Positions 1 through 64,000 of a stretch of DNA of 64,000 nucleotides are shown here, piece by piece. Under the pieces are notes generated by a model. The model had not been told where the DNA came from. It saw nothing but the letters and a program-made list of their open reading frames with translations, and searched no databases. The first letter of the stretch is position 1; every line of letters starts with the position of its first letter. A program made the translations under genes and the position numbers. Source of the stretch: Rhizobacter sp. (GTDB lineage: Bacteria > Pseudomonadota > Gammaproteobacteria > Burkholderiales > Burkholderiaceae_C); the NCBI GenBank assembly GCA_025350965.1, contig JANXWV010000015.1, positions 1 through 64,000 on the forward strand, written 5' to 3'.

Positions 1-1
1 A

Positions 2-868
2 CACCTGCTTCACCGCGCCGACCTGCCTGCCGCCGAGCGCGACCGCGCGCAGCACGCGCTTGCGCAAGACTTCATGAAGGCCGGCCTCTTCGACCGGGCC
101 GAAAACGCTTATCAGGCGCTGGAAGGCACCGCCTTCGACACCGAGTCCAGACTCGCCCTGCTGACGCTGCACGAGCGCTCGCGCGATTGGCGTGCCGCCG
201 CCGCCGTGGCGCAGAAGCTCGAAACCCGCGGCACCGGCTCGTTCGCCTCGCGGATGTCTCACTACTGGTGCGAGATCGCACTCGAGGCCGATGCCAAACA
301 ACAACCCGACGACGCGGCCAGCGCTCTGCAGAATGCGCGCGAGGTTGCACCACAGGCGGCGCGCCCGCTCGTGCTTGCCGGGGAGCGCGCTGCAAGCCGG
401 GGTGACCACGCCGGAGTGATGCGGCTTTGGGGCGTGTTGATGGTGACCCACCCCGCCGCCTTCAATTTGGTCGCACGCGCGTACGCGCAAAGCGCGCTCG
501 CCAGCGGCGACGTGGCAGCGGCACTAGAGCGCCTCCTCGAACTGCACACGCACTGCCCGACGATGGACCTGCTCGATGCCATTGCCTTGCTCGACCCAGC
601 GCCCGCTCACCAACGCGCTCGCCTGCTCGACCAGTTGCGCAGCCACCCGACACTCTCGATTGCGAAGGCGTTGATCGTCCAGCACGACACTGCCGGCTTC
701 GACGCCGACGAAACCAAGGCACTTGCTGACTCGATCGGCCGCGCTGCGACGCCGCTGCATCGATACCGGTGCGCGGCTTGCGGCTTCGAGGCGCAACACT
801 ATTTCTGGCAATGCCCCGGCTGCCTGAGCTGGGACAGCTACCCGCCACAGCGGCTTGAGGACCTGTGA
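2..868 (+). CDS. lapB: LapB/YciM-like TPR protein with C-terminal rubredoxin-type metal-binding domain (5' truncated by window)
   Basis: Frame open from window start (HLLHRADLPAAERDRAQHALAQDFMKAGLFDRAE...); C-term CAACGFEAQHYFWQCPGCLSWDSY typical of LapB zinc ribbon; followed by LPS heptose genes. Confidence 0.88.
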   Translation, partial: HLLHRADLPAAERDRAQHALAQDFMKAGLFDRAENAYQALEGTAFDTESRLALLTLHERSRDWRAAAAVAQKLETRGTGSFASRMSHYWCEIALEADAKQQPDDAASALQNAREVAPQAARPLVLAGERAASRGDHAGVMRLWGVLMVTHPAAFNLVARAYAQSALASGDVAAALERLLELHTHCPTMDLLDAIALLDPAPAHQRARLLDQLRSHPTLSIAKALIVQHDTAGFDADETKALADSIGRAATPLHRYRCAACGFEAQHYFWQCPGCLSWDSYPPQRLEDL

Positions 869-1830
869 TGAAGTCGACACCCACCACCACGGTCACGCGC
901 GAGCAGATGGCTCGCGCACGCGTGCTCGTCGTCGGCGACGCCATGCTCGACCGCTACTGGTTCGGTGCCGTCGACCGCATCTCGCCGGAAGCGCCGGTGC
1001 CGGTGGTCCGCGTCACGCGCGAGGACGAGCGATTGGGCGGCGCCGCCAACGTGGCGCTGAACGTCAAGACGCTGGGTGCGCAGACCACCTTGCTCACGGT
1101 GGTCGGCGTCGATGAGCCGGCCCGCACGCTGCGCCGGCTGCTCGAAGAACAAGGCGTTACCGCGCTGCTCGGCAGCGACCCGCAGCTCTACACCATCGTC
1201 AAGCTGCGCGTCATCGGCCGGGCGCAGCAGCTGCTGCGCGTGGACTTCGAGAACCAGCCCGACCACGAGGTTTTGGCCAGCATGCTGAGCGACTTCCAGC
1301 GCGTGCTGCCCGAGCACGATGCGGTGCTGTTCTCCGACTACGGCAAGGGCGGCCTGACCCACCTGCCCCACATGATCGAGCTGGCGCGCCAGCACGGCAA
1401 GCCGGTGCTGATCGACCCCAAGGGTGCCGACTACAGCCGCTACGCGGGTGCGACGGTCATCACGCCGAACCGTGCCGAGCTGGCGCAGGTGATCGGTGCA
1501 TGGAACAGCGAAGCACAACTCCACGAACGCGTCGAGCGCCTGCGCGCCGAGCATGATCTCGGCGCCCTGCTGCTCACGCGTTCCGAAGACGGCATGTCGT
1601 TGTTTGACACCGTTGACGGCACCCCGGCCCATGCGCAAGTCCCCGCGCAGGCGCGCGAGGTGTTCGACGTGACCGGTGCCGGCGACACCGTGATCGCCAC
1701 GCTGGCCGCCATGCTCGCCTGCGGCACGAGCCTGCGCGAAGCGATGCCTGTGGCGAACCGCGCCGGCGGCATCGTGGTCGGCAAGTTCGGCACCGCCACC
1801 GTCGCATTCGACGAGTTGTTCCCTTCATGA
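865..1830 (+). CDS. rfaE1: D-glycero-beta-D-manno-heptose-7-phosphate kinase (RfaE1/HldE N-domain)
   Basis: [41 protein letters not shown] PfkB motifs; start overlaps lapB stop (865 or 868). Confidence 0.93.
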
Positions 1831-1840
1831 AAGCCTGCGA

Positions 1841-2845
1841 ATGAAAGTTGTGGTCACAGGAGCGGCCGGCATGATCGGCAGCAACATCGTGCAGGGCCTG
1901 AACGCGATCGGCATCGACGACGTGATCGGCGTCGACGACCTGACCGACGGCCCCAAGTACCGCAACCTGCTCGGCGCCCAATTGAGCGACTACTTCGACC
2001 GCAGCGAGTTCTACGCCCGCTTCGCGCGGCGCGAGTTCGGTCAGGTCGATGCCGTGTTCCACGAGGGCGCCTGCTCCGACACCATGGAGCACAACGGGCG
2101 CTTCATGCTCGACACCAACTACCGCTGCTCGAAAGACCTGCTCGACGCCTGCCAGGCGCAGGGCACGCGGCTGCTCTATGCCTCGTCGGCTGCCACCTAC
2201 GGCGGCAGCGTCGCGTTCCGCGAAGAGCCCGCCTTCGAGCGCCCGCTGAACGTCTATGGCTACTCGAAGCTGCTGTTCGACAACGTGGTGCGGCGCATGC
2301 TGCCCACGGCCCGCACTGGCCCGTTGACGCAGGTCGCGGGCTTCCGCTACTTCAACGTCTACGGCCCGCGCGAGCAGCACAAGGGTCGCATGGCCTCGGT
2401 CGCGTTCCACCATTTCAACCAATTGCGCGAGACCGGCAAGGTCAAGCTCTTCGGCGAATACGGCGGTTACGGCCCCGGCCAGCAGAGCCGCGATTTCGTG
2501 TTCGTGGACGACGTGGTGGCGGTGAACCTGTGGTTCCTGCAGCACCCCGATCAAAGCGGCATCTTCAACCTCGGCACCGGCCGTGCCCAGCCGTTCAACG
2601 ACGTGGCCGTGGCCACCGTGAACGCCGCGCGAGCGGCGGCGGGCGATGCGCCGCTGGCGTTGGCCGACATGGTGCGCACCGGCTTGATCGAGTACGTTCC
2701 GTTCCCCGATGCGCTGGTCGGCAAATACCAGTGTTTCACCGAGGCCGACCTGGCGCGGCTGCGCGCCACCGGCTGCGACCACCGGTTTGCCGACGTGGCC
2801 ACCGGCGTGGCGGCCTACGCCACTTGGTTGACGACATCGGGCTGA
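1841..2845 (+). CDS. rfaD: ADP-L-glycero-D-manno-heptose-6-epimerase
   Basis: [18 protein letters not shown] Rossmann motif, [33 protein letters not shown]. Confidence 0.95.
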
Positions 2846-2952
2846 TTCTTTTGCGCAAGGGTCAACCCTGTCGGCAGACCCTTCGTTATGAGTCCAGCGC
2901 TGAAGGCACCGTGCCCGGCGCGCAACCTCTCCACCACGATCCGAGGAACACC

Positions 2953-3570
2953 ATGATCAAGAAAATTCTCGCCGCCATGCTGGCCCTGTTCGCCGCCGTG
3001 GCCTTCGCCGCCGTCGATGCCAACAAGGCCACCCAAGCCGAACTCGAAGCCGTCAAGGGCATCGGCCCGTCCATCGCGGGCAAGATCCTCGACGAGCGCA
3101 AGAAGGGTTCGTTCAAGGACTGGCAAGACATGGTCGACCGCGTCAAGGGTGTGGGCGAAGGCAATGCCGCCAAGTTCTCGACCGAAGGCCTGACCGTGAA
3201 CGGCGCTGCCTTCACCGGCGCACCCGCCAAGGCTGCGGCTCCGGCTGCTGCCAAGAAGGACGACAAGAAGGCGGCTGCACCCGCCGCAGCACCCGTCACC
3301 GCGGCCCCCGCGACCACCGCGACCACCGCCCCGATGGCCAAGACCGACGCCGCCAAGCCCGCCGCTGCGGTAGCCGCCACCAGCGCCGACGACAAGAAGG
3401 CCGCCGCGAAGAAGGAGAAGGAAGACAAGAAGGCCGCCAAGGCTGCGGCTGCCGACGAAGCCAAGAAGGCCAAGGCCGACAAGGCCGCCGCGAAGGCCGA
3501 ATCCAAGAAGGCCGCGAAGGAAGACAAGCCTGCCGCTGCTGCCGCACCGGCCAGCGCTGCGAAGAAGTAA
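2953..3570 (+). CDS. ComEA-like helix-hairpin-helix protein with signal peptide and long Ala/Lys-rich tail
   Basis: ATG at 2953; MIKKILAAMLALFAAVAFA signal, VDANKATQAELEAVKGIGPSIAGKILDERKKGSF HhH, then KKAAKAAAADEAKKAKADKAAAK tail. Confidence 0.85.
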   Translation: MIKKILAAMLALFAAVAFAAVDANKATQAELEAVKGIGPSIAGKILDERKKGSFKDWQDMVDRVKGVGEGNAAKFSTEGLTVNGAAFTGAPAKAAAPAAAKKDDKKAAAPAAAPVTAAPATTATTAPMAKTDAAKPAAAVAATSADDKKAAAKKEKEDKKAAKAAAADEAKKAKADKAAAKAESKKAAKEDKPAAAAAPASAAKK

Positions 3571-3604
3571 GCACCGTCGCAGGCCTTGCGGTCTGCACCC
3601 CGAG

Positions 3605-3629
3605 CAACGCCCCGAACAACGGGGCGTTG
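3605..3629. terminator. Bidirectional hairpin between convergent genes
   Basis: caacgccccg-aacaa-cggggcgttg perfect 10-bp stem between comEA-like (+) and patatin (-). Confidence 0.7.
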
Positions 3630-3634
3630 TCGTT

Positions 3635-4882
3635 TCAGGCCGCAGCCGCCATCGCCACCCAGCCGAAGAAGCGCAGCACCTCTTCGCGCTTGGCCAGCGT
3701 GTCGCGCACGCCCAGCGCCATCAGCTCGCGCGTGTACGGCGCCTCGAACAGCAGGTAGCTCGCCAGCGCCGCGCCCCGCGCATCGCTGCCCTGCCCTTGC
3801 ACACCCAGGCCGCGCAGCATGGCGCGGATGGGCAGTGGCAACTCGCCCAGGTGGCGGGCCGCGATGTCGTCAAGGCGCTGGCTCGGCGAGATCACGAGCA
3901 CCTCGATGGGCTTGAGCCGGGTCGCTGCGCGTTGTTCGGGTGTGAGCAACGCGAGCGTGGTGTTGATGCGCTGCAGGCGCTCCACATCGACCGCGAGCGC
4001 GTCCAGGAAGATGCTCGACAACGCATGCCCCGCCACCTGCGCAAGGTTGGGGTACTCGCTGCTGCCAGCGCGCTGGCCCGGCGGCTCGTGCATGCGGCCG
4101 GCACCGACCACGAGGATGCGCTCGGCGCCCAGGTGCACCGCAGGCGAGATCGGCGCGGCCTGGCGCATCGAACCGTCACCACAGTACTCGGCATGGCCGT
4201 CGATGTCGAGCGCCACTGCTGGGAACACGAACGGGATCGCTGACGACGCCATCAGGTGCGGCACGCCGATCGCGTCGCGCACGGCGATGCGCTGCGAGCG
4301 GGTCCACGGCAAGATGTGCTCGACCGCGTCATAGAAGGTCACGTGCAGCCCCGAGCCGTAGCTCGATGCCGTCACGGCCAGCCCGTGCAGGTGCCCCTGC
4401 GCCATCATCTGCTGCAGCCGCTCGGTGCTGACAAGCCGCGTCAGCAGCCCTTGCAGCGGCGTGTTGTCCAGCAGCGAGCGCGGCCGCGCGCGGCGCCATC
4501 GGGCGATCACCCAGCCGATCGACAGCATCGTGAGCCAGCGCGCGCCGGTGCGGATCACACCCAGCGAATCAGCCCGGTACACCTGCTCGGCACGGAAGTT
4601 CTGCCACACCTCGCACAGCATGTTCACCGCGCCGTCGAAGTCGTCGGCACGGCAGGCCAGCGCGGCCGCGTTGATGGCGCCAGCCGAGGTGCCGGCAATC
4701 ACCGGGAACGGGTTGCCGGCGGGCACAGCGCCGGTGGCTTGCGCGTCACGGCGGATCTGTGCAATTGCCTGCAGCACGCCCACCTGGTAGGCCGCCCGCG
4801 CGCCACCGCCCGAGAGCACCAGCCCGGTGACCGGGCCGCTGACCGAGTGGGGTGAAGCGGTGATGGATGCGGGCGCGGCCAT
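3635..4882 (-). CDS. Patatin-like phospholipase
   Basis: [31 protein letters not shown] (GxSxG), [24 protein letters not shown]. Confidence 0.92.
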
Positions 4883-4946
4883 CTCACCTTATCGGTTCAG
4901 CACGGTCAAACCTGACACGACACCGCGCGACCCGCCCCGCACCGGC

Positions 4947-7900
4947 TCATTCGTAGACGATCACCGCCTGCCCGCCGTGCGCCGCCGCACGCCAGCGGTC
5001 GAGCGCGTCGTCGGTCGGGTAGAAGCGCGCCGCGTCGCCCAGGTCGAGTTCGCCGCTGGCGCTGTCACGCAGCAGTTGGAGGCGCACGGTCAGGCCCTGC
5101 GGCAAGTCGCCCTGCTCGGTGGCAACGCGCCGCTGCGGGAAGTCGCGCAGCACCTCGGCGACCGGCGGAACACTGCCGTTCACGTTGACGCGCAGGTACT
5201 TGCCGAAGCGGCAGCGCGCAGCCGCCAGGTCCCACACTGCGCTCACGTTCAGGCGCAGGCCGCCGGAGAAGCGGTCAAGCTGCACCTTGCCCTGCACGAT
5301 GATGAGCTCGTCGTCTTTCAGCAGGTCACGGTTCGCGTTGAGCAGGTCTTCATTGGCCACCGCTTCGATGGGCTCGGTCTTGTCGTCGAGCTTGAAGATG
5401 GCCACGCGCCCGCGCTGGCCGTTCACCACGCGCAGGTCGCTGACGATGCCGGCCAGCAACTGCACATCGCGGCTGTCCATCAGGTCGGCAATCCGGCGTT
5501 TCGCGAAGCGCCGCACTTCATCGGCGCTCTGGTCGAACAGGTGGCCCGACAGGTAGAAGCCGAGCGCCGCCTTCTCCAGCATCAGGCGCTGCTTGATGCT
5601 CCACGGCTCGGCCGGCTCCAGCTCGGGCTCTTGGGTGCTCGCGCCGTGCACGCTGGTGCTGTCGTCGGCAAAGTCGAACAGCCCTCCTTGATCGGCATGC
5701 GCGGCCTGCGCATCGGCCCAGTCCATTGCGAGGCTCGCGCTCGCCAGCATGCGCGAGCGCTCGGCGTGCAGCGCATCGAATGCGCCCGACTTGATCAGCG
5801 CCTCGATCACGCGCTTGTTGATGCGGCTGCGGTCCACCCGCGCGCAGAAGTCGAACAGGCTCTTGAACGAGCCACCCTCGGTGCGCGCTGCGACGATGGC
5901 CTCGATCGCGCCTTGACCGGTGCCCTTGATGGCGCCCAGGCCGTACTGCACCACGGTGTCGGACGCGGGCACGAAGCGGTGCACGCCCTTGTTCACATTG
6001 GGCGCCAGTACGGTGACGCCGAAGCTCTTGGCGTCGATCAACAGCACGCGCAGCTTGTCGGTGTCGTCGGCCTCGACGGTCATGTTCGCGGCGAAGAACT
6101 CGGCCGTGCAATGCACCTTGATCCAGGCCGTGTGATACGCCAGCAGCGAGTACGCGGCAGCGTGCGACTTGTTGAAGCCGTAGCCGGCGAACTTCTCCAT
6201 CAAGTCGAACACTTCGTCGGCCACCGTCGGGCTGATGTGCTTCTCGGCCGCGCCGTCGCGGAAGATCGCACGGTGCGTGGCCATTTCTTCGGCCTTCTTC
6301 TTGCCCATGGCGCGGCGCAGCAGGTCAGCCCCGCCGAGCGAGTAGCCGCCCAGCACCTGCGCGGTCTGCATCACCTGCTCTTGATAGACCATGACGCCGT
6401 AGGTTTCGCCGAGCACGGTCTCGAGCAGCGGGTGCGGGTAGCTCACCTCTTCCTTGCCGTGCTTGCGGGCGCAGAAGGTGGGAATGTTCTCCATCGGCCC
6501 GGGGCGGAACATGGCGTTCAGCGCGATCAGGTCTTCGATGCGCGTGGGCCGCGCGTCCTTCAGCATGCGCTGCATGCCCGCGCTTTCGAACTGGAACACC
6601 GATTCGGTGCGCCCGTCCGAGAAGAGCTTGTAGACACGCGCGTCGTCGAGCGGCAGCCGGTCGTAGTCGAAGCCGGCGTGTTGCGGGCGGCGCGCCTTGA
6701 TGAACTCCTTCGCCAGCTCGAGGATCGTCAGCGTGGCCAGGCCCAGGAAGTCGAACTTCACGAGGCCGATGGCCTCGACATCGTCCTTGTCGAACTGGCT
6801 CACCGCGCTGTCGCTGCCGGGCTGCATGTAGAGCGGGCAGAAGTCGGTGATCTTGCCGGGCGCAATCAACACCCCGCCGGCGTGCATGCCGACGTTGCGG
6901 GTCAGGCCTTCGACGCGCATGGCCAGCGCCAGCAGCTCGGCCACCTCTTCTTCGGCGGCTTCGCGCTGTTCAAGTTCGGGCACCTCCTTGCGGGCGTAGA
7001 TGAGCCCGGGTTCAGGCTCGGCCGGCACGCGCGCCAGCGTCACCTGCTTGCCTGGCGGGGCCGGGATCAGCTTGGCGATGGAGTCGACGTGGCCGTAGCC
7101 CATGCCGAGCACGCGGCCCACGTCGCGCAGCGCCGCTTTCGCGGCCATGGTGCCGAACGTGGCGATCTGGCTCACCGCATCACGGCCGTACTTCTGCTTC
7201 ACGTAGTCGATCACGCGCTCGCGGTTGCCCTGGCAGAAGTCGATGTCGAAGTCGGGCATCGACACCCGCTCGGGGTTCAGGAAGCGCTCGAACAGCAGGT
7301 TGTATTGCAACGGGTCGAGGCCGGTGATGCCCATGGCATATGCGACCAGCGAGCCCGCGCCCGAGCCGCGCCCCGGCCCCACCGGGCAGCCGTTGTTCTG
7401 GGCCCAGTTGATGAAGTCGGCAACGATCAGGAAGTAGCCCGGGAAGCCCATTTTCAGGATCGTCGCGATCTCGAAATCGAGCCGCTCGACATAGCGTGCG
7501 CGCTTCGCATCGCGCACCACCGCGTCGGGGTAGAGCTGCGCGAGCCGCTTCTCCAGGCCCTCGTGTGAGGCGATGCGGAAGTACGCATCCATCGCGAGCG
7601 GCACGCCGTCGACCACCGGCGTCGGAAAGTCCGGCAACTGCGCCTGGCCGAGCACCAGGCTCAGGTTGCAGCGGCGTGCAATCTCGACCGTGTTGCGCAC
7701 CGCGCTGGGCAGGTCGGCAAACAGCGCTTCCATCTGCGCCTGAGTCTTGAAATACTGCTCTTCGCAAAAGCGCTTGGCACGCTTCGGGTTGCTCAACATT
7801 TCGCCTTCCGAGACGCACACGCGCGCCTCGTGGGCCTCGAAATCGTCGGCCGCTGCAAACTGCACCGGGTGCGTGGCCACCACCGGCAACGCAAGCTCGG

Positions 7901-8459
7901 CGGCCAGTTGCACGGCCGCGCGCACGTGGGCCTCGTTGCCAGGCAAGCCGGCGCGTTGCAACTCGATGTAGAACCGGTCCTTGAACAGCTGCGCCAGCCT
8001 TGTCGCAAGCAACGCCGCGCGCTCGGTGTCGCCCGCCACCAGGGCCTGCCCGACGGGGCCCGACTCGGCGCCCGACAACACGATCAGGCCCTCGCCGAGC
8101 TCGGCCAGCCAGTCCCACGTCACGCAGGCCTGAGCCCGCTGCACATTGCGCAGCCAGGCGCGCGACAGCAACTCGCACAGGTGATGGTAGCCCTGGCTGT
8201 TTTGCACCAGCACCACGAGGCGGCTGGCGGCCTTCTCAGAGCCTTGCGGCTCCAACCAGAGGTCGGCACCGATGATGGGCTTGATGCCGCACTTGCGCGC
8301 CGCGCTGTAAAACTTGACGGCGCCGAACAGGTTGGCCAGATCGGTGATGGCGAGAGCACCCTGGGAATCGGCCGCCGCACCAGCGACGGCATCGTCGATG
8401 CGCAGGGTGCCGTCGACGACGGAAAATTCGGTGTGGGTGCGCAGGTGAACGAAGGCCAT
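4947..8459 (-). CDS. dnaE: DNA polymerase III subunit alpha
   Basis: 1170 aa; MAFVHLRTHTEFSVVDGTLRIDDAV PHP domain, VGPGRGSGAGSLVAYAMGITGLDPL, PDFDIDFCQGNRERVIDYV. Confidence 0.97.
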   Translation of the reverse strand: MAFVHLRTHTEFSVVDGTLRIDDAVAGAAADSQGALAITDLANLFGAVKFYSAARKCGIKPIIGADLWLEPQGSEKAASRLVVLVQNSQGYHHLCELLSRAWLRNVQRAQACVTWDWLAELGEGLIVLSGAESGPVGQALVAGDTERAALLATRLAQLFKDRFYIELQRAGLPGNEAHVRAAVQLAAELALPVVATHPVQFAAADDFEAHEARVCVSEGEMLSNPKRAKRFCEEQYFKTQAQMEALFADLPSAVRNTVEIARRCNLSLVLGQAQLPDFPTPVVDGVPLAMDAYFRIASHEGLEKRLAQLYPDAVVRDAKRARYVERLDFEIATILKMGFPGYFLIVADFINWAQNNGCPVGPGRGSGAGSLVAYAMGITGLDPLQYNLLFERFLNPERVSMPDFDIDFCQGNRERVIDYVKQKYGRDAVSQIATFGTMAAKAALRDVGRVLGMGYGHVDSIAKLIPAPPGKQVTLARVPAEPEPGLIYARKEVPELEQREAAEEEVAELLALAMRVEGLTRNVGMHAGGVLIAPGKITDFCPLYMQPGSDSAVSQFDKDDVEAIGLVKFDFLGLATLTILELAKEFIKARRPQHAGFDYDRLPLDDARVYKLFSDGRTESVFQFESAGMQRMLKDARPTRIEDLIALNAMFRPGPMENIPTFCARKHGKEEVSYPHPLLETVLGETYGVMVYQEQVMQTAQVLGGYSLGGADLLRRAMGKKKAEEMATHRAIFRDGAAEKHISPTVADEVFDLMEKFAGYGFNKSHAAAYSLLAYHTAWIKVHCTAEFFAANMTVEADDTDKLRVLLIDAKSFGVTVLAPNVNKGVHRFVPASDTVVQYGLGAIKGTGQGAIEAIVAARTEGGSFKSLFDFCARVDRSRINKRVIEALIKSGAFDALHAERSRMLASASLAMDWADAQAAHADQGGLFDFADDSTSVHGASTQEPELEPAEPWSIKQRLMLEKAALGFYLSGHLFDQSADEVRRFAKRRIADLMDSRDVQLLAGIVSDLRVVNGQRGRVAIFKLDDKTEPIEAVANEDLLNANRDLLKDDELIIVQGKVQLDRFSGGLRLNVSAVWDLAAARCRFGKYLRVNVNGSVPPVAEVLRDFPQRRVATEQGDLPQGLTVRLQLLRDSASGELDLGDAARFYPTDDALDRWRAAAHGGQAVIVYE

Positions 8460-8515
8460 GCGGGCATTTTAGGGAGTGGGCCTCTGAAGATCGACGGCCT
8501 CGTAAAATTCGCCTC

Positions 8516-9259
8516 GTGACTTCAGCAGCTTCGATTCTCAACATCGCCGCGTATCGCTTCGTGGCCTTGACCGATTTGCCGAACTGGCGCGACAACATCC
8601 GGGCGCAGGCCGAAGCCTGTGCGCTCAAAGGCACGGTGCTGGTCGCCGGCGAAGGCATCAACCTGTGCCTGGCCGGCCCCGACGCCAACGTTCGCGGCTG
8701 GCTTGGCTGGCTGCGGGCGCACGAGCCCTTCGCGGCACTGGAAGTCAAGGAGAGCCGATCAGTCGAAGTGCCCTTCGGCAAGCTGCGCGTCAAGGTCAAA
8801 CCCGAGATCATCCGCATGAACCACGCTGCCATACAGCCGCAAGCCGGGCGTGCGCCGTCGGTCGACGCCAAGACGCTGGCGCGCTGGCTCGCCCAAGGCT
8901 GCGACGACGCCGACCGCCCGTTGGCGATGCTCGACACGCGCAACGCCTTCGAGGCCGATGCCGGGCGTTTTCGCGGCGCCATCGACTGGCGCATCGAACG
9001 CTTCAGCGAGTTCCCCGATGCGCTGCTCGCGCACCGCACCGAACTGGTCGGCAAGACGGTGGTGAGCTATTGCACCGGCGGCATACGCTGCGAGAAGGCG
9101 GCCCTGTACATGGCGAATGCGGGCGTGGCAAACGTGCTGCAACTGGAAGGCGGCATCCTGAAGTACTTCGAACAAACCGGTGGCGAGCACTTCGACGGCG
9201 AGTGCTTCGTCTTCGACGCCCGCGCCACGCTCGACGCCACGTTGGCGCCCAGTCCATGA
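8516..9259 (+). CDS. trhO: Rhodanese-family tRNA uridine hydroxylase/sulfurtransferase-like protein (TrhO/YceA)
   Basis: GTG start; LKGTVLVAGEGINLCLAGP, SYCTGGIRCEKAALYMANAG rhodanese active site. Confidence 0.88.
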   Translation: MTSAASILNIAAYRFVALTDLPNWRDNIRAQAEACALKGTVLVAGEGINLCLAGPDANVRGWLGWLRAHEPFAALEVKESRSVEVPFGKLRVKVKPEIIRMNHAAIQPQAGRAPSVDAKTLARWLAQGCDDADRPLAMLDTRNAFEADAGRFRGAIDWRIERFSEFPDALLAHRTELVGKTVVSYCTGGIRCEKAALYMANAGVANVLQLEGGILKYFEQTGGEHFDGECFVFDARATLDATLAPSP

Positions 9260-10566
9260 ACGACACGAGCCGCACTGCGCACGCGCCGGCACACGCCCAT
9301 GAGTGGCCCCTGGCCCAACGATTTGCCGACGTTCGAACGCAAACCGTGGCCCTGGCTGCACCGTTGTCAGAAGCGCTGTGCCAGGTGCAGGCCATGCCTG
9401 ACACCAGCCCGACGAAGTGGCACCTCGCGCACGTCACTTGGTTCTTCGAGACCTTCATCCTCGAACGCTTCGAGCCCCGCTTCAAACCGTTCGATGCGCG
9501 CTTCCGGGTGCTGTTCAACAGCTACTACCAGGGCGTGGGCGAACAGCACCCGCGGTTGCAGCGCGGCCTGATCGAGCGGCCCACATTGGCCGAGGTGCTG
9601 CGCTTTCGCGCCCAGGTCGACGAGCGCATGCAGGCCGTGTTCGCCACGCATGCCGACGACCCCGCGCTGCGCGAGCTGCTGACGCTCGGGCTGCACCACG
9701 AGCAGCAGCACCAGGAACTGCTGCTGACCGACGCGAAGTTCGCGCTCAGCCTCGACAGCGCTCATGCGCCGTACGCCACGCGCTGGCCGCTGACCACGGT
9801 GCAGGCGAACCCGCTCCGCTGGTGCGGCTTCGAGGGCGGCTTGATCGAGCATGGCTTCAACGCTGCGCACGACGGCAACTTCTGCTTCGACAACGAAACC
9901 CCGCGGCACCGCGCCTACACCGCACCGTTCGCGCTGGCGTCGCGGCCCGCCACGTGCGGCGAGTATCTGGCCTTCATCGCCGACGCCGGCTACCAGCGCC
10001 CCGAGCTGTGGCTGTCGGCGGGTTGGGACTGGGTCCAGTCCGGCGGCCGCAGCGCACCGCTCTACTGGCGGCAAGTCGATGGCCGCTCGTCGGCCCACAC
10101 GCTTCAAGGCGTGATCGACATCGACCCACGCACACCCGTGTGTCACCTGAGCTACTTCGAGGCCGACGCGTATGCCCGCTGGGCCGGCGCGCGCCTGCCG
10201 ACCGAGGTGGAATGGGAACTCGCGGCACGTGCCGCATCCGCAACCACACCGGCCACCGCCCACGCCAACTTCGCCGACCGCCGCGCCTTCCACCCCCTTC
10301 CGGCCGAAGGCCATGCAGCCGGCCCGATGCAGCTGTTCGGCGACGTGTGGGAGTGGACGCAGTCGAGCTACGGCGCCTACCCCGGTTACCGCCCGCTGCC
10401 CGGCGCAGTGGGTGAGTACAACGGCAAGTTCATGTGCAACCAATACGTGCTGCGCGGCGGCTCCTGCGCCACGCCGGCCGGCCATGTGCGCGCGAGCTAC
10501 CGCAACTTCTTCCCGACCGATGCGCAGTGGCAATTCAGCGGCGTTCGCCTGGCGCGTGACGTGTGA
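9256..10566 (+). CDS. egtB: EgtB-like sulfoxide synthase (DinB_2 + FGE-sulfatase domains)
   Basis: WHLAHVTWFFETFILE; HHEQQHQELLLTD metal site; LPTEVEWELAARA, GDVWEWTQSSY FGE signature; ATGA overlap with trhO. Confidence 0.88.
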   Translation: MNDTSRTAHAPAHAHEWPLAQRFADVRTQTVALAAPLSEALCQVQAMPDTSPTKWHLAHVTWFFETFILERFEPRFKPFDARFRVLFNSYYQGVGEQHPRLQRGLIERPTLAEVLRFRAQVDERMQAVFATHADDPALRELLTLGLHHEQQHQELLLTDAKFALSLDSAHAPYATRWPLTTVQANPLRWCGFEGGLIEHGFNAAHDGNFCFDNETPRHRAYTAPFALASRPATCGEYLAFIADAGYQRPELWLSAGWDWVQSGGRSAPLYWRQVDGRSSAHTLQGVIDIDPRTPVCHLSYFEADAYARWAGARLPTEVEWELAARAASATTPATAHANFADRRAFHPLPAEGHAAGPMQLFGDVWEWTQSSYGAYPGYRPLPGAVGEYNGKFMCNQYVLRGGSCATPAGHVRASYRNFFPTDAQWQFSGVRLARDV

Positions 10567-11528
10567 GCCGAGCGCGCCGCTCGCTCGTCGCTGTCGCGGT
10601 CGGCCTGCTCGCGCTGGCGCTGCTGGCCGGTGCCGGCATCGCCTTGACGTGGAGCCCCGACCTGCCCCTGAGCACGCTGGCGCCACGCTGGGCAGCGCCA
10701 CCGTCGGCCTTTGTCGACGTCGGTGGCCTGAACGTTCACTACCGCGACGAAGGGCCGCGCGACGACCCCGCGCCCATCGTGCTGCTGCACGGCACCTCCA
10801 GCAGCCTGCACACCTGGGACGGCTGGGCTGACGCACTGCGCGGCACGCGCCGAGTCGTGCGCTTCGACCTGCCGGGCTTCGGCCTGACGGGGCCGAACGC
10901 GAGCGCCGACTACTCCGACGCGGCGTACGTCGTCTTCGTGCTGCAGATGCTCGACGCACTGAAGCTGCGGCGCGTGGTGCTCGGCGGCAACTCGCTCGGT
11001 GGCGCCATTGCCTGGCAGACCGCGGTGGCCGCGCCGGAGCGTGTGGCGCAGTTGATCCTGGTCGACGCGGGCGGCTACGCGTTCGAGGCCACGTCGGTGC
11101 CCATCGGCTTTCGCGCGGCGCGCGCCCCGGGGCTGCGCAGTGTGGTCCGATACCTGTTGCCGCGCAGCGTGGTCGAGTCGAGCGTGCGCAATGTGTTCGG
11201 CGACCCGGCCCGCGTGACCCCCGAGCTCGTGGACCGCTACGTGGCGATGACCCTGCGCGCCGGCAACCGCGAGGCGCTGGCACAGCGCCTCGCGCAAATG
11301 AACTGGGGCCAGAACGTGGGCGGGCTGCGCACGCTCACGCAACGCACGCTGGTGATGTGGGGCGGCCGCGACCGCCTGATCCCACCTGCGCATGCCCAGC
11401 AGTTTGTTCGCGACATCCCTGGCAGCACGCTGGTGATGTTCGACGACCTCGGCCATGTGCCGCAGGAAGAAGACCCGAAGCGCACCGTGATCGCGGTGCA
11501 GCGCTTTCTCGGCGCCGGTGGCGCGTGA
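10563..11528 (+). CDS. Alpha/beta hydrolase
   Basis: IVLLHGTSSSLHTWDGWADAL, LGGNSLGGAIAWQTA nucleophile elbow, DDLGHVPQEEDP; GTGA overlap with egtB. Confidence 0.9.
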   Translation: MSRARRSLVAVAVGLLALALLAGAGIALTWSPDLPLSTLAPRWAAPPSAFVDVGGLNVHYRDEGPRDDPAPIVLLHGTSSSLHTWDGWADALRGTRRVVRFDLPGFGLTGPNASADYSDAAYVVFVLQMLDALKLRRVVLGGNSLGGAIAWQTAVAAPERVAQLILVDAGGYAFEATSVPIGFRAARAPGLRSVVRYLLPRSVVESSVRNVFGDPARVTPELVDRYVAMTLRAGNREALAQRLAQMNWGQNVGGLRTLTQRTLVMWGGRDRLIPPAHAQQFVRDIPGSTLVMFDDLGHVPQEEDPKRTVIAVQRFLGAGGA

Positions 11529-11546
11529 CTGGCCGCGGCCAGCGCC

Positions 11547-12251
11547 CTACGACGTCAGAACGGCCAGCACGTCCGAGCGGAACTCGCGCTCGTACAGCAC
11601 GTACACCACGCCCGCAGTGCCCAGCATGAAGGCGTAAGGCGAGAAGAACCAGGCGATGGCCGCGAACGAGTAGTAGTACGCGCGCAAGCCGTCGTTGAAG
11701 GTTTCGGCCGCCATGCCGACGACCCTGCCAGCCTTGTTGGCGAACGCCTCGCGCGACAGGCCCTCGGTACGGAACACCTCGGCCTCGGGCGCCGCCGCCA
11801 CGAGCAGCGCGCCGAAGGTGTACTGGCGCATCGACCACGTGAAGCGAAAGAACGCATGCACGAAGATCGCGAGCAGAAGCATCACCTTCATGTCGAAGAT
11901 CAAGGTGCTGGTGCGCGCCGCGAACGGCAAGTCACGCACCAGTTCGCTTGCCTTGTCGGTGCCCAGCACGGCAAGGAGGCCGCCGATGATCAGGATGGTG
12001 GTAGAGGCGAAGAACGACGGGCTCGTCGACAGGTTCTGCACCACCACGCCGTCGATCACGCGCACCTCGCGGTAGGTGGTTTGCAGCATCCACTGCCGAC
12101 GCACGGCGTTGGTGGCGCCGAGCACCGACTGGCGCGCACCGTCACGTTGACGCGAGAAGCGCGCGTAGCCGACCCAGGTGATGAAGAACAGCGCGAGCGC
12201 GAGCCAGTCGGTCCAGGGAAGCAGGCTGATGAGCTTGATCGCGTTGTCCAT
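11547..12251 (-). CDS. DUF599 family membrane protein
   Basis: WVGYARFSRQRDG..., repeated hydrophobic segments, length typical of DUF599. Confidence 0.7.
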   Translation of the reverse strand: MDNAIKLISLLPWTDWLALALFFITWVGYARFSRQRDGARQSVLGATNAVRRQWMLQTTYREVRVIDGVVVQNLSTSPSFFASTTILIIGGLLAVLGTDKASELVRDLPFAARTSTLIFDMKVMLLLAIFVHAFFRFTWSMRQYTFGALLVAAAPEAEVFRTEGLSREAFANKAGRVVGMAAETFNDGLRAYYYSFAAIAWFFSPYAFMLGTAGVVYVLYEREFRSDVLAVLTS

Positions 12252-12326
12252 GCGCGGGACTGTAGCAAGCCGGGTCGTCGCTTCGAGTTGACTCCGGCTC
12301 GCCTGCCGCGAAAGCAGCGCTGACGC

Positions 12327-12881
12327 CTACTTGTTGAATCGAGCCGCCACCGCAGCGACGCGCGCGCCGAACAGCTTGGCGGTTTCCAGGTCGCCCGGCA
12401 GCATCTCGGCCGGGCTGGCGTCCGACGGGCTCTGCGCCATCGCGCCCGAGAACGAGCCGACGTAGTTCACGTCGTTGCGGTTCGCGGCCTTGGCGTTGCT
12501 GGGCATCAGGCCGGTGCCGACCCAGATCATGCTGTGCTGCTGCGACAGCGTGAACATGTAGTGCAGCGTCGAGAGCTTGTCGCCGTTCATCGTGGCCGAG
12601 TTGGTGAAGCCGGCGGCGATCTTGTCTTTCCAGACCTGCGTGAACCAGGGTTTGCTCGACGCGTCGGCGAACTTCTTGAACTGCCATGACACGCTGCCCA
12701 TGTAGGTGGGCGAACCGAAGATGATGGCGTCGGCAGCGGCCAGTGTGGCCCACTGCGCTTCGGTGAGGTTGCCGTCGGCGTCGATGGTGATCAGCTCGCC
12801 TGCCGCACCCTCGGCCACGGCCTGCGCCATGCGTTGGGTGTGGCCGTAGCCGCTGTGAAAGACGATGGCAATCTTGGACAT
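12327..12881 (-). CDS. Flavodoxin / NAD(P)H-dependent oxidoreductase family protein
   Basis: MSKIAIVFHSGYGHTQRMAQAVAEGA; FGSPTYMGSVSWQFKKFADASSKPW. Confidence 0.88.
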   Translation of the reverse strand: MSKIAIVFHSGYGHTQRMAQAVAEGAAGELITIDADGNLTEAQWATLAAADAIIFGSPTYMGSVSWQFKKFADASSKPWFTQVWKDKIAAGFTNSATMNGDKLSTLHYMFTLSQQHSMIWVGTGLMPSNAKAANRNDVNYVGSFSGAMAQSPSDASPAEMLPGDLETAKLFGARVAAVAARFNK

Positions 12882-12948
12882 GGTGTTCCTTGGGTCGTTG
12901 GGTTGGTTGGGGTGGGTCGGGGTGGGTCGAGGAGAGCGAACGGGGCAG

Positions 12949-13668
12949 CTATCGAAGGTCGAACACCAGCACCTCGGCATCAATGCCGTGGCTCAGGGTC
13001 AGTGCGGGCTCGGCTTCGATCTTGAGCGCGTCGCCAGCGCTCAGGTGCTGGCCATTCACGTCGAGCTGGCCGCGCACCAGGTGCACGTAGGTCTTGCGGG
13101 CCGCATCGAGTGGCTTTGTCACTTGCTGGCCAACGTCGAACAGGCCGCTGTAGATGGCGGCATCAGCGTGGATCGTGACCGAGCCGTCATGGCCATCGGG
13201 TGAGGCGACGAGGCGCAGCGCGCCCTGCTTCGACGCGGCGTCGAAGTGCTTCTGCTCGTAGCCCGGGTCGATGCCGCGCGCGCTGGGCTCGATCCAGATC
13301 TGCAAGAAGTGGGTGGTCGCCGCCGGGGCGTGGTTGAACTCGCTGTGCATCACGCCGCGCCCGGCGCTCATGCGCTGCACGTCGCCGGGGCGGATCACCC
13401 CACTCACGGCGGCACCGGCCTGGCCGTTGCCCATGTTGTCTTTGTGAGCGAGTTCGCCCGAGAGCACGTAGCTCACGATTTCCATGTCGCGGTGGCCATG
13501 CGTACCGAAGCCGGTGCCGGGTGCGATGCGGTCTTCGTTGATGACGCGCAGGTTGCCGAAGCCCATGTGCTTCGGGTCGTGGTAGTCGGCGAACGAGAAG
13601 CTGTGGTGGCTCTTGAGCCACCCGTGGTCGGCATGACCACGGTCGGATGATTTGCGCAGGGTCAGCAT
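12949..13668 (-). CDS. Pirin family protein
   Basis: MLTLRKSSDRGHADHGWLKSHHSFSFADYHDPKHMGFGNLRVINEDRIAPGTGFGTHGHRDMEI. Confidence 0.95.
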   Translation of the reverse strand: MLTLRKSSDRGHADHGWLKSHHSFSFADYHDPKHMGFGNLRVINEDRIAPGTGFGTHGHRDMEIVSYVLSGELAHKDNMGNGQAGAAVSGVIRPGDVQRMSAGRGVMHSEFNHAPAATTHFLQIWIEPSARGIDPGYEQKHFDAASKQGALRLVASPDGHDGSVTIHADAAIYSGLFDVGQQVTKPLDAARKTYVHLVRGQLDVNGQHLSAGDALKIEAEPALTLSHGIDAEVLVFDLR

Positions 13669-13806
13669 GAACGGTATCTCCTTGACCACCAATGTAGGTG
13701 CGCGCATTGATGACGCCAGCGGAACGCATTGAAGCGTTCGTTCAAATAAGATGAAGCATCGTTGCCGAAGCCCGTTGGCCGAGCCATCAGCCCGATCCGC
13801 ACCTCG

Positions 13807-14868
13807 ATGAACACACCCCGAAACGTACTGACCCCCGATGCCCTGGCGATGATGGACGTTATCGCCCGCACCGGCAGTTTCGCAGCCGCCGCGCGCGAAC
13901 TGGGCAAGGTGCCGTCGTCGCTGACCTACAGCGTGCGGCAGCTCGAAGACGCGCTCGACGTGCTGCTGTTCGACCGCCGTTCGCGCCAGGCTCGGCTCAC
14001 TGCAGCCGGTGAAGAATTGCTCAACGAAGGCCGGCGTTTGCTGGAACAGATGGACGCGGTCGCACACCGCGTGAAGCGCGTGGCGACGGGCTGGGAAACC
14101 CAGCTCACCGTGGCGGTGGACGGTGTGATCTCGCGCCTCACGGTGTTCGAGCTGTGCGAGGCGTTCTATGCGCTGGACCCGCAGGCCGCCGCAGTCGGCG
14201 CGGTCGGCGCGGGCCCGGCTCAGGCAACGTACGAATTCGCATCGCCTGGCCAAGGCGGGCCGGGCACGCGGCTGCGCTTGCGCACCGAAGTGCTGGCCGG
14301 CACGTGGGAAGCATTGACCAGCGGCATGGCCGATCTGGCCATCGGCGTGGGCCTGGAGCGCGGTGCGCCGGCCGATGTGCAGACGCAGGAACTCGGTGTG
14401 CTGCCCTTCGTCTTCGCGGTCGCGCCGCACCACCCGCTCGCCGCCAGCACGGCGCCGATCAGCGACGCCGAGCTGCAGCGCCACCGCGCGGTGGCGGTGG
14501 CCGATTCAGCCCTGCGCAACACGCGCATCACCGTGAACCTGCTGCCCGGGCAGGACGTGCTCACCGTGGCCAGCATGCAGCTGAAGATCGAGGCGCAGCT
14601 GCGCTGCATGGGTTGCGGCTTCGTGCCCGAGCCGCTGGCACGCGAGCACATTGCCGCCGGCCGGCTGGTCGTGAAACCCGTGCAGCGCGTGCTGCCGGCG
14701 GCGCGCCTGGGGTATGCGTGGCGCACCTTGCCACCCGCGCAGCAGGGTGCGGCACGCCGGCCAGCGCTCGGCCTGGCGCTGCGCTGGTGGCTGGACCAGC
14801 TGCAGAGCCCGACCACCCGCCAGGCCCTGCTCGAGCGCCACTGCGCAGTGCCGCTGGCGGGCATGTGA
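13807..14868 (+). CDS. LysR family transcriptional regulator
   Basis: [68 protein letters not shown]; divergent from pirin. Confidence 0.93.
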
Positions 14869-15785
14869 CGGCGCCTGGGCGGGGCTACGTGGGGCGGTTC
14901 GCGCCCTCGCCCACCGGGCCGCTGCACGCGGGCTCGCTGGTGGCGGCACTGGCCTCATGGCTCGACGCCCGCGCGCATGGTGGCCGCTGGCTGGTGCGCA
15001 TCGAAGACGTGGATGCACCACGCTGCGTGACCGGAGCCGATGCGCTGATCCTGGACCAGCTCGCCGCATGCGGGTTGCAGCCGGACGACGCACCGGTGTC
15101 GCAATCACGCCGTGGCGCGCTGTACGCGCAGGCGCTATCGCAACTGCAGCGCGCCGGCTGGGCCTACCCGTGCGGTTGCACGCGCACGGAGATCGACGCC
15201 GTCTGGCTCGCTCGCGGCGTGCACTGGCCGCGCCATGTCGAAACACCTTATCCAGGCACGTGCCGATGCGGCCTGGCCGGCAGGCCAGAGCGTGCGCAAC
15301 GCCTGCTCACCGCGGTGTCGCCCGCCACCGGTGCAGCAGGGGTTGTCATCGCGTGGCACGACCGCCGCCTCGGCGCCGCTCGGCAGGACGTGTGCGCCGA
15401 AGTCGGCGACTTCGTGCTGCGGCGTGCCGACGGCTTGTGGGCCTATCAACTGGCGGTGGTGTCCGACGACGCGGCACAGGGCATCACGCACGTCGTGCGC
15501 GGTGAAGACCTCGCCGACAACACACCGCGCCAGATTCATCTGCAACGCGTGCTCGGCCTGCCGACCCCGTTCTACCTGCACACACCGCTGGTGTCGGGGG
15601 CGAACGGCGAGAAACTGTCGAAGCAGAACGGCGCGCTGCCGCTCGACCTGAGCGACCCGCTGGCCGCCTTGCGCGCAGCGGGCGCGCATCTTGCAATCCA
15701 CACTCCAGCCGATACGCAGGCCGCGTGGCTGCAAGATGCAGTGGCCCGGTGGCGAGGCCGCTGGTGCGACCTTGCGTGTGACTGA
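14865..15785 (+). CDS. gluQ: Glutamyl-Q tRNA(Asp) synthetase
   Basis: GTG start overlapping LysR stop; [48 protein letters not shown]. Confidence 0.93.
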
Positions 15786-15863
15786 TGGTTTGGTGTCGGC
15801 GCTTCGGGCAGGATGGCATCATCCCGGGTTGGCTCCTTCCCTGAACCCACACAAAGGCAACCC

Positions 15864-16211
15864 ATGAACACCACCCCTTCCGGCCTGCAATACGACGACA
15901 CCGTCACCGGCACCGGCGCCACCGCCACGGCTGGCCAGCACGTCTCGGTCCACTACACCGGCTGGCTCTACAACGACGGCGTCAAGGGCGCCAAGTTCGA
16001 CTCCAGCAAGGACCGCGGCGACCCGTTCCGCTTCGGCCTGGGTGGCGGGCAGGTCATCAAGGGCTGGGACGAAGGCGTGCAAGGCATGAAGGTCGGCGGC
16101 ACGCGCGTGCTGGTGATCCCGGCCGCACTGGGCTACGGCGCTCGCGGCGCGGGTGGCGCGATCCCGCCGAACGCGACGCTGATGTTCGAAGTCGACCTGC
16201 TCGGTGTCTGA
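15864..16211 (+). CDS. FKBP-type peptidyl-prolyl cis-trans isomerase
   Basis: [53 protein letters not shown]. Confidence 0.95.
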
Positions 16212-16239
16212 TTCTTCTAACGCAGCAGGTGAGTGGGCC

Positions 16240-17148
16240 ATGCCGGTCCAGTACGAGATCGTCCACACCACGATCTACCACTACCGGCAGCCGGTGAGCT
16301 TCGGCGAGCACCGCGTGATGTTCCGCCCACGTGACAGCCACGACCTGCGCGTGCTCGCGACCGACCTGCAAATCAGCCCCGATTCGCTGGTGCGCATGAT
16401 CCAGGACCCGCACTCGAACTCGGTCGCGCTGGTGCAGCCGCTCACGTCGGCGGCCGAGCTGAAGATCGTCTGCAGCTTCACCATCGAGCAGGCACACACG
16501 AACAACCTGGAGCTGCCGCTGTCTCCCACCGCCGAGGTGTTCCCGTTCGCCTACAGCCTGGACGAGCGCTTCGATCTGGAACAGTACCTGCGGCCGCACC
16601 ATGACGACCCGGGCGGCCACCTGACGGCCTGGGCACGCCAGTTCCTGCGCACCGACGGCCTGACCGGCACGCGCGAATTGCTGGTCACGATGAACCAGGC
16701 CATTCGCGACAACTTCCGCTACGCCGAGCGCGACGAAGAAGGCACACAGACTCCCCAGGAAACCCTCAAGCTCAGCACCGGCTCGTGCCGCGACTTTGCC
16801 TTGCTGATGATGGAAGCCGCGCGCCGCCTGGGTGTTGCCACGCGCTTCGTGTCCGGCTACCTGTACGACCCTGCGCTCGACAGCGCGAGCGACGCCACTG
16901 GTCCGGCAGGCGACAACGGCAGCGCCACCGTCGGTGCCGGTGCTACGCATGCATGGCTGCAGGCCTACCTGCCGGGCGCGGGCTGGGTGCCGTTCGACCC
17001 GACCAACAACTTCACTGGCGGCAACCAGCTCATCCGTGTCGGCGTGGCTCGTGACCCGGCCCAGGCCGCGCCGATATCGGGCAGCTGGTTCGGCGAGCCG
17101 GGCGACTACCTCGGCATGACCGTGAAGGTGGTGGTACACCGGCTCTGA
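16240..17148 (+). CDS. Transglutaminase-like family protein
   Basis: MPVQYEIVHTTIYHYRQPVSFGEHRVMFRPRDSHD; TGSCRDFALLMMEAARRLGVATRFVSGY; THAWLQAYLPGAGWVPFDPTN Cys-His-Asp. Confidence 0.9.
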   Translation: MPVQYEIVHTTIYHYRQPVSFGEHRVMFRPRDSHDLRVLATDLQISPDSLVRMIQDPHSNSVALVQPLTSAAELKIVCSFTIEQAHTNNLELPLSPTAEVFPFAYSLDERFDLEQYLRPHHDDPGGHLTAWARQFLRTDGLTGTRELLVTMNQAIRDNFRYAERDEEGTQTPQETLKLSTGSCRDFALLMMEAARRLGVATRFVSGYLYDPALDSASDATGPAGDNGSATVGAGATHAWLQAYLPGAGWVPFDPTNNFTGGNQLIRVGVARDPAQAAPISGSWFGEPGDYLGMTVKVVVHRL

Positions 17149-17174
17149 CCGGCTGGGCCCCGGCAAGCACCAAC

Positions 17175-17202
17175 AACAAGGCCCGCGTCAGCGGGCCTTG
17201 TT
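17175..17202 (+). terminator. Hairpin terminator downstream of transglutaminase gene
   Basis: aacaaggcccgc-gtca-gcgggccttgtt perfect 12-bp stem. Confidence 0.65.
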
Positions 17203-17205
17203 CAT

Positions 17206-17256
17206 TTCAACGCGCGGTCAGCGCGTTGTTCACATTCAACGCGCGGTCAGCGCGTT
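17206..17256. repeat. Two identical tandem 22-bp units (29-bp period), each an inverted repeat
   Basis: ttcaacgcgcggtcagcgcgtt at 17206-17227 and 17235-17256; aacgcgc-ggtca-gcgcgtt in each. Confidence 0.8.
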
Positions 17257-17266
17257 CAGCACTTGC

Positions 17267-18877
17267 TCAGCGCGTGAAACCACCCGGGCGCGCGCGTTGC
17301 GGCTTGAAGCCCCCTTTGCCGGCCGGTGCCGCGCCGGGTGCTCGCGGTGCGAACGTGCCAGGCGCCTTGTGGTCGACACGGCCAGCGCTGGCACTGCGGT
17401 CGAACGGGCTGCCACGGTGCGCATCGGCCACGTGGTGCGGCGCACGCGGCTCGAAGCGCGCGTCCTTGTCGAGGGGCTTGCGCTCGAACGTGGCACCGCC
17501 CCGCGGGGCAAAGCCTTCACCACCGCGCGGTGCGAAACCCTCACCGCCGCGCGGTGCAAAGCCCTCGTTGCGGGGTGTGAAGCCCTCGTTGTGGCGCGGC
17601 GCAAAGCCCGACCCGCCACGCGGTGCGAACGGCTTCTTGCCGAAGCTGGGCTTGCCACCGAAGCGGCTGCCGGCACCGCCGTCGGGGCGCTGCGCGAACA
17701 TCTTCGGCTCGGGCGTCTTCGGCTCCAGACCGGTGATCACGCCGACCGGGATGTTCTGCGTCGTGAATTGCTGGATGCGGCGGATCATGCCGGTGTCCAT
17801 GCGCTCGGCGAGCGTCACGGCAAGACCGTTGCGCCCGGCGCGGCCGGTGCGGCCGATGCGGTGCACGTAGTCTTCCGCCTTCATCGGCAGGCCGTAGTTG
17901 ATGACGTGGCTGATGGTCGGCACGTCGATGCCGCGTGCGGCCACGTCGGTCGCGACGAGGATCTTGAGCTGCTTGTTGCGCAAGCCTTGCAGCACGCGGT
18001 TGCGCCGACCCTGCGGGTGGCCACCGTGCAGCGATGCCACGTGGTGGCCCATGTCGGCCAGGCGGTCGGCGAGCCAGTCGGCATCGCGCTGCGTGCTCGT
18101 GAACACCACAGCTTGTTCCATGTCCTTTTGCGTGAGGATGTGGTCGAGGATGGCGTTCTTGTGGTTGACGTTGTCAGCCCAGTGCAGGCGTTGCTCGATG
18201 TTCGCGTGGGTGTCGGTGTGCGACGCCACGTCGATGCGCTTCGGGTCGCGCAGCAGGTTCTGCGCGAGGCGGCCCACGTGGCCGAGGAAGGTGGCGCTGA
18301 ACATCACCGTCTGGCGCGAAGCCGGGATCTGCTCGCTGATGGTGTTGATGTCGTCGATGAAGCCCATGTCCAGCATGCGGTCGGCCTCGTCGAGCACCAG
18401 CATCTCGACGTTCTCGAGAATGCACTTGCCGGTCTGGATGTGGTCGAGCAGGCGGCCCGGGGTCGAGATCAGGATGTCGAGCGGGCCGCGCAGCGCAGCG
18501 ATCTGCGCCGGGTAGGGCACGCCGCCCACGACGGTGGCCACGCGCAGGCCCGGCACGAAGCGGCCGTAGGTGGCTGCCGCCTTGGCGACCTGCATCGCGA
18601 GTTCGCGGGTCGGGGCCAGCACGAGAACGCGCGGGCCGTAGATCACGCCGCGCTCGCGCTTGGTGGTGGTGTCGGCACGCGACGCGAGCACGCGTTGCAG
18701 CGCGGGCAGGATGAACGCTGCGGTCTTGCCACTGCCGGTGCTGGCAGAGACCATCAGGTCGGCGCCTGCCAGTGCGGGCGGAATCGCCTGCAGCTGGACT
18801 TCGGTGGCGGTGTCGTAGCCGGAACCGGCAACGGCTTTGGTCAGGGCTTCGTGCAGGCCCAGGGAATCGAAACTCAT
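17267..18877 (-). CDS. rhlE: RhlE-type DEAD-box RNA helicase with GFAPRGG-repeat basic tail
   Basis: MSFDSLGLHEALTKAV; ASTGSGKTAAFILPALQ; VLDEADRMLDMGF; HRIGRTGRAGR; C-term GFAPRGGEGFAPRGGEGFAPRGG. Confidence 0.92.
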   Translation of the reverse strand: MSFDSLGLHEALTKAVAGSGYDTATEVQLQAIPPALAGADLMVSASTGSGKTAAFILPALQRVLASRADTTTKRERGVIYGPRVLVLAPTRELAMQVAKAAATYGRFVPGLRVATVVGGVPYPAQIAALRGPLDILISTPGRLLDHIQTGKCILENVEMLVLDEADRMLDMGFIDDINTISEQIPASRQTVMFSATFLGHVGRLAQNLLRDPKRIDVASHTDTHANIEQRLHWADNVNHKNAILDHILTQKDMEQAVVFTSTQRDADWLADRLADMGHHVASLHGGHPQGRRNRVLQGLRNKQLKILVATDVAARGIDVPTISHVINYGLPMKAEDYVHRIGRTGRAGRNGLAVTLAERMDTGMIRRIQQFTTQNIPVGVITGLEPKTPEPKMFAQRPDGGAGSRFGGKPSFGKKPFAPRGGSGFAPRHNEGFTPRNEGFAPRGGEGFAPRGGEGFAPRGGATFERKPLDKDARFEPRAPHHVADAHRGSPFDRSASAGRVDHKAPGTFAPRAPGAAPAGKGGFKPQRARPGGFTR

Positions 18878-19307
18878 GGTCGTCTTCTTTCATCTTCAAA
18901 CACGGCACGGCTGCACGCCGCCTTGTGAAAGGCGTGCATCAACGCACCAGCCACTCCGGTGAGGGAGCCAGCCAATCAGTCGCTGGGGAGAAGGTCCGAA
19001 CCAGCCCTGGCCAGAACGGCATGGGGCTGAACCTCAGGAACAGTCAAAGCGACGGCATCGCCGCCAACCATTCCTTGCAGGGCTCGTGCACGTTGCACAT
19101 GAAGCCACTGGGGTTCGAACGTGCCGGTTGCATGCTGCTATTGCAAGTGCCGCCGGAAGACTCGATGAGGTCAGAGGGGATGAACGAAATGCAGCAAACA
19201 GATTCGCTGCAAGCCTGCGATTCTATGTCGGCTGGGGTTTTCCCGCAAGTTCACCGGCGCATTGCGGGGTCAAAGCCTCGCTTGGCCAGGGATGACTTCA
19301 CCCGCCA

Positions 19308-19877
19308 TCACTTCACCAGGAAGTGCTCGCGGTAGTGCGCGAGTTCGTCGATCGACTCCTGGATGTCGGCCAGCGCCGTGTGCGCCTGCGCCTTCTTGAA
19401 ACTCGCAGCCACCTCGGGCTTCCAGCGCTTGGCCAGTTCCTTCAGCGTGCTGACGTCGAGGTTGCGGTAGTGAAAGAAGGCTTCCAGCTTGGGCATGTAG
19501 TTGGCGAGGAAGCGCCGGTCCTGGCAGATGCTGTTGCCGCACATCGGCGACTTGTTGTTGCCCACGTACTGCTTCAGGAACTCGATGACCTGCGACTCGG
19601 CCTGCGCGTCGTCGACACTCGACGCCTTCACCCGGTCGATCAGGCCGCTGCGGCCGTGCGTTCCCTTGTTCCAGGCGTCCATCGCGTCGAGTGCCGCGTC
19701 GCTCTGGTGCACGGCGAAGACCGGCCCGGCAGTTCGGTTGCCCAGGTTCGCGTCGGTCACCACGACGGCGATCTCGATGATGCGGTCCGTGTCGGGGTAC
19801 AGGCCGGTCATTTCCAGGTCGATCCAGACCAGGTTGTCGTCGCTGCGCGTCAATGGGGTGGGGGTGGTTTGATTCAT
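19308..19877 (-). CDS. orn: Oligoribonuclease
   Basis: [43 protein letters not shown]. Confidence 0.96.
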
Positions 19878-19924
19878 GCAAGGTGCTCCATCCGGTCATT
19901 TTCGCAGGTCTACACTGCGCCCCC

Positions 19925-21208
19925 ATGCAAGCATTCGTCCTGACCCTGCTGTTCGCGGCTGCGCTGCTGGCTTCACTGTCGGTGAAGTTCTGGCTCGCGA
20001 CCCGGCAGATGCGCCATGTCGTCACCCACCGGGGCGCCGTGCCTTCGGCGTTCACGTCCACCATCACCTTGGCCGCCCACCAGCGGGCGGCCGACTACAC
20101 GCTCGCGAAGGGCCGATTCGGCTTGTTGAGCATGGCCGTCAGTGCGGCAGTGCTGCTCGGCTGGACGCTGCTCGGCGGCATCGAGCAGCTCAACCAATGG
20201 TTGCTTGCCGGCGTGCAGCCGCGCTTCGGCAACATGGCCTACCAGCTCGCGTTGCTGACCTGTTTTGCGATCATCAGCGCCGTGTTGGACCTGCCCTTCG
20301 AGCTGTACAGCACCTTTCGCATCGAGCAGCGCTTCGGCTTCAACCGGATGACCTGGAAGCTCTACCTCGCCGACGCAGCGAAGGGCGCGCTCGTCACGGT
20401 GCTGATCGGTTTGCCGGTGGCCGCACTGATGCTGTGGATCATGGGTGCCGCCGGCAGCCTGTGGTGGTTGTGGGCGTGGGGCGCGTGGATGGCATTCAAC
20501 CTGCTGATCCTCGTGCTGTACCCGACCGTGATCGCGCCGCTGTTCAACACCTTCGAGCCGCTGGCCGATGAATCGCTGAAGGTTCGCGTGCAGGCGCTGA
20601 TGCAGCGCTGCGGCTTCGCGGCGAAAGGCCTGTTCGTGATGGACGGCAGCAAGCGCTCTGCCCATGCCAACGCCTACTTCACCGGCTTCGGCGCGGCCAA
20701 GCGGGTCGTGTTCTTCGACACGCTCCTGAACAAGCTGACGCCGGGCGAAGTCGAGGCGGTGCTGGCGCATGAGCTCGGCCACTTCAAGCACAAGCACGTC
20801 TTGAAGCGCATGGGATCGATGTTCGCGCTCAGCCTGGCTGGCTTCGCGCTGCTGGGCTGGCTCTCGGCGCAGCCGTGGTTCTTTGCCGGCCTGGGCGTCC
20901 GGCCTTCGATTGCGGCACCCGACGATGCGCTGGCGCTGCTGCTGTTCCTGCTGGCGATACCGGTCTTCGCGTTCTTTGTGTCGCCGCTGTTCGCGCAACT
21001 GTCGCGCAAGCATGAATTCCAGGCCGACGCGTATGCCTGCCAGCAATCCAGCGGCAATGACCTCGCTGCTGCGCTGCTCAAGCTGCACGAAGACAATGCG
21101 TCGACGTTGACTCCGGACCCGCTCTACGTGCGCTTCTACTACTCGCACCCACCGGCGTCGGAGCGCCTGGCAGCGCTCGCCCGATCACCCAGCACCCAAC
21201 CTGCCTGA
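19925..21208 (+). CDS. M48 family metallopeptidase (Ste24-like)
   Basis: VEAVLAHELGHFKHKHV (HExxH); ILVLYPTVIAPLFNTFEPL; multiple TM segments. Confidence 0.93.
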   Translation: MQAFVLTLLFAAALLASLSVKFWLATRQMRHVVTHRGAVPSAFTSTITLAAHQRAADYTLAKGRFGLLSMAVSAAVLLGWTLLGGIEQLNQWLLAGVQPRFGNMAYQLALLTCFAIISAVLDLPFELYSTFRIEQRFGFNRMTWKLYLADAAKGALVTVLIGLPVAALMLWIMGAAGSLWWLWAWGAWMAFNLLILVLYPTVIAPLFNTFEPLADESLKVRVQALMQRCGFAAKGLFVMDGSKRSAHANAYFTGFGAAKRVVFFDTLLNKLTPGEVEAVLAHELGHFKHKHVLKRMGSMFALSLAGFALLGWLSAQPWFFAGLGVRPSIAAPDDALALLLFLLAIPVFAFFVSPLFAQLSRKHEFQADAYACQQSSGNDLAAALLKLHEDNASTLTPDPLYVRFYYSHPPASERLAALARSPSTQPA

Positions 21209-21214
21209 CCCACC

Positions 21215-21547
21215 ATGAGCAACCTGCTGAGCCAACACTGCATGGCCCTCGAAGGCGGCGCGCCGATGAGCGACGCGGCCATCCACGACCACCTCGCCCA
21301 GGTCAGTGGCTGGCACTTCACGAACGGCGCCATCGAGAAGACCTACCCGTTCAAGAACTACCACGAGACAGTGGCATTCGTGAACGCACTGGCCTGGATC
21401 GCCCACACCGAAGACCACCACCCCGAGCTGAGCGTCAGCTACAGCCACTGCGTGGTGCGCTGGAACACCCATTCGGTGGGTGGCATCTCGATCAACGACT
21501 TCATCTGCGCCGCGAAAGTCGATGCACTCATTGCGTTCACCGCCTGA
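21215..21547 (+). CDS. 4a-hydroxytetrahydrobiopterin dehydratase
   Basis: WHFTNGAIEKTYPFKNYHETVAFVNALAWIAHTEDHHPELSVSY. Confidence 0.92.
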   Translation: MSNLLSQHCMALEGGAPMSDAAIHDHLAQVSGWHFTNGAIEKTYPFKNYHETVAFVNALAWIAHTEDHHPELSVSYSHCVVRWNTHSVGGISINDFICAAKVDALIAFTA

Positions 21548-21559
21548 CTTGGCGGCTCG

Positions 21560-22462
21560 TTGAGCAAGCACGCAGAGCTGGACACCGGCCTGGTGGTGGC
21601 CGGGCACGGCCGGCACTACATCGTCGAGTCACCCGAAGGCGTGCGCACCACCTGCCACCCGCGTGGCAAGAAGAGTGACTGCGTCGTCGGCGACCAGGTG
21701 CGCTGGCAGGTGACCGGCGACGAAGGCGTGATCGAACACGCCCTGCCGCGCCGCAACCTGCTGTTCCGGCAGGACGAGTGGAAGACCAAATCGTTCGCTG
21801 CGAACCTTGACCAACTGCTGGTGCTGGTGGCTGCGCAGCCGGTGTTCAGCGAATCGCAGCTGGCGCGGGCGCTGGTAGCCGCTGAAAGCGCCGGCATCCC
21901 CGCGCGCATCGTACTCAACAAGGCCGACCTGCCCTCCATCGACGCGGCGCGCGCGCGGTTGCTGCCCTACGCGGCGATGGGCGTCGACGTGATCGATGTC
22001 GCGATGAAGGCACGGCCCGATGAGGCGACGAACGCCATCCTGCCGCTGCTGCAAGACAAGGCCACGCTGGTGCTGGGCCCGAGCGGCACCGGCAAGAGCA
22101 CGCTGATCAACCTGCTCGCACCCGATGCGAAAGCGCAGATCGGCGACATCTCGATCGCGCTGAATTCCGGCCGCCACACGACCACATCGACCCAGTGGTA
22201 CTGGCTCGATGCGGAGCGCCGTTGCGGCCTGATCGACTCACCGGGCTTCCAGGAATTCGGTCTGCGGCAGATCGACGCGCAGCAACTCGCGATGCTGATG
22301 CCCGACCTGCGCAAGCATGCCGGCAACTGCAAGTTCTACAACTGTGCCCACCAGCACGAACCGGGCTGCGGGGTGCGGGATGCGCTGGCGCGGGGCGAAA
22401 TCAGCGAGTCGCGTTACCGCATCTACGGCGAGATCCTGGGCGAGCTGAGCCAGCGCCGCTGA
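21560..22462 (+). CDS. rsgA: Ribosome small-subunit-dependent GTPase A
   Basis: NKADLPS; LGPSGTGKSTLINLLAPDA; RHTTTSTQWYWL; CxxxNCxHxxxxGC: CKFYNCAHQHEPGC. Confidence 0.95.
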   Translation: MSKHAELDTGLVVAGHGRHYIVESPEGVRTTCHPRGKKSDCVVGDQVRWQVTGDEGVIEHALPRRNLLFRQDEWKTKSFAANLDQLLVLVAAQPVFSESQLARALVAAESAGIPARIVLNKADLPSIDAARARLLPYAAMGVDVIDVAMKARPDEATNAILPLLQDKATLVLGPSGTGKSTLINLLAPDAKAQIGDISIALNSGRHTTTSTQWYWLDAERRCGLIDSPGFQEFGLRQIDAQQLAMLMPDLRKHAGNCKFYNCAHQHEPGCGVRDALARGEISESRYRIYGEILGELSQRR

Positions 22463-22480
22463 GCCGGCGCACCTTCACCG

Positions 22481-23470
22481 CTACCCGACGAGGTTTGCCA
22501 GCGACAGCAGCGCCAGCAGCAGCATCCACAGCACCACCGAGCGCCAGACCAGCCCGACGATGCTGCTCAGGTGGCCCAGTTCCGGCGGCATGCCGGTGGT
22601 GGAGCCTTCAGCGACCACGGCGTCGGGCTCAGCGCCGGCCTCGAAGGTCTTGGAGCGGTCGGGTGTGACGCCGGGCGCGGCGTTGCCACCCAGTTGAACA
22701 CCCACCGCACCCGCTGCAGCAGCCAGGATGATGCCTTCGTTCGGGTGCTTCCACAGGCCCGCGTCGCGGCGCCAGCACGTCACGGCTTCTTCGAAGTTGC
22801 CGACCACCGCGAAGCCGAACGCGGTCAGCCGTGCGGGCACGAAGTCGAGCAGGTTGAACATGCGCTGCGACAGAGCCATGAGCTTGGCGTTCACTGGCGC
22901 ATCGATGGTGCGGCTCTTGAAGGCCCAGTAGCGGCTCGCGTACTCGGCCATGCGGTACAGGATGGCGCCGGCCGGGCCGAAGCCGAACGACGACAACAGC
23001 ACGAACCAGAAAAACACCCCGAACACGTGGCGGTGTGCGGCCAGCAGCGAGTGCTCGATCACGTGGCGCAGCAATTCGGTGCGCGGCAACTCGCTCGCAT
23101 CGAGGTGGCGCCACTCCGACAGCAGCTGCCGCGCGCGCGCCTCGTCGCCCCGGTCGAGCGCCTCGCGAATGTCGGTGAAGTAGTGGCTGAACTGCCGAAA
23201 GCCGAGAGTCAGGTACAGCGCGACCACGTCCCACACCAGCGCCAGCAGCAAGCTGAAATGGCTGATGGCAGCATGCAGACCCCATGCCGCCAGCGCCGGC
23301 AGCACCGCCGTGATCGACCAGACGATCCACGCATGCCGGTCACGCCCGGCGTCGAAATTGCGGCCGGTCCAGCGCATCCAGGCAGTCAACGCATCGTGCA
23401 CGACATTGCCCTGCGGCAACGGCTTCAATTGTTCGATGAGCAGTGCGAACAGGACGGCGAAGAAACTCAT
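22481..23470 (-). CDS. CobD/CbiB-family membrane protein
   Basis: MSFFAVLFALLIEQLKPLP...; GFGPAGAILYRMAEYASRYW; multi-TM; start taken from ORF track (+/-1 nt in my reading of the sequence). Confidence 0.75.
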   Translation of the reverse strand: MSFFAVLFALLIEQLKPLPQGNVVHDALTAWMRWTGRNFDAGRDRHAWIVWSITAVLPALAAWGLHAAISHFSLLLALVWDVVALYLTLGFRQFSHYFTDIREALDRGDEARARQLLSEWRHLDASELPRTELLRHVIEHSLLAAHRHVFGVFFWFVLLSSFGFGPAGAILYRMAEYASRYWAFKSRTIDAPVNAKLMALSQRMFNLLDFVPARLTAFGFAVVGNFEEAVTCWRRDAGLWKHPNEGIILAAAAGAVGVQLGGNAAPGVTPDRSKTFEAGAEPDAVVAEGSTTGMPPELGHLSSIVGLVWRSVVLWMLLLALLSLANLVG

Positions 23471-23501
23471 GCGGGCGGATGATACCGACGCCGGTTGCAG
23501 G

Positions 23502-24200
23502 CTAAGCCGAGAGGAAACGGTACAAGTTGCGCAGCATCGCCGCAGTCGCACCCCAGATGAAGTAGCGGCGCGGCGCGCCGGCCTCGTCGATGCAGTCGAA
23601 GGGCATCGACAGGAAGCGCCGCTGCACGCCGGCCACGTCGACCGCGTGCCAGCGGTGATGCCGCGGGTTCATCAGGAACGCAAGCGGCACCTCGAACACC
23701 TCGGCCACCTCGAACGGGTCGGCCTTCAGCGCGAAACCCGGCTGCACCAGCGCGACCACCGGTGTGACGATGAAGCCGGTGCCTGTTGTGTAGGTGGGCA
23801 TGGCGCCGATCACATCGACGAATGCGGGCGCAAGACCGATCTCCTCGTGCGCTTCACGCAGCGCTGTGGCGGCTGCATCGGCATCGGTGGGCTCACTGCG
23901 ACCGCCGGGGAAGCTGACTTGGCCGGGGTGGTCGGTCAGGTGGTCGGTGCGCTGGGTCAGCAGCACGGTCAGCGCCCCACCCGCCGCTGCAGGTACGAGC
24001 GCCACCAGCACTGATGCATGGGCTGCGGCGCGCTCGGTGAAGCGCGGCTCGGCAGTGATTTCGGGCACCCAGAGGGGCGGCGCAGTGAAGCGCTGGCGCA
24101 GCGCGGACGCCGACAGATCGTCGGGCGTGATCGCAGGCAGATGGTGATCCACCCCGAGTACCGGGAGTTTCTGCGGGTCGAAGCTCAGCGCCATGCGCAT
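23502..24200 (-). CDS. NUDIX CoA pyrophosphatase
   Basis: GQVSFPGGRSEPTDADAAATALREAHEEIGL Nudix box. Confidence 0.92.
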   Translation of the reverse strand: MRMALSFDPQKLPVLGVDHHLPAITPDDLSASALRQRFTAPPLWVPEITAEPRFTERAAAHASVLVALVPAAAGGALTVLLTQRTDHLTDHPGQVSFPGGRSEPTDADAAATALREAHEEIGLAPAFVDVIGAMPTYTTGTGFIVTPVVALVQPGFALKADPFEVAEVFEVPLAFLMNPRHHRWHAVDVAGVQRRFLSMPFDCIDEAGAPRRYFIWGATAAMLRNLYRFLSA

Positions 24201-24226
24201 GCCTTCCAGGTGGCCACGAAACGAAC

Positions 24227-24250
24227 AAGGCCGCCCGGTCGGGCGGCCTT
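24227..24250. terminator. Hairpin downstream of rplS
   Basis: aaggccgccc-ggtc-gggcggcctt perfect 10-bp stem. Confidence 0.7.
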
Positions 24251-24286
24251 GACTGGGAATCGCCTTGCGGCGATGCCGGCCTGGGG

Positions 24287-24640
24287 TCAGGCCAACTTTT
24301 CCTTGATGCGTGCCGACTTGCCGGAGCGGTCGCGCAGGTAGTACAGCTTGGCGCGGCGCACGTCGCCGCGGCGCTTGACTTCGATCGACGCGATCAGCGG
24401 GCTGTACAGCTGGAACGTGCGTTCCACGCCCTCGCCGCTGGAGACCTTGCGCACAATGAAGCTGGAATTCAAGCTGCGGTTGCGCTTGGCAATCACCACG
24501 CCTTCGAAAGCCTGAACGCGCTTGCGCGTGCCTTCGACCACGTTGACGCTGACGATCACGGTGTCACCCGGTGCGAACACCGGAATGGTCTTGTTGAGAC
24601 GGGTGATTTCTTCCCGCTCGAGGGTCTGGATCAAGTCCAT
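24287..24640 (-). CDS. rplS: 50S ribosomal protein L19
   Basis: [60 protein letters not shown]. Confidence 0.98.
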
Positions 24641-24739
24641 GGGTTCTCCAAATGATCGTGCCAGCGCGCTGGTTGTAGTGTGTTGAGCAGTGTGGTGAGC
24701 ACCGATGCTCTCGCGCAGCAGAGGATCGAACAGCCTTCG

Positions 24740-24745
24740 ATTATA
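24740..24745 (-). promoter_or_regulatory. Candidate internal promoter -10 (TATAAT) for rplS
   Basis: Minus strand gggtTATAATcg about 100 nt upstream of rplS start, overlapping the trmD stop; -35 weak. Confidence 0.4.
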
Positions 24746-25538
24746 ACCCGATGCTTGCCAGGTATTTCTCGTCGAGCCTGCTCAGGCGGCCTGCAGCGCG
24801 CGCCGATGCCAGCAAGTCGGGGCGCCTGCGAGCCGTCAGCTCCAGCGAGCGCTCGCGGCGCCAGCGGGCAATCTGCGCGTGGTGGCCCGACATCAGCTCG
24901 GCGGGCACCGCGAGGCCGTCTGCCGCCTCCGCATCCCCTGCACCGACCGCGCTGCTCGCGAGCACCTCGGGGCGGCTGTAGTGCGGGCAGTCGAGCAGGC
25001 CGTCCAGAGCCCCGTCGGAGAAGCTGTCTTGCTGGTGCGACTGCGCATCTCCCAGCACGCCGTCCTGCAGCCGGGCGACGCCGTCGAGCAAGGCCAGCGC
25101 GGGCAGTTCACCGCCCGAGAGCACGAAGTCGCCCAGGCTGAGTTCGAGATCGACATGGGCGTCGATGAAACGCTGGTCGATGCCTTCATAGCGGCCGCAC
25201 AGCAGCACCGCCCCGGCGCCCGCCGCGAACTCGCGCAGCAGCGCCTGGTCGATGCGGCGACCGGTCGGTGTGAAGTGAACCAGCGGCGCCGGCCCGGCCT
25301 CGGCCCGCGCGGTGCGGACCGCCTGCAGCGCGCGCGCCAGTGGCTCGAACAGCATCACCATGCCGGGCCCGCCGCCGAACGGCCGGTCGTCGACGCGGCG
25401 GTAGGTGTTGTCAGCGAAGTCGCGCAACTGCCAGAGCTTCACGTCGACTTGCCCCGACTCGAATGCGCGACGCGTGATGCCCTGCGTCAGGTGCGGCGCA
25501 AAGAGGTCGGGGAACAGCGTGATGACATCGAAGCGCAT
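24741..25538 (-). CDS. trmD: tRNA (guanine37-N1)-methyltransferase
   Basis: [63 protein letters not shown]. Confidence 0.97.
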
Positions 25539-25549
25539 TGCTGCCGGGG

Positions 25550-26182
25550 TCAGTAGTCGAGACCCCAATCGACGGTGATGCGGCGCTGCGCCAGGCTCAC
25601 GTCATCCACGTAAGCGGCAACGAACGGGATCAGGCGTTCGGCTTCTTCCGGTGCGCCCGGCACGAGTGCCACGCGCAGCACGCTGTGCGGGCCGGTGTCG
25701 AGCAGGCCGACGACCGAACCCAGCGGTTCGCCTTCGCGGTTCACCACCGTCAGGCCGATCAGGTCGACCCAATAGAACTCGTCCGGCCCGGCGGTCGGGA
25801 AGCTTGAACGGCCCACGAAAACGCGCGCGCCGCGCAGCGCTTCGGCGGCCGTTCGGTCCGGAACTTCCTGGGCGAGAGCCACGACCACGTCGCCGTGCTC
25901 CTTCGCCTGCGTGATCTTCAGCAGCGCGGGGAAGTCGCGGGCCACCGTGGCGGGGCGCGCAACGCCGGCCCTCTCGGAGGGCTTGAGATACCAGCGGCGT
26001 GTTGCGAACAGCGCCTGCGGGTCAGCGGCGAAAGGCTTGACCTTGATCCAGCCCTTCAGGCCCCATGCATCGACGATGCACCCGACTTCAATGGCGTCGG
26101 GTGGCCAATCGGCCGGCAGATCGCTTTGCCCGCTGGCCGGCTCGTTCACCGACTCGCGTGCGGCTGCGCTCACCACGGGCAT
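25550..26182 (-). CDS. rimM: Ribosome maturation factor RimM
   Basis: IEVGCIVDAWGLKGWIKVKPF; FPTAGPDEFYWVDLIGLTVVNREGEPLGSVVG; start ATG 26180-26182. Confidence 0.95.
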   Translation of the reverse strand: MPVVSAAARESVNEPASGQSDLPADWPPDAIEVGCIVDAWGLKGWIKVKPFAADPQALFATRRWYLKPSERAGVARPATVARDFPALLKITQAKEHGDVVVALAQEVPDRTAAEALRGARVFVGRSSFPTAGPDEFYWVDLIGLTVVNREGEPLGSVVGLLDTGPHSVLRVALVPGAPEEAERLIPFVAAYVDDVSLAQRRITVDWGLDY

Positions 26183-26207
26183 GCGCCAGAGCCAGCTGGA
26201 CAAATGA

Positions 26208-26456
26208 TCAGGCTGCGGCCTTGGCTTGTGCGAGCAGGCGTTGCACCGTGGGCGACAGCTGCGCACCGGTGCTGGCCCAGTGCTCGACGCGGTCGAAAGC
26301 CACGCGCAGCGGCTGCTCGGCGCCCGACGCCACCGGGTTGTAGAAGCCGACGCGCTCGATAAAGCGGCCGTCCCGGCGGGTGCGCGAATCGGCCACCACG
26401 ATGTTGAAGAAAGGGCGCTTCTTGGCGCCGCCGCGTGCAAGTCGAATGACGACCAT
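26208..26456 (-). CDS. rpsP: 30S ribosomal protein S16
   Basis: [41 protein letters not shown]. Confidence 0.97.
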
Positions 26457-26662
26457 GATGTTTCCTTGAGGTTGCTTGAAGAGGCCTAGCGGGCGCCACC
26501 TTGCCCGGACACCGTGCCCGCCGTTGCCGTTGCCGTTGCGGTAACTGAGGGGCACGCAAGTGCAGTGGTCGCGTGAAACGTCGCCGTAGATACGCCAATC
26601 ACCCGACCGGCCAGCAACAAAACCACGCATTATAAACTCAGTGACAACGCCAAAGGAGTGTG

Positions 26663-27208
26663 ATGAGTTCGACCGCCCTGCTGATACGGCCGAGTACCGC
26701 TGCCGATGTGCCCGCACTGACCGCAATCTACAGCCACCACGTGCTGCACGGCACCGGCACGTTCGAGCTTGAAACACCCGACGATGTGGAGATGGGCCGC
26801 CGGCGTGACGACGTGCTCGCCAAAGGCCTGCCGTGGCTCGTCGCCGAGCGCGGCAGCGGCGTGCTCGGCTATGCCTATGCCAACCATTTCAAGCCGCGCC
26901 GCGCCTACCGCTTCTGCCTGGAAGACTCGATCTACATCGCACCCAGCGCGCAAGGCCAGGGCCTCGGGCGCCTTCTGCTGGCCGAGTTGATGGCGCGGTG
27001 CGAAGCGGCAGGAACCCGGCAGCTGATCGCCATCATCGGCGATTCGGCCAACCTGGGCTCCATCGGCGTGCACCGCACGCTTGGCTTCGAGCACGTGGGC
27101 ACCATGAAGGCGGCCGGCTGGAAGTTCGAGCGCTGGCTCGACGTGGTCGTGATGCAAAAGAGCCTCGGCCTCGGCGCCGGCGCCGTGCCCGTGGACGCCG
27201 CCGAGTGA
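26663..27208 (+). CDS. GNAT N-acetyltransferase (phosphinothricin acetyltransferase-like)
   Basis: [57 protein letters not shown]. Confidence 0.9.
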
Positions 27209-27663
27209 TCGCCACCCGCGGTGCGTACAAGTCGAAGACGCTCGCGACGTGGATCGCACTCGCCGGCGGCAGCCTTGGGCTTCACCGCTTCTACCTGCAT
27301 GGCTTCGGGGACCGCTGGGGCTGGCTCTACCCGTTGCCCACGCTGATCGGTTTGTACGGTGTGCAGCGGATGCGCGCGCTCGGTGCCGACGACCACGTCG
27401 CGTGGGTGTGCATCCCGCTGCTCGGGCTGACGATGTCGGTGTCGATGATCTCGGCCATCGTCCATGGCCTGACGCCCGACGAAAACTGGAATGCGCACTT
27501 CAACCCTGACGGCCCGGCCCACCGGACCGGCTGGGCAACCATCTTCGGCGTGGTCGCGGCACTGGTGCTGGGCGCCGGCGTGCTGATGGCCACGCTCGCG
27601 TTCAGCGGCCAGCGCTACTTCGAGTACCAGGCCGAGGCCGAGTTGCGCAGCAGCCGCAAGTAG
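27205..27663 (+). CDS. TM2-domain-like membrane protein
   Basis: GTG start overlapping GNAT stop; KSKTLATWIALAGGSLGLHRFYLHGFGDRWGWL. Confidence 0.75.
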   Translation: MIATRGAYKSKTLATWIALAGGSLGLHRFYLHGFGDRWGWLYPLPTLIGLYGVQRMRALGADDHVAWVCIPLLGLTMSVSMISAIVHGLTPDENWNAHFNPDGPAHRTGWATIFGVVAALVLGAGVLMATLAFSGQRYFEYQAEAELRSSRK

Positions 27664-27678
27664 TTCGAACGAGGCGGG

Positions 27679-28692
27679 TCAGACGAACAATGCCAGGCTG
27701 ACCCAGTAGAAAACGCCCGCAACGAATGCGGTGGCCGGGATCGTGAAGATCCACGCCCAGACGATGTTGCCCGCCACGCCCCAGCGAACCGCCGAGGCAC
27801 GCCGCACCGAGCCCACGCCGACAATGGCGCCGGTGATGGTGTGCGTGGTGGACACCGGCACGCCCAACGCGGTGGCCAGGAAAAGGGTGATGGCCCCGCC
27901 TGTCTCGGCGCAGAAGCCGCCCACCGGCTTCAACTTCGTGATCTTCTGGCCCATGGTCTTGACGATGCGCCAGCCACCGAACATCGTGCCCAGACCGATG
28001 GCGATGTAGCAACACCAGATCACCCAGCTCGGCGGCAACTTGTCGCCGGCCGCGCTGTAGCCGGTGGCGATCAGCAGCATCCAGATGATGCCGATGGTCT
28101 TTTGCGCATCGTTGCCGCCATGGCCCAGGCTGTAGAGGCCAGCGGACACGAGCTGCAGCCGGCGAAACAGGTTGTCCACGCGCAGTGGCGACGTGTGCCG
28201 GCACAGCTGCGCAACCAGCACCATCAGCAGCGAGCCCAGCAGGAAGCCGAGCATCGGTGACAGGAAGATGAACAGCACCGTCTTGCCCACGCCGGCCGCG
28301 ATCAACGAGCCCGCGCCGGCCTTGGCGATGACCGCGCCGACGATCCCGCCGATCAACGCATGCGACGAGCTCGAAGGAATGCCGTACCACCAGGTCAGCA
28401 CGTTCCAGAACATCGCACCGATCAGCGCACCAAACACCACGTGGTGGTCCACCACGCCCGGCACCGCGATGCCCTTGCCCACAGTTGCCGCCACGTTCAG
28501 GTGGAAGATGGCGATGGCGACGACGTTGAAGAACGCTGCGAAGACGATGGCCTGCTGCGGCTTGAGAACACCTGTGGAAACAACCGTCGCGATCGAATTC
28601 GCGGCGTCGTGGAAGCCGTTCATGAAGTCGAACGCCACCGCAAGGACGACCAGCAGCGCGACGACCCAGAAGGCGGTCTGTACGGAACCCAT
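27679..28692 (-). CDS. pit: Inorganic phosphate transporter, Pit family
   Basis: FDFMNGFHDAANSIATVVSTGVL; GIPSSSSHALIGGIVGA; GVPVSTTHTITGAIVGVG. Confidence 0.96.
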   Translation of the reverse strand: MGSVQTAFWVVALLVVLAVAFDFMNGFHDAANSIATVVSTGVLKPQQAIVFAAFFNVVAIAIFHLNVAATVGKGIAVPGVVDHHVVFGALIGAMFWNVLTWWYGIPSSSSHALIGGIVGAVIAKAGAGSLIAAGVGKTVLFIFLSPMLGFLLGSLLMVLVAQLCRHTSPLRVDNLFRRLQLVSAGLYSLGHGGNDAQKTIGIIWMLLIATGYSAAGDKLPPSWVIWCCYIAIGLGTMFGGWRIVKTMGQKITKLKPVGGFCAETGGAITLFLATALGVPVSTTHTITGAIVGVGSVRRASAVRWGVAGNIVWAWIFTIPATAFVAGVFYWVSLALFV

Positions 28693-28712
28693 CGAAGCTC
28701 AGTCCGACGTGG

Positions 28713-29360
28713 TCATGAATTTTCGAGGACCACGCCCTCGATGAGGTTGGCCACGTCTTCGCAGCGGTCCGAAATCGACTCCAGCAGCTCGTAGATCGCC
28801 TTCAGCTTGATGAGTTCGCGAACGTCGTTCTCTTCGCGGAACAGCTTCGACATGGCCGAGCGCATCACGCGGTCGGCGTCGCTTTCCAGGCGGTCGATCT
28901 CCTCGCAGGTCTTGATTGCGGCCTCGGCCGCATCGGCCTGGCTGATCTTGGGCAACAGCGACACCGCGTGCTGTACCCGCTCGCAGCACTTGGCGCTCAG
29001 GTCGCCCAGGCGCAGCACGTCCTCGGTCATGGTGCGCACGTCGTAGAGCGACATGGTCTCGGTCGCGTCCTGCAGCAGGTCGAGGATGTCGTCCATCGCG
29101 TTGATCAACCCGTGGATCTGCTCGCGGTCGATGGGCGTGATGAAGGTCTTGTGCAGCAGCCGGTTCACCTCGGCCGTGATGCGGTCGGCCTGGCGCTCGG
29201 CATGGCCGACTTCGTTCGCGTACTTCTCGCGCAACTCCAGGTTGGCGTAGTTCTGGATCAGCAGGATGAACGAGCGCGCGCCGGCCACGATGTAGTCGCC
29301 ATGCTGGTTGAACAGCTCGAAAAAGTTGCCTTCACGCGGCAGCAGCTTGCCAAAGAGCAT
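28713..29360 (-). CDS. DUF47 family phosphate-transport accessory protein (PhoU-like)
   Basis: MLFGKLLPREGNFFELFNQHGDYIVAGA; FITPIDREQIHGLINAMDDILDLLQDATE; adjacent to pit. Confidence 0.93.
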   Translation of the reverse strand: MLFGKLLPREGNFFELFNQHGDYIVAGARSFILLIQNYANLELREKYANEVGHAERQADRITAEVNRLLHKTFITPIDREQIHGLINAMDDILDLLQDATETMSLYDVRTMTEDVLRLGDLSAKCCERVQHAVSLLPKISQADAAEAAIKTCEEIDRLESDADRVMRSAMSKLFREENDVRELIKLKAIYELLESISDRCEDVANLIEGVVLENS

Positions 29361-29468
29361 GTGTCGTTCCCATCGATTGAACCGCTTTGCAGCCCGTGTC
29401 ACGGAACTGTCATCAAAAGCGGCTGGCCGGGAGTGTAAGCGCCGCTCTCGGGCAATCGGGTCACGCCA

Positions 29469-30140
29469 TCAGCCGAACGGGATCTCGACGTGCGAGTTGA
29501 AGAACTCACGGCGGCCCCGAAACGCCGCCAGGCGCTGCAGCAGCTGGTCGAAGTCGGCGTCCACGTCCACCGGGTTGAAGTGGTCGGTGCCGAGCGCGAA
29601 CACGGGCGCGCCGTCATAGCCATGGAAGTACTCGACGTACGCGTCGCACAGCCGCTGTAGATAGGCGGACGACACGCCGTGCTCCATCGGAATCGAGCGC
29701 TTGTGCACGCGTTGCAGCAAGGTCGCGGGCGAAGCCTGCAGCCAGATCACGAGGTCGGGCTCGGCGACCTGCGGCGCGATCTGCGCGTACATCTGCGAGT
29801 AGAGCCGGAACTCGTCGTCGCTCAGGTTCAGGCGCGCGAACAGGCTGTCTTTCGCGAACAGGAAGTCGCTGACCAGGTGGCTCGCGAACATGCCCGGCTG
29901 CGCCACCGCCTGCATCTGCTTGACGCGCTGGAACAGGAAGAACAGCTGGGTCTGGAATGCGTAGCCGGGCATGTCGGCATAGAAGCGTTCGAGGAATGGG
30001 TTGTCCTCGGCCTGCTCGAGCAGCAGGTCGGCGCCCAGGCGCGCGGCGAGCTTGCGCGCCAGCGTGCTCTTGCCCACGCCGATGGGGCCTTCGATGGCGA
30101 TGGTTCTGAAGCGTTGCAGGCCGGCTTGCACGTCGTTCAC
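29469..30140 (-). CDS. Deoxynucleoside kinase
   Basis: IAIEGPIGVGKSTLARKLAARLGADLLLEQAEDNPFLERFYAD. Confidence 0.93.
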   Translation of the reverse strand: MNDVQAGLQRFRTIAIEGPIGVGKSTLARKLAARLGADLLLEQAEDNPFLERFYADMPGYAFQTQLFFLFQRVKQMQAVAQPGMFASHLVSDFLFAKDSLFARLNLSDDEFRLYSQMYAQIAPQVAEPDLVIWLQASPATLLQRVHKRSIPMEHGVSSAYLQRLCDAYVEYFHGYDGAPVFALGTDHFNPVDVDADFDQLLQRLAAFRGRREFFNSHVEIPFG

Positions 30141-30161
30141 AGCGCCTTCCTCTCAGCCTCT

Positions 30162-30515
30162 TCAGCCACGAAAAATGAAGTACACGGCGCCCACCATGCA
30201 CAGGCCCGCCCAGAGGAAGTCGAGCTTGAAGGGCTGGTCCATGTAGAGCATCGCGAATGGCACGAACACACCGAGGGTGATGACCTCCTGCGTGATCTTG
30301 AGCTGCGCCAGCGTCATGCCGCCAGCGAAGCCGATGCGGTTGCCGGGCACCTGCAACAGATACTCGAACAGCGCGATGCCCCAGCTCACGAGTGCGGCGG
30401 TGTACCACGGCTTGTCGGCCAGGTTCTTCAGGTGGCCGTACCAGGCGAACGTCATGAACACGTTCGATGCGATCAGCAGCAGAACCGTCTGCATGGGGGT
30501 GGACAACGCATTCAT
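30162..30515 (-). CDS. DUF486 / DMT-like small membrane protein
   Basis: LIASNVFMTFAWYGHLKNL; EYLLQVPGNRIGFAGGMTLAQLKITQEVITLGVFV. Confidence 0.88.
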   Translation of the reverse strand: MNALSTPMQTVLLLIASNVFMTFAWYGHLKNLADKPWYTAALVSWGIALFEYLLQVPGNRIGFAGGMTLAQLKITQEVITLGVFVPFAMLYMDQPFKLDFLWAGLCMVGAVYFIFRG

Positions 30516-31012
30516 GAGGCAAGTCTATCGATGCGCTGGCCCGCCACCGCACCGAGCAGCGCAATCACCGGCCCGAGACCGGGGATGACCAGCGCCGGCG
30601 CCAACTCGGCGAGTGGGAGCAAGACGAAGGCCCGCAGGTGCATGCGCGGGTGGGGTACGGTGAGCGCAGCGGTGTGGATGCGCTCTTCGCCGTACACCAG
30701 CAGGTCGAGGTCGAGTGTGCGCGGCGCGTTGCGATACGGGCGCTCGCGGCCGTGCGCCTGCTCGATGCGCAGCATCTGGGCCAGCAGTTCGTGGGCGTCG
30801 AGCCGGGTGTTCAGCAGCACGACCGTGTTCAGGTAGTCGGGGCCGCTCGATTCGATCGGCGCGCTTCGGTACATGCCGGACCGGCCGACGAGCACGGTAT
30901 GCGGCAGCCAGCCCAGCGCCTCGTGCGCCTGCAGCAAGTGCAAGCGTGCATCGCCGAGGTTCGCGCCAACGCCCACGTAGGCCGCCTGCGCCTCAGTCGT
31001 CGAGGGCGGCAT
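30512..31012 (-). CDS. folK: 2-amino-4-hydroxy-6-hydroxymethyldihydropteridine diphosphokinase
   Basis: AYVGVGANLGDARLHLLQAHEAL; PRTLDLDLLVYGEERI; PHPRMHLRAFVLLPLAEL. Confidence 0.95.
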   Translation of the reverse strand: MPPSTTEAQAAYVGVGANLGDARLHLLQAHEALGWLPHTVLVGRSGMYRSAPIESSGPDYLNTVVLLNTRLDAHELLAQMLRIEQAHGRERPYRNAPRTLDLDLLVYGEERIHTAALTVPHPRMHLRAFVLLPLAELAPALVIPGLGPVIALLGAVAGQRIDRLAS

Positions 31013-32183
31013 ACACCAGGCTCTGGAACAACGCACGCACCTCCGCAGCCTGCCCCAGCGCCTGCACCATCAGCACGGCCGTCAGCTGCTCGGCCGGGTC
31101 GACGATGAACAGCGTGCCCGCCGCGCCGCTCCAGCCGAACGAGCCCACCGAGCTAGGCAAGGTGGACATCCCCGGATGCGTGCGCACGGCAAAGCCCAGT
31201 CCGAAGCCGTAGCCGGGCGGGAGCTGGTCGCGCCGGGTGCCGTCGGCGCCCTGGGTGTCGATGTGGTCGGCCGTCATGAATGCGAGCGTGTGGCGGCCGA
31301 CAAGGCGCACGCCATCGAGTTGGCCGCCGTTCAGCAGCAGCCGGCAAAAGCGCATGTAGTCGGCTGCGGTCGACACCAACCCGCCGCCGCCCGATTCGAA
31401 GGTGGGCGGCGTGCGCACGTCGTGCATGGCGATGGTGGCACCGCTGTCGGGGTCGGTCGCAAACCCTTGTGCGAGCCGGTGCTGTTGGGCTGCCGGCACA
31501 TGGAAACCGGTGTCGGTCATGCCCAGCGGCGCGAAGATCACGCGGTGCAGATGGGCGCCCAGCGGCTCGCCGCTCAGCACTTCGATGAGGCGGCCCAGCA
31601 CGTCGGTGGCTCGGCTGTACTCCCAGCGTGCGCCCGGTGAGAACATCAGCGGCAAGGCCGCCAGCGTGTCGCAGAACTCAGCGTTGCTGCGCCGGCGTGC
31701 GAACAGGTTGGCCTGTGTGTACATCCCGCGCACGAGCGACGGTTCGTGGAACTCGTAGGTCAGGCCGGCGGTGTGGCGCAGCAGGTCTTGCACGGTCATC
31801 GCGCGTGCGGGCGGCACGAGCTGCAACACACCCTCGCGCTCGACTCCCACGCGCACATCGGCGAAGGCGGGCAGCAGCTTCGCGACTGCGTCGGTCAACT
31901 GCAAGCGGCCTTGCTCGACGAGCATCATCATCGCCGTCGACACCAGCGGCTTGGTCATCGAATAGATGCGGAAGATCGCATCGCTGCGCATGGGCGGGGC
32001 TGGTGCCGGGCCGTGTGACGGGTCTTGCCAACCCAGCGCCTGCGCGTAAGCCGACCGGCCTCGCCGTTCGACTTGCATCACGACGCCGGGCAGGCGGCCG
32101 GCATCTATCAGCGCTTGCATCGCCGTGGTCAAGCGATGCAGGGCAGCGGCATTCAGGCCGGCACCTTGCGCCCGGTCAGGCAT
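30993..32183 (-). CDS. Beta-lactamase-family serine hydrolase
   Basis: FRIYSMTKPLVSTAMMMLVEQGRL (SxxK); WEYSRATDVLGRLIEVLSG (YxR/N); overlaps pcnB 3' end and folK 5' end. Confidence 0.9.
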   Translation of the reverse strand: MPDRAQGAGLNAAALHRLTTAMQALIDAGRLPGVVMQVERRGRSAYAQALGWQDPSHGPAPAPPMRSDAIFRIYSMTKPLVSTAMMMLVEQGRLQLTDAVAKLLPAFADVRVGVEREGVLQLVPPARAMTVQDLLRHTAGLTYEFHEPSLVRGMYTQANLFARRRSNAEFCDTLAALPLMFSPGARWEYSRATDVLGRLIEVLSGEPLGAHLHRVIFAPLGMTDTGFHVPAAQQHRLAQGFATDPDSGATIAMHDVRTPPTFESGGGGLVSTAADYMRFCRLLLNGGQLDGVRLVGRHTLAFMTADHIDTQGADGTRRDQLPPGYGFGLGFAVRTHPGMSTLPSSVGSFGWSGAAGTLFIVDPAEQLTAVLMVQALGQAAEVRALFQSLVYAALDD

Positions 32184-33780
32184 CTGACGCTTGGCCCGGC
32201 TCACCGTTGCCACCGCCATCGGCCGTTCCTGATCCGGCCGGCTTGCGACGACGCCGGCGCCGCTTACGGGCAGGGTCGGCATCTGCGCTCGGCGCGTACT
32301 GGCCGTCGGCGCCGGGAGCGGGGCCACCGGCGGCGCGACGCGCCTGGTCCTGGTCGCGGGCCTCGTCGAGCAGGCGGCGGCGCTCGGCGTCGTCGGCGAG
32401 CGAGAAGTCTTCCCACCAGTTGGCCAACTCACCGCTCACCTCGCCGGCATCGCCGCGCAGGCGCAGGAAGTCGAAGCCGGCACGGAAGCGCGGCTGCTCG
32501 ACGAGCGTGGCCACGCTGGCGCTGGTGCGGCGCTCGAAGCGCGGCTGCATCATCCAGATCTCGCGCATGTCGGCGGCCAGCTTGCCCCGGCCGGAGATGT
32601 CGCCGATGCGCGCATCGAACACGGCATCGATGGCCTGCTGCAAGGCCGGGAACGACGGCTCGCCGCCCGCCTTCAGCTTGTTCCAGCGGTCCAGCACGTC
32701 GTGCCACAGCATGCAACCCAGCATGAAGCTCGGAGCCACCGGCTTGTCTTCACCGACACGGCGGTCGGTATCGGCCAGCGCCTGCTGCACGAACTTCTCG
32801 CGGCCGTCGTGGCGCTGTGATTCATCGAGCGCCACGTCGAGCACCGGGAACACGCCGCGGTGCAGGCCTTGCTTGCGCAACTCCTTGATGCTGGCCAGCG
32901 CATGGCCGGTCTGCAGCAGCTTGATCATCTCGTCGAAGGTGCGCGAAGGTGGCACGTTGTCGAGCAACGCCGCCATCTCCTTGATCGGCGCGCGCGTCTT
33001 GGGCTCGATCTCGAACCCCAGCTTGGCCGCGAAGCGCACCACGCGGATGATGCGCACCGGGTCTTCGCGGTAGCGCGTGGCCGGGTCGCCAATCATGCGC
33101 AGCAGCTTGCGCTGAACGTCCTTGATGCCGCCGTGGTAGTCGACCACGATCTCGCGCACCGGGTCGTAGTACATGGCGTTGATGGTGAAGTCGCGGCGCG
33201 CGGCATCGTCGATCTGCGGGCCCCAGACGTTGTCGCGCAGCACGCGGCCTTCGGCATCGACCACATGGCTGCTGTTGCCCAAGCGGCCCGCCAGCTCGTT
33301 CCGCGAAGTCTTCTCGCTGCCGCTGACCTGCTCGGCGGCCGCGTTGTCGACCATCGCGCGGAAGGTCGACACCTCGATCACCTCGCTCAGGCCGCGCTCT
33401 TGCCGGCCGCGCCCGAACACCACGTGAACGATGCGAAAACGCCGGCCGATGATGAACGCGCGCCGGAACAGCCCCTTGACCTGCTCGGGCGTGGCATTGG
33501 TGGCCACGTCGAAGTCTTTCGGGCGCAGGCCGACCAGCAAGTCGCGCACCGCGCCGCCGACGATGTAGGCCTCGAAGCCACTGTCGATCAACGTGCGCAC
33601 CACTTTCACGGCGCGCTCGTCAACCAGACCCGGGTCGATCCGGTGCTCGCTCTTTGGCACCTCGACGCGCTTGCCAGCCGGCGCGGCGCCGGTGTCGGCC
33701 TCCTTCGCGTTGGCGGCGCGGGCCGGCTTGTCGCTGGCGCTGCTCTTGCCGAGCAGTTTGTCGATGAAATTCTTGATCAT
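32176..33780 (-). CDS. pcnB: Poly(A) polymerase I
   Basis: AYIVGGAVRDLLVGLRPKDFDVATNATPEQVKGLFRRAFIIGRRFRIVHVVFGR; basic C-terminus. Confidence 0.96.
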   Translation of the reverse strand: MIKNFIDKLLGKSSASDKPARAANAKEADTGAAPAGKRVEVPKSEHRIDPGLVDERAVKVVRTLIDSGFEAYIVGGAVRDLLVGLRPKDFDVATNATPEQVKGLFRRAFIIGRRFRIVHVVFGRGRQERGLSEVIEVSTFRAMVDNAAAEQVSGSEKTSRNELAGRLGNSSHVVDAEGRVLRDNVWGPQIDDAARRDFTINAMYYDPVREIVVDYHGGIKDVQRKLLRMIGDPATRYREDPVRIIRVVRFAAKLGFEIEPKTRAPIKEMAALLDNVPPSRTFDEMIKLLQTGHALASIKELRKQGLHRGVFPVLDVALDESQRHDGREKFVQQALADTDRRVGEDKPVAPSFMLGCMLWHDVLDRWNKLKAGGEPSFPALQQAIDAVFDARIGDISGRGKLAADMREIWMMQPRFERRTSASVATLVEQPRFRAGFDFLRLRGDAGEVSGELANWWEDFSLADDAERRRLLDEARDQDQARRAAGGPAPGADGQYAPSADADPARKRRRRRRKPAGSGTADGGGNGEPGQASDA

Positions 33781-33790
33781 TCGCTCGGCT

Positions 33791-34486
33791 TCATTCGAAC
33801 AGTTGGAGGATGCGCCAGCCCCGCTCGCCGGCAATCACTGCAAGCGCCGGGGTCGGGTTGGTGGCGACCGGGTCGGTCGCCAGTTCCAGCAGCGGCAGGT
33901 CGTTCACGGAGTCGCTGTAGACGGTGATGCGCTCGAACGCTTCGAGCGCTTCGCCGCGCGCCGCCAGCCATTCGCGCACCCGCACAACCTTGCCGTCACG
34001 GTAGCTGGGCGTGCCGTCGATACCACCCGTGATGGTACCCCCGGGGGTGCGGGCCAGCCGAACCGCCAGCAACTCGGCAATGCCGAACGCGCGGGCGATG
34101 GGCTCGGTGATGAAGTCGTTCGTGGCGGTGACCAGCGCCACGACGTCGCCTTGCGCCTGATGCGCTTGCACGAGCCGCAGCGCTTCCGGTCGCACCCCGG
34201 GCATGACCACTTCGCGCATGAAGCGTGCAAGGGCGGCGGCCAGCGCCTGCGCACTGCGCGAGCGCAGCGGCTCGGTGGCGAACGCGATGTAGGCGTGAAT
34301 GTCGAGTTGCCCCGCCTTGTACTGCGCATAGAACGCATCGTTGCCGCGCTGGAATGCCGCCGGGTCGACCCAGCCCTGCGCAATGACGAACTCGCCCCAT
34401 GCATGGTCGGAGTCGAACGGCAGCAGGGTGTCGTCGAGGTCGAACAGACACAGGTTGCCCTTGGGCCGGTGCGGCGGGCTCATCAC
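33791..34486 (-). CDS. HAD-superfamily hydrolase (SerB-like)
   Basis: LCLFDLDDTLLPFDSDHAWGEF; VYSDSVNDLPLLELA. Confidence 0.92.
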   Translation of the reverse strand: MMSPPHRPKGNLCLFDLDDTLLPFDSDHAWGEFVIAQGWVDPAAFQRGNDAFYAQYKAGQLDIHAYIAFATEPLRSRSAQALAAALARFMREVVMPGVRPEALRLVQAHQAQGDVVALVTATNDFITEPIARAFGIAELLAVRLARTPGGTITGGIDGTPSYRDGKVVRVREWLAARGEALEAFERITVYSDSVNDLPLLELATDPVATNPTPALAVIAGERGWRILQLFE

Positions 34487-35151
34487 ACGCCTTCCTCGGC
34501 CAGCATCTGCTTGAGCATCGGCACGGTGATCTGGCGTTGCGTGGTCATCGCAAAGCGGTCGAGGCGCGCCAGCAAGCCCATCAGGTGCTTCAGGTCGCGC
34601 TCGAAGCGCACCAGCACATAGTCCATCACCTCGTCGGACAGGAACAGCCCGTTCTGGTCGGCAGCGCGGCGCAGTCGGGCGCGCACCTCGGCTTCGCCCA
34701 GCGGCTGCACTGCGAACACGTGGCCCCAGCCGAGGCGCGTGCGCAGGTCTTCGCGCACGCTCAAGTCCACTGGCGGCAAGCGCCCGGCGGCAAGCACCGG
34801 CACGCCGTGGGTTGCGCTCTCGACGAACAGCGCAAACGCGGCGTGCTGCTGGTCGGCGTCGAGCGCGTGGCAGTCGTCGATCACGATCAGTGCGCGCGAC
34901 TCATCGAAGGGCCACGGCACTGGCCCGGCCGCACTGAACCAGCTGGCCTGCAAGCCCTGCGCGTGAAAGCGCTCCACCATGGCGTGCAGCAGGTGCGTCT
35001 TGCCGCTGCCGCTGGCGCCCCACAGGTACACCGGCGCGGCCGGTGCCGCCAAGGCCTGCAGGTGCGCCACCACCAGCGCGTTCGCGCCGGGCAGGAAGTT
35101 GTCGAACGTGCGTGCAGCGTCCTCGGTGATGGGCAGCGGGATCTGCTTCAT
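34483..35151 (-). CDS. hda: DnaA regulatory inactivator Hda
   Basis: MKQIPLPITEDAARTFDNFLPGAN; PVYLWGASGSGKTHLLHAM; IDDCHALD. Confidence 0.92.
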   Translation of the reverse strand: MKQIPLPITEDAARTFDNFLPGANALVVAHLQALAAPAAPVYLWGASGSGKTHLLHAMVERFHAQGLQASWFSAAGPVPWPFDESRALIVIDDCHALDADQQHAAFALFVESATHGVPVLAAGRLPPVDLSVREDLRTRLGWGHVFAVQPLGEAEVRARLRRAADQNGLFLSDEVMDYVLVRFERDLKHLMGLLARLDRFAMTTQRQITVPMLKQMLAEEGV

Positions 35152-36239
35152 CCGCGGAACAAGTCGCTCGCAAGGTACACGCCGCGCAGCCGCCGCACGG
35201 CCACCACCATCACCGCGCTGACCGGCAGGGCGATCAGCACGCCGACAAAGCCGAACAGGTGCCCGAACGCCAGCAGCGCGAAGATCACCGTGAGCGAACT
35301 CATGCCGATGCGGTCACCCACGAGCCGCGGCGTGAGCACCATGCTCTCCAGCAACTGGCCGATGCCGTACACCGCCGCCACGCCGACCAGGCCGTGCCAG
35401 CCGGTGAACTGCAACACACCAGAGATCAGCGCGAGCAGCAGGCCCAGGCCGAAACCGAGATACGGAATGAACACGGCCAGTCCGGTGAACACGCCCACCG
35501 GCACCGCCAGGTCAAAGCCGAACAGGAACAGACCGACGCTGTAGAACACCGCCAGCGTGAGCATCAGCATCAGCTGCCCACGCAGGTACTGGCCGAGCAC
35601 GGCATCGCACTCCACCGTGAAGCTGTGCACCTTGGCGCGCATGCGCGGCGGCACCATCGCTGCAGTGCGGCGCACCAGGTTCGGCCAGTCCATCAGCAGG
35701 TAGAACAGCACCACCGGCACGAGCAGCGCGTTGCCCAGCACCGCCAGCAGAATGCTCCCGCCGATTCGCGCAGAACTGAGCGCGGTGGCAATCCACTCTT
35801 CGAGGTTGGCGTCGAGGTACTTGAGCACGAAGGCCTTGATGCTGGCGGTGTCGAGCGTCACGTCGAAGCCGAAGCGCGCAAGCAAGGGCGACAGGCCGGC
35901 ATTCAAGCGGTCGGCGAAGAGCGGGATCTGCTCGCGCAACAGCGGCAACTGCTTCGACAGGATAGGCACGATCAGCAGCATCACCGCGAGCACCAGCACG
36001 ATGGCCGTCACTTCGACCAGCACCACTGCGAGGACTCGCGGCACACGCTTCGAGGCCAGCCTTTCCACCAGCGGGTGCAGCACGTAGCCGAGCACGCCGG
36101 CGATGAGAAACGGCGTGAGCACAGGCGCGAGCAGCCAGATCAACAGGCTGGCGATCAGGCTGATGGCAAGCCAGGTGCCGGCCTGGCGTTGCGCGGTGGT
36201 CATGGTCATGCGGTGGGGTGTGCCAGGGTGATCGATCAA
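35148..36239 (-). CDS. AI-2E family transporter (PerM-like); start may be at the internal Met (MTMTTAQ)
   Basis: PFLIAGVLGYVLHPLVERLASKRVPR; GVFTGLAVFIPYLGFGLGLLLALISG; multi-TM. Confidence 0.92.
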   Translation of the reverse strand: MIDHPGTPHRMTMTTAQRQAGTWLAISLIASLLIWLLAPVLTPFLIAGVLGYVLHPLVERLASKRVPRVLAVVLVEVTAIVLVLAVMLLIVPILSKQLPLLREQIPLFADRLNAGLSPLLARFGFDVTLDTASIKAFVLKYLDANLEEWIATALSSARIGGSILLAVLGNALLVPVVLFYLLMDWPNLVRRTAAMVPPRMRAKVHSFTVECDAVLGQYLRGQLMLMLTLAVFYSVGLFLFGFDLAVPVGVFTGLAVFIPYLGFGLGLLLALISGVLQFTGWHGLVGVAAVYGIGQLLESMVLTPRLVGDRIGMSSLTVIFALLAFGHLFGFVGVLIALPVSAVMVVAVRRLRGVYLASDLFRG

Positions 36240-37111
36240 TGCAGCCGGGGCGGCCGCGAAAGCTGGGCCAGCCGCTCGGCCACGTCGCCCCGGTCGGCGG
36301 CGTTGCCGGCGTGCAGAAGGTAGGCTGAGAAGTCGCGTGCGGCAGCGTCCACAGAGCCCAGGCGGGCGTGCGCCAGGCCTCGGTCACGCTGCTCTTCCCA
36401 GGCCAGCGGCAGCAACACCACCAGCCGCTCCATGACCTTTAGCGCACGCGGCCAGTCTTGCGCGCTGCGGTGGATTTCTTTCAGGTTGCGGAGCATGCGC
36501 GCGATCACATCGCGTGCCGGGGCAGCCTGCAGAAACAAGCCCAGCGGCACGTCGAAGTCATCCTGCAGGCCATGGTTGCGCTTGTAGGGTGCGAGCATCT
36601 CGTCGAGTTCCTCGCGTGACAGCGAGCGGCCGTTGAGCGGGTCGATCACGACCTCGCCATGCTGCTTTCCGGTGTTCATGTTCAGCTTGACCAGAAAGTG
36701 ACCGGGGAAGGACACGCCGCGCGCCGTCAGGCCCACCTGCGTGGCGAGTTCCATGTAGATCACCGCCAGCGAAATCGGGATGCCGCGCCGCGTGGTCAGC
36801 ACCTGATGCAGGTAGCTGTTGTCGGCATCGTAGTAGTCGTTCACGTTGCCGGCGAAGCCGAGTTCGGTGAAGAAGAAGCTGTTGAGCCAGCGCAGGCGCT
36901 GCAGCGGCACGGCGTCGGCCGGAAAGCGGCGCTTGAGCTTGATCGCCAGCGTGTCGATTTCGGAGAGCACGGCCTGGGTGTCCACGCGCGGGTACTCGTC
37001 TTGCGCAATCGACGCCGCCGCCTCCACGAGCGACAGGCTGGCGTCGTCTGCCACCAGTGAAACGAAGTAGTCGAGCGCTGTCGGCGTCTCGAACTGCAGA
37101 GGTCCGGCCAT
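36236..37111 (-). CDS. SirB1/YchA family protein
   Basis: LNSFFFTELGFAGNVNDYYDADNSYLHQVLTTRRGIPISLAVIYMELA; FPGHFLVKL. Confidence 0.92.
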   Translation of the reverse strand: MAGPLQFETPTALDYFVSLVADDASLSLVEAAASIAQDEYPRVDTQAVLSEIDTLAIKLKRRFPADAVPLQRLRWLNSFFFTELGFAGNVNDYYDADNSYLHQVLTTRRGIPISLAVIYMELATQVGLTARGVSFPGHFLVKLNMNTGKQHGEVVIDPLNGRSLSREELDEMLAPYKRNHGLQDDFDVPLGLFLQAAPARDVIARMLRNLKEIHRSAQDWPRALKVMERLVVLLPLAWEEQRDRGLAHARLGSVDAAARDFSAYLLHAGNAADRGDVAERLAQLSRPPRLH

Positions 37112-37120
37112 GAAGGAAGT

Positions 37121-38683
37121 TTAGCTGTGGCGCATGAACTGGCGCAGCTTCAGACCGCTGGCAATCAACGCACCGAAGTACAACAGTGCGGCGCCGACGA
37201 GCGAAGCAACCAGCCAGCCGACGCGCTGCCAGGGGTGGTCACGCAGCGCCAGCCAGTCGATGGCGTGGGCCGACCACGCCAGCAGGCCGCCCAGCAGCAC
37301 GGTTGCCAGCACCACGCGCAGCGCGAAGAGGCCCCAGCCCGGCAGGGGCGTGTAGCTGCCGGCGCGACGCAGGCCGATGAAGAGCCAGGCCGCGTTGACC
37401 AGTGCCGCGAGGCCGATCGACAAGGCCAGGCCCGCGTGGCCCAGCGCCATGTAGCGCACGAACACGAAGTTGAGAACCTGGGTCAGCACGAGCACTGCTA
37501 CCGCGATCTTGACCGGCGTGCGCACGTCTTGCCGGGCGTAGAAGCCGGGCGCCAGCACCTTGACGGCGATGATGCCGAGCAGGCCGACGCCGTAACCCAT
37601 CAACGCCGTCATGCTCTGGTGAACATCGTTCGCACCGAACGCGCCGTGGTGGAACAGCACCGCCAGCATCGGCAAAGGAAACACCAGCAGCGCCACCGCG
37701 CACGGCAGCGCCAGCATGACGACGAGGCGCAGGCCCCAGTCGAGGTGGCCGGAGTAGGCGCTGCGGTCACCCCGCGCCTGCGCAGCAGAGAGCTGCGGCA
37801 CCAGCACCACGCCGAGGGCCACGCCGAGAAGCGCGGTCGGGAACTCCATCAGCCGATCTGCATATTGCAGCCACGACACCGCACCCACGCCCACGTGCGT
37901 GGCGATCTGCGTGTTGATGAACAGCGACACCTGCGCCACCGACACGCCGAGAAGCGCCGGCCCCATCTGCCGCAGCACGCGGCTCACGCCGGGGTGCTGC
38001 CACGCCGCACGCAGCGCCGACCAGCGCAAGCCGATTTGCGGCAGCCCGCCAATGCGCAGCAGCGCTGGCACCTGCACCCCGAGTTGAAGCATGCCACCGA
38101 GCATCACGCCCACGGCCATCGCATAGATCGGCTCGACGCCCCAGGCGCGGAACCGCGGCACCAGCCACCACGCAGCGGCGATGACGGCCAGGTTCAGCAA
38201 CACCGGGGTGGCGGCCGGCACCGCGAAGCGCTTCCAGGTATTGAGGATGCCGGCCGACAAGGCCACCAGCGACATGAAGCCGATATAAGGGAACATGATG
38301 CGCGTCATCACCACCGCCGCGTCGAACCGGGCCAGGCCCGAGCCCATCAACCACACCAGAACCGGCGCGGCGACGACGCCGATCACGCAGGTCACGAGCA
38401 AGGCCCAGAACAGCACAGTGGCCACGGCGTCGATCAGCGCGCGGGTCACGGCGTCGCCTTCACGTTCGCGCGTTTGCGCGAGGATGGGCACGAAGGCCTG
38501 CGAAAATGCGCCTTCGGCAAAGAGCCGGCGCAGCAGGTTCGGAATGCGGAAGGCGACCGTGTAGGCGTCCATCCACGCACCGGCGCCGAACAGGCTGGCC
38601 TGCAGCACCTGGCTGAACAGACCGGTGATGCGCGAGGCCAACGTCAGCAGCGAGATCGTGGAGGCGGCCCGCAGCAGGTTCAT
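37121..38683 (-). CDS. murJ: Lipid II flippase MurJ
   Basis: MNLLRAASTISLLTLASRITGLFSQVLQASLFGAGAWMDAYTVAFRIPNLLRRLFAEGAFSQAFVP. Confidence 0.97.
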   Translation of the reverse strand: MNLLRAASTISLLTLASRITGLFSQVLQASLFGAGAWMDAYTVAFRIPNLLRRLFAEGAFSQAFVPILAQTREREGDAVTRALIDAVATVLFWALLVTCVIGVVAAPVLVWLMGSGLARFDAAVVMTRIMFPYIGFMSLVALSAGILNTWKRFAVPAATPVLLNLAVIAAAWWLVPRFRAWGVEPIYAMAVGVMLGGMLQLGVQVPALLRIGGLPQIGLRWSALRAAWQHPGVSRVLRQMGPALLGVSVAQVSLFINTQIATHVGVGAVSWLQYADRLMEFPTALLGVALGVVLVPQLSAAQARGDRSAYSGHLDWGLRLVVMLALPCAVALLVFPLPMLAVLFHHGAFGANDVHQSMTALMGYGVGLLGIIAVKVLAPGFYARQDVRTPVKIAVAVLVLTQVLNFVFVRYMALGHAGLALSIGLAALVNAAWLFIGLRRAGSYTPLPGWGLFALRVVLATVLLGGLLAWSAHAIDWLALRDHPWQRVGWLVASLVGAALLYFGALIASGLKLRQFMRHS

Positions 38684-38738
38684 GAGTGGGTGGCGCCTGG
38701 GAGGGCGGCGCGGGCACGGGTCGGTTTCAAACCGGCTG

Positions 38739-38744
38739 ATTATA
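38739..38744 (-). promoter_or_regulatory. Candidate murJ -10 (TATAAT)
   Basis: Minus strand ccTATAATcagcc, 55 nt upstream of murJ start; no clear TTGACA. Confidence 0.45.
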
Positions 38745-38798
38745 GGTAGCGCTGCGGCACGGCCGCTGCGCGGCTGGTGAAGGCTCCGTCACCGGTGC

Positions 38799-38804
38799 TA
38801 TACT
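38799..38804 (+). promoter_or_regulatory. Candidate rpsT -10 (TATACT)
   Basis: gtgcTATACTcgc, 45 nt upstream of rpsT ATG; -35 weak. Confidence 0.45.
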
Positions 38805-38848
38805 CGCAGGCTTCGCTCCACCCAAGTTCAACACTGAACCGCACACCC

Positions 38849-39157
38849 ATGGCCACTTCGTCCAAAGCCAAGAAAAAGACCGTCCGCACCGCCTCGGGCC
38901 TGAAGCGCGCGCGCCAGGACGTGAAGCTCAACGCCGCCAACACGGCGCTGCGTTCGAAGTTCCGCACCGTTATCAAGAACGTGCAGAAGGCCGTCGTCGC
39001 TGGCGACAAGGCCAAGGCCACCGCGCTGTTCCACTCGGCCCAATCGGTGATCGACGCCGTGGCTGACAAGGGCCTGTTCCACAAGAACAAGGCCGCGCGC
39101 CACAAGAGCCGCCTGTCCGCCAAGGTCAAGGCACTCGCCGCGCCTGCGGCTGCCTGA
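38849..39157 (+). CDS. rpsT: 30S ribosomal protein S20
   Basis: [45 protein letters not shown]. Confidence 0.97.
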
Positions 39158-39199
39158 ATTTCCTGAACTCCCCATAGCGCGCTTGCCGCGCTAAACATG

Positions 39200-39224
39200 A
39201 AGGGCTCGCATTGCGAGCCCTTTT
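39200..39224 (+). terminator. rho-independent terminator of rpsT
   Basis: gggctcgc-att-gcgagccc followed by TTTT. Confidence 0.8.
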
Positions 39225-39244
39225 GCATTGGGGGCGCTTGCGTT

Positions 39245-39574
39245 TCAAAGCTGCTTCGGCGGGTCGGGCAGCAGGCATGCTTCGGTGAGCTGGAGCTTGT
39301 TGTCGCGCGCGAAGTGCATGACGAAGTCCCAGGCCATCGGCTCGATCGCTTTCAACGCCTCGTTCACGATCACGCACTTCACGCCGTTGATCACGCGCGG
39401 CACGCAGTACGGCGAGTAGCCAATGTAGGCACCGATGCCGCCGCTTGCGCCGTCCGGGCGGAAGCACGACATCGCGCCGGCCAGCCGCTCGGCCCAATCG
39501 CTCGGGCGGAAGGTGTGGCCGTCGAGCGTCACGCCCTGGATGAAGAACTCGCGCGGCTTGTCGGGGGGAGTCAT
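39245..39574 (-). CDS. DUF3579 domain-containing protein
   Basis: REFFIQGVTLDGHTFRPSDWAERLAGAMSCFRPDG...GIGAYIGYSPYCVPRVINGVKCVIVNEAL. Confidence 0.88.
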   Translation of the reverse strand: MTPPDKPREFFIQGVTLDGHTFRPSDWAERLAGAMSCFRPDGASGGIGAYIGYSPYCVPRVINGVKCVIVNEALKAIEPMAWDFVMHFARDNKLQLTEACLLPDPPKQL

Positions 39575-39852
39575 GGGTTCGCATCGGCCGGTCAGCGCCG
39601 GCGGCAACAGTCGCGGCGCCCACGCCTGTGGCAGTGCACTTGCCGCTATTGTGCCGCCCGTGCCGTGCGCATGTTGCAGCGCAGCACTGCCGGCGCGGGC
39701 AGGGGCGTCATGGAGGGTTGCGGTCATGGCGCAGTCATCGGCCGAATTCACCTCGCCTTTAGAATCGGCAGCGAGCGGGCGGTGAATCAGCATCCCGCCC
39801 GCTCGCTCTTTTCGCTCTTCCGTTGTCTTGTCGATTTGCATGGAGTGCCGCC

Positions 39853-41082
39853 ATGAATGCCCCCGAGAAACTGCCCTCCTCAATCGAGCCCCACGTGATG
39901 CACACCTACGGCCGCCTGCCGCTGGCGCTGTCGCACGGCCGAGGCTGCTGGGTCTGGGACACAGAGGGCAGGAAGTACCTCGACGGGCTGGGCGGCATTG
40001 CCGTCAACACGCTCGGCCACGCGCACCCCAAGCTCGTGCCGGCCCTGCAGGAACAGATCGGCAAGCTGATCCACAGCTCGAACTACTACCTCGTGCCCTT
40101 GCAAGAACAGTTGGCCGCCAAGCTGTGCGAGTTGTCGGGCCTGACCAACGTGTTCTTCTGCAGCACCGGGCTGGAAGCGAACGAGTGCGCGCTGAAGATC
40201 GCGCGCAAGTTCGGGCACGACAAGGGCATCGACCGCCCTGAGATCGTCGTCTACGAAGGTGCGTTCCATGGCCGCTCCATCGCCACGCTGTCGGCCACCG
40301 CCAACCCCAAGGTTCAGGCCGGTTTCGGTCCGCTCGTCGAGGGCTTCGTGCGCGTGCCGTTGAACGACGTGGCGGCCATCGAGCAGATCGCGTTGACGCA
40401 CCCGAACGTTTCAGCCGTGTTCCTCGAAGTGATCCAGGGCGAAGGCGGCATCCACCCGAGCACGGTCGAGTACCTGCGCGAGGTGCGCCGCGTGTGCGAC
40501 GACAACGGCTGGCTGCTGATGCTCGACGAGGTGCAGTGCGGCATGGGCCGCACTGGCAAGTGGTTCGCGCACCAGTGGGCCGGCATCCACCCCGACGTGA
40601 TGCCACTCGCCAAGGGCCTGGGCTCGGGCGTGCCGGTGGGTGCAGTGGTATGCGGCCCTCGGGCCGCCAACGTGTTCGGCCCCGGCAACCACGGCACCAC
40701 CTTTGGCGGCAACCCGCTGGCCATGCGCGCCGGGGTCGAGACCATCCGCATCATGGAAGAAGACGGCCTGCTGGCCAACGCAGCCGCGGTCGGCGCAGCA
40801 CTGAAGGCGGGCTTGCAGCGCGAACTCGAAGGCGTGGCCGGCGTGGTCGACATCCGTGGCCAGGGCCTGATGCTCGGCATCGAGCTGGCACGCCCGTGCG
40901 GCGAACTGCTCGGCCGTGCGGCGAGCGCCGGGTTGATGCTCAGCGTGACGGCGGAGCGCGTGGTGCGGCTCGTGCCGCCGTTGATCTTGAGTGCGGATGA
41001 AGCGGTGCAGATCATTGCGATCCTCGCACCGCTCATCAAGAGCTTCCTGCTCGAAGCACCTGTCGCGCCTTCTTCGCCTTGA
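39853..41082 (+). CDS. argD: Acetylornithine transaminase
   Basis: SNYYLVPLQEQLAAKLCELSGLTNVFFCSTGLEANECALKIAR; LDEVQCGMGRTGKWFAHQWAGIHPDVMPLAKGLGSGVPVGA. Confidence 0.95.
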   Translation: MNAPEKLPSSIEPHVMHTYGRLPLALSHGRGCWVWDTEGRKYLDGLGGIAVNTLGHAHPKLVPALQEQIGKLIHSSNYYLVPLQEQLAAKLCELSGLTNVFFCSTGLEANECALKIARKFGHDKGIDRPEIVVYEGAFHGRSIATLSATANPKVQAGFGPLVEGFVRVPLNDVAAIEQIALTHPNVSAVFLEVIQGEGGIHPSTVEYLREVRRVCDDNGWLLMLDEVQCGMGRTGKWFAHQWAGIHPDVMPLAKGLGSGVPVGAVVCGPRAANVFGPGNHGTTFGGNPLAMRAGVETIRIMEEDGLLANAAAVGAALKAGLQRELEGVAGVVDIRGQGLMLGIELARPCGELLGRAASAGLMLSVTAERVVRLVPPLILSADEAVQIIAILAPLIKSFLLEAPVAPSSP

Positions 41083-41102
41083 CCCACGGCATGAAACCCG
41101 GC

Positions 41103-42023
41103 ATGAGCCTGATCAAGCACTACCTGCAGTTCAAGGACTTCCGCGCCGAGGAATACGCCTACCTGTTCGAGCGCGCCGCCACGATCAAGAAGCGCTTCAA
41201 GAACTACGAGAAGTACACGCCACTGGTCGACCGCACGCTGGCGATGATCTTCGAGAAGGCCAGCACCCGCACCCGTGTGAGCTTCGAGGCCGGCATGTAT
41301 CAGATGGGCGGCTCGGTGGTGAACCTGACCACCGGCGACAGCCAGCTCGGCCGAGCCGAGCCGATCGAAGACAGCGCGCGCGTGATCAGCCGCATGGTCG
41401 ACATCGTGATGATCCGCACCTACGAGCAGGCGAAGCTCGAAGCCTTCGCGGCGAACTCGCGCGTGCCCGTCATCAATGGCCTGACGAACGAGTACCACCC
41501 CTGCCAGATACTGGCCGACATCTTCACCTACATCGAGCACCGGGGCAGCATCCAGGGCAAGGTGGTGGCGTGGGTCGGCGACGGCAACAACATGGCCAAC
41601 ACCTGGCTGCAGGCAGCCGACATCCTGGGCTTCACATTGCACGTGAGCACGCCCGGCGGCTACGAGATCGAGCCCAGCATGGCCAGCGTCAACAACAAGG
41701 CGTGCGTCAAAACCTTCAACCACCCGATGGACGCCTGCGCGGGCGCCCATCTCGTCACGACAGACGTGTGGACCAGCATGGGTTTCGAGGCCGAGAACGA
41801 AGCCCGCATGAAGGCCTTTGTCGACTGGTGCGTCGACGCCGACATGATGGCCGCCGCCCAGCCCGACGCCCTGTTCATGCACTGCCTGCCCGCGCACCGC
41901 GGCGAAGAGGTCGAGGCCGAGGTGATCGACGGGCCGCAGTCGGTCGTGTGGGACGAAGCCGAGAACCGCATGCATGCGCAGAAGGCCTTGATGGAATACC
42001 TGGTACTCGGCCGAATCGGTTAG
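41103..42023 (+). CDS. argF: Ornithine carbamoyltransferase
   Basis: IFEKASTRTRVSFEAGMYQMGGSVVNL; HPCQILADI; MHCLPAHRGEEV; in-frame Met also at 41079 and 41091. Confidence 0.95.
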   Translation: MSLIKHYLQFKDFRAEEYAYLFERAATIKKRFKNYEKYTPLVDRTLAMIFEKASTRTRVSFEAGMYQMGGSVVNLTTGDSQLGRAEPIEDSARVISRMVDIVMIRTYEQAKLEAFAANSRVPVINGLTNEYHPCQILADIFTYIEHRGSIQGKVVAWVGDGNNMANTWLQAADILGFTLHVSTPGGYEIEPSMASVNNKACVKTFNHPMDACAGAHLVTTDVWTSMGFEAENEARMKAFVDWCVDADMMAAAQPDALFMHCLPAHRGEEVEAEVIDGPQSVVWDEAENRMHAQKALMEYLVLGRIG

Positions 42024-42051
42024 GGCCTGTTCACTCAGCGGATCATGTGCG

Positions 42052-42073
42052 GGTGTTTGGTTTAACCGACACC
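42052..42073. promoter_or_regulatory. Interrupted dyad, candidate operator upstream of kynB
   Basis: GGTGTttGGTTTAACCgACACC (outer GGTGT/ACACC, inner GGTTtAACC), 34 nt before kynB ATG. Confidence 0.4.
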
Positions 42074-42107
42074 ACGCTGGCGAACACGGTGCTAACTTTG
42101 CAGCACC

Positions 42108-42731
42108 ATGAAAAAGCTCTGGGACATCTCCCCGCCGATCAGCACTGATTCACCGCTGTTCCCTGGCGACACGGCCTACTCGCAACAGTGGACAGCCACA
42201 CTCGCACCCGGCTGCCCGGTGAACATCAGCGCCATCACGATGTCACCGCACATCGGCGCGCATGCCGATGCGCCGCTGCACTACGGCGCCGAGGCGCCGA
42301 GCATCGGCCAGGTCGATCTGCTGCCTTATCTCGGCCCCTGCCGCGTGATCCACGCCATCGGGCGCGGGCCGTTGATCCGGCCCGAACACCTGAACCACGC
42401 CATCGCCGCGTTGCCGCCCCGCGTGCTGGTGCGCACCTGCAGCCAGGCGCCGACGGCGTGGTCACCCGAGTTCAGCGCCTTCGCCCCTGAGACCATCACC
42501 TGGCTTGCTGATCTGGGCGTGCGGTTGATCGGCATCGACAGCCAGTCGGTCGACCCCGCCGACAGCAAGACGCTCGACAGCCACCAGCAGCTGCTGCGGC
42601 TCGACCTGCGGGTGCTTGAGAACCTGGTGCTCGACGACATCGCCGCCGGCGACTACGAGCTGATCGCCCTGCCGCTGAAGCTGATGCACGCCGATGCATC
42701 GCCGGTGCGGGCCGTGCTTCGGGAGCTTTGA
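42108..42731 (+). CDS. kynB: Arylformamidase (kynurenine formamidase)
   Basis: [42 protein letters not shown]. Confidence 0.94.
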
Positions 42732-42732
42732 C

Positions 42733-43593
42733 ATGACCACCACGCCCAACCCCGCCAGCGCTACCGAGCGCATCGTCGCCGAGGAAGGCGCACAGCTCGA
42801 CTTCTCGAAGGACATGAGCTACAGCGACTACCTGCACCTCGACAAGCTGCTGACCGCGCAGCACCCGCTTTCGCCGAACCACAACGAGATGCTGTTCATC
42901 GTGCAGCACCAGACCAGCGAGCTGTGGATGAAGCTGCTGCTGCACGAGCTGACAGCCGCCGTGCAGTGCGTTGCGCGCGACGAACTCGGCGCCGCATTCA
43001 AGATGCTCGCGCGCGTCAGCAAGATCATGGAGCAGCTTGTGCACGCGTGGGATGTGCTCGCCACCATGACCCCGCCCGAGTACTCGGCGATACGCCCGTA
43101 CCTTTCCAACAGCAGCGGCTTCCAGAGCTGGCAGTACCGCTGCATCGAGTTCATGCTCGGCAACAAGAACGCGGCCATGCTCAAGCCGCATGCGCACCGG
43201 CCCGAGACCCTGGCGCACGTCGAAGCGGTGTGGCGTTCGCCGTCGCTGTACGACGAGGCCTTGCGCCTGCTCGCACGCCGCGGCCTTGCCGTGCCAGCCA
43301 CCCACACCGAGCGCGACTGGACGCGCGCCTACGAGACCAGCGACGCAGTCGAGCAAGCCTGGCTCGTGGCCTACCGCGAGCCCGAGAAGCACTGGGACCT
43401 GTACCAGCTCGGCGAGGAACTCACCGACCTCGAAGACACCTTCCGCCTGTGGCGCTTCCGGCACGTGACGACGGTCGAGCGCGTGATCGGCTTCAAACGC
43501 GGCACCGGCGGCACCTCGGGCGTGGGCTACCTGCGCAAGATGCTCGACGTGGTGCTGTTCCCGGAGATCTGGAAGCTGCGAACCGACCTCTGA
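42733..43593 (+). CDS. kynA: Tryptophan 2,3-dioxygenase
   Basis: [65 protein letters not shown]. Confidence 0.97.
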
Positions 43594-43610
43594 TCGTCTG
43601 GAGACACCCG

Positions 43611-44081
43611 ATGAACGAAACGAATTTGCCGGTACCTTCACCCATCCACGAGGTGTTTGCCTACCTTCGCGTGCACAGCACTCCGCAGGCGATCGCGTTC
43701 TACAAGAAGGCCTTCGGCGCGGTCGAGCGCTTCCGGCTCGTCGAGCCCTCGGGGCGTGTTGGCCACGCCGAACTGCAACTCGGACCGAGCGTGTTGATGT
43801 TGTCGGACGGCTTCCCCGAAAACGGCATCGACGCGCCCGGTCCTGGCGCCGTCACGTACTCGTCGGTGCACCTGCACGTGGACGACGCCGACGCGATGGC
43901 CGCGCGCGCAGTCGCCGCCGGTGCCGAGATGCTGATGCCTCCCACCGACCAGTTCTATGGCGAGCGCGGGTGCCGCCTGCGTGACCCGTTCGGCCACACC
44001 TGGCTCATCGGCCACGAGATCGAAGCCGTCCCGCCCGAGGAGATGCAGCGCCGCTACACCGCCCTATTGAGTGGCGGGTGA
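43611..44081 (+). CDS. VOC family protein (PhnB/glyoxalase-like)
   Basis: VFAYLRVHSTPQAIAFYKKAFGAVERFRLVEPSGRVGHAELQLG; GERGCRLRDPFGHTWLIGHEIE. Confidence 0.92.
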   Translation: MNETNLPVPSPIHEVFAYLRVHSTPQAIAFYKKAFGAVERFRLVEPSGRVGHAELQLGPSVLMLSDGFPENGIDAPGPGAVTYSSVHLHVDDADAMAARAVAAGAEMLMPPTDQFYGERGCRLRDPFGHTWLIGHEIEAVPPEEMQRRYTALLSGG

Positions 44082-44113
44082 GCGGCGCCTGAATCAGCGC
44101 GGTCTGGACCAGG

Positions 44114-45637
44114 TCAGCCGATCTTCACCGGCACGAAGATCTTCTCGCCGTCGCGTTGCACCAGCAGCGCCACGCTTTTCGGCTTGCCGGCCATCACGCT
44201 TTTGACCTGCTCCAGCGACTGCACCGGCTTGCCGTTGATCGCAAGCAGCACGTCGCCGGCTTCCACGCCGGCCTTCGCTGCCGGGCCCGCCACCTTCTCG
44301 ACCACCAGGCCCGAGTCGAGGCTGGCCTGTTGGCGCTCGTCGCGCGTCAGCGGGCGCAGGCCCAGGCCCAGCTGGCCGGGCTGCACGCCGTCGTCGCTGG
44401 ATGCGACCTGCTCCTTGTCGGCGTCGATGCCGCCGAGCTTGGCTTCCACGTCGCGTGCGCTGCGGTCGCGCCAGACCTTGAGCCTGACCTTCTCGCCCGG
44501 CGAGGCCAGGCCGATCAGGCTCGACAACGCACCCGAGCGCACCACCGGCTCGCCGTTCACTTCGGTCACCACGTCACCCGCCTTCAGGCCGGCCGCAGCA
44601 GCGGCGCTGTTCGGCGCCACGTTGGCGATCAGCGCGCCGTCGGGGCGCGCCAGGCCGAACGACTCGGCGAGCGTCTGGTTCAGGTCCTGCACTGTCACGC
44701 CCAGGCGCGCATGGCTGGCGCGGCCGGTGGCGACGATCTGGTCCTTGACCTTCAACGCCACGTTGATCGGGATCGAGAAGCTCAGGCCCTGAAAGCCGCC
44801 GCTTTGCGAGTAGATCTGCGCGTTGATGCCGACCACCGCACCACTGCCGTCGAACAGCGGCCCGCCCGAGTTGCCGGGGTTCACAGCGGCGTCGGTCTGG
44901 ATGAACGGCACCACCGCGTCGCCCGGCAGCGAGCGGCCCTTGGCGCTGACGATGCCTTGCGTGGCAGTTTGCTCCAGGCCGTAGGGCGCGCCGATGGCCA
45001 GCACCGGGTCGCCCACTTCGAGCTGCCGCGTGTCGCCCAGGCGCACGATGGGCAGGTTGCTCGCGTTGATGCGCAGCACGGCAATGTCGGTCGTCGTGTC
45101 CGAGCCCAGCACCTTGGCCGCGAACTCGCGGCGGTCACTGAGCTTGACGGTCACTTCCTTCGCGTCACGCACCACGTGCGCGTTGGTCAATATCAGCCCA
45201 TCGGCGCTGATGATGAAGCCCGAACCCATGCCCTTGAACGGCACCGCCCCGCCGGGCTGACCGCGCCCCTGGAACCCGGGCATGCCACGGAAAAACTTGA
45301 AGAACGGGTCGTTCTCCATGCCCTGTGGCAGGCCCTGCTCTTCGGAAGACGCCTTGTGCGTGCCCGCCACCGTGACGCCCACCACGGCCGGCCCGGCCTG
45401 CTTGAAGATGGCCCGGTAGTTGGGTACGCCCTGCGCCGCCAGCAGCGGCACGGGTGCGGGCTCGTTCGCAGCCACCGGTGTGCGCGGTGCTGCCGAGTCC
45501 GTGGTTGCCACGGGCGCCGGTGTGGCTGCCCTGGCGCCGCCCTTCAGCCAGTTTGGCGCAATGTCGAATGCTCCGGCCGTGCCAACGGCCAGCACGCCAG
45601 CCGCGATCAAGGCGGCACTCAGCGGTTTGATGTTCAT
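44114..45637 (-). CDS. Do-family serine endopeptidase (DegP/MucD-like, two PDZ)
   Basis: GSGFIISADGLILTNAHVV; FIQTDAAVNPGNSGGPLFD; PDZ repeats. Confidence 0.95.
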   Translation of the reverse strand: MNIKPLSAALIAAGVLAVGTAGAFDIAPNWLKGGARAATPAPVATTDSAAPRTPVAANEPAPVPLLAAQGVPNYRAIFKQAGPAVVGVTVAGTHKASSEEQGLPQGMENDPFFKFFRGMPGFQGRGQPGGAVPFKGMGSGFIISADGLILTNAHVVRDAKEVTVKLSDRREFAAKVLGSDTTTDIAVLRINASNLPIVRLGDTRQLEVGDPVLAIGAPYGLEQTATQGIVSAKGRSLPGDAVVPFIQTDAAVNPGNSGGPLFDGSGAVVGINAQIYSQSGGFQGLSFSIPINVALKVKDQIVATGRASHARLGVTVQDLNQTLAESFGLARPDGALIANVAPNSAAAAAGLKAGDVVTEVNGEPVVRSGALSSLIGLASPGEKVRLKVWRDRSARDVEAKLGGIDADKEQVASSDDGVQPGQLGLGLRPLTRDERQQASLDSGLVVEKVAGPAAKAGVEAGDVLLAINGKPVQSLEQVKSVMAGKPKSVALLVQRDGEKIFVPVKIG

Positions 45638-45774
45638 GAGGGTGTGTCCTTCGTCGTCAGATGCACGGCAGCTGCCGCATGCGCCAAAGCTAAGGCCGCC
45701 ATGTCAAGCTTCAACCCGCTGCGTGTAAAGCGCTGGTTAAGATGCGCGCCCCATTGCCTGATGAGCCCGAGACC

Positions 45775-46227
45775 ATGCCGCTGACCATCCGCCCCATCGA
45801 GCCCCGAGACGAGGCGCGCTGGCGCGTGCTGTGGGATGGCTACACGCGCTTCTACGAGCGCGAGCCCGCCGAGCCCATCACGCTGCACACGTGGGCGCGC
45901 CTGCACGACGCCGCGTCACCGGTGCGCGGCATCGTTGCGGAGCAAGACGGCGTGGTGATCGGCCTCGCGCACTGCATCGTCCACGAGAGCACCAGCACCC
46001 TCACGCCGGTGTGCTACCTGCAAGACCTGTTCGTCGACCCGACCCTGCGGGCTGCGGGCGTCGGCAAAGCGCTGATCGACGCGCTTCTGGTCGAAGCGCA
46101 CGCGCAGGGTTGGTCGCGCTTGTACTGGGCCACGAACGAAACCAACTACCGCGCACGCGGCCTGTACGACAAGTACACGCCGCACAGCGGCTTCCTGCGC
46201 TACTCGCTCAGTACCGCCGGCACCTGA
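45775..46227 (+). CDS. GNAT N-acetyltransferase
   Basis: MPLTIRPIEPRDEARWRVLWDGYTRFYE; LQDLFVDPTLRAAGVGKALIDALL. Confidence 0.92.
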   Translation: MPLTIRPIEPRDEARWRVLWDGYTRFYEREPAEPITLHTWARLHDAASPVRGIVAEQDGVVIGLAHCIVHESTSTLTPVCYLQDLFVDPTLRAAGVGKALIDALLVEAHAQGWSRLYWATNETNYRARGLYDKYTPHSGFLRYSLSTAGT

Positions 46228-46275
46228 CAGCCCCGCCGGCCGCCGGCTGCGTCGCCCGCCCCTGTCGGGTAGGAG

Positions 46276-49200
46276 TCACCCGCCCGCAAGCCCGGCCCAG
46301 GCAAGCATCACTGCCTTGTGCGACGGCACCTGCGCCAGGAAGCTGTCGCGTGCCTCGGTGGCCATGGGCGCGGCGCGCGCCATCAACAGCGCATGGGCCT
46401 GCGCGATGAACTCCGGCGCGCGCGCGGAGCCGGCGGCTGCGAGCACGGCGTAGCAGGTGTGGTAGACCCACATCGGGTCTTCCGCGCCGTCCACCGAGCC
46501 GCCGCTGTCGAAGTGCGCAACGATCTCGTTGACCTGCGCCAGCGCGTCACTCAAGCGCCCGCCGGCCAGGGCCACACGGGCAAGCCCAGCAAGCGGCTCC
46601 GGCACCATCACCGGGCGGCCGATCTCGCGAAAGATCGCCAGCGAGGCCGCGTAGGCCGCCACCGCGTCGTCGGCCCGCCCGGACGCTGCCAGAGCATGGC
46701 CCTGGACGCACAGCAAGGTGGCCTCGAGGTCGCGGTCGTCGAGTTCCCGCGCACGCGCGATGGCCAGCTCGGCGACGGCAACGGTGTCGGTCAGGTCGCC
46801 GCGCAGGAACTGCACCTGCGCGATGTTGCACATCAGGTAAGGCTCGATGTGACGCTGGCCGATCTCGCGGCACACCTCGCGCCCGGCGCGCAGGAACTCG
46901 AGCGACGCGGCGTAGTTGCCGAGGTAGCGTTCGACGTCGCCGAGGTTGTTCAGCATGCTGCCCTCGCGCACCCGGTCGTTCACCTGGCGCGCGAGCAGCA
47001 GGCCTTGTTCGTAGTAGTCGCGCGCCTCGGCGTAGCGGCCACCTTCGAGCGCGAGGATGCCCATCTGGTTCAGCGCTGCGCTCTCGTAACGCTGGTCGCC
47101 GACCTGGCGTGACAAGGCGAGCGACTGCTCCACGTGCGCCTGCGCACCGGCCGTGTCGCCCTGGAACTGCAAGGCGCGACCCCAGTTCATGTGGGGCGCC
47201 TGGGCCGCCTCAGGCTCGCCCGCACGTTCCGCCCACGCCACCGCCTGTGCTGACGCTGCAGCCGTGCCTGGATAGTCACCGCTGACGAGCGCATGCGCCG
47301 CGCGCAAGCCCGCAGCGCGGGCGCGGCGAGCGTCGTCGTCGAGCCCATTGGCCAGGGCTTCGAGCGCCTCCACGTCGGCCAGCGCCTCGGCGCGGCGGCC
47401 AGTGTTGCTGAGCACGGCGCGGCGCTCCAGCAGAAGCGCAAAGCGGGTCTCGGCATCGGCCTCGGGGGTGAGCGCGAGCGCGCGGCCGAGGCAGTCGAGT
47501 GCCGCCACGTTGGCGTAGCTGCGAGCGGCGTCTTCACCGGCCTTGCGGAAGTACAGCGCCGCGTTGGCGTTGTCGCCGCCGCGCTCGAAGTGCCCGGCGA
47601 TCAGCCCGAAGTATTCGCTCGCGCGCTCGCTGGTGCGCGAGGCCAGCCAATCGGCCGTGCGGCGGTGCTGCTCGCGCTTGTCGCGCTTGAGCACGCTGTC
47701 GTAAGCCACCTGGTGCAGCAGATGGTGCTTGAACACGTACTCGTGCGCGCCTTCGAACGCGCTGGTCTCGCGGCCGTGCACCAGTTCGCGCCGCTGCAGC
47801 GCTTCGAGCGCCGCAGCCGAGGCCTCCGGCGCATCTGTGGCGATGCGCTGCAGCGCCTCGTCCCAGAACACATGGCCGATCACGCTGGCATGCTGCAACG
47901 GCGTGCGTTCGGCCGGCGGCAGGCCGTCCAGGCGCGCCTGCAGCACGCCGGCGAGCGTGGGCGGCACATGCACGGTGACGAGCTTGTCGGCCTGCACCTG
48001 CCAGGGCTCGGTGGCGGTCAGGATCACGCCGTCGTCGATCAGCATGCCCACCAGTTCCTCGGCGAAATACGGGTTGCCTTCGGCGCTGCCGGTGAGCAGG
48101 TCGCGCAGTGCGGGCGGCACCGTGGCCAGGCGGCTGAGCAGCGCGTCGGCCAGGTCTCGGCTGCTGCGGCGTGACAGAGGCCCAAGGTCGATGCGGTCGT
48201 GGTTGCTCTGACCGCTGCCCCAGCGCGGGCGCGTCTCGAACAGCGACGGCCGCGCCACGCACAGCAGCATCAGCGGCAGGTCGCGGCAGCTTTGGGTCAG
48301 GTGGTTGATGAAGTCGAGCGAGCCGGCATCGGCCCAGTGCAGGTCATCGAGCAACAGCACCATCTCGGCTCCGACGGCCTGGTGCTGCGCACGGAAATAC
48401 TGCGCCATGGCGTGGAACGCGCGGTCGCGGATCTGCTTCGCGTCATTGGCGATGCCGGCGATGTGCGGGCTGGCCGCGTAGTCGAGCCCGATCAGGTGGC
48501 CGATCAGCGCCGTCTGCTCAGAGGCGCGCTCACCGAACAGCGCCTGCAAGCCCTGCGCGAGCTTGTCACGGGCCAGCGCCTGAGGGTCGCCATCCAGAAT
48601 GTCGAAACGGCGCGCGAACAAGTCGCGCACCAGGCAGTAGGGCACGTTGTTCGCGTGCGGCTGGGGGCGCGAGTGGAAGAACGTGACGGGCGCCCGACCG
48701 GCCCGCGTGCCGCGCTCCTGCGCCGCGTCCTGGCGCTGCGTGAGCCAGCGGTAGAACTCGAACATGAGCCGGCTCTTGCCGAGGCCTGCGTCGCCCACCA
48801 CGGTGACCTGCCACAGCGTGCGCTCTTCTTCGAGCGTCTCGAAGGCTTCGGTCAGGCGCGCGAGTTCCAGGTCGCGCCCGACCATGCGCGTCTCGACGCC
48901 CTCGACACCGCGGTTGGCCATCCGGAAAGCGCGCGGCCTGGCCTTCAGCACCAGGTAGCTGCGCACCGGCTCGGCGATGCCCTTGACCGTGATGGGCGGC
49001 TCGGCATTCAGCTCGAAGGTGCCGCGCACATGGCGGTAGGTGTCGTGGCTGATGCGCAGCGTGCCGGGCGGCGCCGTCTGCTCCATTCTCGCGGCCACGT
49101 TGACGGCAATGCCGCGAATGCTGCCTTCGGCGTCGACCCCACCCCCCAGCAGCACCGGGCCGGTGTTGATGCCCACGCGCAGGTTGAAGCCGTCGAGCCC

Positions 49201-49638
49201 GAACCTGGCCTTGACCTGTGCGGCAAGCACCGGCGCCTCCTTGATGATCGCCAGGCCCGCATGAACCGCGCGCTCGGCGTCGTCTTCGCGTGCCTGGTCC
49301 GCGCCGAACACCGCCAGCAGGCTGTCGCCGGCGTACTGCAACACGCGGCCGTGCTGGGCCTCAACCACCGCCGTCAGCCGCGCGAGCGCGCCGTCCATCA
49401 CCGCATGCACGTCCTCCGGGTCGAGCTCGCGGCTGAGAACGGTGGAGCCGACCACGTCCATGAACAGGATCGTGACCGGCTTGAGCTGCTGGTCGCCGCT
49501 GCGGGAACGGGCACGCGCGGCGGCGAGCTTGTCGCGCAGCGGGCCAATGGCCATCTCGGCCACGATGTCGCCGAGCAACCCGCGTTGTGCGTCCAGCGCG
49601 GCAATGGCGGCTTCGATCTGTTCGGGCGTGTCGTGCAT
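46276..49638 (-). CDS. Class III adenylate/guanylate cyclase domain + AAA ATPase + TPR repeat protein
   Basis: KPVTILFMDVVGSTVLSRELDPEDVH; LQYAGDSLLAVFG; VVGDAGLGKSRLMFEFYRW Walker A; C-terminal TPRs; 1120 aa. Confidence 0.92.
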   Translation of the reverse strand: MHDTPEQIEAAIAALDAQRGLLGDIVAEMAIGPLRDKLAAARARSRSGDQQLKPVTILFMDVVGSTVLSRELDPEDVHAVMDGALARLTAVVEAQHGRVLQYAGDSLLAVFGADQAREDDAERAVHAGLAIIKEAPVLAAQVKARFGLDGFNLRVGINTGPVLLGGGVDAEGSIRGIAVNVAARMEQTAPPGTLRISHDTYRHVRGTFELNAEPPITVKGIAEPVRSYLVLKARPRAFRMANRGVEGVETRMVGRDLELARLTEAFETLEEERTLWQVTVVGDAGLGKSRLMFEFYRWLTQRQDAAQERGTRAGRAPVTFFHSRPQPHANNVPYCLVRDLFARRFDILDGDPQALARDKLAQGLQALFGERASEQTALIGHLIGLDYAASPHIAGIANDAKQIRDRAFHAMAQYFRAQHQAVGAEMVLLLDDLHWADAGSLDFINHLTQSCRDLPLMLLCVARPSLFETRPRWGSGQSNHDRIDLGPLSRRSSRDLADALLSRLATVPPALRDLLTGSAEGNPYFAEELVGMLIDDGVILTATEPWQVQADKLVTVHVPPTLAGVLQARLDGLPPAERTPLQHASVIGHVFWDEALQRIATDAPEASAAALEALQRRELVHGRETSAFEGAHEYVFKHHLLHQVAYDSVLKRDKREQHRRTADWLASRTSERASEYFGLIAGHFERGGDNANAALYFRKAGEDAARSYANVAALDCLGRALALTPEADAETRFALLLERRAVLSNTGRRAEALADVEALEALANGLDDDARRARAAGLRAAHALVSGDYPGTAAASAQAVAWAERAGEPEAAQAPHMNWGRALQFQGDTAGAQAHVEQSLALSRQVGDQRYESAALNQMGILALEGGRYAEARDYYEQGLLLARQVNDRVREGSMLNNLGDVERYLGNYAASLEFLRAGREVCREIGQRHIEPYLMCNIAQVQFLRGDLTDTVAVAELAIARARELDDRDLEATLLCVQGHALAASGRADDAVAAYAASLAIFREIGRPVMVPEPLAGLARVALAGGRLSDALAQVNEIVAHFDSGGSVDGAEDPMWVYHTCYAVLAAAGSARAPEFIAQAHALLMARAAPMATEARDSFLAQVPSHKAVMLAWAGLAGG

Positions 49639-49817
49639 CGGAAGTACTGCGGTCAAACGGGCGTGGCGCGGGCGCGGTGGGAGCGGTTTCAAAGACCCCC
49701 CGGTCAAGGGGGGGGCGTTACAAGGAACTCCTCCACAAACGGCCGTGCAACGATTACATTTTCGTCACAATCAAGCCAACAAAGTCCTTGACTTTGCTCT
49801 TGATGGGAGTTGCGTTC

Positions 49818-50483
49818 ATGTATACCAAAATTGTCGTTGCGCTGGGTGTGTTGGTGGTGTCCGGGGCCTCTTCGGGCAAGACGGTCAACATCACCGACTT
49901 CACGTTTGCCGGCCCCGTGGCGGCGGCCATCACCGGCGGGCCCGTGGCCGGGGTTGAAAACGTGCCGGCAGGGCAGTTCGTCGGCACGCTCGACGGCGCT
50001 TCTTTCAACGCCTATTGCGCCGAACTCGACCAAAGCTTCAATCTGGGAGGCACCTACAGCTACGACGTGCGTGACCCGTACACGCACTTCACCCCGCAAA
50101 AGGCCAACGCGCTCAGCCGCCTTTTCACCGCCACGGCGAGCTTCGTGACCGATGCCGACACCTCGGGTGCCATGCAGGCTGCCATCTGGGAGATCCTCTA
50201 CGAGACCGGCGCCACGCTTGATGTGTCGAGCGGCAGTTTCATGACCGCGCCGGCTCCGAACGATGTCGGCGCCATCGCGGCCTTCTCCGCCATCAATGGC
50301 ATCCTGGGCAACCTGGGCCAGTACGGCGCCAATGTGCAGCTCGACATTCTTTACAACGCCACCTCACAAGACTTCGTCATCGTGCACGATGTGCCCGAGC
50401 CCGGCACTTGGGCGCTGATGTTCGCGGGCCTCGGCGTGATCGGTGCAGTTGCCCGCCGCCGCAAGTTGGCGCTGCGAGGCTGA
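49818..50483 (+). CDS. PEP-CTERM sorting domain protein with thioester-domain-like motifs
   Basis: SD gggag 8 nt before ATG 49818; N-term hydrophobic MYTKIVVALGVLVVSGA; C-term VPEPGTWALMFAGLGVIGAVARRRK; YCAELDQ and MQAAIWEILYE motifs. Confidence 0.88.
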   Translation: MYTKIVVALGVLVVSGASSGKTVNITDFTFAGPVAAAITGGPVAGVENVPAGQFVGTLDGASFNAYCAELDQSFNLGGTYSYDVRDPYTHFTPQKANALSRLFTATASFVTDADTSGAMQAAIWEILYETGATLDVSSGSFMTAPAPNDVGAIAAFSAINGILGNLGQYGANVQLDILYNATSQDFVIVHDVPEPGTWALMFAGLGVIGAVARRRKLALRG

Positions 50484-50553
50484 GCGCGCCACCGACTCGA
50501 ACCCATGGGCGCCTCGGCGCCCATTTTCATGTGAAATGTTGGTGGTCGCCGAA

Positions 50554-51333
50554 TCACGGCACGAGCGACACGTCTCCGAAGTACGACAGGCTGCGGCCGT
50601 GCGTGTTGTCGGCATCGGCCGACACCGCCACACCGGTGATCTCGGGGTATTTGCCACCCGACTCGTCACCGAACATGCGCTGGTAATCGGCCCCGACGTT
50701 GCGCTTGTGTGACACCCACTGGCCCAGCCGCGCGGTACCCGTTTCGAGCACGAGAAAGCGGATGCGCTTGGTGAACGGGCTGGCCAGGCCGGTGTCCACC
50801 GGCAGCTTGTTGTCCCACACGTAGCACAGGGTCTCGGTCGGCACCTCTTGCCCCGACACCGACTGCGCCAGCGCGAGCTTGGTGCGTTCACCGAACGGCA
50901 GCTTGGCGCCGTCGAAGGCGAAGAACACACACAGCTTGGCGGCCGAGTCTTCACCGCTCTTGACCTTGAGGTCGGCCTCTTCGACCAGCTTGTCGACCCG
51001 CCAGCGCCAGCTCAGGGTCGTCTTCTCGGACGACGGCGTTCGCAGCGCATGCACGAGGTTGCCGTACGAGCCATCGGCCTCGACCTTCAGCACCCTTGAG
51101 CCGTTCAGGTCGGACACCGCGAAGCGTGTGGCCACCTTGTTTGGCAACGTGGCGAACTTCCAGGTCGCCGGGGGATCCCCGACCGGCGCTGCAGAGAACG
51201 CCGAGATGGCGCTGACGGGCGGTTCGTCAGCCGCGTGCGTGGCAGCCCCCACGGCACTTGCCAGGACGGCAACAGCAAAGCGAGGCCACCAGGCGCGGCA
51301 CATCGCAATAGGGAACGGGGTTCGGGCGTTCAT
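50554..51333 (-). CDS. DUF3047 domain-containing secreted protein
   Basis: TLSWRWRVDKLVEEADLKVKSGEDSAAKLCVFFAFDG...; QWVSHKRNVGADYQRMFGDESGGKYPEITGVAVSADADNT; N-terminal signal. Confidence 0.85.
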   Translation of the reverse strand: MNARTPFPIAMCRAWWPRFAVAVLASAVGAATHAADEPPVSAISAFSAAPVGDPPATWKFATLPNKVATRFAVSDLNGSRVLKVEADGSYGNLVHALRTPSSEKTTLSWRWRVDKLVEEADLKVKSGEDSAAKLCVFFAFDGAKLPFGERTKLALAQSVSGQEVPTETLCYVWDNKLPVDTGLASPFTKRIRFLVLETGTARLGQWVSHKRNVGADYQRMFGDESGGKYPEITGVAVSADADNTHGRSLSYFGDVSLVP

Positions 51334-51470
51334 CTCGCATCCTCATCTGATTGGGGTCGGCAGCCCATCTGCGCGACGCACTGCCTTGTTTGTACCCGAG
51401 ATGCGGGGAGTGTGCCCGCCCGGCGATGCGGCCAAAATCGGGGCCGCCGCGCTGGTGCGCGTGAAGAAGG

Positions 51471-52181
51471 ATGCCTGTCTTGCCTGCCGACCTGTTTGCC
51501 AATGCCTACGCCAGCGTGATGGCGTACTTCTATGCGGCGCGTTCGTCGCCGGCCGAGATCATGGCGATCGTGGCGGTGATCATCGGCGGCGCGTTCGTCA
51601 TGACCTCGTCGTTCGTGAAGACCATGATCCCGCTGCGCTGGCTGGCCATCGGCAGCAACATCGGCTTCGTCTGCTACGGGGCGCTGCACCCGTCGATCCC
51701 GATGCTGGTGCTGCACCTGGTCATGTTGCCCGTCAATGTGTTCCGCCTGAAGGAGATGGTGCAACTCACGCGGCGCATCAGCGCAGTGGAGCGCAAGGCC
51801 GACCTCTCCGGCATCTGGCTGCGGCCGTACATGCGCAGCAACGAATATGCGGCCGGCGCAGTGCTGTTTCGCCTGGGCGACCGTGGCAACCGGCTCTACC
51901 TGCTGGCCGACGGTGAGATCGAACTGGTCGAGATCGGCGCGCGCATCACACCGGGCGAGATCTTCGGCGAGATCGCTTTCTTCGCCCCCGACCGGCGCCG
52001 CCGCCTCACGGCACGGTGCGTGAGCCACTGCACCGTGCTGTCGATCGACGAGAGCACCGTGCGCCAGCTTTACCATCAGAACCCGGCGTTCGGTTTCAAG
52101 CTGACGACCCTGGTTGCGGGCCGCCTGTCAGCCGATGTGAACCGGCTCACCGAGGCTCTGCACGGCCGCTCTGCGGCGTAG
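51471..52181 (+). CDS. Three-TM protein with C-terminal cyclic-nucleotide-binding domain (Popeye-like architecture)
   Basis: Hydrophobic IMAIVAVIIGGAFVM, WLAIGSNIGFVCYGAL, IPMLVLHLVMLPVNVF; then GAVLFRLGDRGNRLYLLADGEIEL...ITPGEIFGEIAFFAPDRRRRLTARC CNB. Confidence 0.85.
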   Translation: MPVLPADLFANAYASVMAYFYAARSSPAEIMAIVAVIIGGAFVMTSSFVKTMIPLRWLAIGSNIGFVCYGALHPSIPMLVLHLVMLPVNVFRLKEMVQLTRRISAVERKADLSGIWLRPYMRSNEYAAGAVLFRLGDRGNRLYLLADGEIELVEIGARITPGEIFGEIAFFAPDRRRRLTARCVSHCTVLSIDESTVRQLYHQNPAFGFKLTTLVAGRLSADVNRLTEALHGRSAA

Positions 52182-52217
52182 CGCGTCGGTTCGGCGCGCG
52201 CTGTTGGCGTCGCGCCC

Positions 52218-52646
52218 TCAGCTTGCCGCCAGCGACGACGCGATCGACTGGATCGCCTCTTTCAGCTTCGCGCGGGCGAGTTCCTGGCACTGCTCTTTCG
52301 ACAGGCTGGGCACCGCGTCGAAGGCCGTGGCCGACTTCTCGGGTGCGAACACCACGGTCTTGCCACGCAGCGGCAGCAGCATGGCGCGCGCCGTGACCAC
52401 GCAGGTCTTCGATTCGGTGAAACCGCCGCCCACGTCGCTGACGAAGCGCCACCGGTTCGCCGGGTAGAGCTTCTTGACCTTCGCCGGAAGGGTGTCGCCC
52501 CACAACTTTTCGGTCGTTGCCTCGTCGACCAGGAAGCTCGCCGACTTGTCGACGCTGATGGGCTTGACCTTGGCCGCCGGCCCCGCCGCGACGGCACTGA
52601 CCGCCATCAACAAAGGAACGAGCGAGCTGACGATTCTGAAGTTCAT
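52218..52646 (-). CDS. Hypothetical secreted protein
   Basis: MNFRIVSSLVPLLMAVSAVAAGPAAK signal peptide; 142 aa, no recognised domain. Confidence 0.7.
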   Translation of the reverse strand: MNFRIVSSLVPLLMAVSAVAAGPAAKVKPISVDKSASFLVDEATTEKLWGDTLPAKVKKLYPANRWRFVSDVGGGFTESKTCVVTARAMLLPLRGKTVVFAPEKSATAFDAVPSLSKEQCQELARAKLKEAIQSIASSLAAS

Positions 52647-52783
52647 GAAGGGCCTTCGGTGGGGGAACAGGTTGCACGTCGCGCGGCGCGGCTGGCCATC
52701 GGCGCTGCACGGCAGACCGATGCGATTTTGCTGCATGCCGCACCCGCCCGGCAACCACGCGCCGTGGCGCTATCGTTCACGCC

Positions 52784-54148
52784 ATGACCGCCAACCTGCG
52801 CCACACACTCCTGTCGTTCCGTGACCTGCTGGCCACGGCCGGGCCGTTCATCGGCATCACGGTCGTTCTGCTGGTGCTGGCCTACGTCGTGCTCGACCCG
52901 ACACCACCGCGCAAGGTGGTGCTGGCCACTGGCGCGGCGCAGGGCGCGTACGCCGAGTTCGGCAAACGCTATGCCGATGTGCTCAAGGGCTACGGCGTGC
53001 AGGTGGAGTTGCGCAACACCCAGGGCGCGGCCGAGAACCTGCAACTGCTGCGCGACCCGAACTCGGGCGTGGACATCGCCTTCGTGCAAGGTGGCGCCGA
53101 CGAGAGCCTGCGCGCGGCCGACGACGACGACGCCCGGCTCGTCTCGCTCGGCAGCCTCTTCTACGAGCCGGTGTGGCTGTTCTATCGCACCGACTCTGCG
53201 CAGCGCCTGCTGAAGAGCCCGGCGCTCGAGTCGCTGTCGCAACTGGCCGGCTGGCGCCTGAACATCGGCGCGCCCGGCAGTGGCGCGCCCAACCTGATGG
53301 ACAAGCTGATCGATGCGAACCACATCGACCTGCCCACCCTCACGTTGATGCGCCAGCCGGCCACGCCGGCCGTGGTGGACCTGCTGGCAGGCGACATCGA
53401 CGCGCTGGTCTTCGCCTCGGCGCCTGAATCGCTGCTGGTGCAGATGCTGTTGCAGGCGCCGGGCATCGCGCTCTTCGACTTCGGCCAGGCCGATGCCTAT
53501 TCGCGCCGCTTCGCCTTCCTGAGTGCGGTGACGCTGCCGCGCGGCGTGGTCGACCTGGCGCGCGACCTGCCGGCACGCGACGTGCGCCTGATCGCCCCCA
53601 CCGCCACGCTGGTGGCACGCACCGGCACGCACCCGGCTTTGATCCAGCTGTTCATGCAGGCCGCCCAGCAGATCCACAGCACACCCGGCTGGTTCCAGCG
53701 CAAGCGCGAGTTCCCCAACCCAGGCAGCACCGAGCAGCCGCTGGCCAAGGAAGCGCAACGCTTCTACGCCAACGGCACGCCGCTGTTGCAGCGCTACCTG
53801 CCGTTCTGGCTGGCCAACCTGGTGGACAGGATGTGGCCGGTGCTGCTGTCGATCCTGGCGATCCTGATTCCGGTGTCGCGCATGGTGCCGCCGCTGTACG
53901 AGTTCCGCATTCGCTCGCGCGTGTTCCGCTGGTACGGGCAGTTGCGCAGCGTCGAAGACGCCATCGGCAAGCGCCCCGCGACCGAGTTGCTGGGTGAGCT
54001 TGCCGCCATCGAAACGCATGTCGAGCACGTCACCGTGCCGCTGAGCTATGCCGACGAGCTGTACGCGCTGCGCAGCCACATCCAGATGGTGGGCAACCGG
54101 CTGCGCGCGGCCTTGCCCGGCCCGCCCGCGATCGGCCCTGCTGCATGA
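52784..54148 (+). CDS. TAXI-family solute-binding protein with N- and C-terminal TM segments
   Basis: VVLATGAAQGAYAEFGKRYADVLKGYGVQVELRNTQGAAENLQLLRDPNSGVDIAFVQGG. Confidence 0.88.
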   Translation: MTANLRHTLLSFRDLLATAGPFIGITVVLLVLAYVVLDPTPPRKVVLATGAAQGAYAEFGKRYADVLKGYGVQVELRNTQGAAENLQLLRDPNSGVDIAFVQGGADESLRAADDDDARLVSLGSLFYEPVWLFYRTDSAQRLLKSPALESLSQLAGWRLNIGAPGSGAPNLMDKLIDANHIDLPTLTLMRQPATPAVVDLLAGDIDALVFASAPESLLVQMLLQAPGIALFDFGQADAYSRRFAFLSAVTLPRGVVDLARDLPARDVRLIAPTATLVARTGTHPALIQLFMQAAQQIHSTPGWFQRKREFPNPGSTEQPLAKEAQRFYANGTPLLQRYLPFWLANLVDRMWPVLLSILAILIPVSRMVPPLYEFRIRSRVFRWYGQLRSVEDAIGKRPATELLGELAAIETHVEHVTVPLSYADELYALRSHIQMVGNRLRAALPGPPAIGPAA

Positions 54149-55575
54149 CACGGCCGCGCGTCGCCATCATCGGTTGCGGCTTCGGCGGGCTCGAAGCGGT
54201 GAAGGCGCTGAGCCACGCCGATGTGGAGATCACGCTGCTCGACCGCACCAACCACCACCTGTTCCAGCCCCTGCTGTATCAAGTGGCGACTGCCGGCTTG
54301 AGCGCACCCGCGGTGAGCGCGCCGATCCGCCACACGCTGCGCCGCCAGATGAAGCGCGGTAACCTGACCATCCTGCAAGCCGAGGTCACAGGCATCGACG
54401 CCGCCCGACGCGAGCTGCGGCTCGATGACGATCAACGCATCGGCTACGACCACCTCATCGTGGCGGCAGGTGCCACCCACAGCTACTTCGGCCATGACGA
54501 CTGGGCCGCGCACGCCCCCGGCCTGAAGACGCTGGCCGATGCCTTTGCAATACGCGCCCGCGTGATCGGCGCCTTCGAGCGGGCCGAGCGTTGCACCGAG
54601 CCGGCCGCGTGCGAACCCTGGCTCACCTTCGTCGTCATCGGCGCCGGCCCCACGGGCGTCGAGATGGCCGGCACGATGACCGAGATCGCGCACCACACGC
54701 TGCCGCAAGAGTTCCGCCGCATCGACTCGACCCGTGCCCGCGTCGTGCTCATCGAAGGCTCCGACCGAGTGCTCGGCGCCTTCGTGCCGCAGCTCTCGCA
54801 GCGTGCCCGAGAGCAGCTCGACAAGCTCGGTGTCGATGTGCGCACGGGCTGCAAGGTGACCGGCATCGACGCAGACGGCGTCGACTATGAAACCCGTGCG
54901 AATGGCACCGGCAACGAGACGCCCGACGGCGAAGCCGTCAGCACTCACCGCCTGCACAGCAGGACGGTCATCTGGGCGGCCGGCGTGGCTGGCTCACCAC
55001 TCGGCAAGGCGCTTGCACAGACCACCGGCGCGACCCTCGACCGCGCCGGGCGCGTGTTGGTCGAACCCGACCTCAGCGTCGCCGGCCACCCCGAGATCAG
55101 CGTCATCGGCGACCTGGCATCGGCCAAGAGTTACGAACATGGTCAAGGCCAAGGCGAGCCCAAGGCGGTGCCCGGTGTCAGCCCCGGCGCGAAGCAGATG
55201 GGCCGCGCCGCAGCGGCCAACCTGCTGCGGCGCATCGAGGGCGAAGCCACGCAGCCGTTCAGGTACGTGGACTACGGCAACCTCGCGACCATCGGCCGCA
55301 AGGCGGCGGTGGTGGACCTGACGGTCCCCGTTGTCGGCGCCATCCGCTTCTCGGGCTACTTCGCATGGCTGTTCTGGCTGTTCGCGCACATCTGGTTCCT
55401 GATCGGCTTTCGCAACCGGCTGATGGTGATGCTGGATTGGGGCTGGGCCTACTTGACCTACGAGCGCGCCGCGCGGGTGGTGGCCGAGCCGCCATCGGTG
55501 CGAACGCCCGACTCGCTGCAGGGCGGCCCGAGGGTGTCAACCCAAAGTAGAAATGTCCCCTTCTGCCCCAAGTAG
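54145..55575 (+). CDS. NAD(P)/FAD-dependent oxidoreductase (NDH-2 type); 3' end altered by IS insertion
   Basis: RVAIIGCGFGGLEAVKAL; FVVIGAGPTGVEMAGTMTEIAH; VIGDLASAKS; last 13 codons encoded by IS left end. Confidence 0.93.
   Translation: MTRPRVAIIGCGFGGLEAVKALSHADVEITLLDRTNHHLFQPLLYQVATAGLSAPAVSAPIRHTLRRQMKRGNLTILQAEVTGIDAARRELRLDDDQRIGYDHLIVAAGATHSYFGHDDWAAHAPGLKTLADAFAIRARVIGAFERAERCTEPAACEPWLTFVVIGAGPTGVEMAGTMTEIAHHTLPQEFRRIDSTRARVVLIEGSDRVLGAFVPQLSQRAREQLDKLGVDVRTGCKVTGIDADGVDYETRANGTGNETPDGEAVSTHRLHSRTVIWAAGVAGSPLGKALAQTTGATLDRAGRVLVEPDLSVAGHPEISVIGDLASAKSYEHGQGQGEPKAVPGVSPGAKQMGRAAAANLLRRIEGEATQPFRYVDYGNLATIGRKAAVVDLTVPVVGAIRFSGYFAWLFWLFAHIWFLIGFRNRLMVMLDWGWAYLTYERAARVVAEPPSVRTPDSLQGGPRVSTQSRNVPFCPK
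55519..55534. repeat. 16-bp direct repeat, left copy (target-site duplication)
   Basis: cagggcggcccgaggg, identical to 57073-57088. Confidence 0.85.
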
Positions 55576-57072
55576 AGATGTCCCCTGGGACGTCTTACGT
55601 TTCAGGGTTGGCTGCGGGTTGCGGCCGGCGGCGCAGGGCGAAGCCCGCAGGCGCCGGGCGCAACCCGCAGCGGCAGGATCGAGGCCGTGTCGGGGCGGTA
55701 GATGCCCTGGGCGCGCTGGCTGTCCTGGTAGGCAAGTTCAGCGGTCAGACGGGCAAGGCGCTCGCGTTCAGCGTCGCCAGTGGTCTTGCGAAGCGGCTCG
55801 AGCTTGGTGTCCAGCGTCTTGGCATCGGCGAACTTGCTGCGGCTCAGATGGTCATGGCAGGCAAAGCGCCGGTAGCGCAGCGCCTGGCCTCGGTAGCTCA
55901 GAGCGAGATCGCCGCCTGCGTGCTGCACGATATCGACCATCGCCCTCGCCTTGGGCGCGTGCGGCTGGCTCGGCTCGATCTGCACAACCTCGCCTTCAAA
56001 GCGACACGCCCCCTGCGCGCTGAGCTGACGCTGATGGTGCAGCGCGCAGATGTTGCGCAGCCCCTCGGGTGTGCCGCGCCACGGCCGGTGCAGCTCCGCC
56101 GCCTCCCGCGCGGGCACGGCAAAGCGCAGGTTGTGCTGGTGCAGGTAACCCTCGAGCCAGACGTTGGCCGTGTCCATGTCGCTCACACCGTCCAGGCGCA
56201 GCGCCTTGCACATGCGGTCTTGCAGCGTCTGGAACAGCCGCTCGACGCGCCCCTTGGCCTGCGGCGTGCGCGCGCAGATGGGCTCGATGCGCAGTTGCAG
56301 GAGCGCCCGCTCGAACTGCGTGGGCTTGGGGTCCTCGGCGTCGGCTTTGGTAAAGATGCCGTGCCGGTCGCTGTAGAGCGCCAGCGGCGCGCCGTGGCGC
56401 TGTACCACCTCGCGCAGCACCGCGAAGTACGCTTGGGTGGTTTCTTGCGGCGTGAAGCGCGCGCCCAGCACCCGTCCCGTGGCATCGTCGATGAAGGCGA
56501 TCAGGCAACACTTGATCGCACGGCTCTCGAACCAAGCGTGGTGGCTGCCGTCGATCTGCACCAACTCGCCCAAGCAGGCCCGACGCTCGCGGGGGCTGTG
56601 CACCCGCTTGGCCCGCCGCAGCTTGGGCTTCCACAGCCCGGCCTGGGTCATCCAGCCGCGCAGCAGCTCGGTGCTGTGGCCGAACCCGTGCTCGCTGGCG
56701 AGGTACTCACGCGCGAGCTCGGGCCCGAAGTCGGCATAGCGCTGGACAACGAGCGCCATGAAGTGCTCCCGCACGTCCGGCGCAATCCGCCGGTTGCTCG
56801 GCACACCCCTGCGGCGCGAGATCAACCCCGCCGGCCCTTCGTCACGTACCCGACGGCACAGCCTCTTGACCTGGCGCACCGACACGTCGAGCAGCTTCGC
56901 CGCCCGAGCCTGCGGCACTTCGCCATCAACTACGCGCTGTATCACCGCAAACCGCTCGGCTTCCCTCGAACTCATCAGTCCCATCCCCATTCCGTCCACC
57001 AGACCCCCTTCATGGTTCGCAAGGGGACACTTCTATCTGGGGCGCAGGGGACATTACTGTTTGGGGCTCACA
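55535..57072. mobile_element. Complete insertion sequence, ISNCY/IS1202-like
   Basis: Flanked by 16-bp direct repeats. Imperfect TIRs: left TGTCAACCCAAAGTAGAAATGTCCCCTTCTGCCCCAAGTAGAGATGTCCCCT; right (rc) TGTGAGCCCCAAACAGTAATGTCCCCTGCGCCCCAGATAGAAGTGTCCCCT. Right edge +/-1 nt. Confidence 0.9.
55602..56999 (-). CDS. DDE transposase, ISNCY-like (HTH + rve)
   Basis: MSSREAERFAVIQRVVDGEVPQARAAKLLDVSVRQVKRLCRRVRDEG HTH; LVQIDGSHHAWF, LALYSDRHGIF, RTPQAKGRVERLFQTLQDRM DDE motifs. Confidence 0.93.
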   Translation of the reverse strand: MDGMGMGLMSSREAERFAVIQRVVDGEVPQARAAKLLDVSVRQVKRLCRRVRDEGPAGLISRRRGVPSNRRIAPDVREHFMALVVQRYADFGPELAREYLASEHGFGHSTELLRGWMTQAGLWKPKLRRAKRVHSPRERRACLGELVQIDGSHHAWFESRAIKCCLIAFIDDATGRVLGARFTPQETTQAYFAVLREVVQRHGAPLALYSDRHGIFTKADAEDPKPTQFERALLQLRIEPICARTPQAKGRVERLFQTLQDRMCKALRLDGVSDMDTANVWLEGYLHQHNLRFAVPAREAAELHRPWRGTPEGLRNICALHHQRQLSAQGACRFEGEVVQIEPSQPHAPKARAMVDIVQHAGGDLALSYRGQALRYRRFACHDHLSRSKFADAKTLDTKLEPLRKTTGDAERERLARLTAELAYQDSQRAQGIYRPDTASILPLRVAPGACGLRPAPPAATRSQP

Positions 57073-57088
57073 CAGGGCGGCCCGAGGG
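57073..57088. repeat. 16-bp direct repeat, right copy (target-site duplication)
   Basis: cagggcggcccgaggg, identical to 55519-55534. Confidence 0.85.
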
Positions 57089-57156
57089 CCGGCGGCTCCT
57101 AAAATCGAGTACTTCGGCCGGCACAACCGACGCCAGAATTAACAGGACGCCCCACC

Positions 57157-58989
57157 ATGGACACCCGCACCTCCCCCTTCCGCCTGCGCATCGAGCGCGT
57201 TCGTGATGCGCTCAAGCAGCACGGCCTGGCCGCTGTGCTCGTGCCGTCGAGCGACCCGCACCTGAGTGAATACCTGCCCGAGCGCTGGCAGGGGCGGCAG
57301 TGGTTGTCGGGCTTCACCGGGTCGATGGGCACGCTGGTCGTCACGCTCGATGCCGCCTGCGTGTTCGCCGACAGCCGCTATTGGGTGCAGGCCGAGGCCG
57401 AGCTGGCGGGCACCGGAACAACGCTCGTGAAGATCGCCACCGGCAACTCGACCGAGCACGTGCAATGGCTCGCCGCGAACGTGGCGCGGGGTGCTGCGGT
57501 CGGTGTCGACGGCAGCGTGCTCGGGCTCGGTGCCGCACTGGGCCTGCGCAGCGCGCTCGATGCCGCCGGCGTGCTGCTGCGCACCGACTTCGACGCGCTC
57601 GCCGAAGTCTGGCCCGAGCGCCCTGCCTTGCCCGCAGCTGAGGTGTACGAACACCTCGCACCGCATGCACCGGTGGCTCGCGCCGCCAAGCTCGCTCGCG
57701 TGCTCGAAGCCGTGGCGCGGCACGGTGCCACGCACCACTTCATCTCGACCGTGGACGACATCGCCTGGCTCTTCAACCTGCGCGGCGCCGACGTGAGCTA
57801 CAACCCCGTCTTCCTGGCGCATGCACTGCTCGACATGAACGGCACGACGCTCTTCGTCGGTGCCGGCAAGATCGGCGTGGCGCTGCAAGCGGCGTTGGCG
57901 AAGGACGGCATCCGGCTCGCGCCCTACGCCGATGCCGGCGCCGCACTGGCGGCGCTTGCCGCCAGCGCCACCTTGCTGATCGACCCGAAGCGCGTGACCT
58001 TCGGCATGCGGCAGCGCGCGGCGTGCCGCGTGATCGAGGCCATCAACCCGAGCACGCTGTTCAAGAGCCGCAAGCCAGAGGCCGAGGCTGCGCACCTGCG
58101 CAATGCAATGGCGCAGGACGGCGCGGCCATGTGCGAGTTCTATGCGTGGTTCGAGGCGGCGCTCGCCGAGCCCTCGCGCGGCCAGCCCGGCGCGCAGGCC
58201 ATCACCGAACTCACGGTCGACGAGAAGCTGAGCGCCGCCCGCGCTCGCCGGCCCGGCTTCCAGGGCCTGAGCTTCGGCACCATCGCCGCGTTCAACGCCA
58301 ATGGCGCGATGCCGCACTACCACGCCACGCCCGACTCGCATGCGGTGATCGAAGGCAACGGCCTGCTCCTCGTCGACTCCGGCGGCCAGTACCTCGGCGG
58401 CACGACCGACATCACCCGCGTCTGGCCCATCGGCACGGTGAGCGACGCGCAAAAGCGCGACTACACGCTCGTGCTCAAGGGCACGCTGGCCCTGAGCCGC
58501 ACGCGCTTCCCGCGCGGCACGCTGTCGCCGATGCTCGACGCCATTGCCCGTGCGCCGCTGTGGGAACAGGGCCTCGACTACGGCCACGGCACCGGCCACG
58601 GCGTCGGCTACTTCCTGAACGTGCACGAGGGGCCGCAAAGCATCAGCAAGGCCATCCCCGACGCGCACATGGCGATGGAGCCCGGCATGGTGACGAGCAT
58701 CGAGCCGGGCCTGTACCGGCCTGGGCGCTGGGGCATCCGCATCGAGAACCTGGTGCTGAACGTGGCCGCCACGGTGGCCGACGGGTTCGGCGAGTTCCTC
58801 GAATTCGAGACCCTCACGCTGTGCCCGATCGACACGCGCTGCATCGAGCGCTCGTTGCTGCGGGTCGATGAATGCGAGTGGCTGAACGCGTACCACGCGA
58901 CCGTGCGCCAGCGCCTGGCACCGCTGCTCACCGCACCGGAGCAAGCCTCGGCGCTGGCGTGGTTGATGGTGCGAACAGAGCCGCTTTGA
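57157..58989 (+). CDS. pepP: M24 family aminopeptidase P
   Basis: YLPERWQGRQWLSGFTGSMGTLVVT; LLVDSGGQYLGGTTDITRVW; DYGHGTGHGVGYFLNVHEGPQSIS. Confidence 0.94.
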   Translation: MDTRTSPFRLRIERVRDALKQHGLAAVLVPSSDPHLSEYLPERWQGRQWLSGFTGSMGTLVVTLDAACVFADSRYWVQAEAELAGTGTTLVKIATGNSTEHVQWLAANVARGAAVGVDGSVLGLGAALGLRSALDAAGVLLRTDFDALAEVWPERPALPAAEVYEHLAPHAPVARAAKLARVLEAVARHGATHHFISTVDDIAWLFNLRGADVSYNPVFLAHALLDMNGTTLFVGAGKIGVALQAALAKDGIRLAPYADAGAALAALAASATLLIDPKRVTFGMRQRAACRVIEAINPSTLFKSRKPEAEAAHLRNAMAQDGAAMCEFYAWFEAALAEPSRGQPGAQAITELTVDEKLSAARARRPGFQGLSFGTIAAFNANGAMPHYHATPDSHAVIEGNGLLLVDSGGQYLGGTTDITRVWPIGTVSDAQKRDYTLVLKGTLALSRTRFPRGTLSPMLDAIARAPLWEQGLDYGHGTGHGVGYFLNVHEGPQSISKAIPDAHMAMEPGMVTSIEPGLYRPGRWGIRIENLVLNVAATVADGFGEFLEFETLTLCPIDTRCIERSLLRVDECEWLNAYHATVRQRLAPLLTAPEQASALAWLMVRTEPL

Positions 58990-59095
58990 ACTGACGCCCG
59001 TGGCGCGCGGCGCGCCGTTCATCCGGCCGGCCTGCGGCTCGTCCAGCGCGGCGCGCGCTTCATCGCAAGCGGCTGTTCGCGGGCTGATCCGCCTC

Positions 59096-59115
59096 CTAGA
59101 GTTCGTTCCATCGCA
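59096..59115 (+). promoter_or_regulatory. Conserved upstream element, copy A
   Basis: ctagagttcgttccatcgca; 16/20 identical to copy B at 60518. Confidence 0.45.
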
Positions 59116-59144
59116 ACCCGGAACCGAACCCCAAGGAGCCCATC

Positions 59145-59330
59145 ATGATCAGCCGCCTCACCGCCCTCGCCGCCGTCTTCTCTGTCCTGGCCACCGCCAC
59201 GCTGACCTTCGCGTCCAGCGCGCAGCACAACGCTGTCTCGGCGCCGGTGGCCGCCGTCAAGCACGTGCCGGTGTACCAGCTCGAACGCGTGGTGATCACC
59301 GCCAAGCGCAGCGCTGCCAACACGCACTGA
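59145..59330 (+). CDS. Small secreted/membrane protein, paralogue 1
   Basis: aaggagcccatcATG; MISRLTALAAVFSVLATATLTFASS...VPVYQLERVVITAKRSAANTH; own terminator downstream. Confidence 0.65.
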   Translation: MISRLTALAAVFSVLATATLTFASSAQHNAVSAPVAAVKHVPVYQLERVVITAKRSAANTH

Positions 59331-59341
59331 CCGTCCCTCGC

Positions 59342-59366
59342 CTCGGCCCAGCGCCGAGCCCTTTTT
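59342..59366 (+). terminator. rho-independent terminator after small ORF
   Basis: ctcggc-ccagc-gccgag ccc TTTTT. Confidence 0.7.
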
Positions 59367-59459
59367 CTTGCGCGCCTGCGGCCCACCGAACTCCGGGCTT
59401 CAGGCGCATTTTTCATGGCGCGTCGCCACGCATCAGACCGCACTGCTACGCTTGCAGGC

Positions 59460-60425
59460 ATGCCCTCACATCCCTCTGACAGCGACGCCGCCGCCGCCCG
59501 CCCCGCCATCGGCGTGGACCTCGGCGGCACCAAGACCGAAGCCATCGTGCTGGCCCCCGACGGCCGCGCCTTGTGGCGCGAGCGCGTGGCCACGCCGGGT
59601 GGCGATTACCGCGCCACGCTCGCCGCCGTGGCCGGCCTCGTGGCACGCGCCGAGCGCGACCTGAACCTCAGCGGCAGCACGGTGGGCGTGGGCACGCCGG
59701 GTACCGCAACGGCGGCGGGCCTGCTGAAGAACGCGAACTCCACCTGCCTCAACGGCCAGCCCCTGCAGCGCGACCTGAGCGATGCGCTGGGCCGCCCCGT
59801 GCGCATTGCCAACGATGCGAACTGCCTCGCCTTGTCAGAGGCCACCGACGGCGCCGGCGCGGGGGCGCCGGTCGTGTTCGCCGTGATCCTGGGCACGGGC
59901 GTGGGCGCGGGCGTGGTCGTTCACGGCCGCCAGTTGGAAGGCCCGAACGGCTTGGCCGGCGAGTGGGGCCACAACCCGCTGCCATGGGCCGACGCGGGCG
60001 ACGCACCAGCACCGCCTTGCTACTGCGGTCAGCACGGCTGCATCGAGACCTGGGTCAGTGGTCCCGGCATGGCGCGCGACCATGCCCGGCACACCGGGCA
60101 GGCCTTGACGGCCGCGCAGATCGGCACGAACGCGGCACATGGCGACGCCGCTTGCCAGGCCACGTTGCAGCGCTACGAGTTGCGGCTGGCGCGCGCGCTG
60201 GCGCACGTGATCAACCTGCTCGACCCGCACGTGGTGGTGCTCGGCGGCGGCGTGTCGCAGCTCGACCGCCTGCTGGTGAACGTGCCGCTGCTGTGGGGTC
60301 GGTTCGTGTTCAGCGGCGGGCTGAAAGACCCGGTGCGCACCCAGCTCAAACGCAGCCTGCACGGCGACTCGTCGGGCGTGCGCGGCGCAGCATGGTTGTG
60401 GCGCTCGGCCGGTACCGCCGGCTGA
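59460..60425 (+). CDS. ROK family sugar kinase (fructokinase-like)
   Basis: IGVDLGGTKTEAIVLAPDGRALWRERVATPGGDY; GEWGHNPLPWADAG; CYCGQHGCIETWVSG zinc motif. Confidence 0.93.
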   Translation: MPSHPSDSDAAAARPAIGVDLGGTKTEAIVLAPDGRALWRERVATPGGDYRATLAAVAGLVARAERDLNLSGSTVGVGTPGTATAAGLLKNANSTCLNGQPLQRDLSDALGRPVRIANDANCLALSEATDGAGAGAPVVFAVILGTGVGAGVVVHGRQLEGPNGLAGEWGHNPLPWADAGDAPAPPCYCGQHGCIETWVSGPGMARDHARHTGQALTAAQIGTNAAHGDAACQATLQRYELRLARALAHVINLLDPHVVVLGGGVSQLDRLLVNVPLLWGRFVFSGGLKDPVRTQLKRSLHGDSSGVRGAAWLWRSAGTAG

Positions 60426-60517
60426 TTCGAAGTCGGCGTTCATCCACCTGGAATGCGGGTCGTGCCGAACATCGCGCAGCCTGTCGCAACCTGCTTGGTT
60501 GAGGGTGCCCGGGCCTT

Positions 60518-60537
60518 CTAGAGTTCACTTCAACGCA
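60518..60537 (+). promoter_or_regulatory. Conserved upstream element, copy B
   Basis: ctagagttcacttcaacgca; 16/20 identical to copy A. Confidence 0.45.
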
Positions 60538-60575
60538 CCGCCTGCGGCGCGCCATGAACCCTCCAGGAGCCCACC

Positions 60576-60761
60576 ATGATCGACCACCTCTTCTCCGCCG
60601 CACTCACCTTCTGCCTGCTTGCCGCCGGCACCGCCGCAGTCGGCTCATTGCTGCTGTCACCCGAGCCGGCGAAGCATGCGCAAGTGCGCGTTGTCGAGCT
60701 TCAACGTGTCGTGATCGTCGCTCACCCCACGGGAGCAACCAGCGTCAAACACCCGGCCTGA
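60576..60761 (+). CDS. Small secreted/membrane protein, paralogue 2
   Basis: aggagcccaccATG; MIDHLFSAALTFCLLAAGTAAVGSLLLS...VRVVELQRVVIVAHPTG; same length (61 aa) as paralogue 1. Confidence 0.6.
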   Translation: MIDHLFSAALTFCLLAAGTAAVGSLLLSPEPAKHAQVRVVELQRVVIVAHPTGATSVKHPA

Positions 60762-63525
60762 AGACCTTGGCTTGCAATGCCTGCGCCAGCGAATCCGCGC
60801 AGTCCTGCAGGTGGGCGCGCGTGTCGGCTGCGAGACCGGCGCGGCGTGACGCCGCCTGCACACGCACCCGCAGCGCCTGAGCCTGAGCACGCACCAGGCT
60901 GCGGGCATCGGCCAGGCCGAAGCTGCTGGGCCGCAGCAAGATGGACGCGATGCGGTTCAGGTGCTCACGCTGCAGCTCGCGGCGCGGCGCGGGAATGTCT
61001 CGCACCGCGTGGCCCGCGCGAGGTTCGATCTCGCTCCAGATGTCGCGCTCCAGTCGGCCGTACAACTCGGACAGCTGGAACGCATCGCGGCGCGACGCCT
61101 TGCCCTGGCTGTCGATGATGCGCACCGCCATCGTGTCGCTCATCAATTGCAGCAACAGCGCACGCTGGATCGCGAGCACCCGCAGCGTCAACGAGAAGTC
61201 AGTGGGCGAACCACCGCCCTCGCCGAAGAAGCCGTCGCCGCGCACCTGGAAGTCGGGTGCGAGGCGGCGCTGCAAGGCCGGCGAGACCACGAACGCATCG
61301 GCCACCAGCAGGCCGCGGGCGATCACATCGAGCGCCTCGCGCTGCTGCGCGGCGGGCACCGGCTGCAACGGGTCGCGGCCGCTGCCCGGAAAGTCGCGCA
61401 GCGTGCGCACGCCGCCGATGCGCCGCGCCAGCACGCCGAGCGAGCGGCCCGCGTCGTTCACGGCGTAGCTGAGTGATCGGCGCAGCACCGCATAGTCGCG
61501 GTCGGGCGGCAGCGCGCGCACTTCCTGGCGCTTGAACAACTCGTGCGCTATGGCCAGCCGCTTGATGGCGAAAGCAACGCTGTCGCTGCCCAGGTCCCAT
61601 TGCAAGGCGTCGGGGTCGATGCCGAGGAAGTTGTCTTCGTCAGTGCCGAATGCCAGTGCGCGCTCGTTGCTGCGCGCCGCGATGGTCTGCAGCTCGCGCG
61701 CTTCATCGTCCGGCGCGAACGGGCGGTAGGCGTACTCGATGGCCCAATAGTCGTACGGCCCGAGCGTGGTCTGGAAGGCCTGCACCGGCTTCCCGCCGGG
61801 GGCCGACAGGTTGGCCGGCACGTAGTCCATCACCGAGCCGACGATGCCGTTGGCGCGGGTGAATTCAATGTCCGACAACTGCGCATCGGTGAACGCCTGC
61901 GAGGCGCGGAAGTTGTGCCGCAGGCCCAGCGTGTGGCCGACCTCGTGCATGACCAGCCAGCGCAGGTAGCCGAGCACGAACTGCTGCGCCTGCGGGCTGT
62001 CGGGTGCGAGTTCGTCGCGCGCGGCGAGCACGTCCAGCCCGTAGCCGAGTTCGGCCGCGCCGACGTCGGCAACCGTGCAGGCATGGGGGTCGAGCCGCAG
62101 GCCGGTCGCGTCGAGGCGAGGTGTCTGGAACAGGTCGCTCGCGTCGTCTGCGCCCGCGCCGGAGCCCGCGACTGCGACCGCGACTGCGCCCAGCACGTTG
62201 GTGCGCAATGTGCGCTGCTCGCGCGTTGCGAAGCTTTCGATGTTCACGCTCGCGCTCAGGATCTCGCCACTGCGCGGGTCCACATGCTTTTGCGCCAGGC
62301 CGTCGCCGATGGGCACGCTGTTGGTCGTCCAGCGCACGGCCGCAAAACCGGTGTCGAGCGTGTCGAAGTCAGCGTCGTCGGGCTGCACCTTGACCTCGAT
62401 GGCGTTGCTGAAACCGATGCGCTCGAACGCCTTGTTCCACTCCAGGATGGCGTTCGTCACGACCTCGCGGTACTTCAGCGGCACGGTCCGGTCGAGCCAA
62501 TAGACCAGCGGCTTGACCGGCTCCGATAGCGCTGCTGCGGGGTCTTTCTTCTCCAGGCGCCAGCGGTCGATGTAGCGCAGCGTCGGCGAGGGCGCCACGT
62601 CGTTGCCGAAGTCTTGTTGCAGCGTGACGAAGTGGCCGATGCGCGCATCGCTGGCGCGCGGCGCCATCGGCGTGGCGGGCAGCGGGCTGATCACGTAGTG
62701 CAGGTTCGCGAACATGCTGCGCACATCGGCCAGCGAGCGCGGCACGCTCGGGCCGGTCTGCCCCGGCGGCATCACCGCTTGCGGCGGGCTGATCGAGCCG
62801 GTGGCGTAGTGCGCAAGCACCTGCAGCACCACCAGGTCGGGCTTCGCGCGCACCCCGGTGATGGCCGAGTTGCGCGCATCGAAACCGTAGCCCTGGCGGT
62901 AGGTTCGTTGCAGGTCGAAGCCGAGCGCGAGCAGGTCGTTCAGGAACAGCGCGTTCGCCTCGACAAGCACGCCCTTGGTGGCCGGGTTCGGCTGGCTCGC
63001 CACCGTGGCGCTGGCCATCAGGCTGGGCGAGAACGCCACCCCGAGCGCCCGGCCCTCGGGTGTGCCGTTGCTGGCCGTGTAGCGCGTGTTGCGCGCCACC
63101 ATCTGCACCTGGTTGTGGACGCGGCGGAATTCGATCACCTGGGCCGCGTCGAACATTCCGCCGGCCAGCGCTGGCTCGCCGATGCCGGTTGCGAGCTTGG
63201 GCGACAGGAACAGCGGCTTGTTGAAGTCTTCGGGCTTGAGCTCGATCCAGACCTTCTCTTCGCGCTGGTAGAGCGTGAGCAGGCCATCGAACTTCTTCGC
63301 GTCTCGGATCACCGCCGCGAACAGCGGCTGGTTGCCCGCCGCCGGCGGCCCGGACGGTTGCGGTGTGCCGGGTGGCACGCCCGAGGCAGCAGGGGCTGCC
63401 GCGCGGGGCGGCGCGGCGGCCGCCGCAGACGCGGCGGCGGCAGGCGCGGCCGGCGGCTTCAGTGCACAGCCGGCCAGCACCACTGCCATCGCACCGGCAA
63501 CAACCCCCGCCGGCACGACCCGCAT
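60745..63525 (-). CDS. Zinc-dependent metalloprotease lipoprotein (DUF5117-type)
   Basis: Lipobox VVLAGC; WLVMHEVGHTLGLRHNFRAS (HExxHxxGxxH); 926 aa. Confidence 0.9.
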   Translation of the reverse strand: MRVVPAGVVAGAMAVVLAGCALKPPAAPAAAASAAAAAPPRAAAPAASGVPPGTPQPSGPPAAGNQPLFAAVIRDAKKFDGLLTLYQREEKVWIELKPEDFNKPLFLSPKLATGIGEPALAGGMFDAAQVIEFRRVHNQVQMVARNTRYTASNGTPEGRALGVAFSPSLMASATVASQPNPATKGVLVEANALFLNDLLALGFDLQRTYRQGYGFDARNSAITGVRAKPDLVVLQVLAHYATGSISPPQAVMPPGQTGPSVPRSLADVRSMFANLHYVISPLPATPMAPRASDARIGHFVTLQQDFGNDVAPSPTLRYIDRWRLEKKDPAAALSEPVKPLVYWLDRTVPLKYREVVTNAILEWNKAFERIGFSNAIEVKVQPDDADFDTLDTGFAAVRWTTNSVPIGDGLAQKHVDPRSGEILSASVNIESFATREQRTLRTNVLGAVAVAVAGSGAGADDASDLFQTPRLDATGLRLDPHACTVADVGAAELGYGLDVLAARDELAPDSPQAQQFVLGYLRWLVMHEVGHTLGLRHNFRASQAFTDAQLSDIEFTRANGIVGSVMDYVPANLSAPGGKPVQAFQTTLGPYDYWAIEYAYRPFAPDDEARELQTIAARSNERALAFGTDEDNFLGIDPDALQWDLGSDSVAFAIKRLAIAHELFKRQEVRALPPDRDYAVLRRSLSYAVNDAGRSLGVLARRIGGVRTLRDFPGSGRDPLQPVPAAQQREALDVIARGLLVADAFVVSPALQRRLAPDFQVRGDGFFGEGGGSPTDFSLTLRVLAIQRALLLQLMSDTMAVRIIDSQGKASRRDAFQLSELYGRLERDIWSEIEPRAGHAVRDIPAPRRELQREHLNRIASILLRPSSFGLADARSLVRAQAQALRVRVQAASRRAGLAADTRAHLQDCADSLAQALQAKVFRPGV

Positions 63526-63565
63526 GAACCCGCCCTCCAGCAGCCTGCGCACCGCCCGTGCCGCC

Positions 63566-64000
63566 TTACTTCAGGGCCTTGAAGCGCAGGCGGTGCGGGC
63601 GGGCACCCTCTTCGCCGAGACGCCTCTTCTTGTCGGCTTCGTACTCCTGGTAGTTGCCGTCGAAGAAGACCCATTTCGAATCGCCCTCGCACGCGAGGAT
63701 GTGCGTGGCAATGCGGTCCAGGAACCAGCGGTCGTGGCTGATGACCATGATGCTGCCCGCGAATTCGAGCAGCGCATCTTCCAGCGCACGCAGTGTTTCC
63801 ACGTCGAGGTCGTTCGACGGCTCGTCGAGCATCAGCACGTTGCCGCCTTGCGCCAGCGTCTTGGCCAGGTGCAGCCGCCCGCGCTCGCCGCCCGACAGGC
63901 TGCCCACGAGCTTCTGCTGGTCGTTGCCCTTGAAGTTGAAGCGGCCGATGTAGGCACGCGAAGGCATCACGAACTTGCCGACGACGATGTTGTCGAGCCC
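63566..64000 (-). CDS. ettA: ABC-F protein EttA, C-terminal part (5' end beyond window)
   Basis: [87 protein letters not shown]. Confidence 0.93.

Follow-up and report, generated by a model that had tools for sequence, protein, structure and literature searches.

Cys-Gln thioester chemistry is common to the thioester proteins of the complement C3/alpha-2-macroglobulin kind, which serve here as an analogy, and is shared by the thioester domains (TEDs) with which Gram-positive bacteria bind hosts or promote mating covalently. Such internal-thioester domains have been reported exclusively from Gram-positive bacteria (PMC4450167). In known TEDs the bond-forming Gln lies in the last beta strand (Walden et al., Miller et al.; PMC4450167, PMC6194298), and the central helix carries a Q-x-x-Phi-W motif whose Gln forms a hydrogen bond with the Cys backbone and is dispensable for the thioester (PMC4450167, PMC6194298); in SfbI the thioester is Cys109-Gln261. 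Class I TEDs (SfbI, FbaB, CpTIE, and PnTIE; PF08341) have a short linker from helix alpha3 to the last hairpin (PMC6194298), whereas class II TEDs (SaTIE [PDB 6fx6], BaTIE, and TIE-pLS20) contain at this point a seven-stranded beta-sandwich insertion of ~75 residues. For TIE-pLS20, encoded on a Bacillus subtilis plasmid, the Cys is needed for function (PMC8092201). Among proteins sorted by exosortases, the PEP-CTERM protein PepA makes exopolysaccharide cell-bound by a process that has been left unexplained (PMC9850573).

None of the open-access papers searched combines "thioester domain" with "PEP-CTERM", and those inspected that mention both exosortases and thioesters deal with other subjects. 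Here, we describe a gene from Rhizobacter sp., located in a window of 64,000 nucleotides (the whole stretch of DNA that was analyzed), whose product is predicted to be a minimal TED carrying a PEP-CTERM tail.

A PEP-CTERM protein with a predicted thioester domain

The gene (49818-50483, + strand) encodes 221 amino acids. It is preceded by a ribosome-binding-like site read from the sequence, GGGAG 5' of the ATG (49805-49809, + strand), and followed by a terminator-like hairpin (50505-50524, + strand), a kind of site found twice versus 1.2 times expected by shuffling. Because the flanking open reading frames (ORFs) are divergent (46276-49707, - strand) and convergent (50554-51333, - strand), we regard it as a stand-alone, single-gene unit. 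The divergent ORF (1143 amino acids) looks like a regulator with adenylate-cyclase, ATPase, and TPR parts.

An N-terminal signal segment spans residues 1 to 21 (49818-49880, + strand; cleavage site approximate), recognized by eye as a hydrophobic run and modeled with low confidence over residues 1 to 20. At the other end, residues 191 to 215 (50388-50462, + strand) form a sorting tail, VPEPGTWALMFAGLGVIGAVARRRK, with a VPEP motif, a hydrophobic helix, and an Arg-rich end. This tail matches Pfam PEP-CTERM (PF07589) above its cut-off (E = 6.6e-9), and the protein scores 40.1 bits with NF035944 (PEPxxWA-CTERM; cut-off, 35). Translation and profile match thus bear out the reading frame, hydrophobic segment, and tail proposed in the initial annotation, and its lone Cys and Q-x-A-x-W motif are found exactly where it had placed them. 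The sole Cys is C67 (50016-50018, + strand), within FNAYCAELDQ, and the motif is MQAAIW (50172-50189, + strand), in which Q120 is encoded at 50175-50177 and W124 at 50187-50189 (MQAAIWEILYE).

Between signal and tail lies the predicted TED (residues 22 to 190; 49881-50387, + strand). AlphaFold models the full protein with a pLDDT of 90.6 and the domain alone with a pLDDT of 96.0 (pTM, 0.92), placing beta strands in residues 21 to 85, helices at 93 to 105, 113 to 128, and 150 to 164, and final strands at 174 to 179 and 186 to 190, an order of beta strands, three helices, and two final strands that is TED-like. Cys67 closes strand 61-67 of the model, Q120 and W124 are on helix 113-128, and Gln184 (SQDFV; 50367-50369, + strand) stands two residues before strand 186-190. 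A Foldseek search of the PDB gave one credible match, the Staphylococcus aureus TIE thioester domain 6fx6, with a probability of 1.00 for the full protein and 0.99 for the domain; the runners-up reached 0.06 and 0.03, respectively. TM-scores to 6fx6 are only 0.43 to 0.47, which suggests that the TED is divergent.

This best structural match belongs to class II, with which the protein can also be compared in its YC[IV][DE]-like and late YQ-like motifs. However, helix 150-164 is followed by strand 174-179 after just nine residues, which leaves no room for the class II beta-sandwich insertion; the latter is absent. The window protein is also far from the 767-residue, multidomain TIE-pLS20. In its short linker, its beta-barrel and three-helix order without a sandwich insert, and its N-terminal position after a signal peptide, the model resembles class I TEDs. 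It differs from these in carrying a PEP-CTERM tail instead of an LPXTG/sortase signal, in lacking a stalk built from isopeptide or ester domains, in the Gram-negative environmental hosts of its family, and in scoring under the Pfam cut-off.

The Pfam TED profile aligns to residues 65 to 138 (E = 0.0037; 18.1 bits against a cut-off of 22), and trimming the protein gives 18.9 bits, still under the gathering score. Of its relatives (see below), taken without signal and tail, the same profile recognizes 59 of 78, and any other family at most one; at full length, 56 of 80 are matched (E <= 0.1). Their best E value is 1.7e-5, compared, for scale, with 7.3e-5 (23.6 bits) for TIE-pLS20, and a few relatives probably already lie above the Pfam cut-off. 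The PF08341 search suggested in the initial annotation thus gives a sub-threshold match for the window protein itself and matches that recur in most of its relatives. Across the whole 4.3-Mb genome in six frames, the TED profile has three matches at E <= 1, one to the window gene and the others to two of its paralogues, carried on different contigs; since all three belong to the PEP-CTERM TED family, the motif goes beyond chance. A PF08341 search over the order returned nothing at E <= 0.001, which is consistent with a family lying under the Pfam cut-off.

Sequence searches of the PDB with queries P0001, A1, or A3 found no TED. The family profile A2 had a sole sequence match there, SfbI-TED 5a0l (E = 2.1), in which Q184 is aligned to YQNLL near the C terminus of the chain, an alignment that is suggestive only. 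When eight class II TEDs encoded on Gram-positive plasmids (L125-L132) were compared profile to profile, only the YC[IV][DE] stretch aligned, at a probability of 1.2%, and NCBIfam, whose models do not cover the TED body, gave essentially tail matches only for the window protein and its relatives. Taken from sequence and model together, the fold and key residues are well supported and indicate a divergent TED that is recognizable by fold and motifs, not a Pfam-level member.

Relatives of the window protein

A first scan of genome contigs with P0001 alone gave no match. By tblastn, the genome itself yielded three full-length paralogues, on contigs C25, C47, and C60 (L002, L003, and L004), and the order a dozen homologues. 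Every full-length sequence has three features in common, namely, [YFW]C-x-[DE], Q-x-A-x-W, and, directly ahead of the sorting motif, a late Q-[DN]. Scanning GTDB species genomes for the helix motif yielded 182 relatives, 80 of which were analyzed; most are from Betaproteobacteria, with others in Alphaproteobacteria, Gammaproteobacteria, and Planctomycetota and in single MAGs labeled Acidobacteria and Bacteroidota.

Despite identities to the window protein of 38% or less, Cys67 is invariant in an alignment of 84 relatives (84/84), with Y, F, or W before it in 80, and Gln184 is invariant in all 83 that have a residue at this position, so that a Cys and a Gln are co-conserved throughout. The mature region contains a single Cys in 82 of 84 relatives, which strengthens the earlier argument that a lone Cys in an exported protein fits a thioester. 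Q120 is likewise found in 84/84, in a set that was picked by that very motif. The same three motifs are present in 16 relatives obtained by plain tblastn, where this bias does not apply. Also free of it are 13 further members found with a tail-less profile, all of which have the Cys motif and Q-x-x-x-W, with the late Gln identified by eye. Tails vary within the family, being VPEP-type in most and VPLPA-like or VPAP-like in others, so the TED has been combined with exosortase signals of more than one type. The PEP-CTERM TED family is large and apparently undescribed.

Exosortases

The window protein has the signal segment (by eye) and tail of a PEP-CTERM/exosortase substrate, and its genome encodes exosortases, as the initial annotation had proposed to check. 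Three were identified (PF09721), each best matched by the XrtB model TIGR03113 above cut-off, on contigs C88, C47, and C76 (L121-L123); the gene on C47 is ~8 kb from the TED paralogue of that contig. Over 299 genomes of the order, a tail-less TED profile occurs in 22, of which 20 encode an exosortase, compared with 95 of the 277 others, a strong enrichment (Fisher p = 1.8e-7, with genome relatedness ignored).

The probable thioester pair

All three sequence hallmarks of class I TEDs, namely, [YFL]C(Phi)(zeta), the Q-x-x-(Phi)-W helix, and a late Gln that lies inside the last strand or precedes it, have counterparts in the window protein. Y66-C67-A68-E69 supplies the Cys motif. The central-helix motif M119-Q120-A-A-I-W124, with Met in place of Thr, is the equivalent of TQxx(Phi)W (PMC4450167, PMC6194298). 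The late-Gln motif S183-Q184-D185-F186-V187 is only loosely matched, having Ser at -1. Cys and late Gln are 117 residues apart, compared with 129 to 153 in three class I structures. This spacing, the lack of a CGEQ-type motif (the sole Cys is followed by AEL), and a different fold all distinguish the protein from complement C3/alpha-2-macroglobulin.

The initial annotation had proposed a TED on an exosortase-sorted Gram-negative protein, with Q120 as the partner of the Cys. Its domain assignment is supported by the recurrent Pfam match, the co-conservation of Cys and Gln, and the predicted fold, but the choice of Gln was probably wrong, since Q184, which it overlooked, fits the TED literature. 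In addition, the eight Gram-positive plasmid TEDs, when aligned, retain the Cys and, late in the sequence, a YQ-type Gln, and have no helix Gln. On these two grounds, the Cys67-Gln120 pairing was rejected; the thioester partner of Cys67 is most likely Gln184, and the Q120/W124 motif is more probably structural.

Proposed mechanism and alternatives

We infer how the thioester would form, how the protein would be processed, where it is displayed, what it targets, and that it has a role in adhesion or matrix cross-linking, as follows. The protein would be exported via its signal peptide, and an XrtB exosortase encoded elsewhere in the genome would process the PEP-CTERM tail, cleaving near the PEP motif and fixing the C terminus to an acceptor. 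During folding, Cys67 would attack the side chain of Gln184 with loss of ammonia, giving a buried Cys-Gln thioester beside which the Q120/W124 helix packs. As Q184 is eight residues before the PEP motif, a lone TED would remain, its reactive Gln some eight residues away from the anchor, and would be displayed without a stalk on the cell surface or within the exopolysaccharide matrix. There a neighboring protein, a matrix polymer, or a colonized surface would supply the nucleophile, most likely an amine or sugar hydroxyl, that opens the thioester and becomes covalently linked to Gln184. Given the stalkless domain and the reliance of these bacteria on exopolysaccharide, matrix components or neighboring cells seem better candidates as targets than a distant host receptor. 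We consider it probable that the protein is such an exosortase-displayed minimal TED, whose Cys67-Gln184 thioester acylates some nucleophile on the cell surface or within the matrix.

The main competitor accepts the TED and its Cys67-Gln184 bond and takes the latter to be mainly stabilizing, or its reactivity to be incidental; the protein would then be a structural part of the matrix and no covalent linker. The absence of a stalk would suit such a protein, as would a sorting motif that follows the predicted reactive strand after a few residues and environmental carriers without an obvious single host target; Gram-positive adhesins, by contrast, project their TED outward (PMC4450167). Yet known TED thioesters react with methylamine and, in two cases (SfbI and FbaB), with a lysine of fibrinogen (PMC4450167), and a thioester, being hydrolyzable, would be surprising as a bond of purely structural purpose, so that we hold this reading to be rather unlikely. 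Pairing Cys67 with Gln120 instead could appeal to a helix Gln as invariant as the Cys, in loci picked by its motif and also in members found without that bias. Since Q184 is equally invariant, the helix Gln is not essential for the thioester in characterized TEDs (PMC4450167, PMC6194298), and the plasmid TEDs retain the Cys and late Gln without it, this pairing is very improbable.

Two further possibilities dispense with the thioester. A TED-derived fold could present Cys67 as a free thiol for intermolecular disulfides or metal binding, and one conserved Cys per mature chain could indeed give a disulfide-bonded dimer; this seems improbable, however, as it leaves the invariant Gln184, the TED fold, and the profile match unexplained. 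That the protein is no TED at all, an unrelated PEP-CTERM protein with chance YCxE and QxAxW matches, would agree with the sub-threshold Pfam score, the low TM-score, and the weak profile-profile match to one TED set. It is scarcely credible in light of TED matches that recur over a divergent family in which nothing else recurs, and of a TED as the only credible Foldseek match.

If the acylating, exosortase-displayed TED is correct, covalent adhesion chemistry would extend to Gram-negative environmental biofilms, in the form of a large family of single TEDs with exosortase tails in Betaproteobacteria and with relatives in Alphaproteobacteria, Gammaproteobacteria, and Planctomycetota. The family could covalently glue cells or slime. 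More tentatively, its members may be widespread Gram-negative two-ended covalent matrix cross-linkers, in which the exosortase anchors the C terminus and the thioester bonds a second polymer, protein, or surface via Gln184, so that a biofilm or floc matrix is chemically cured; we regard this as possible but doubtful. The TED reading also offers a testable chemical route by which a PEP-CTERM protein could make exopolysaccharide cell-bound, a question left open by the floc study (PMC9850573). The floc_PepA proteins (NF033554) of that system share with the TED family a signal peptide and a VPEP tail, as well as an association with exosortase genes and, in part, with sigma-54 promoters. Kinship with PepA was rejected. 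NF033554 matches TED family members weakly, and it does so through the tail, since TED motifs are lacking from the PepA proteins that were inspected. Because PepA itself is not a TED, it serves as context only for the mechanism.

Promoters and gene arrangements in the family

A strong sigma-54-type site was found upstream of 10 of 78 relatives, versus 0.2% expected, among them the TED genes of loci L094, L091, L060, L112, and L057; the region upstream of the window gene contains no convincing sigma-54 promoter. At L112, the site is near-perfect (TTGGCATGCGATTTGCT), and directly upstream of the TED/PEP-CTERM gene lies a gene for an exosortase that seems to be fused with an EpsI-like part (L112:3123-5639), the two genes being a candidate dedicated exosortase-substrate pair. 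The TED/PEP-CTERM gene on a contig labeled Bacteroidota (L083:542-1270) resembles those of methylotrophic Betaproteobacteria, and this contig may be mis-binned. Finally, TED genes are arranged in tandem, two to four in a row, at 7 of 80 loci. We observe such arrays at L043, L079, L092, L098, L101, and L119, as well as on a Planctomycetota contig with four TED-like genes in a row (L116:2376-5498).
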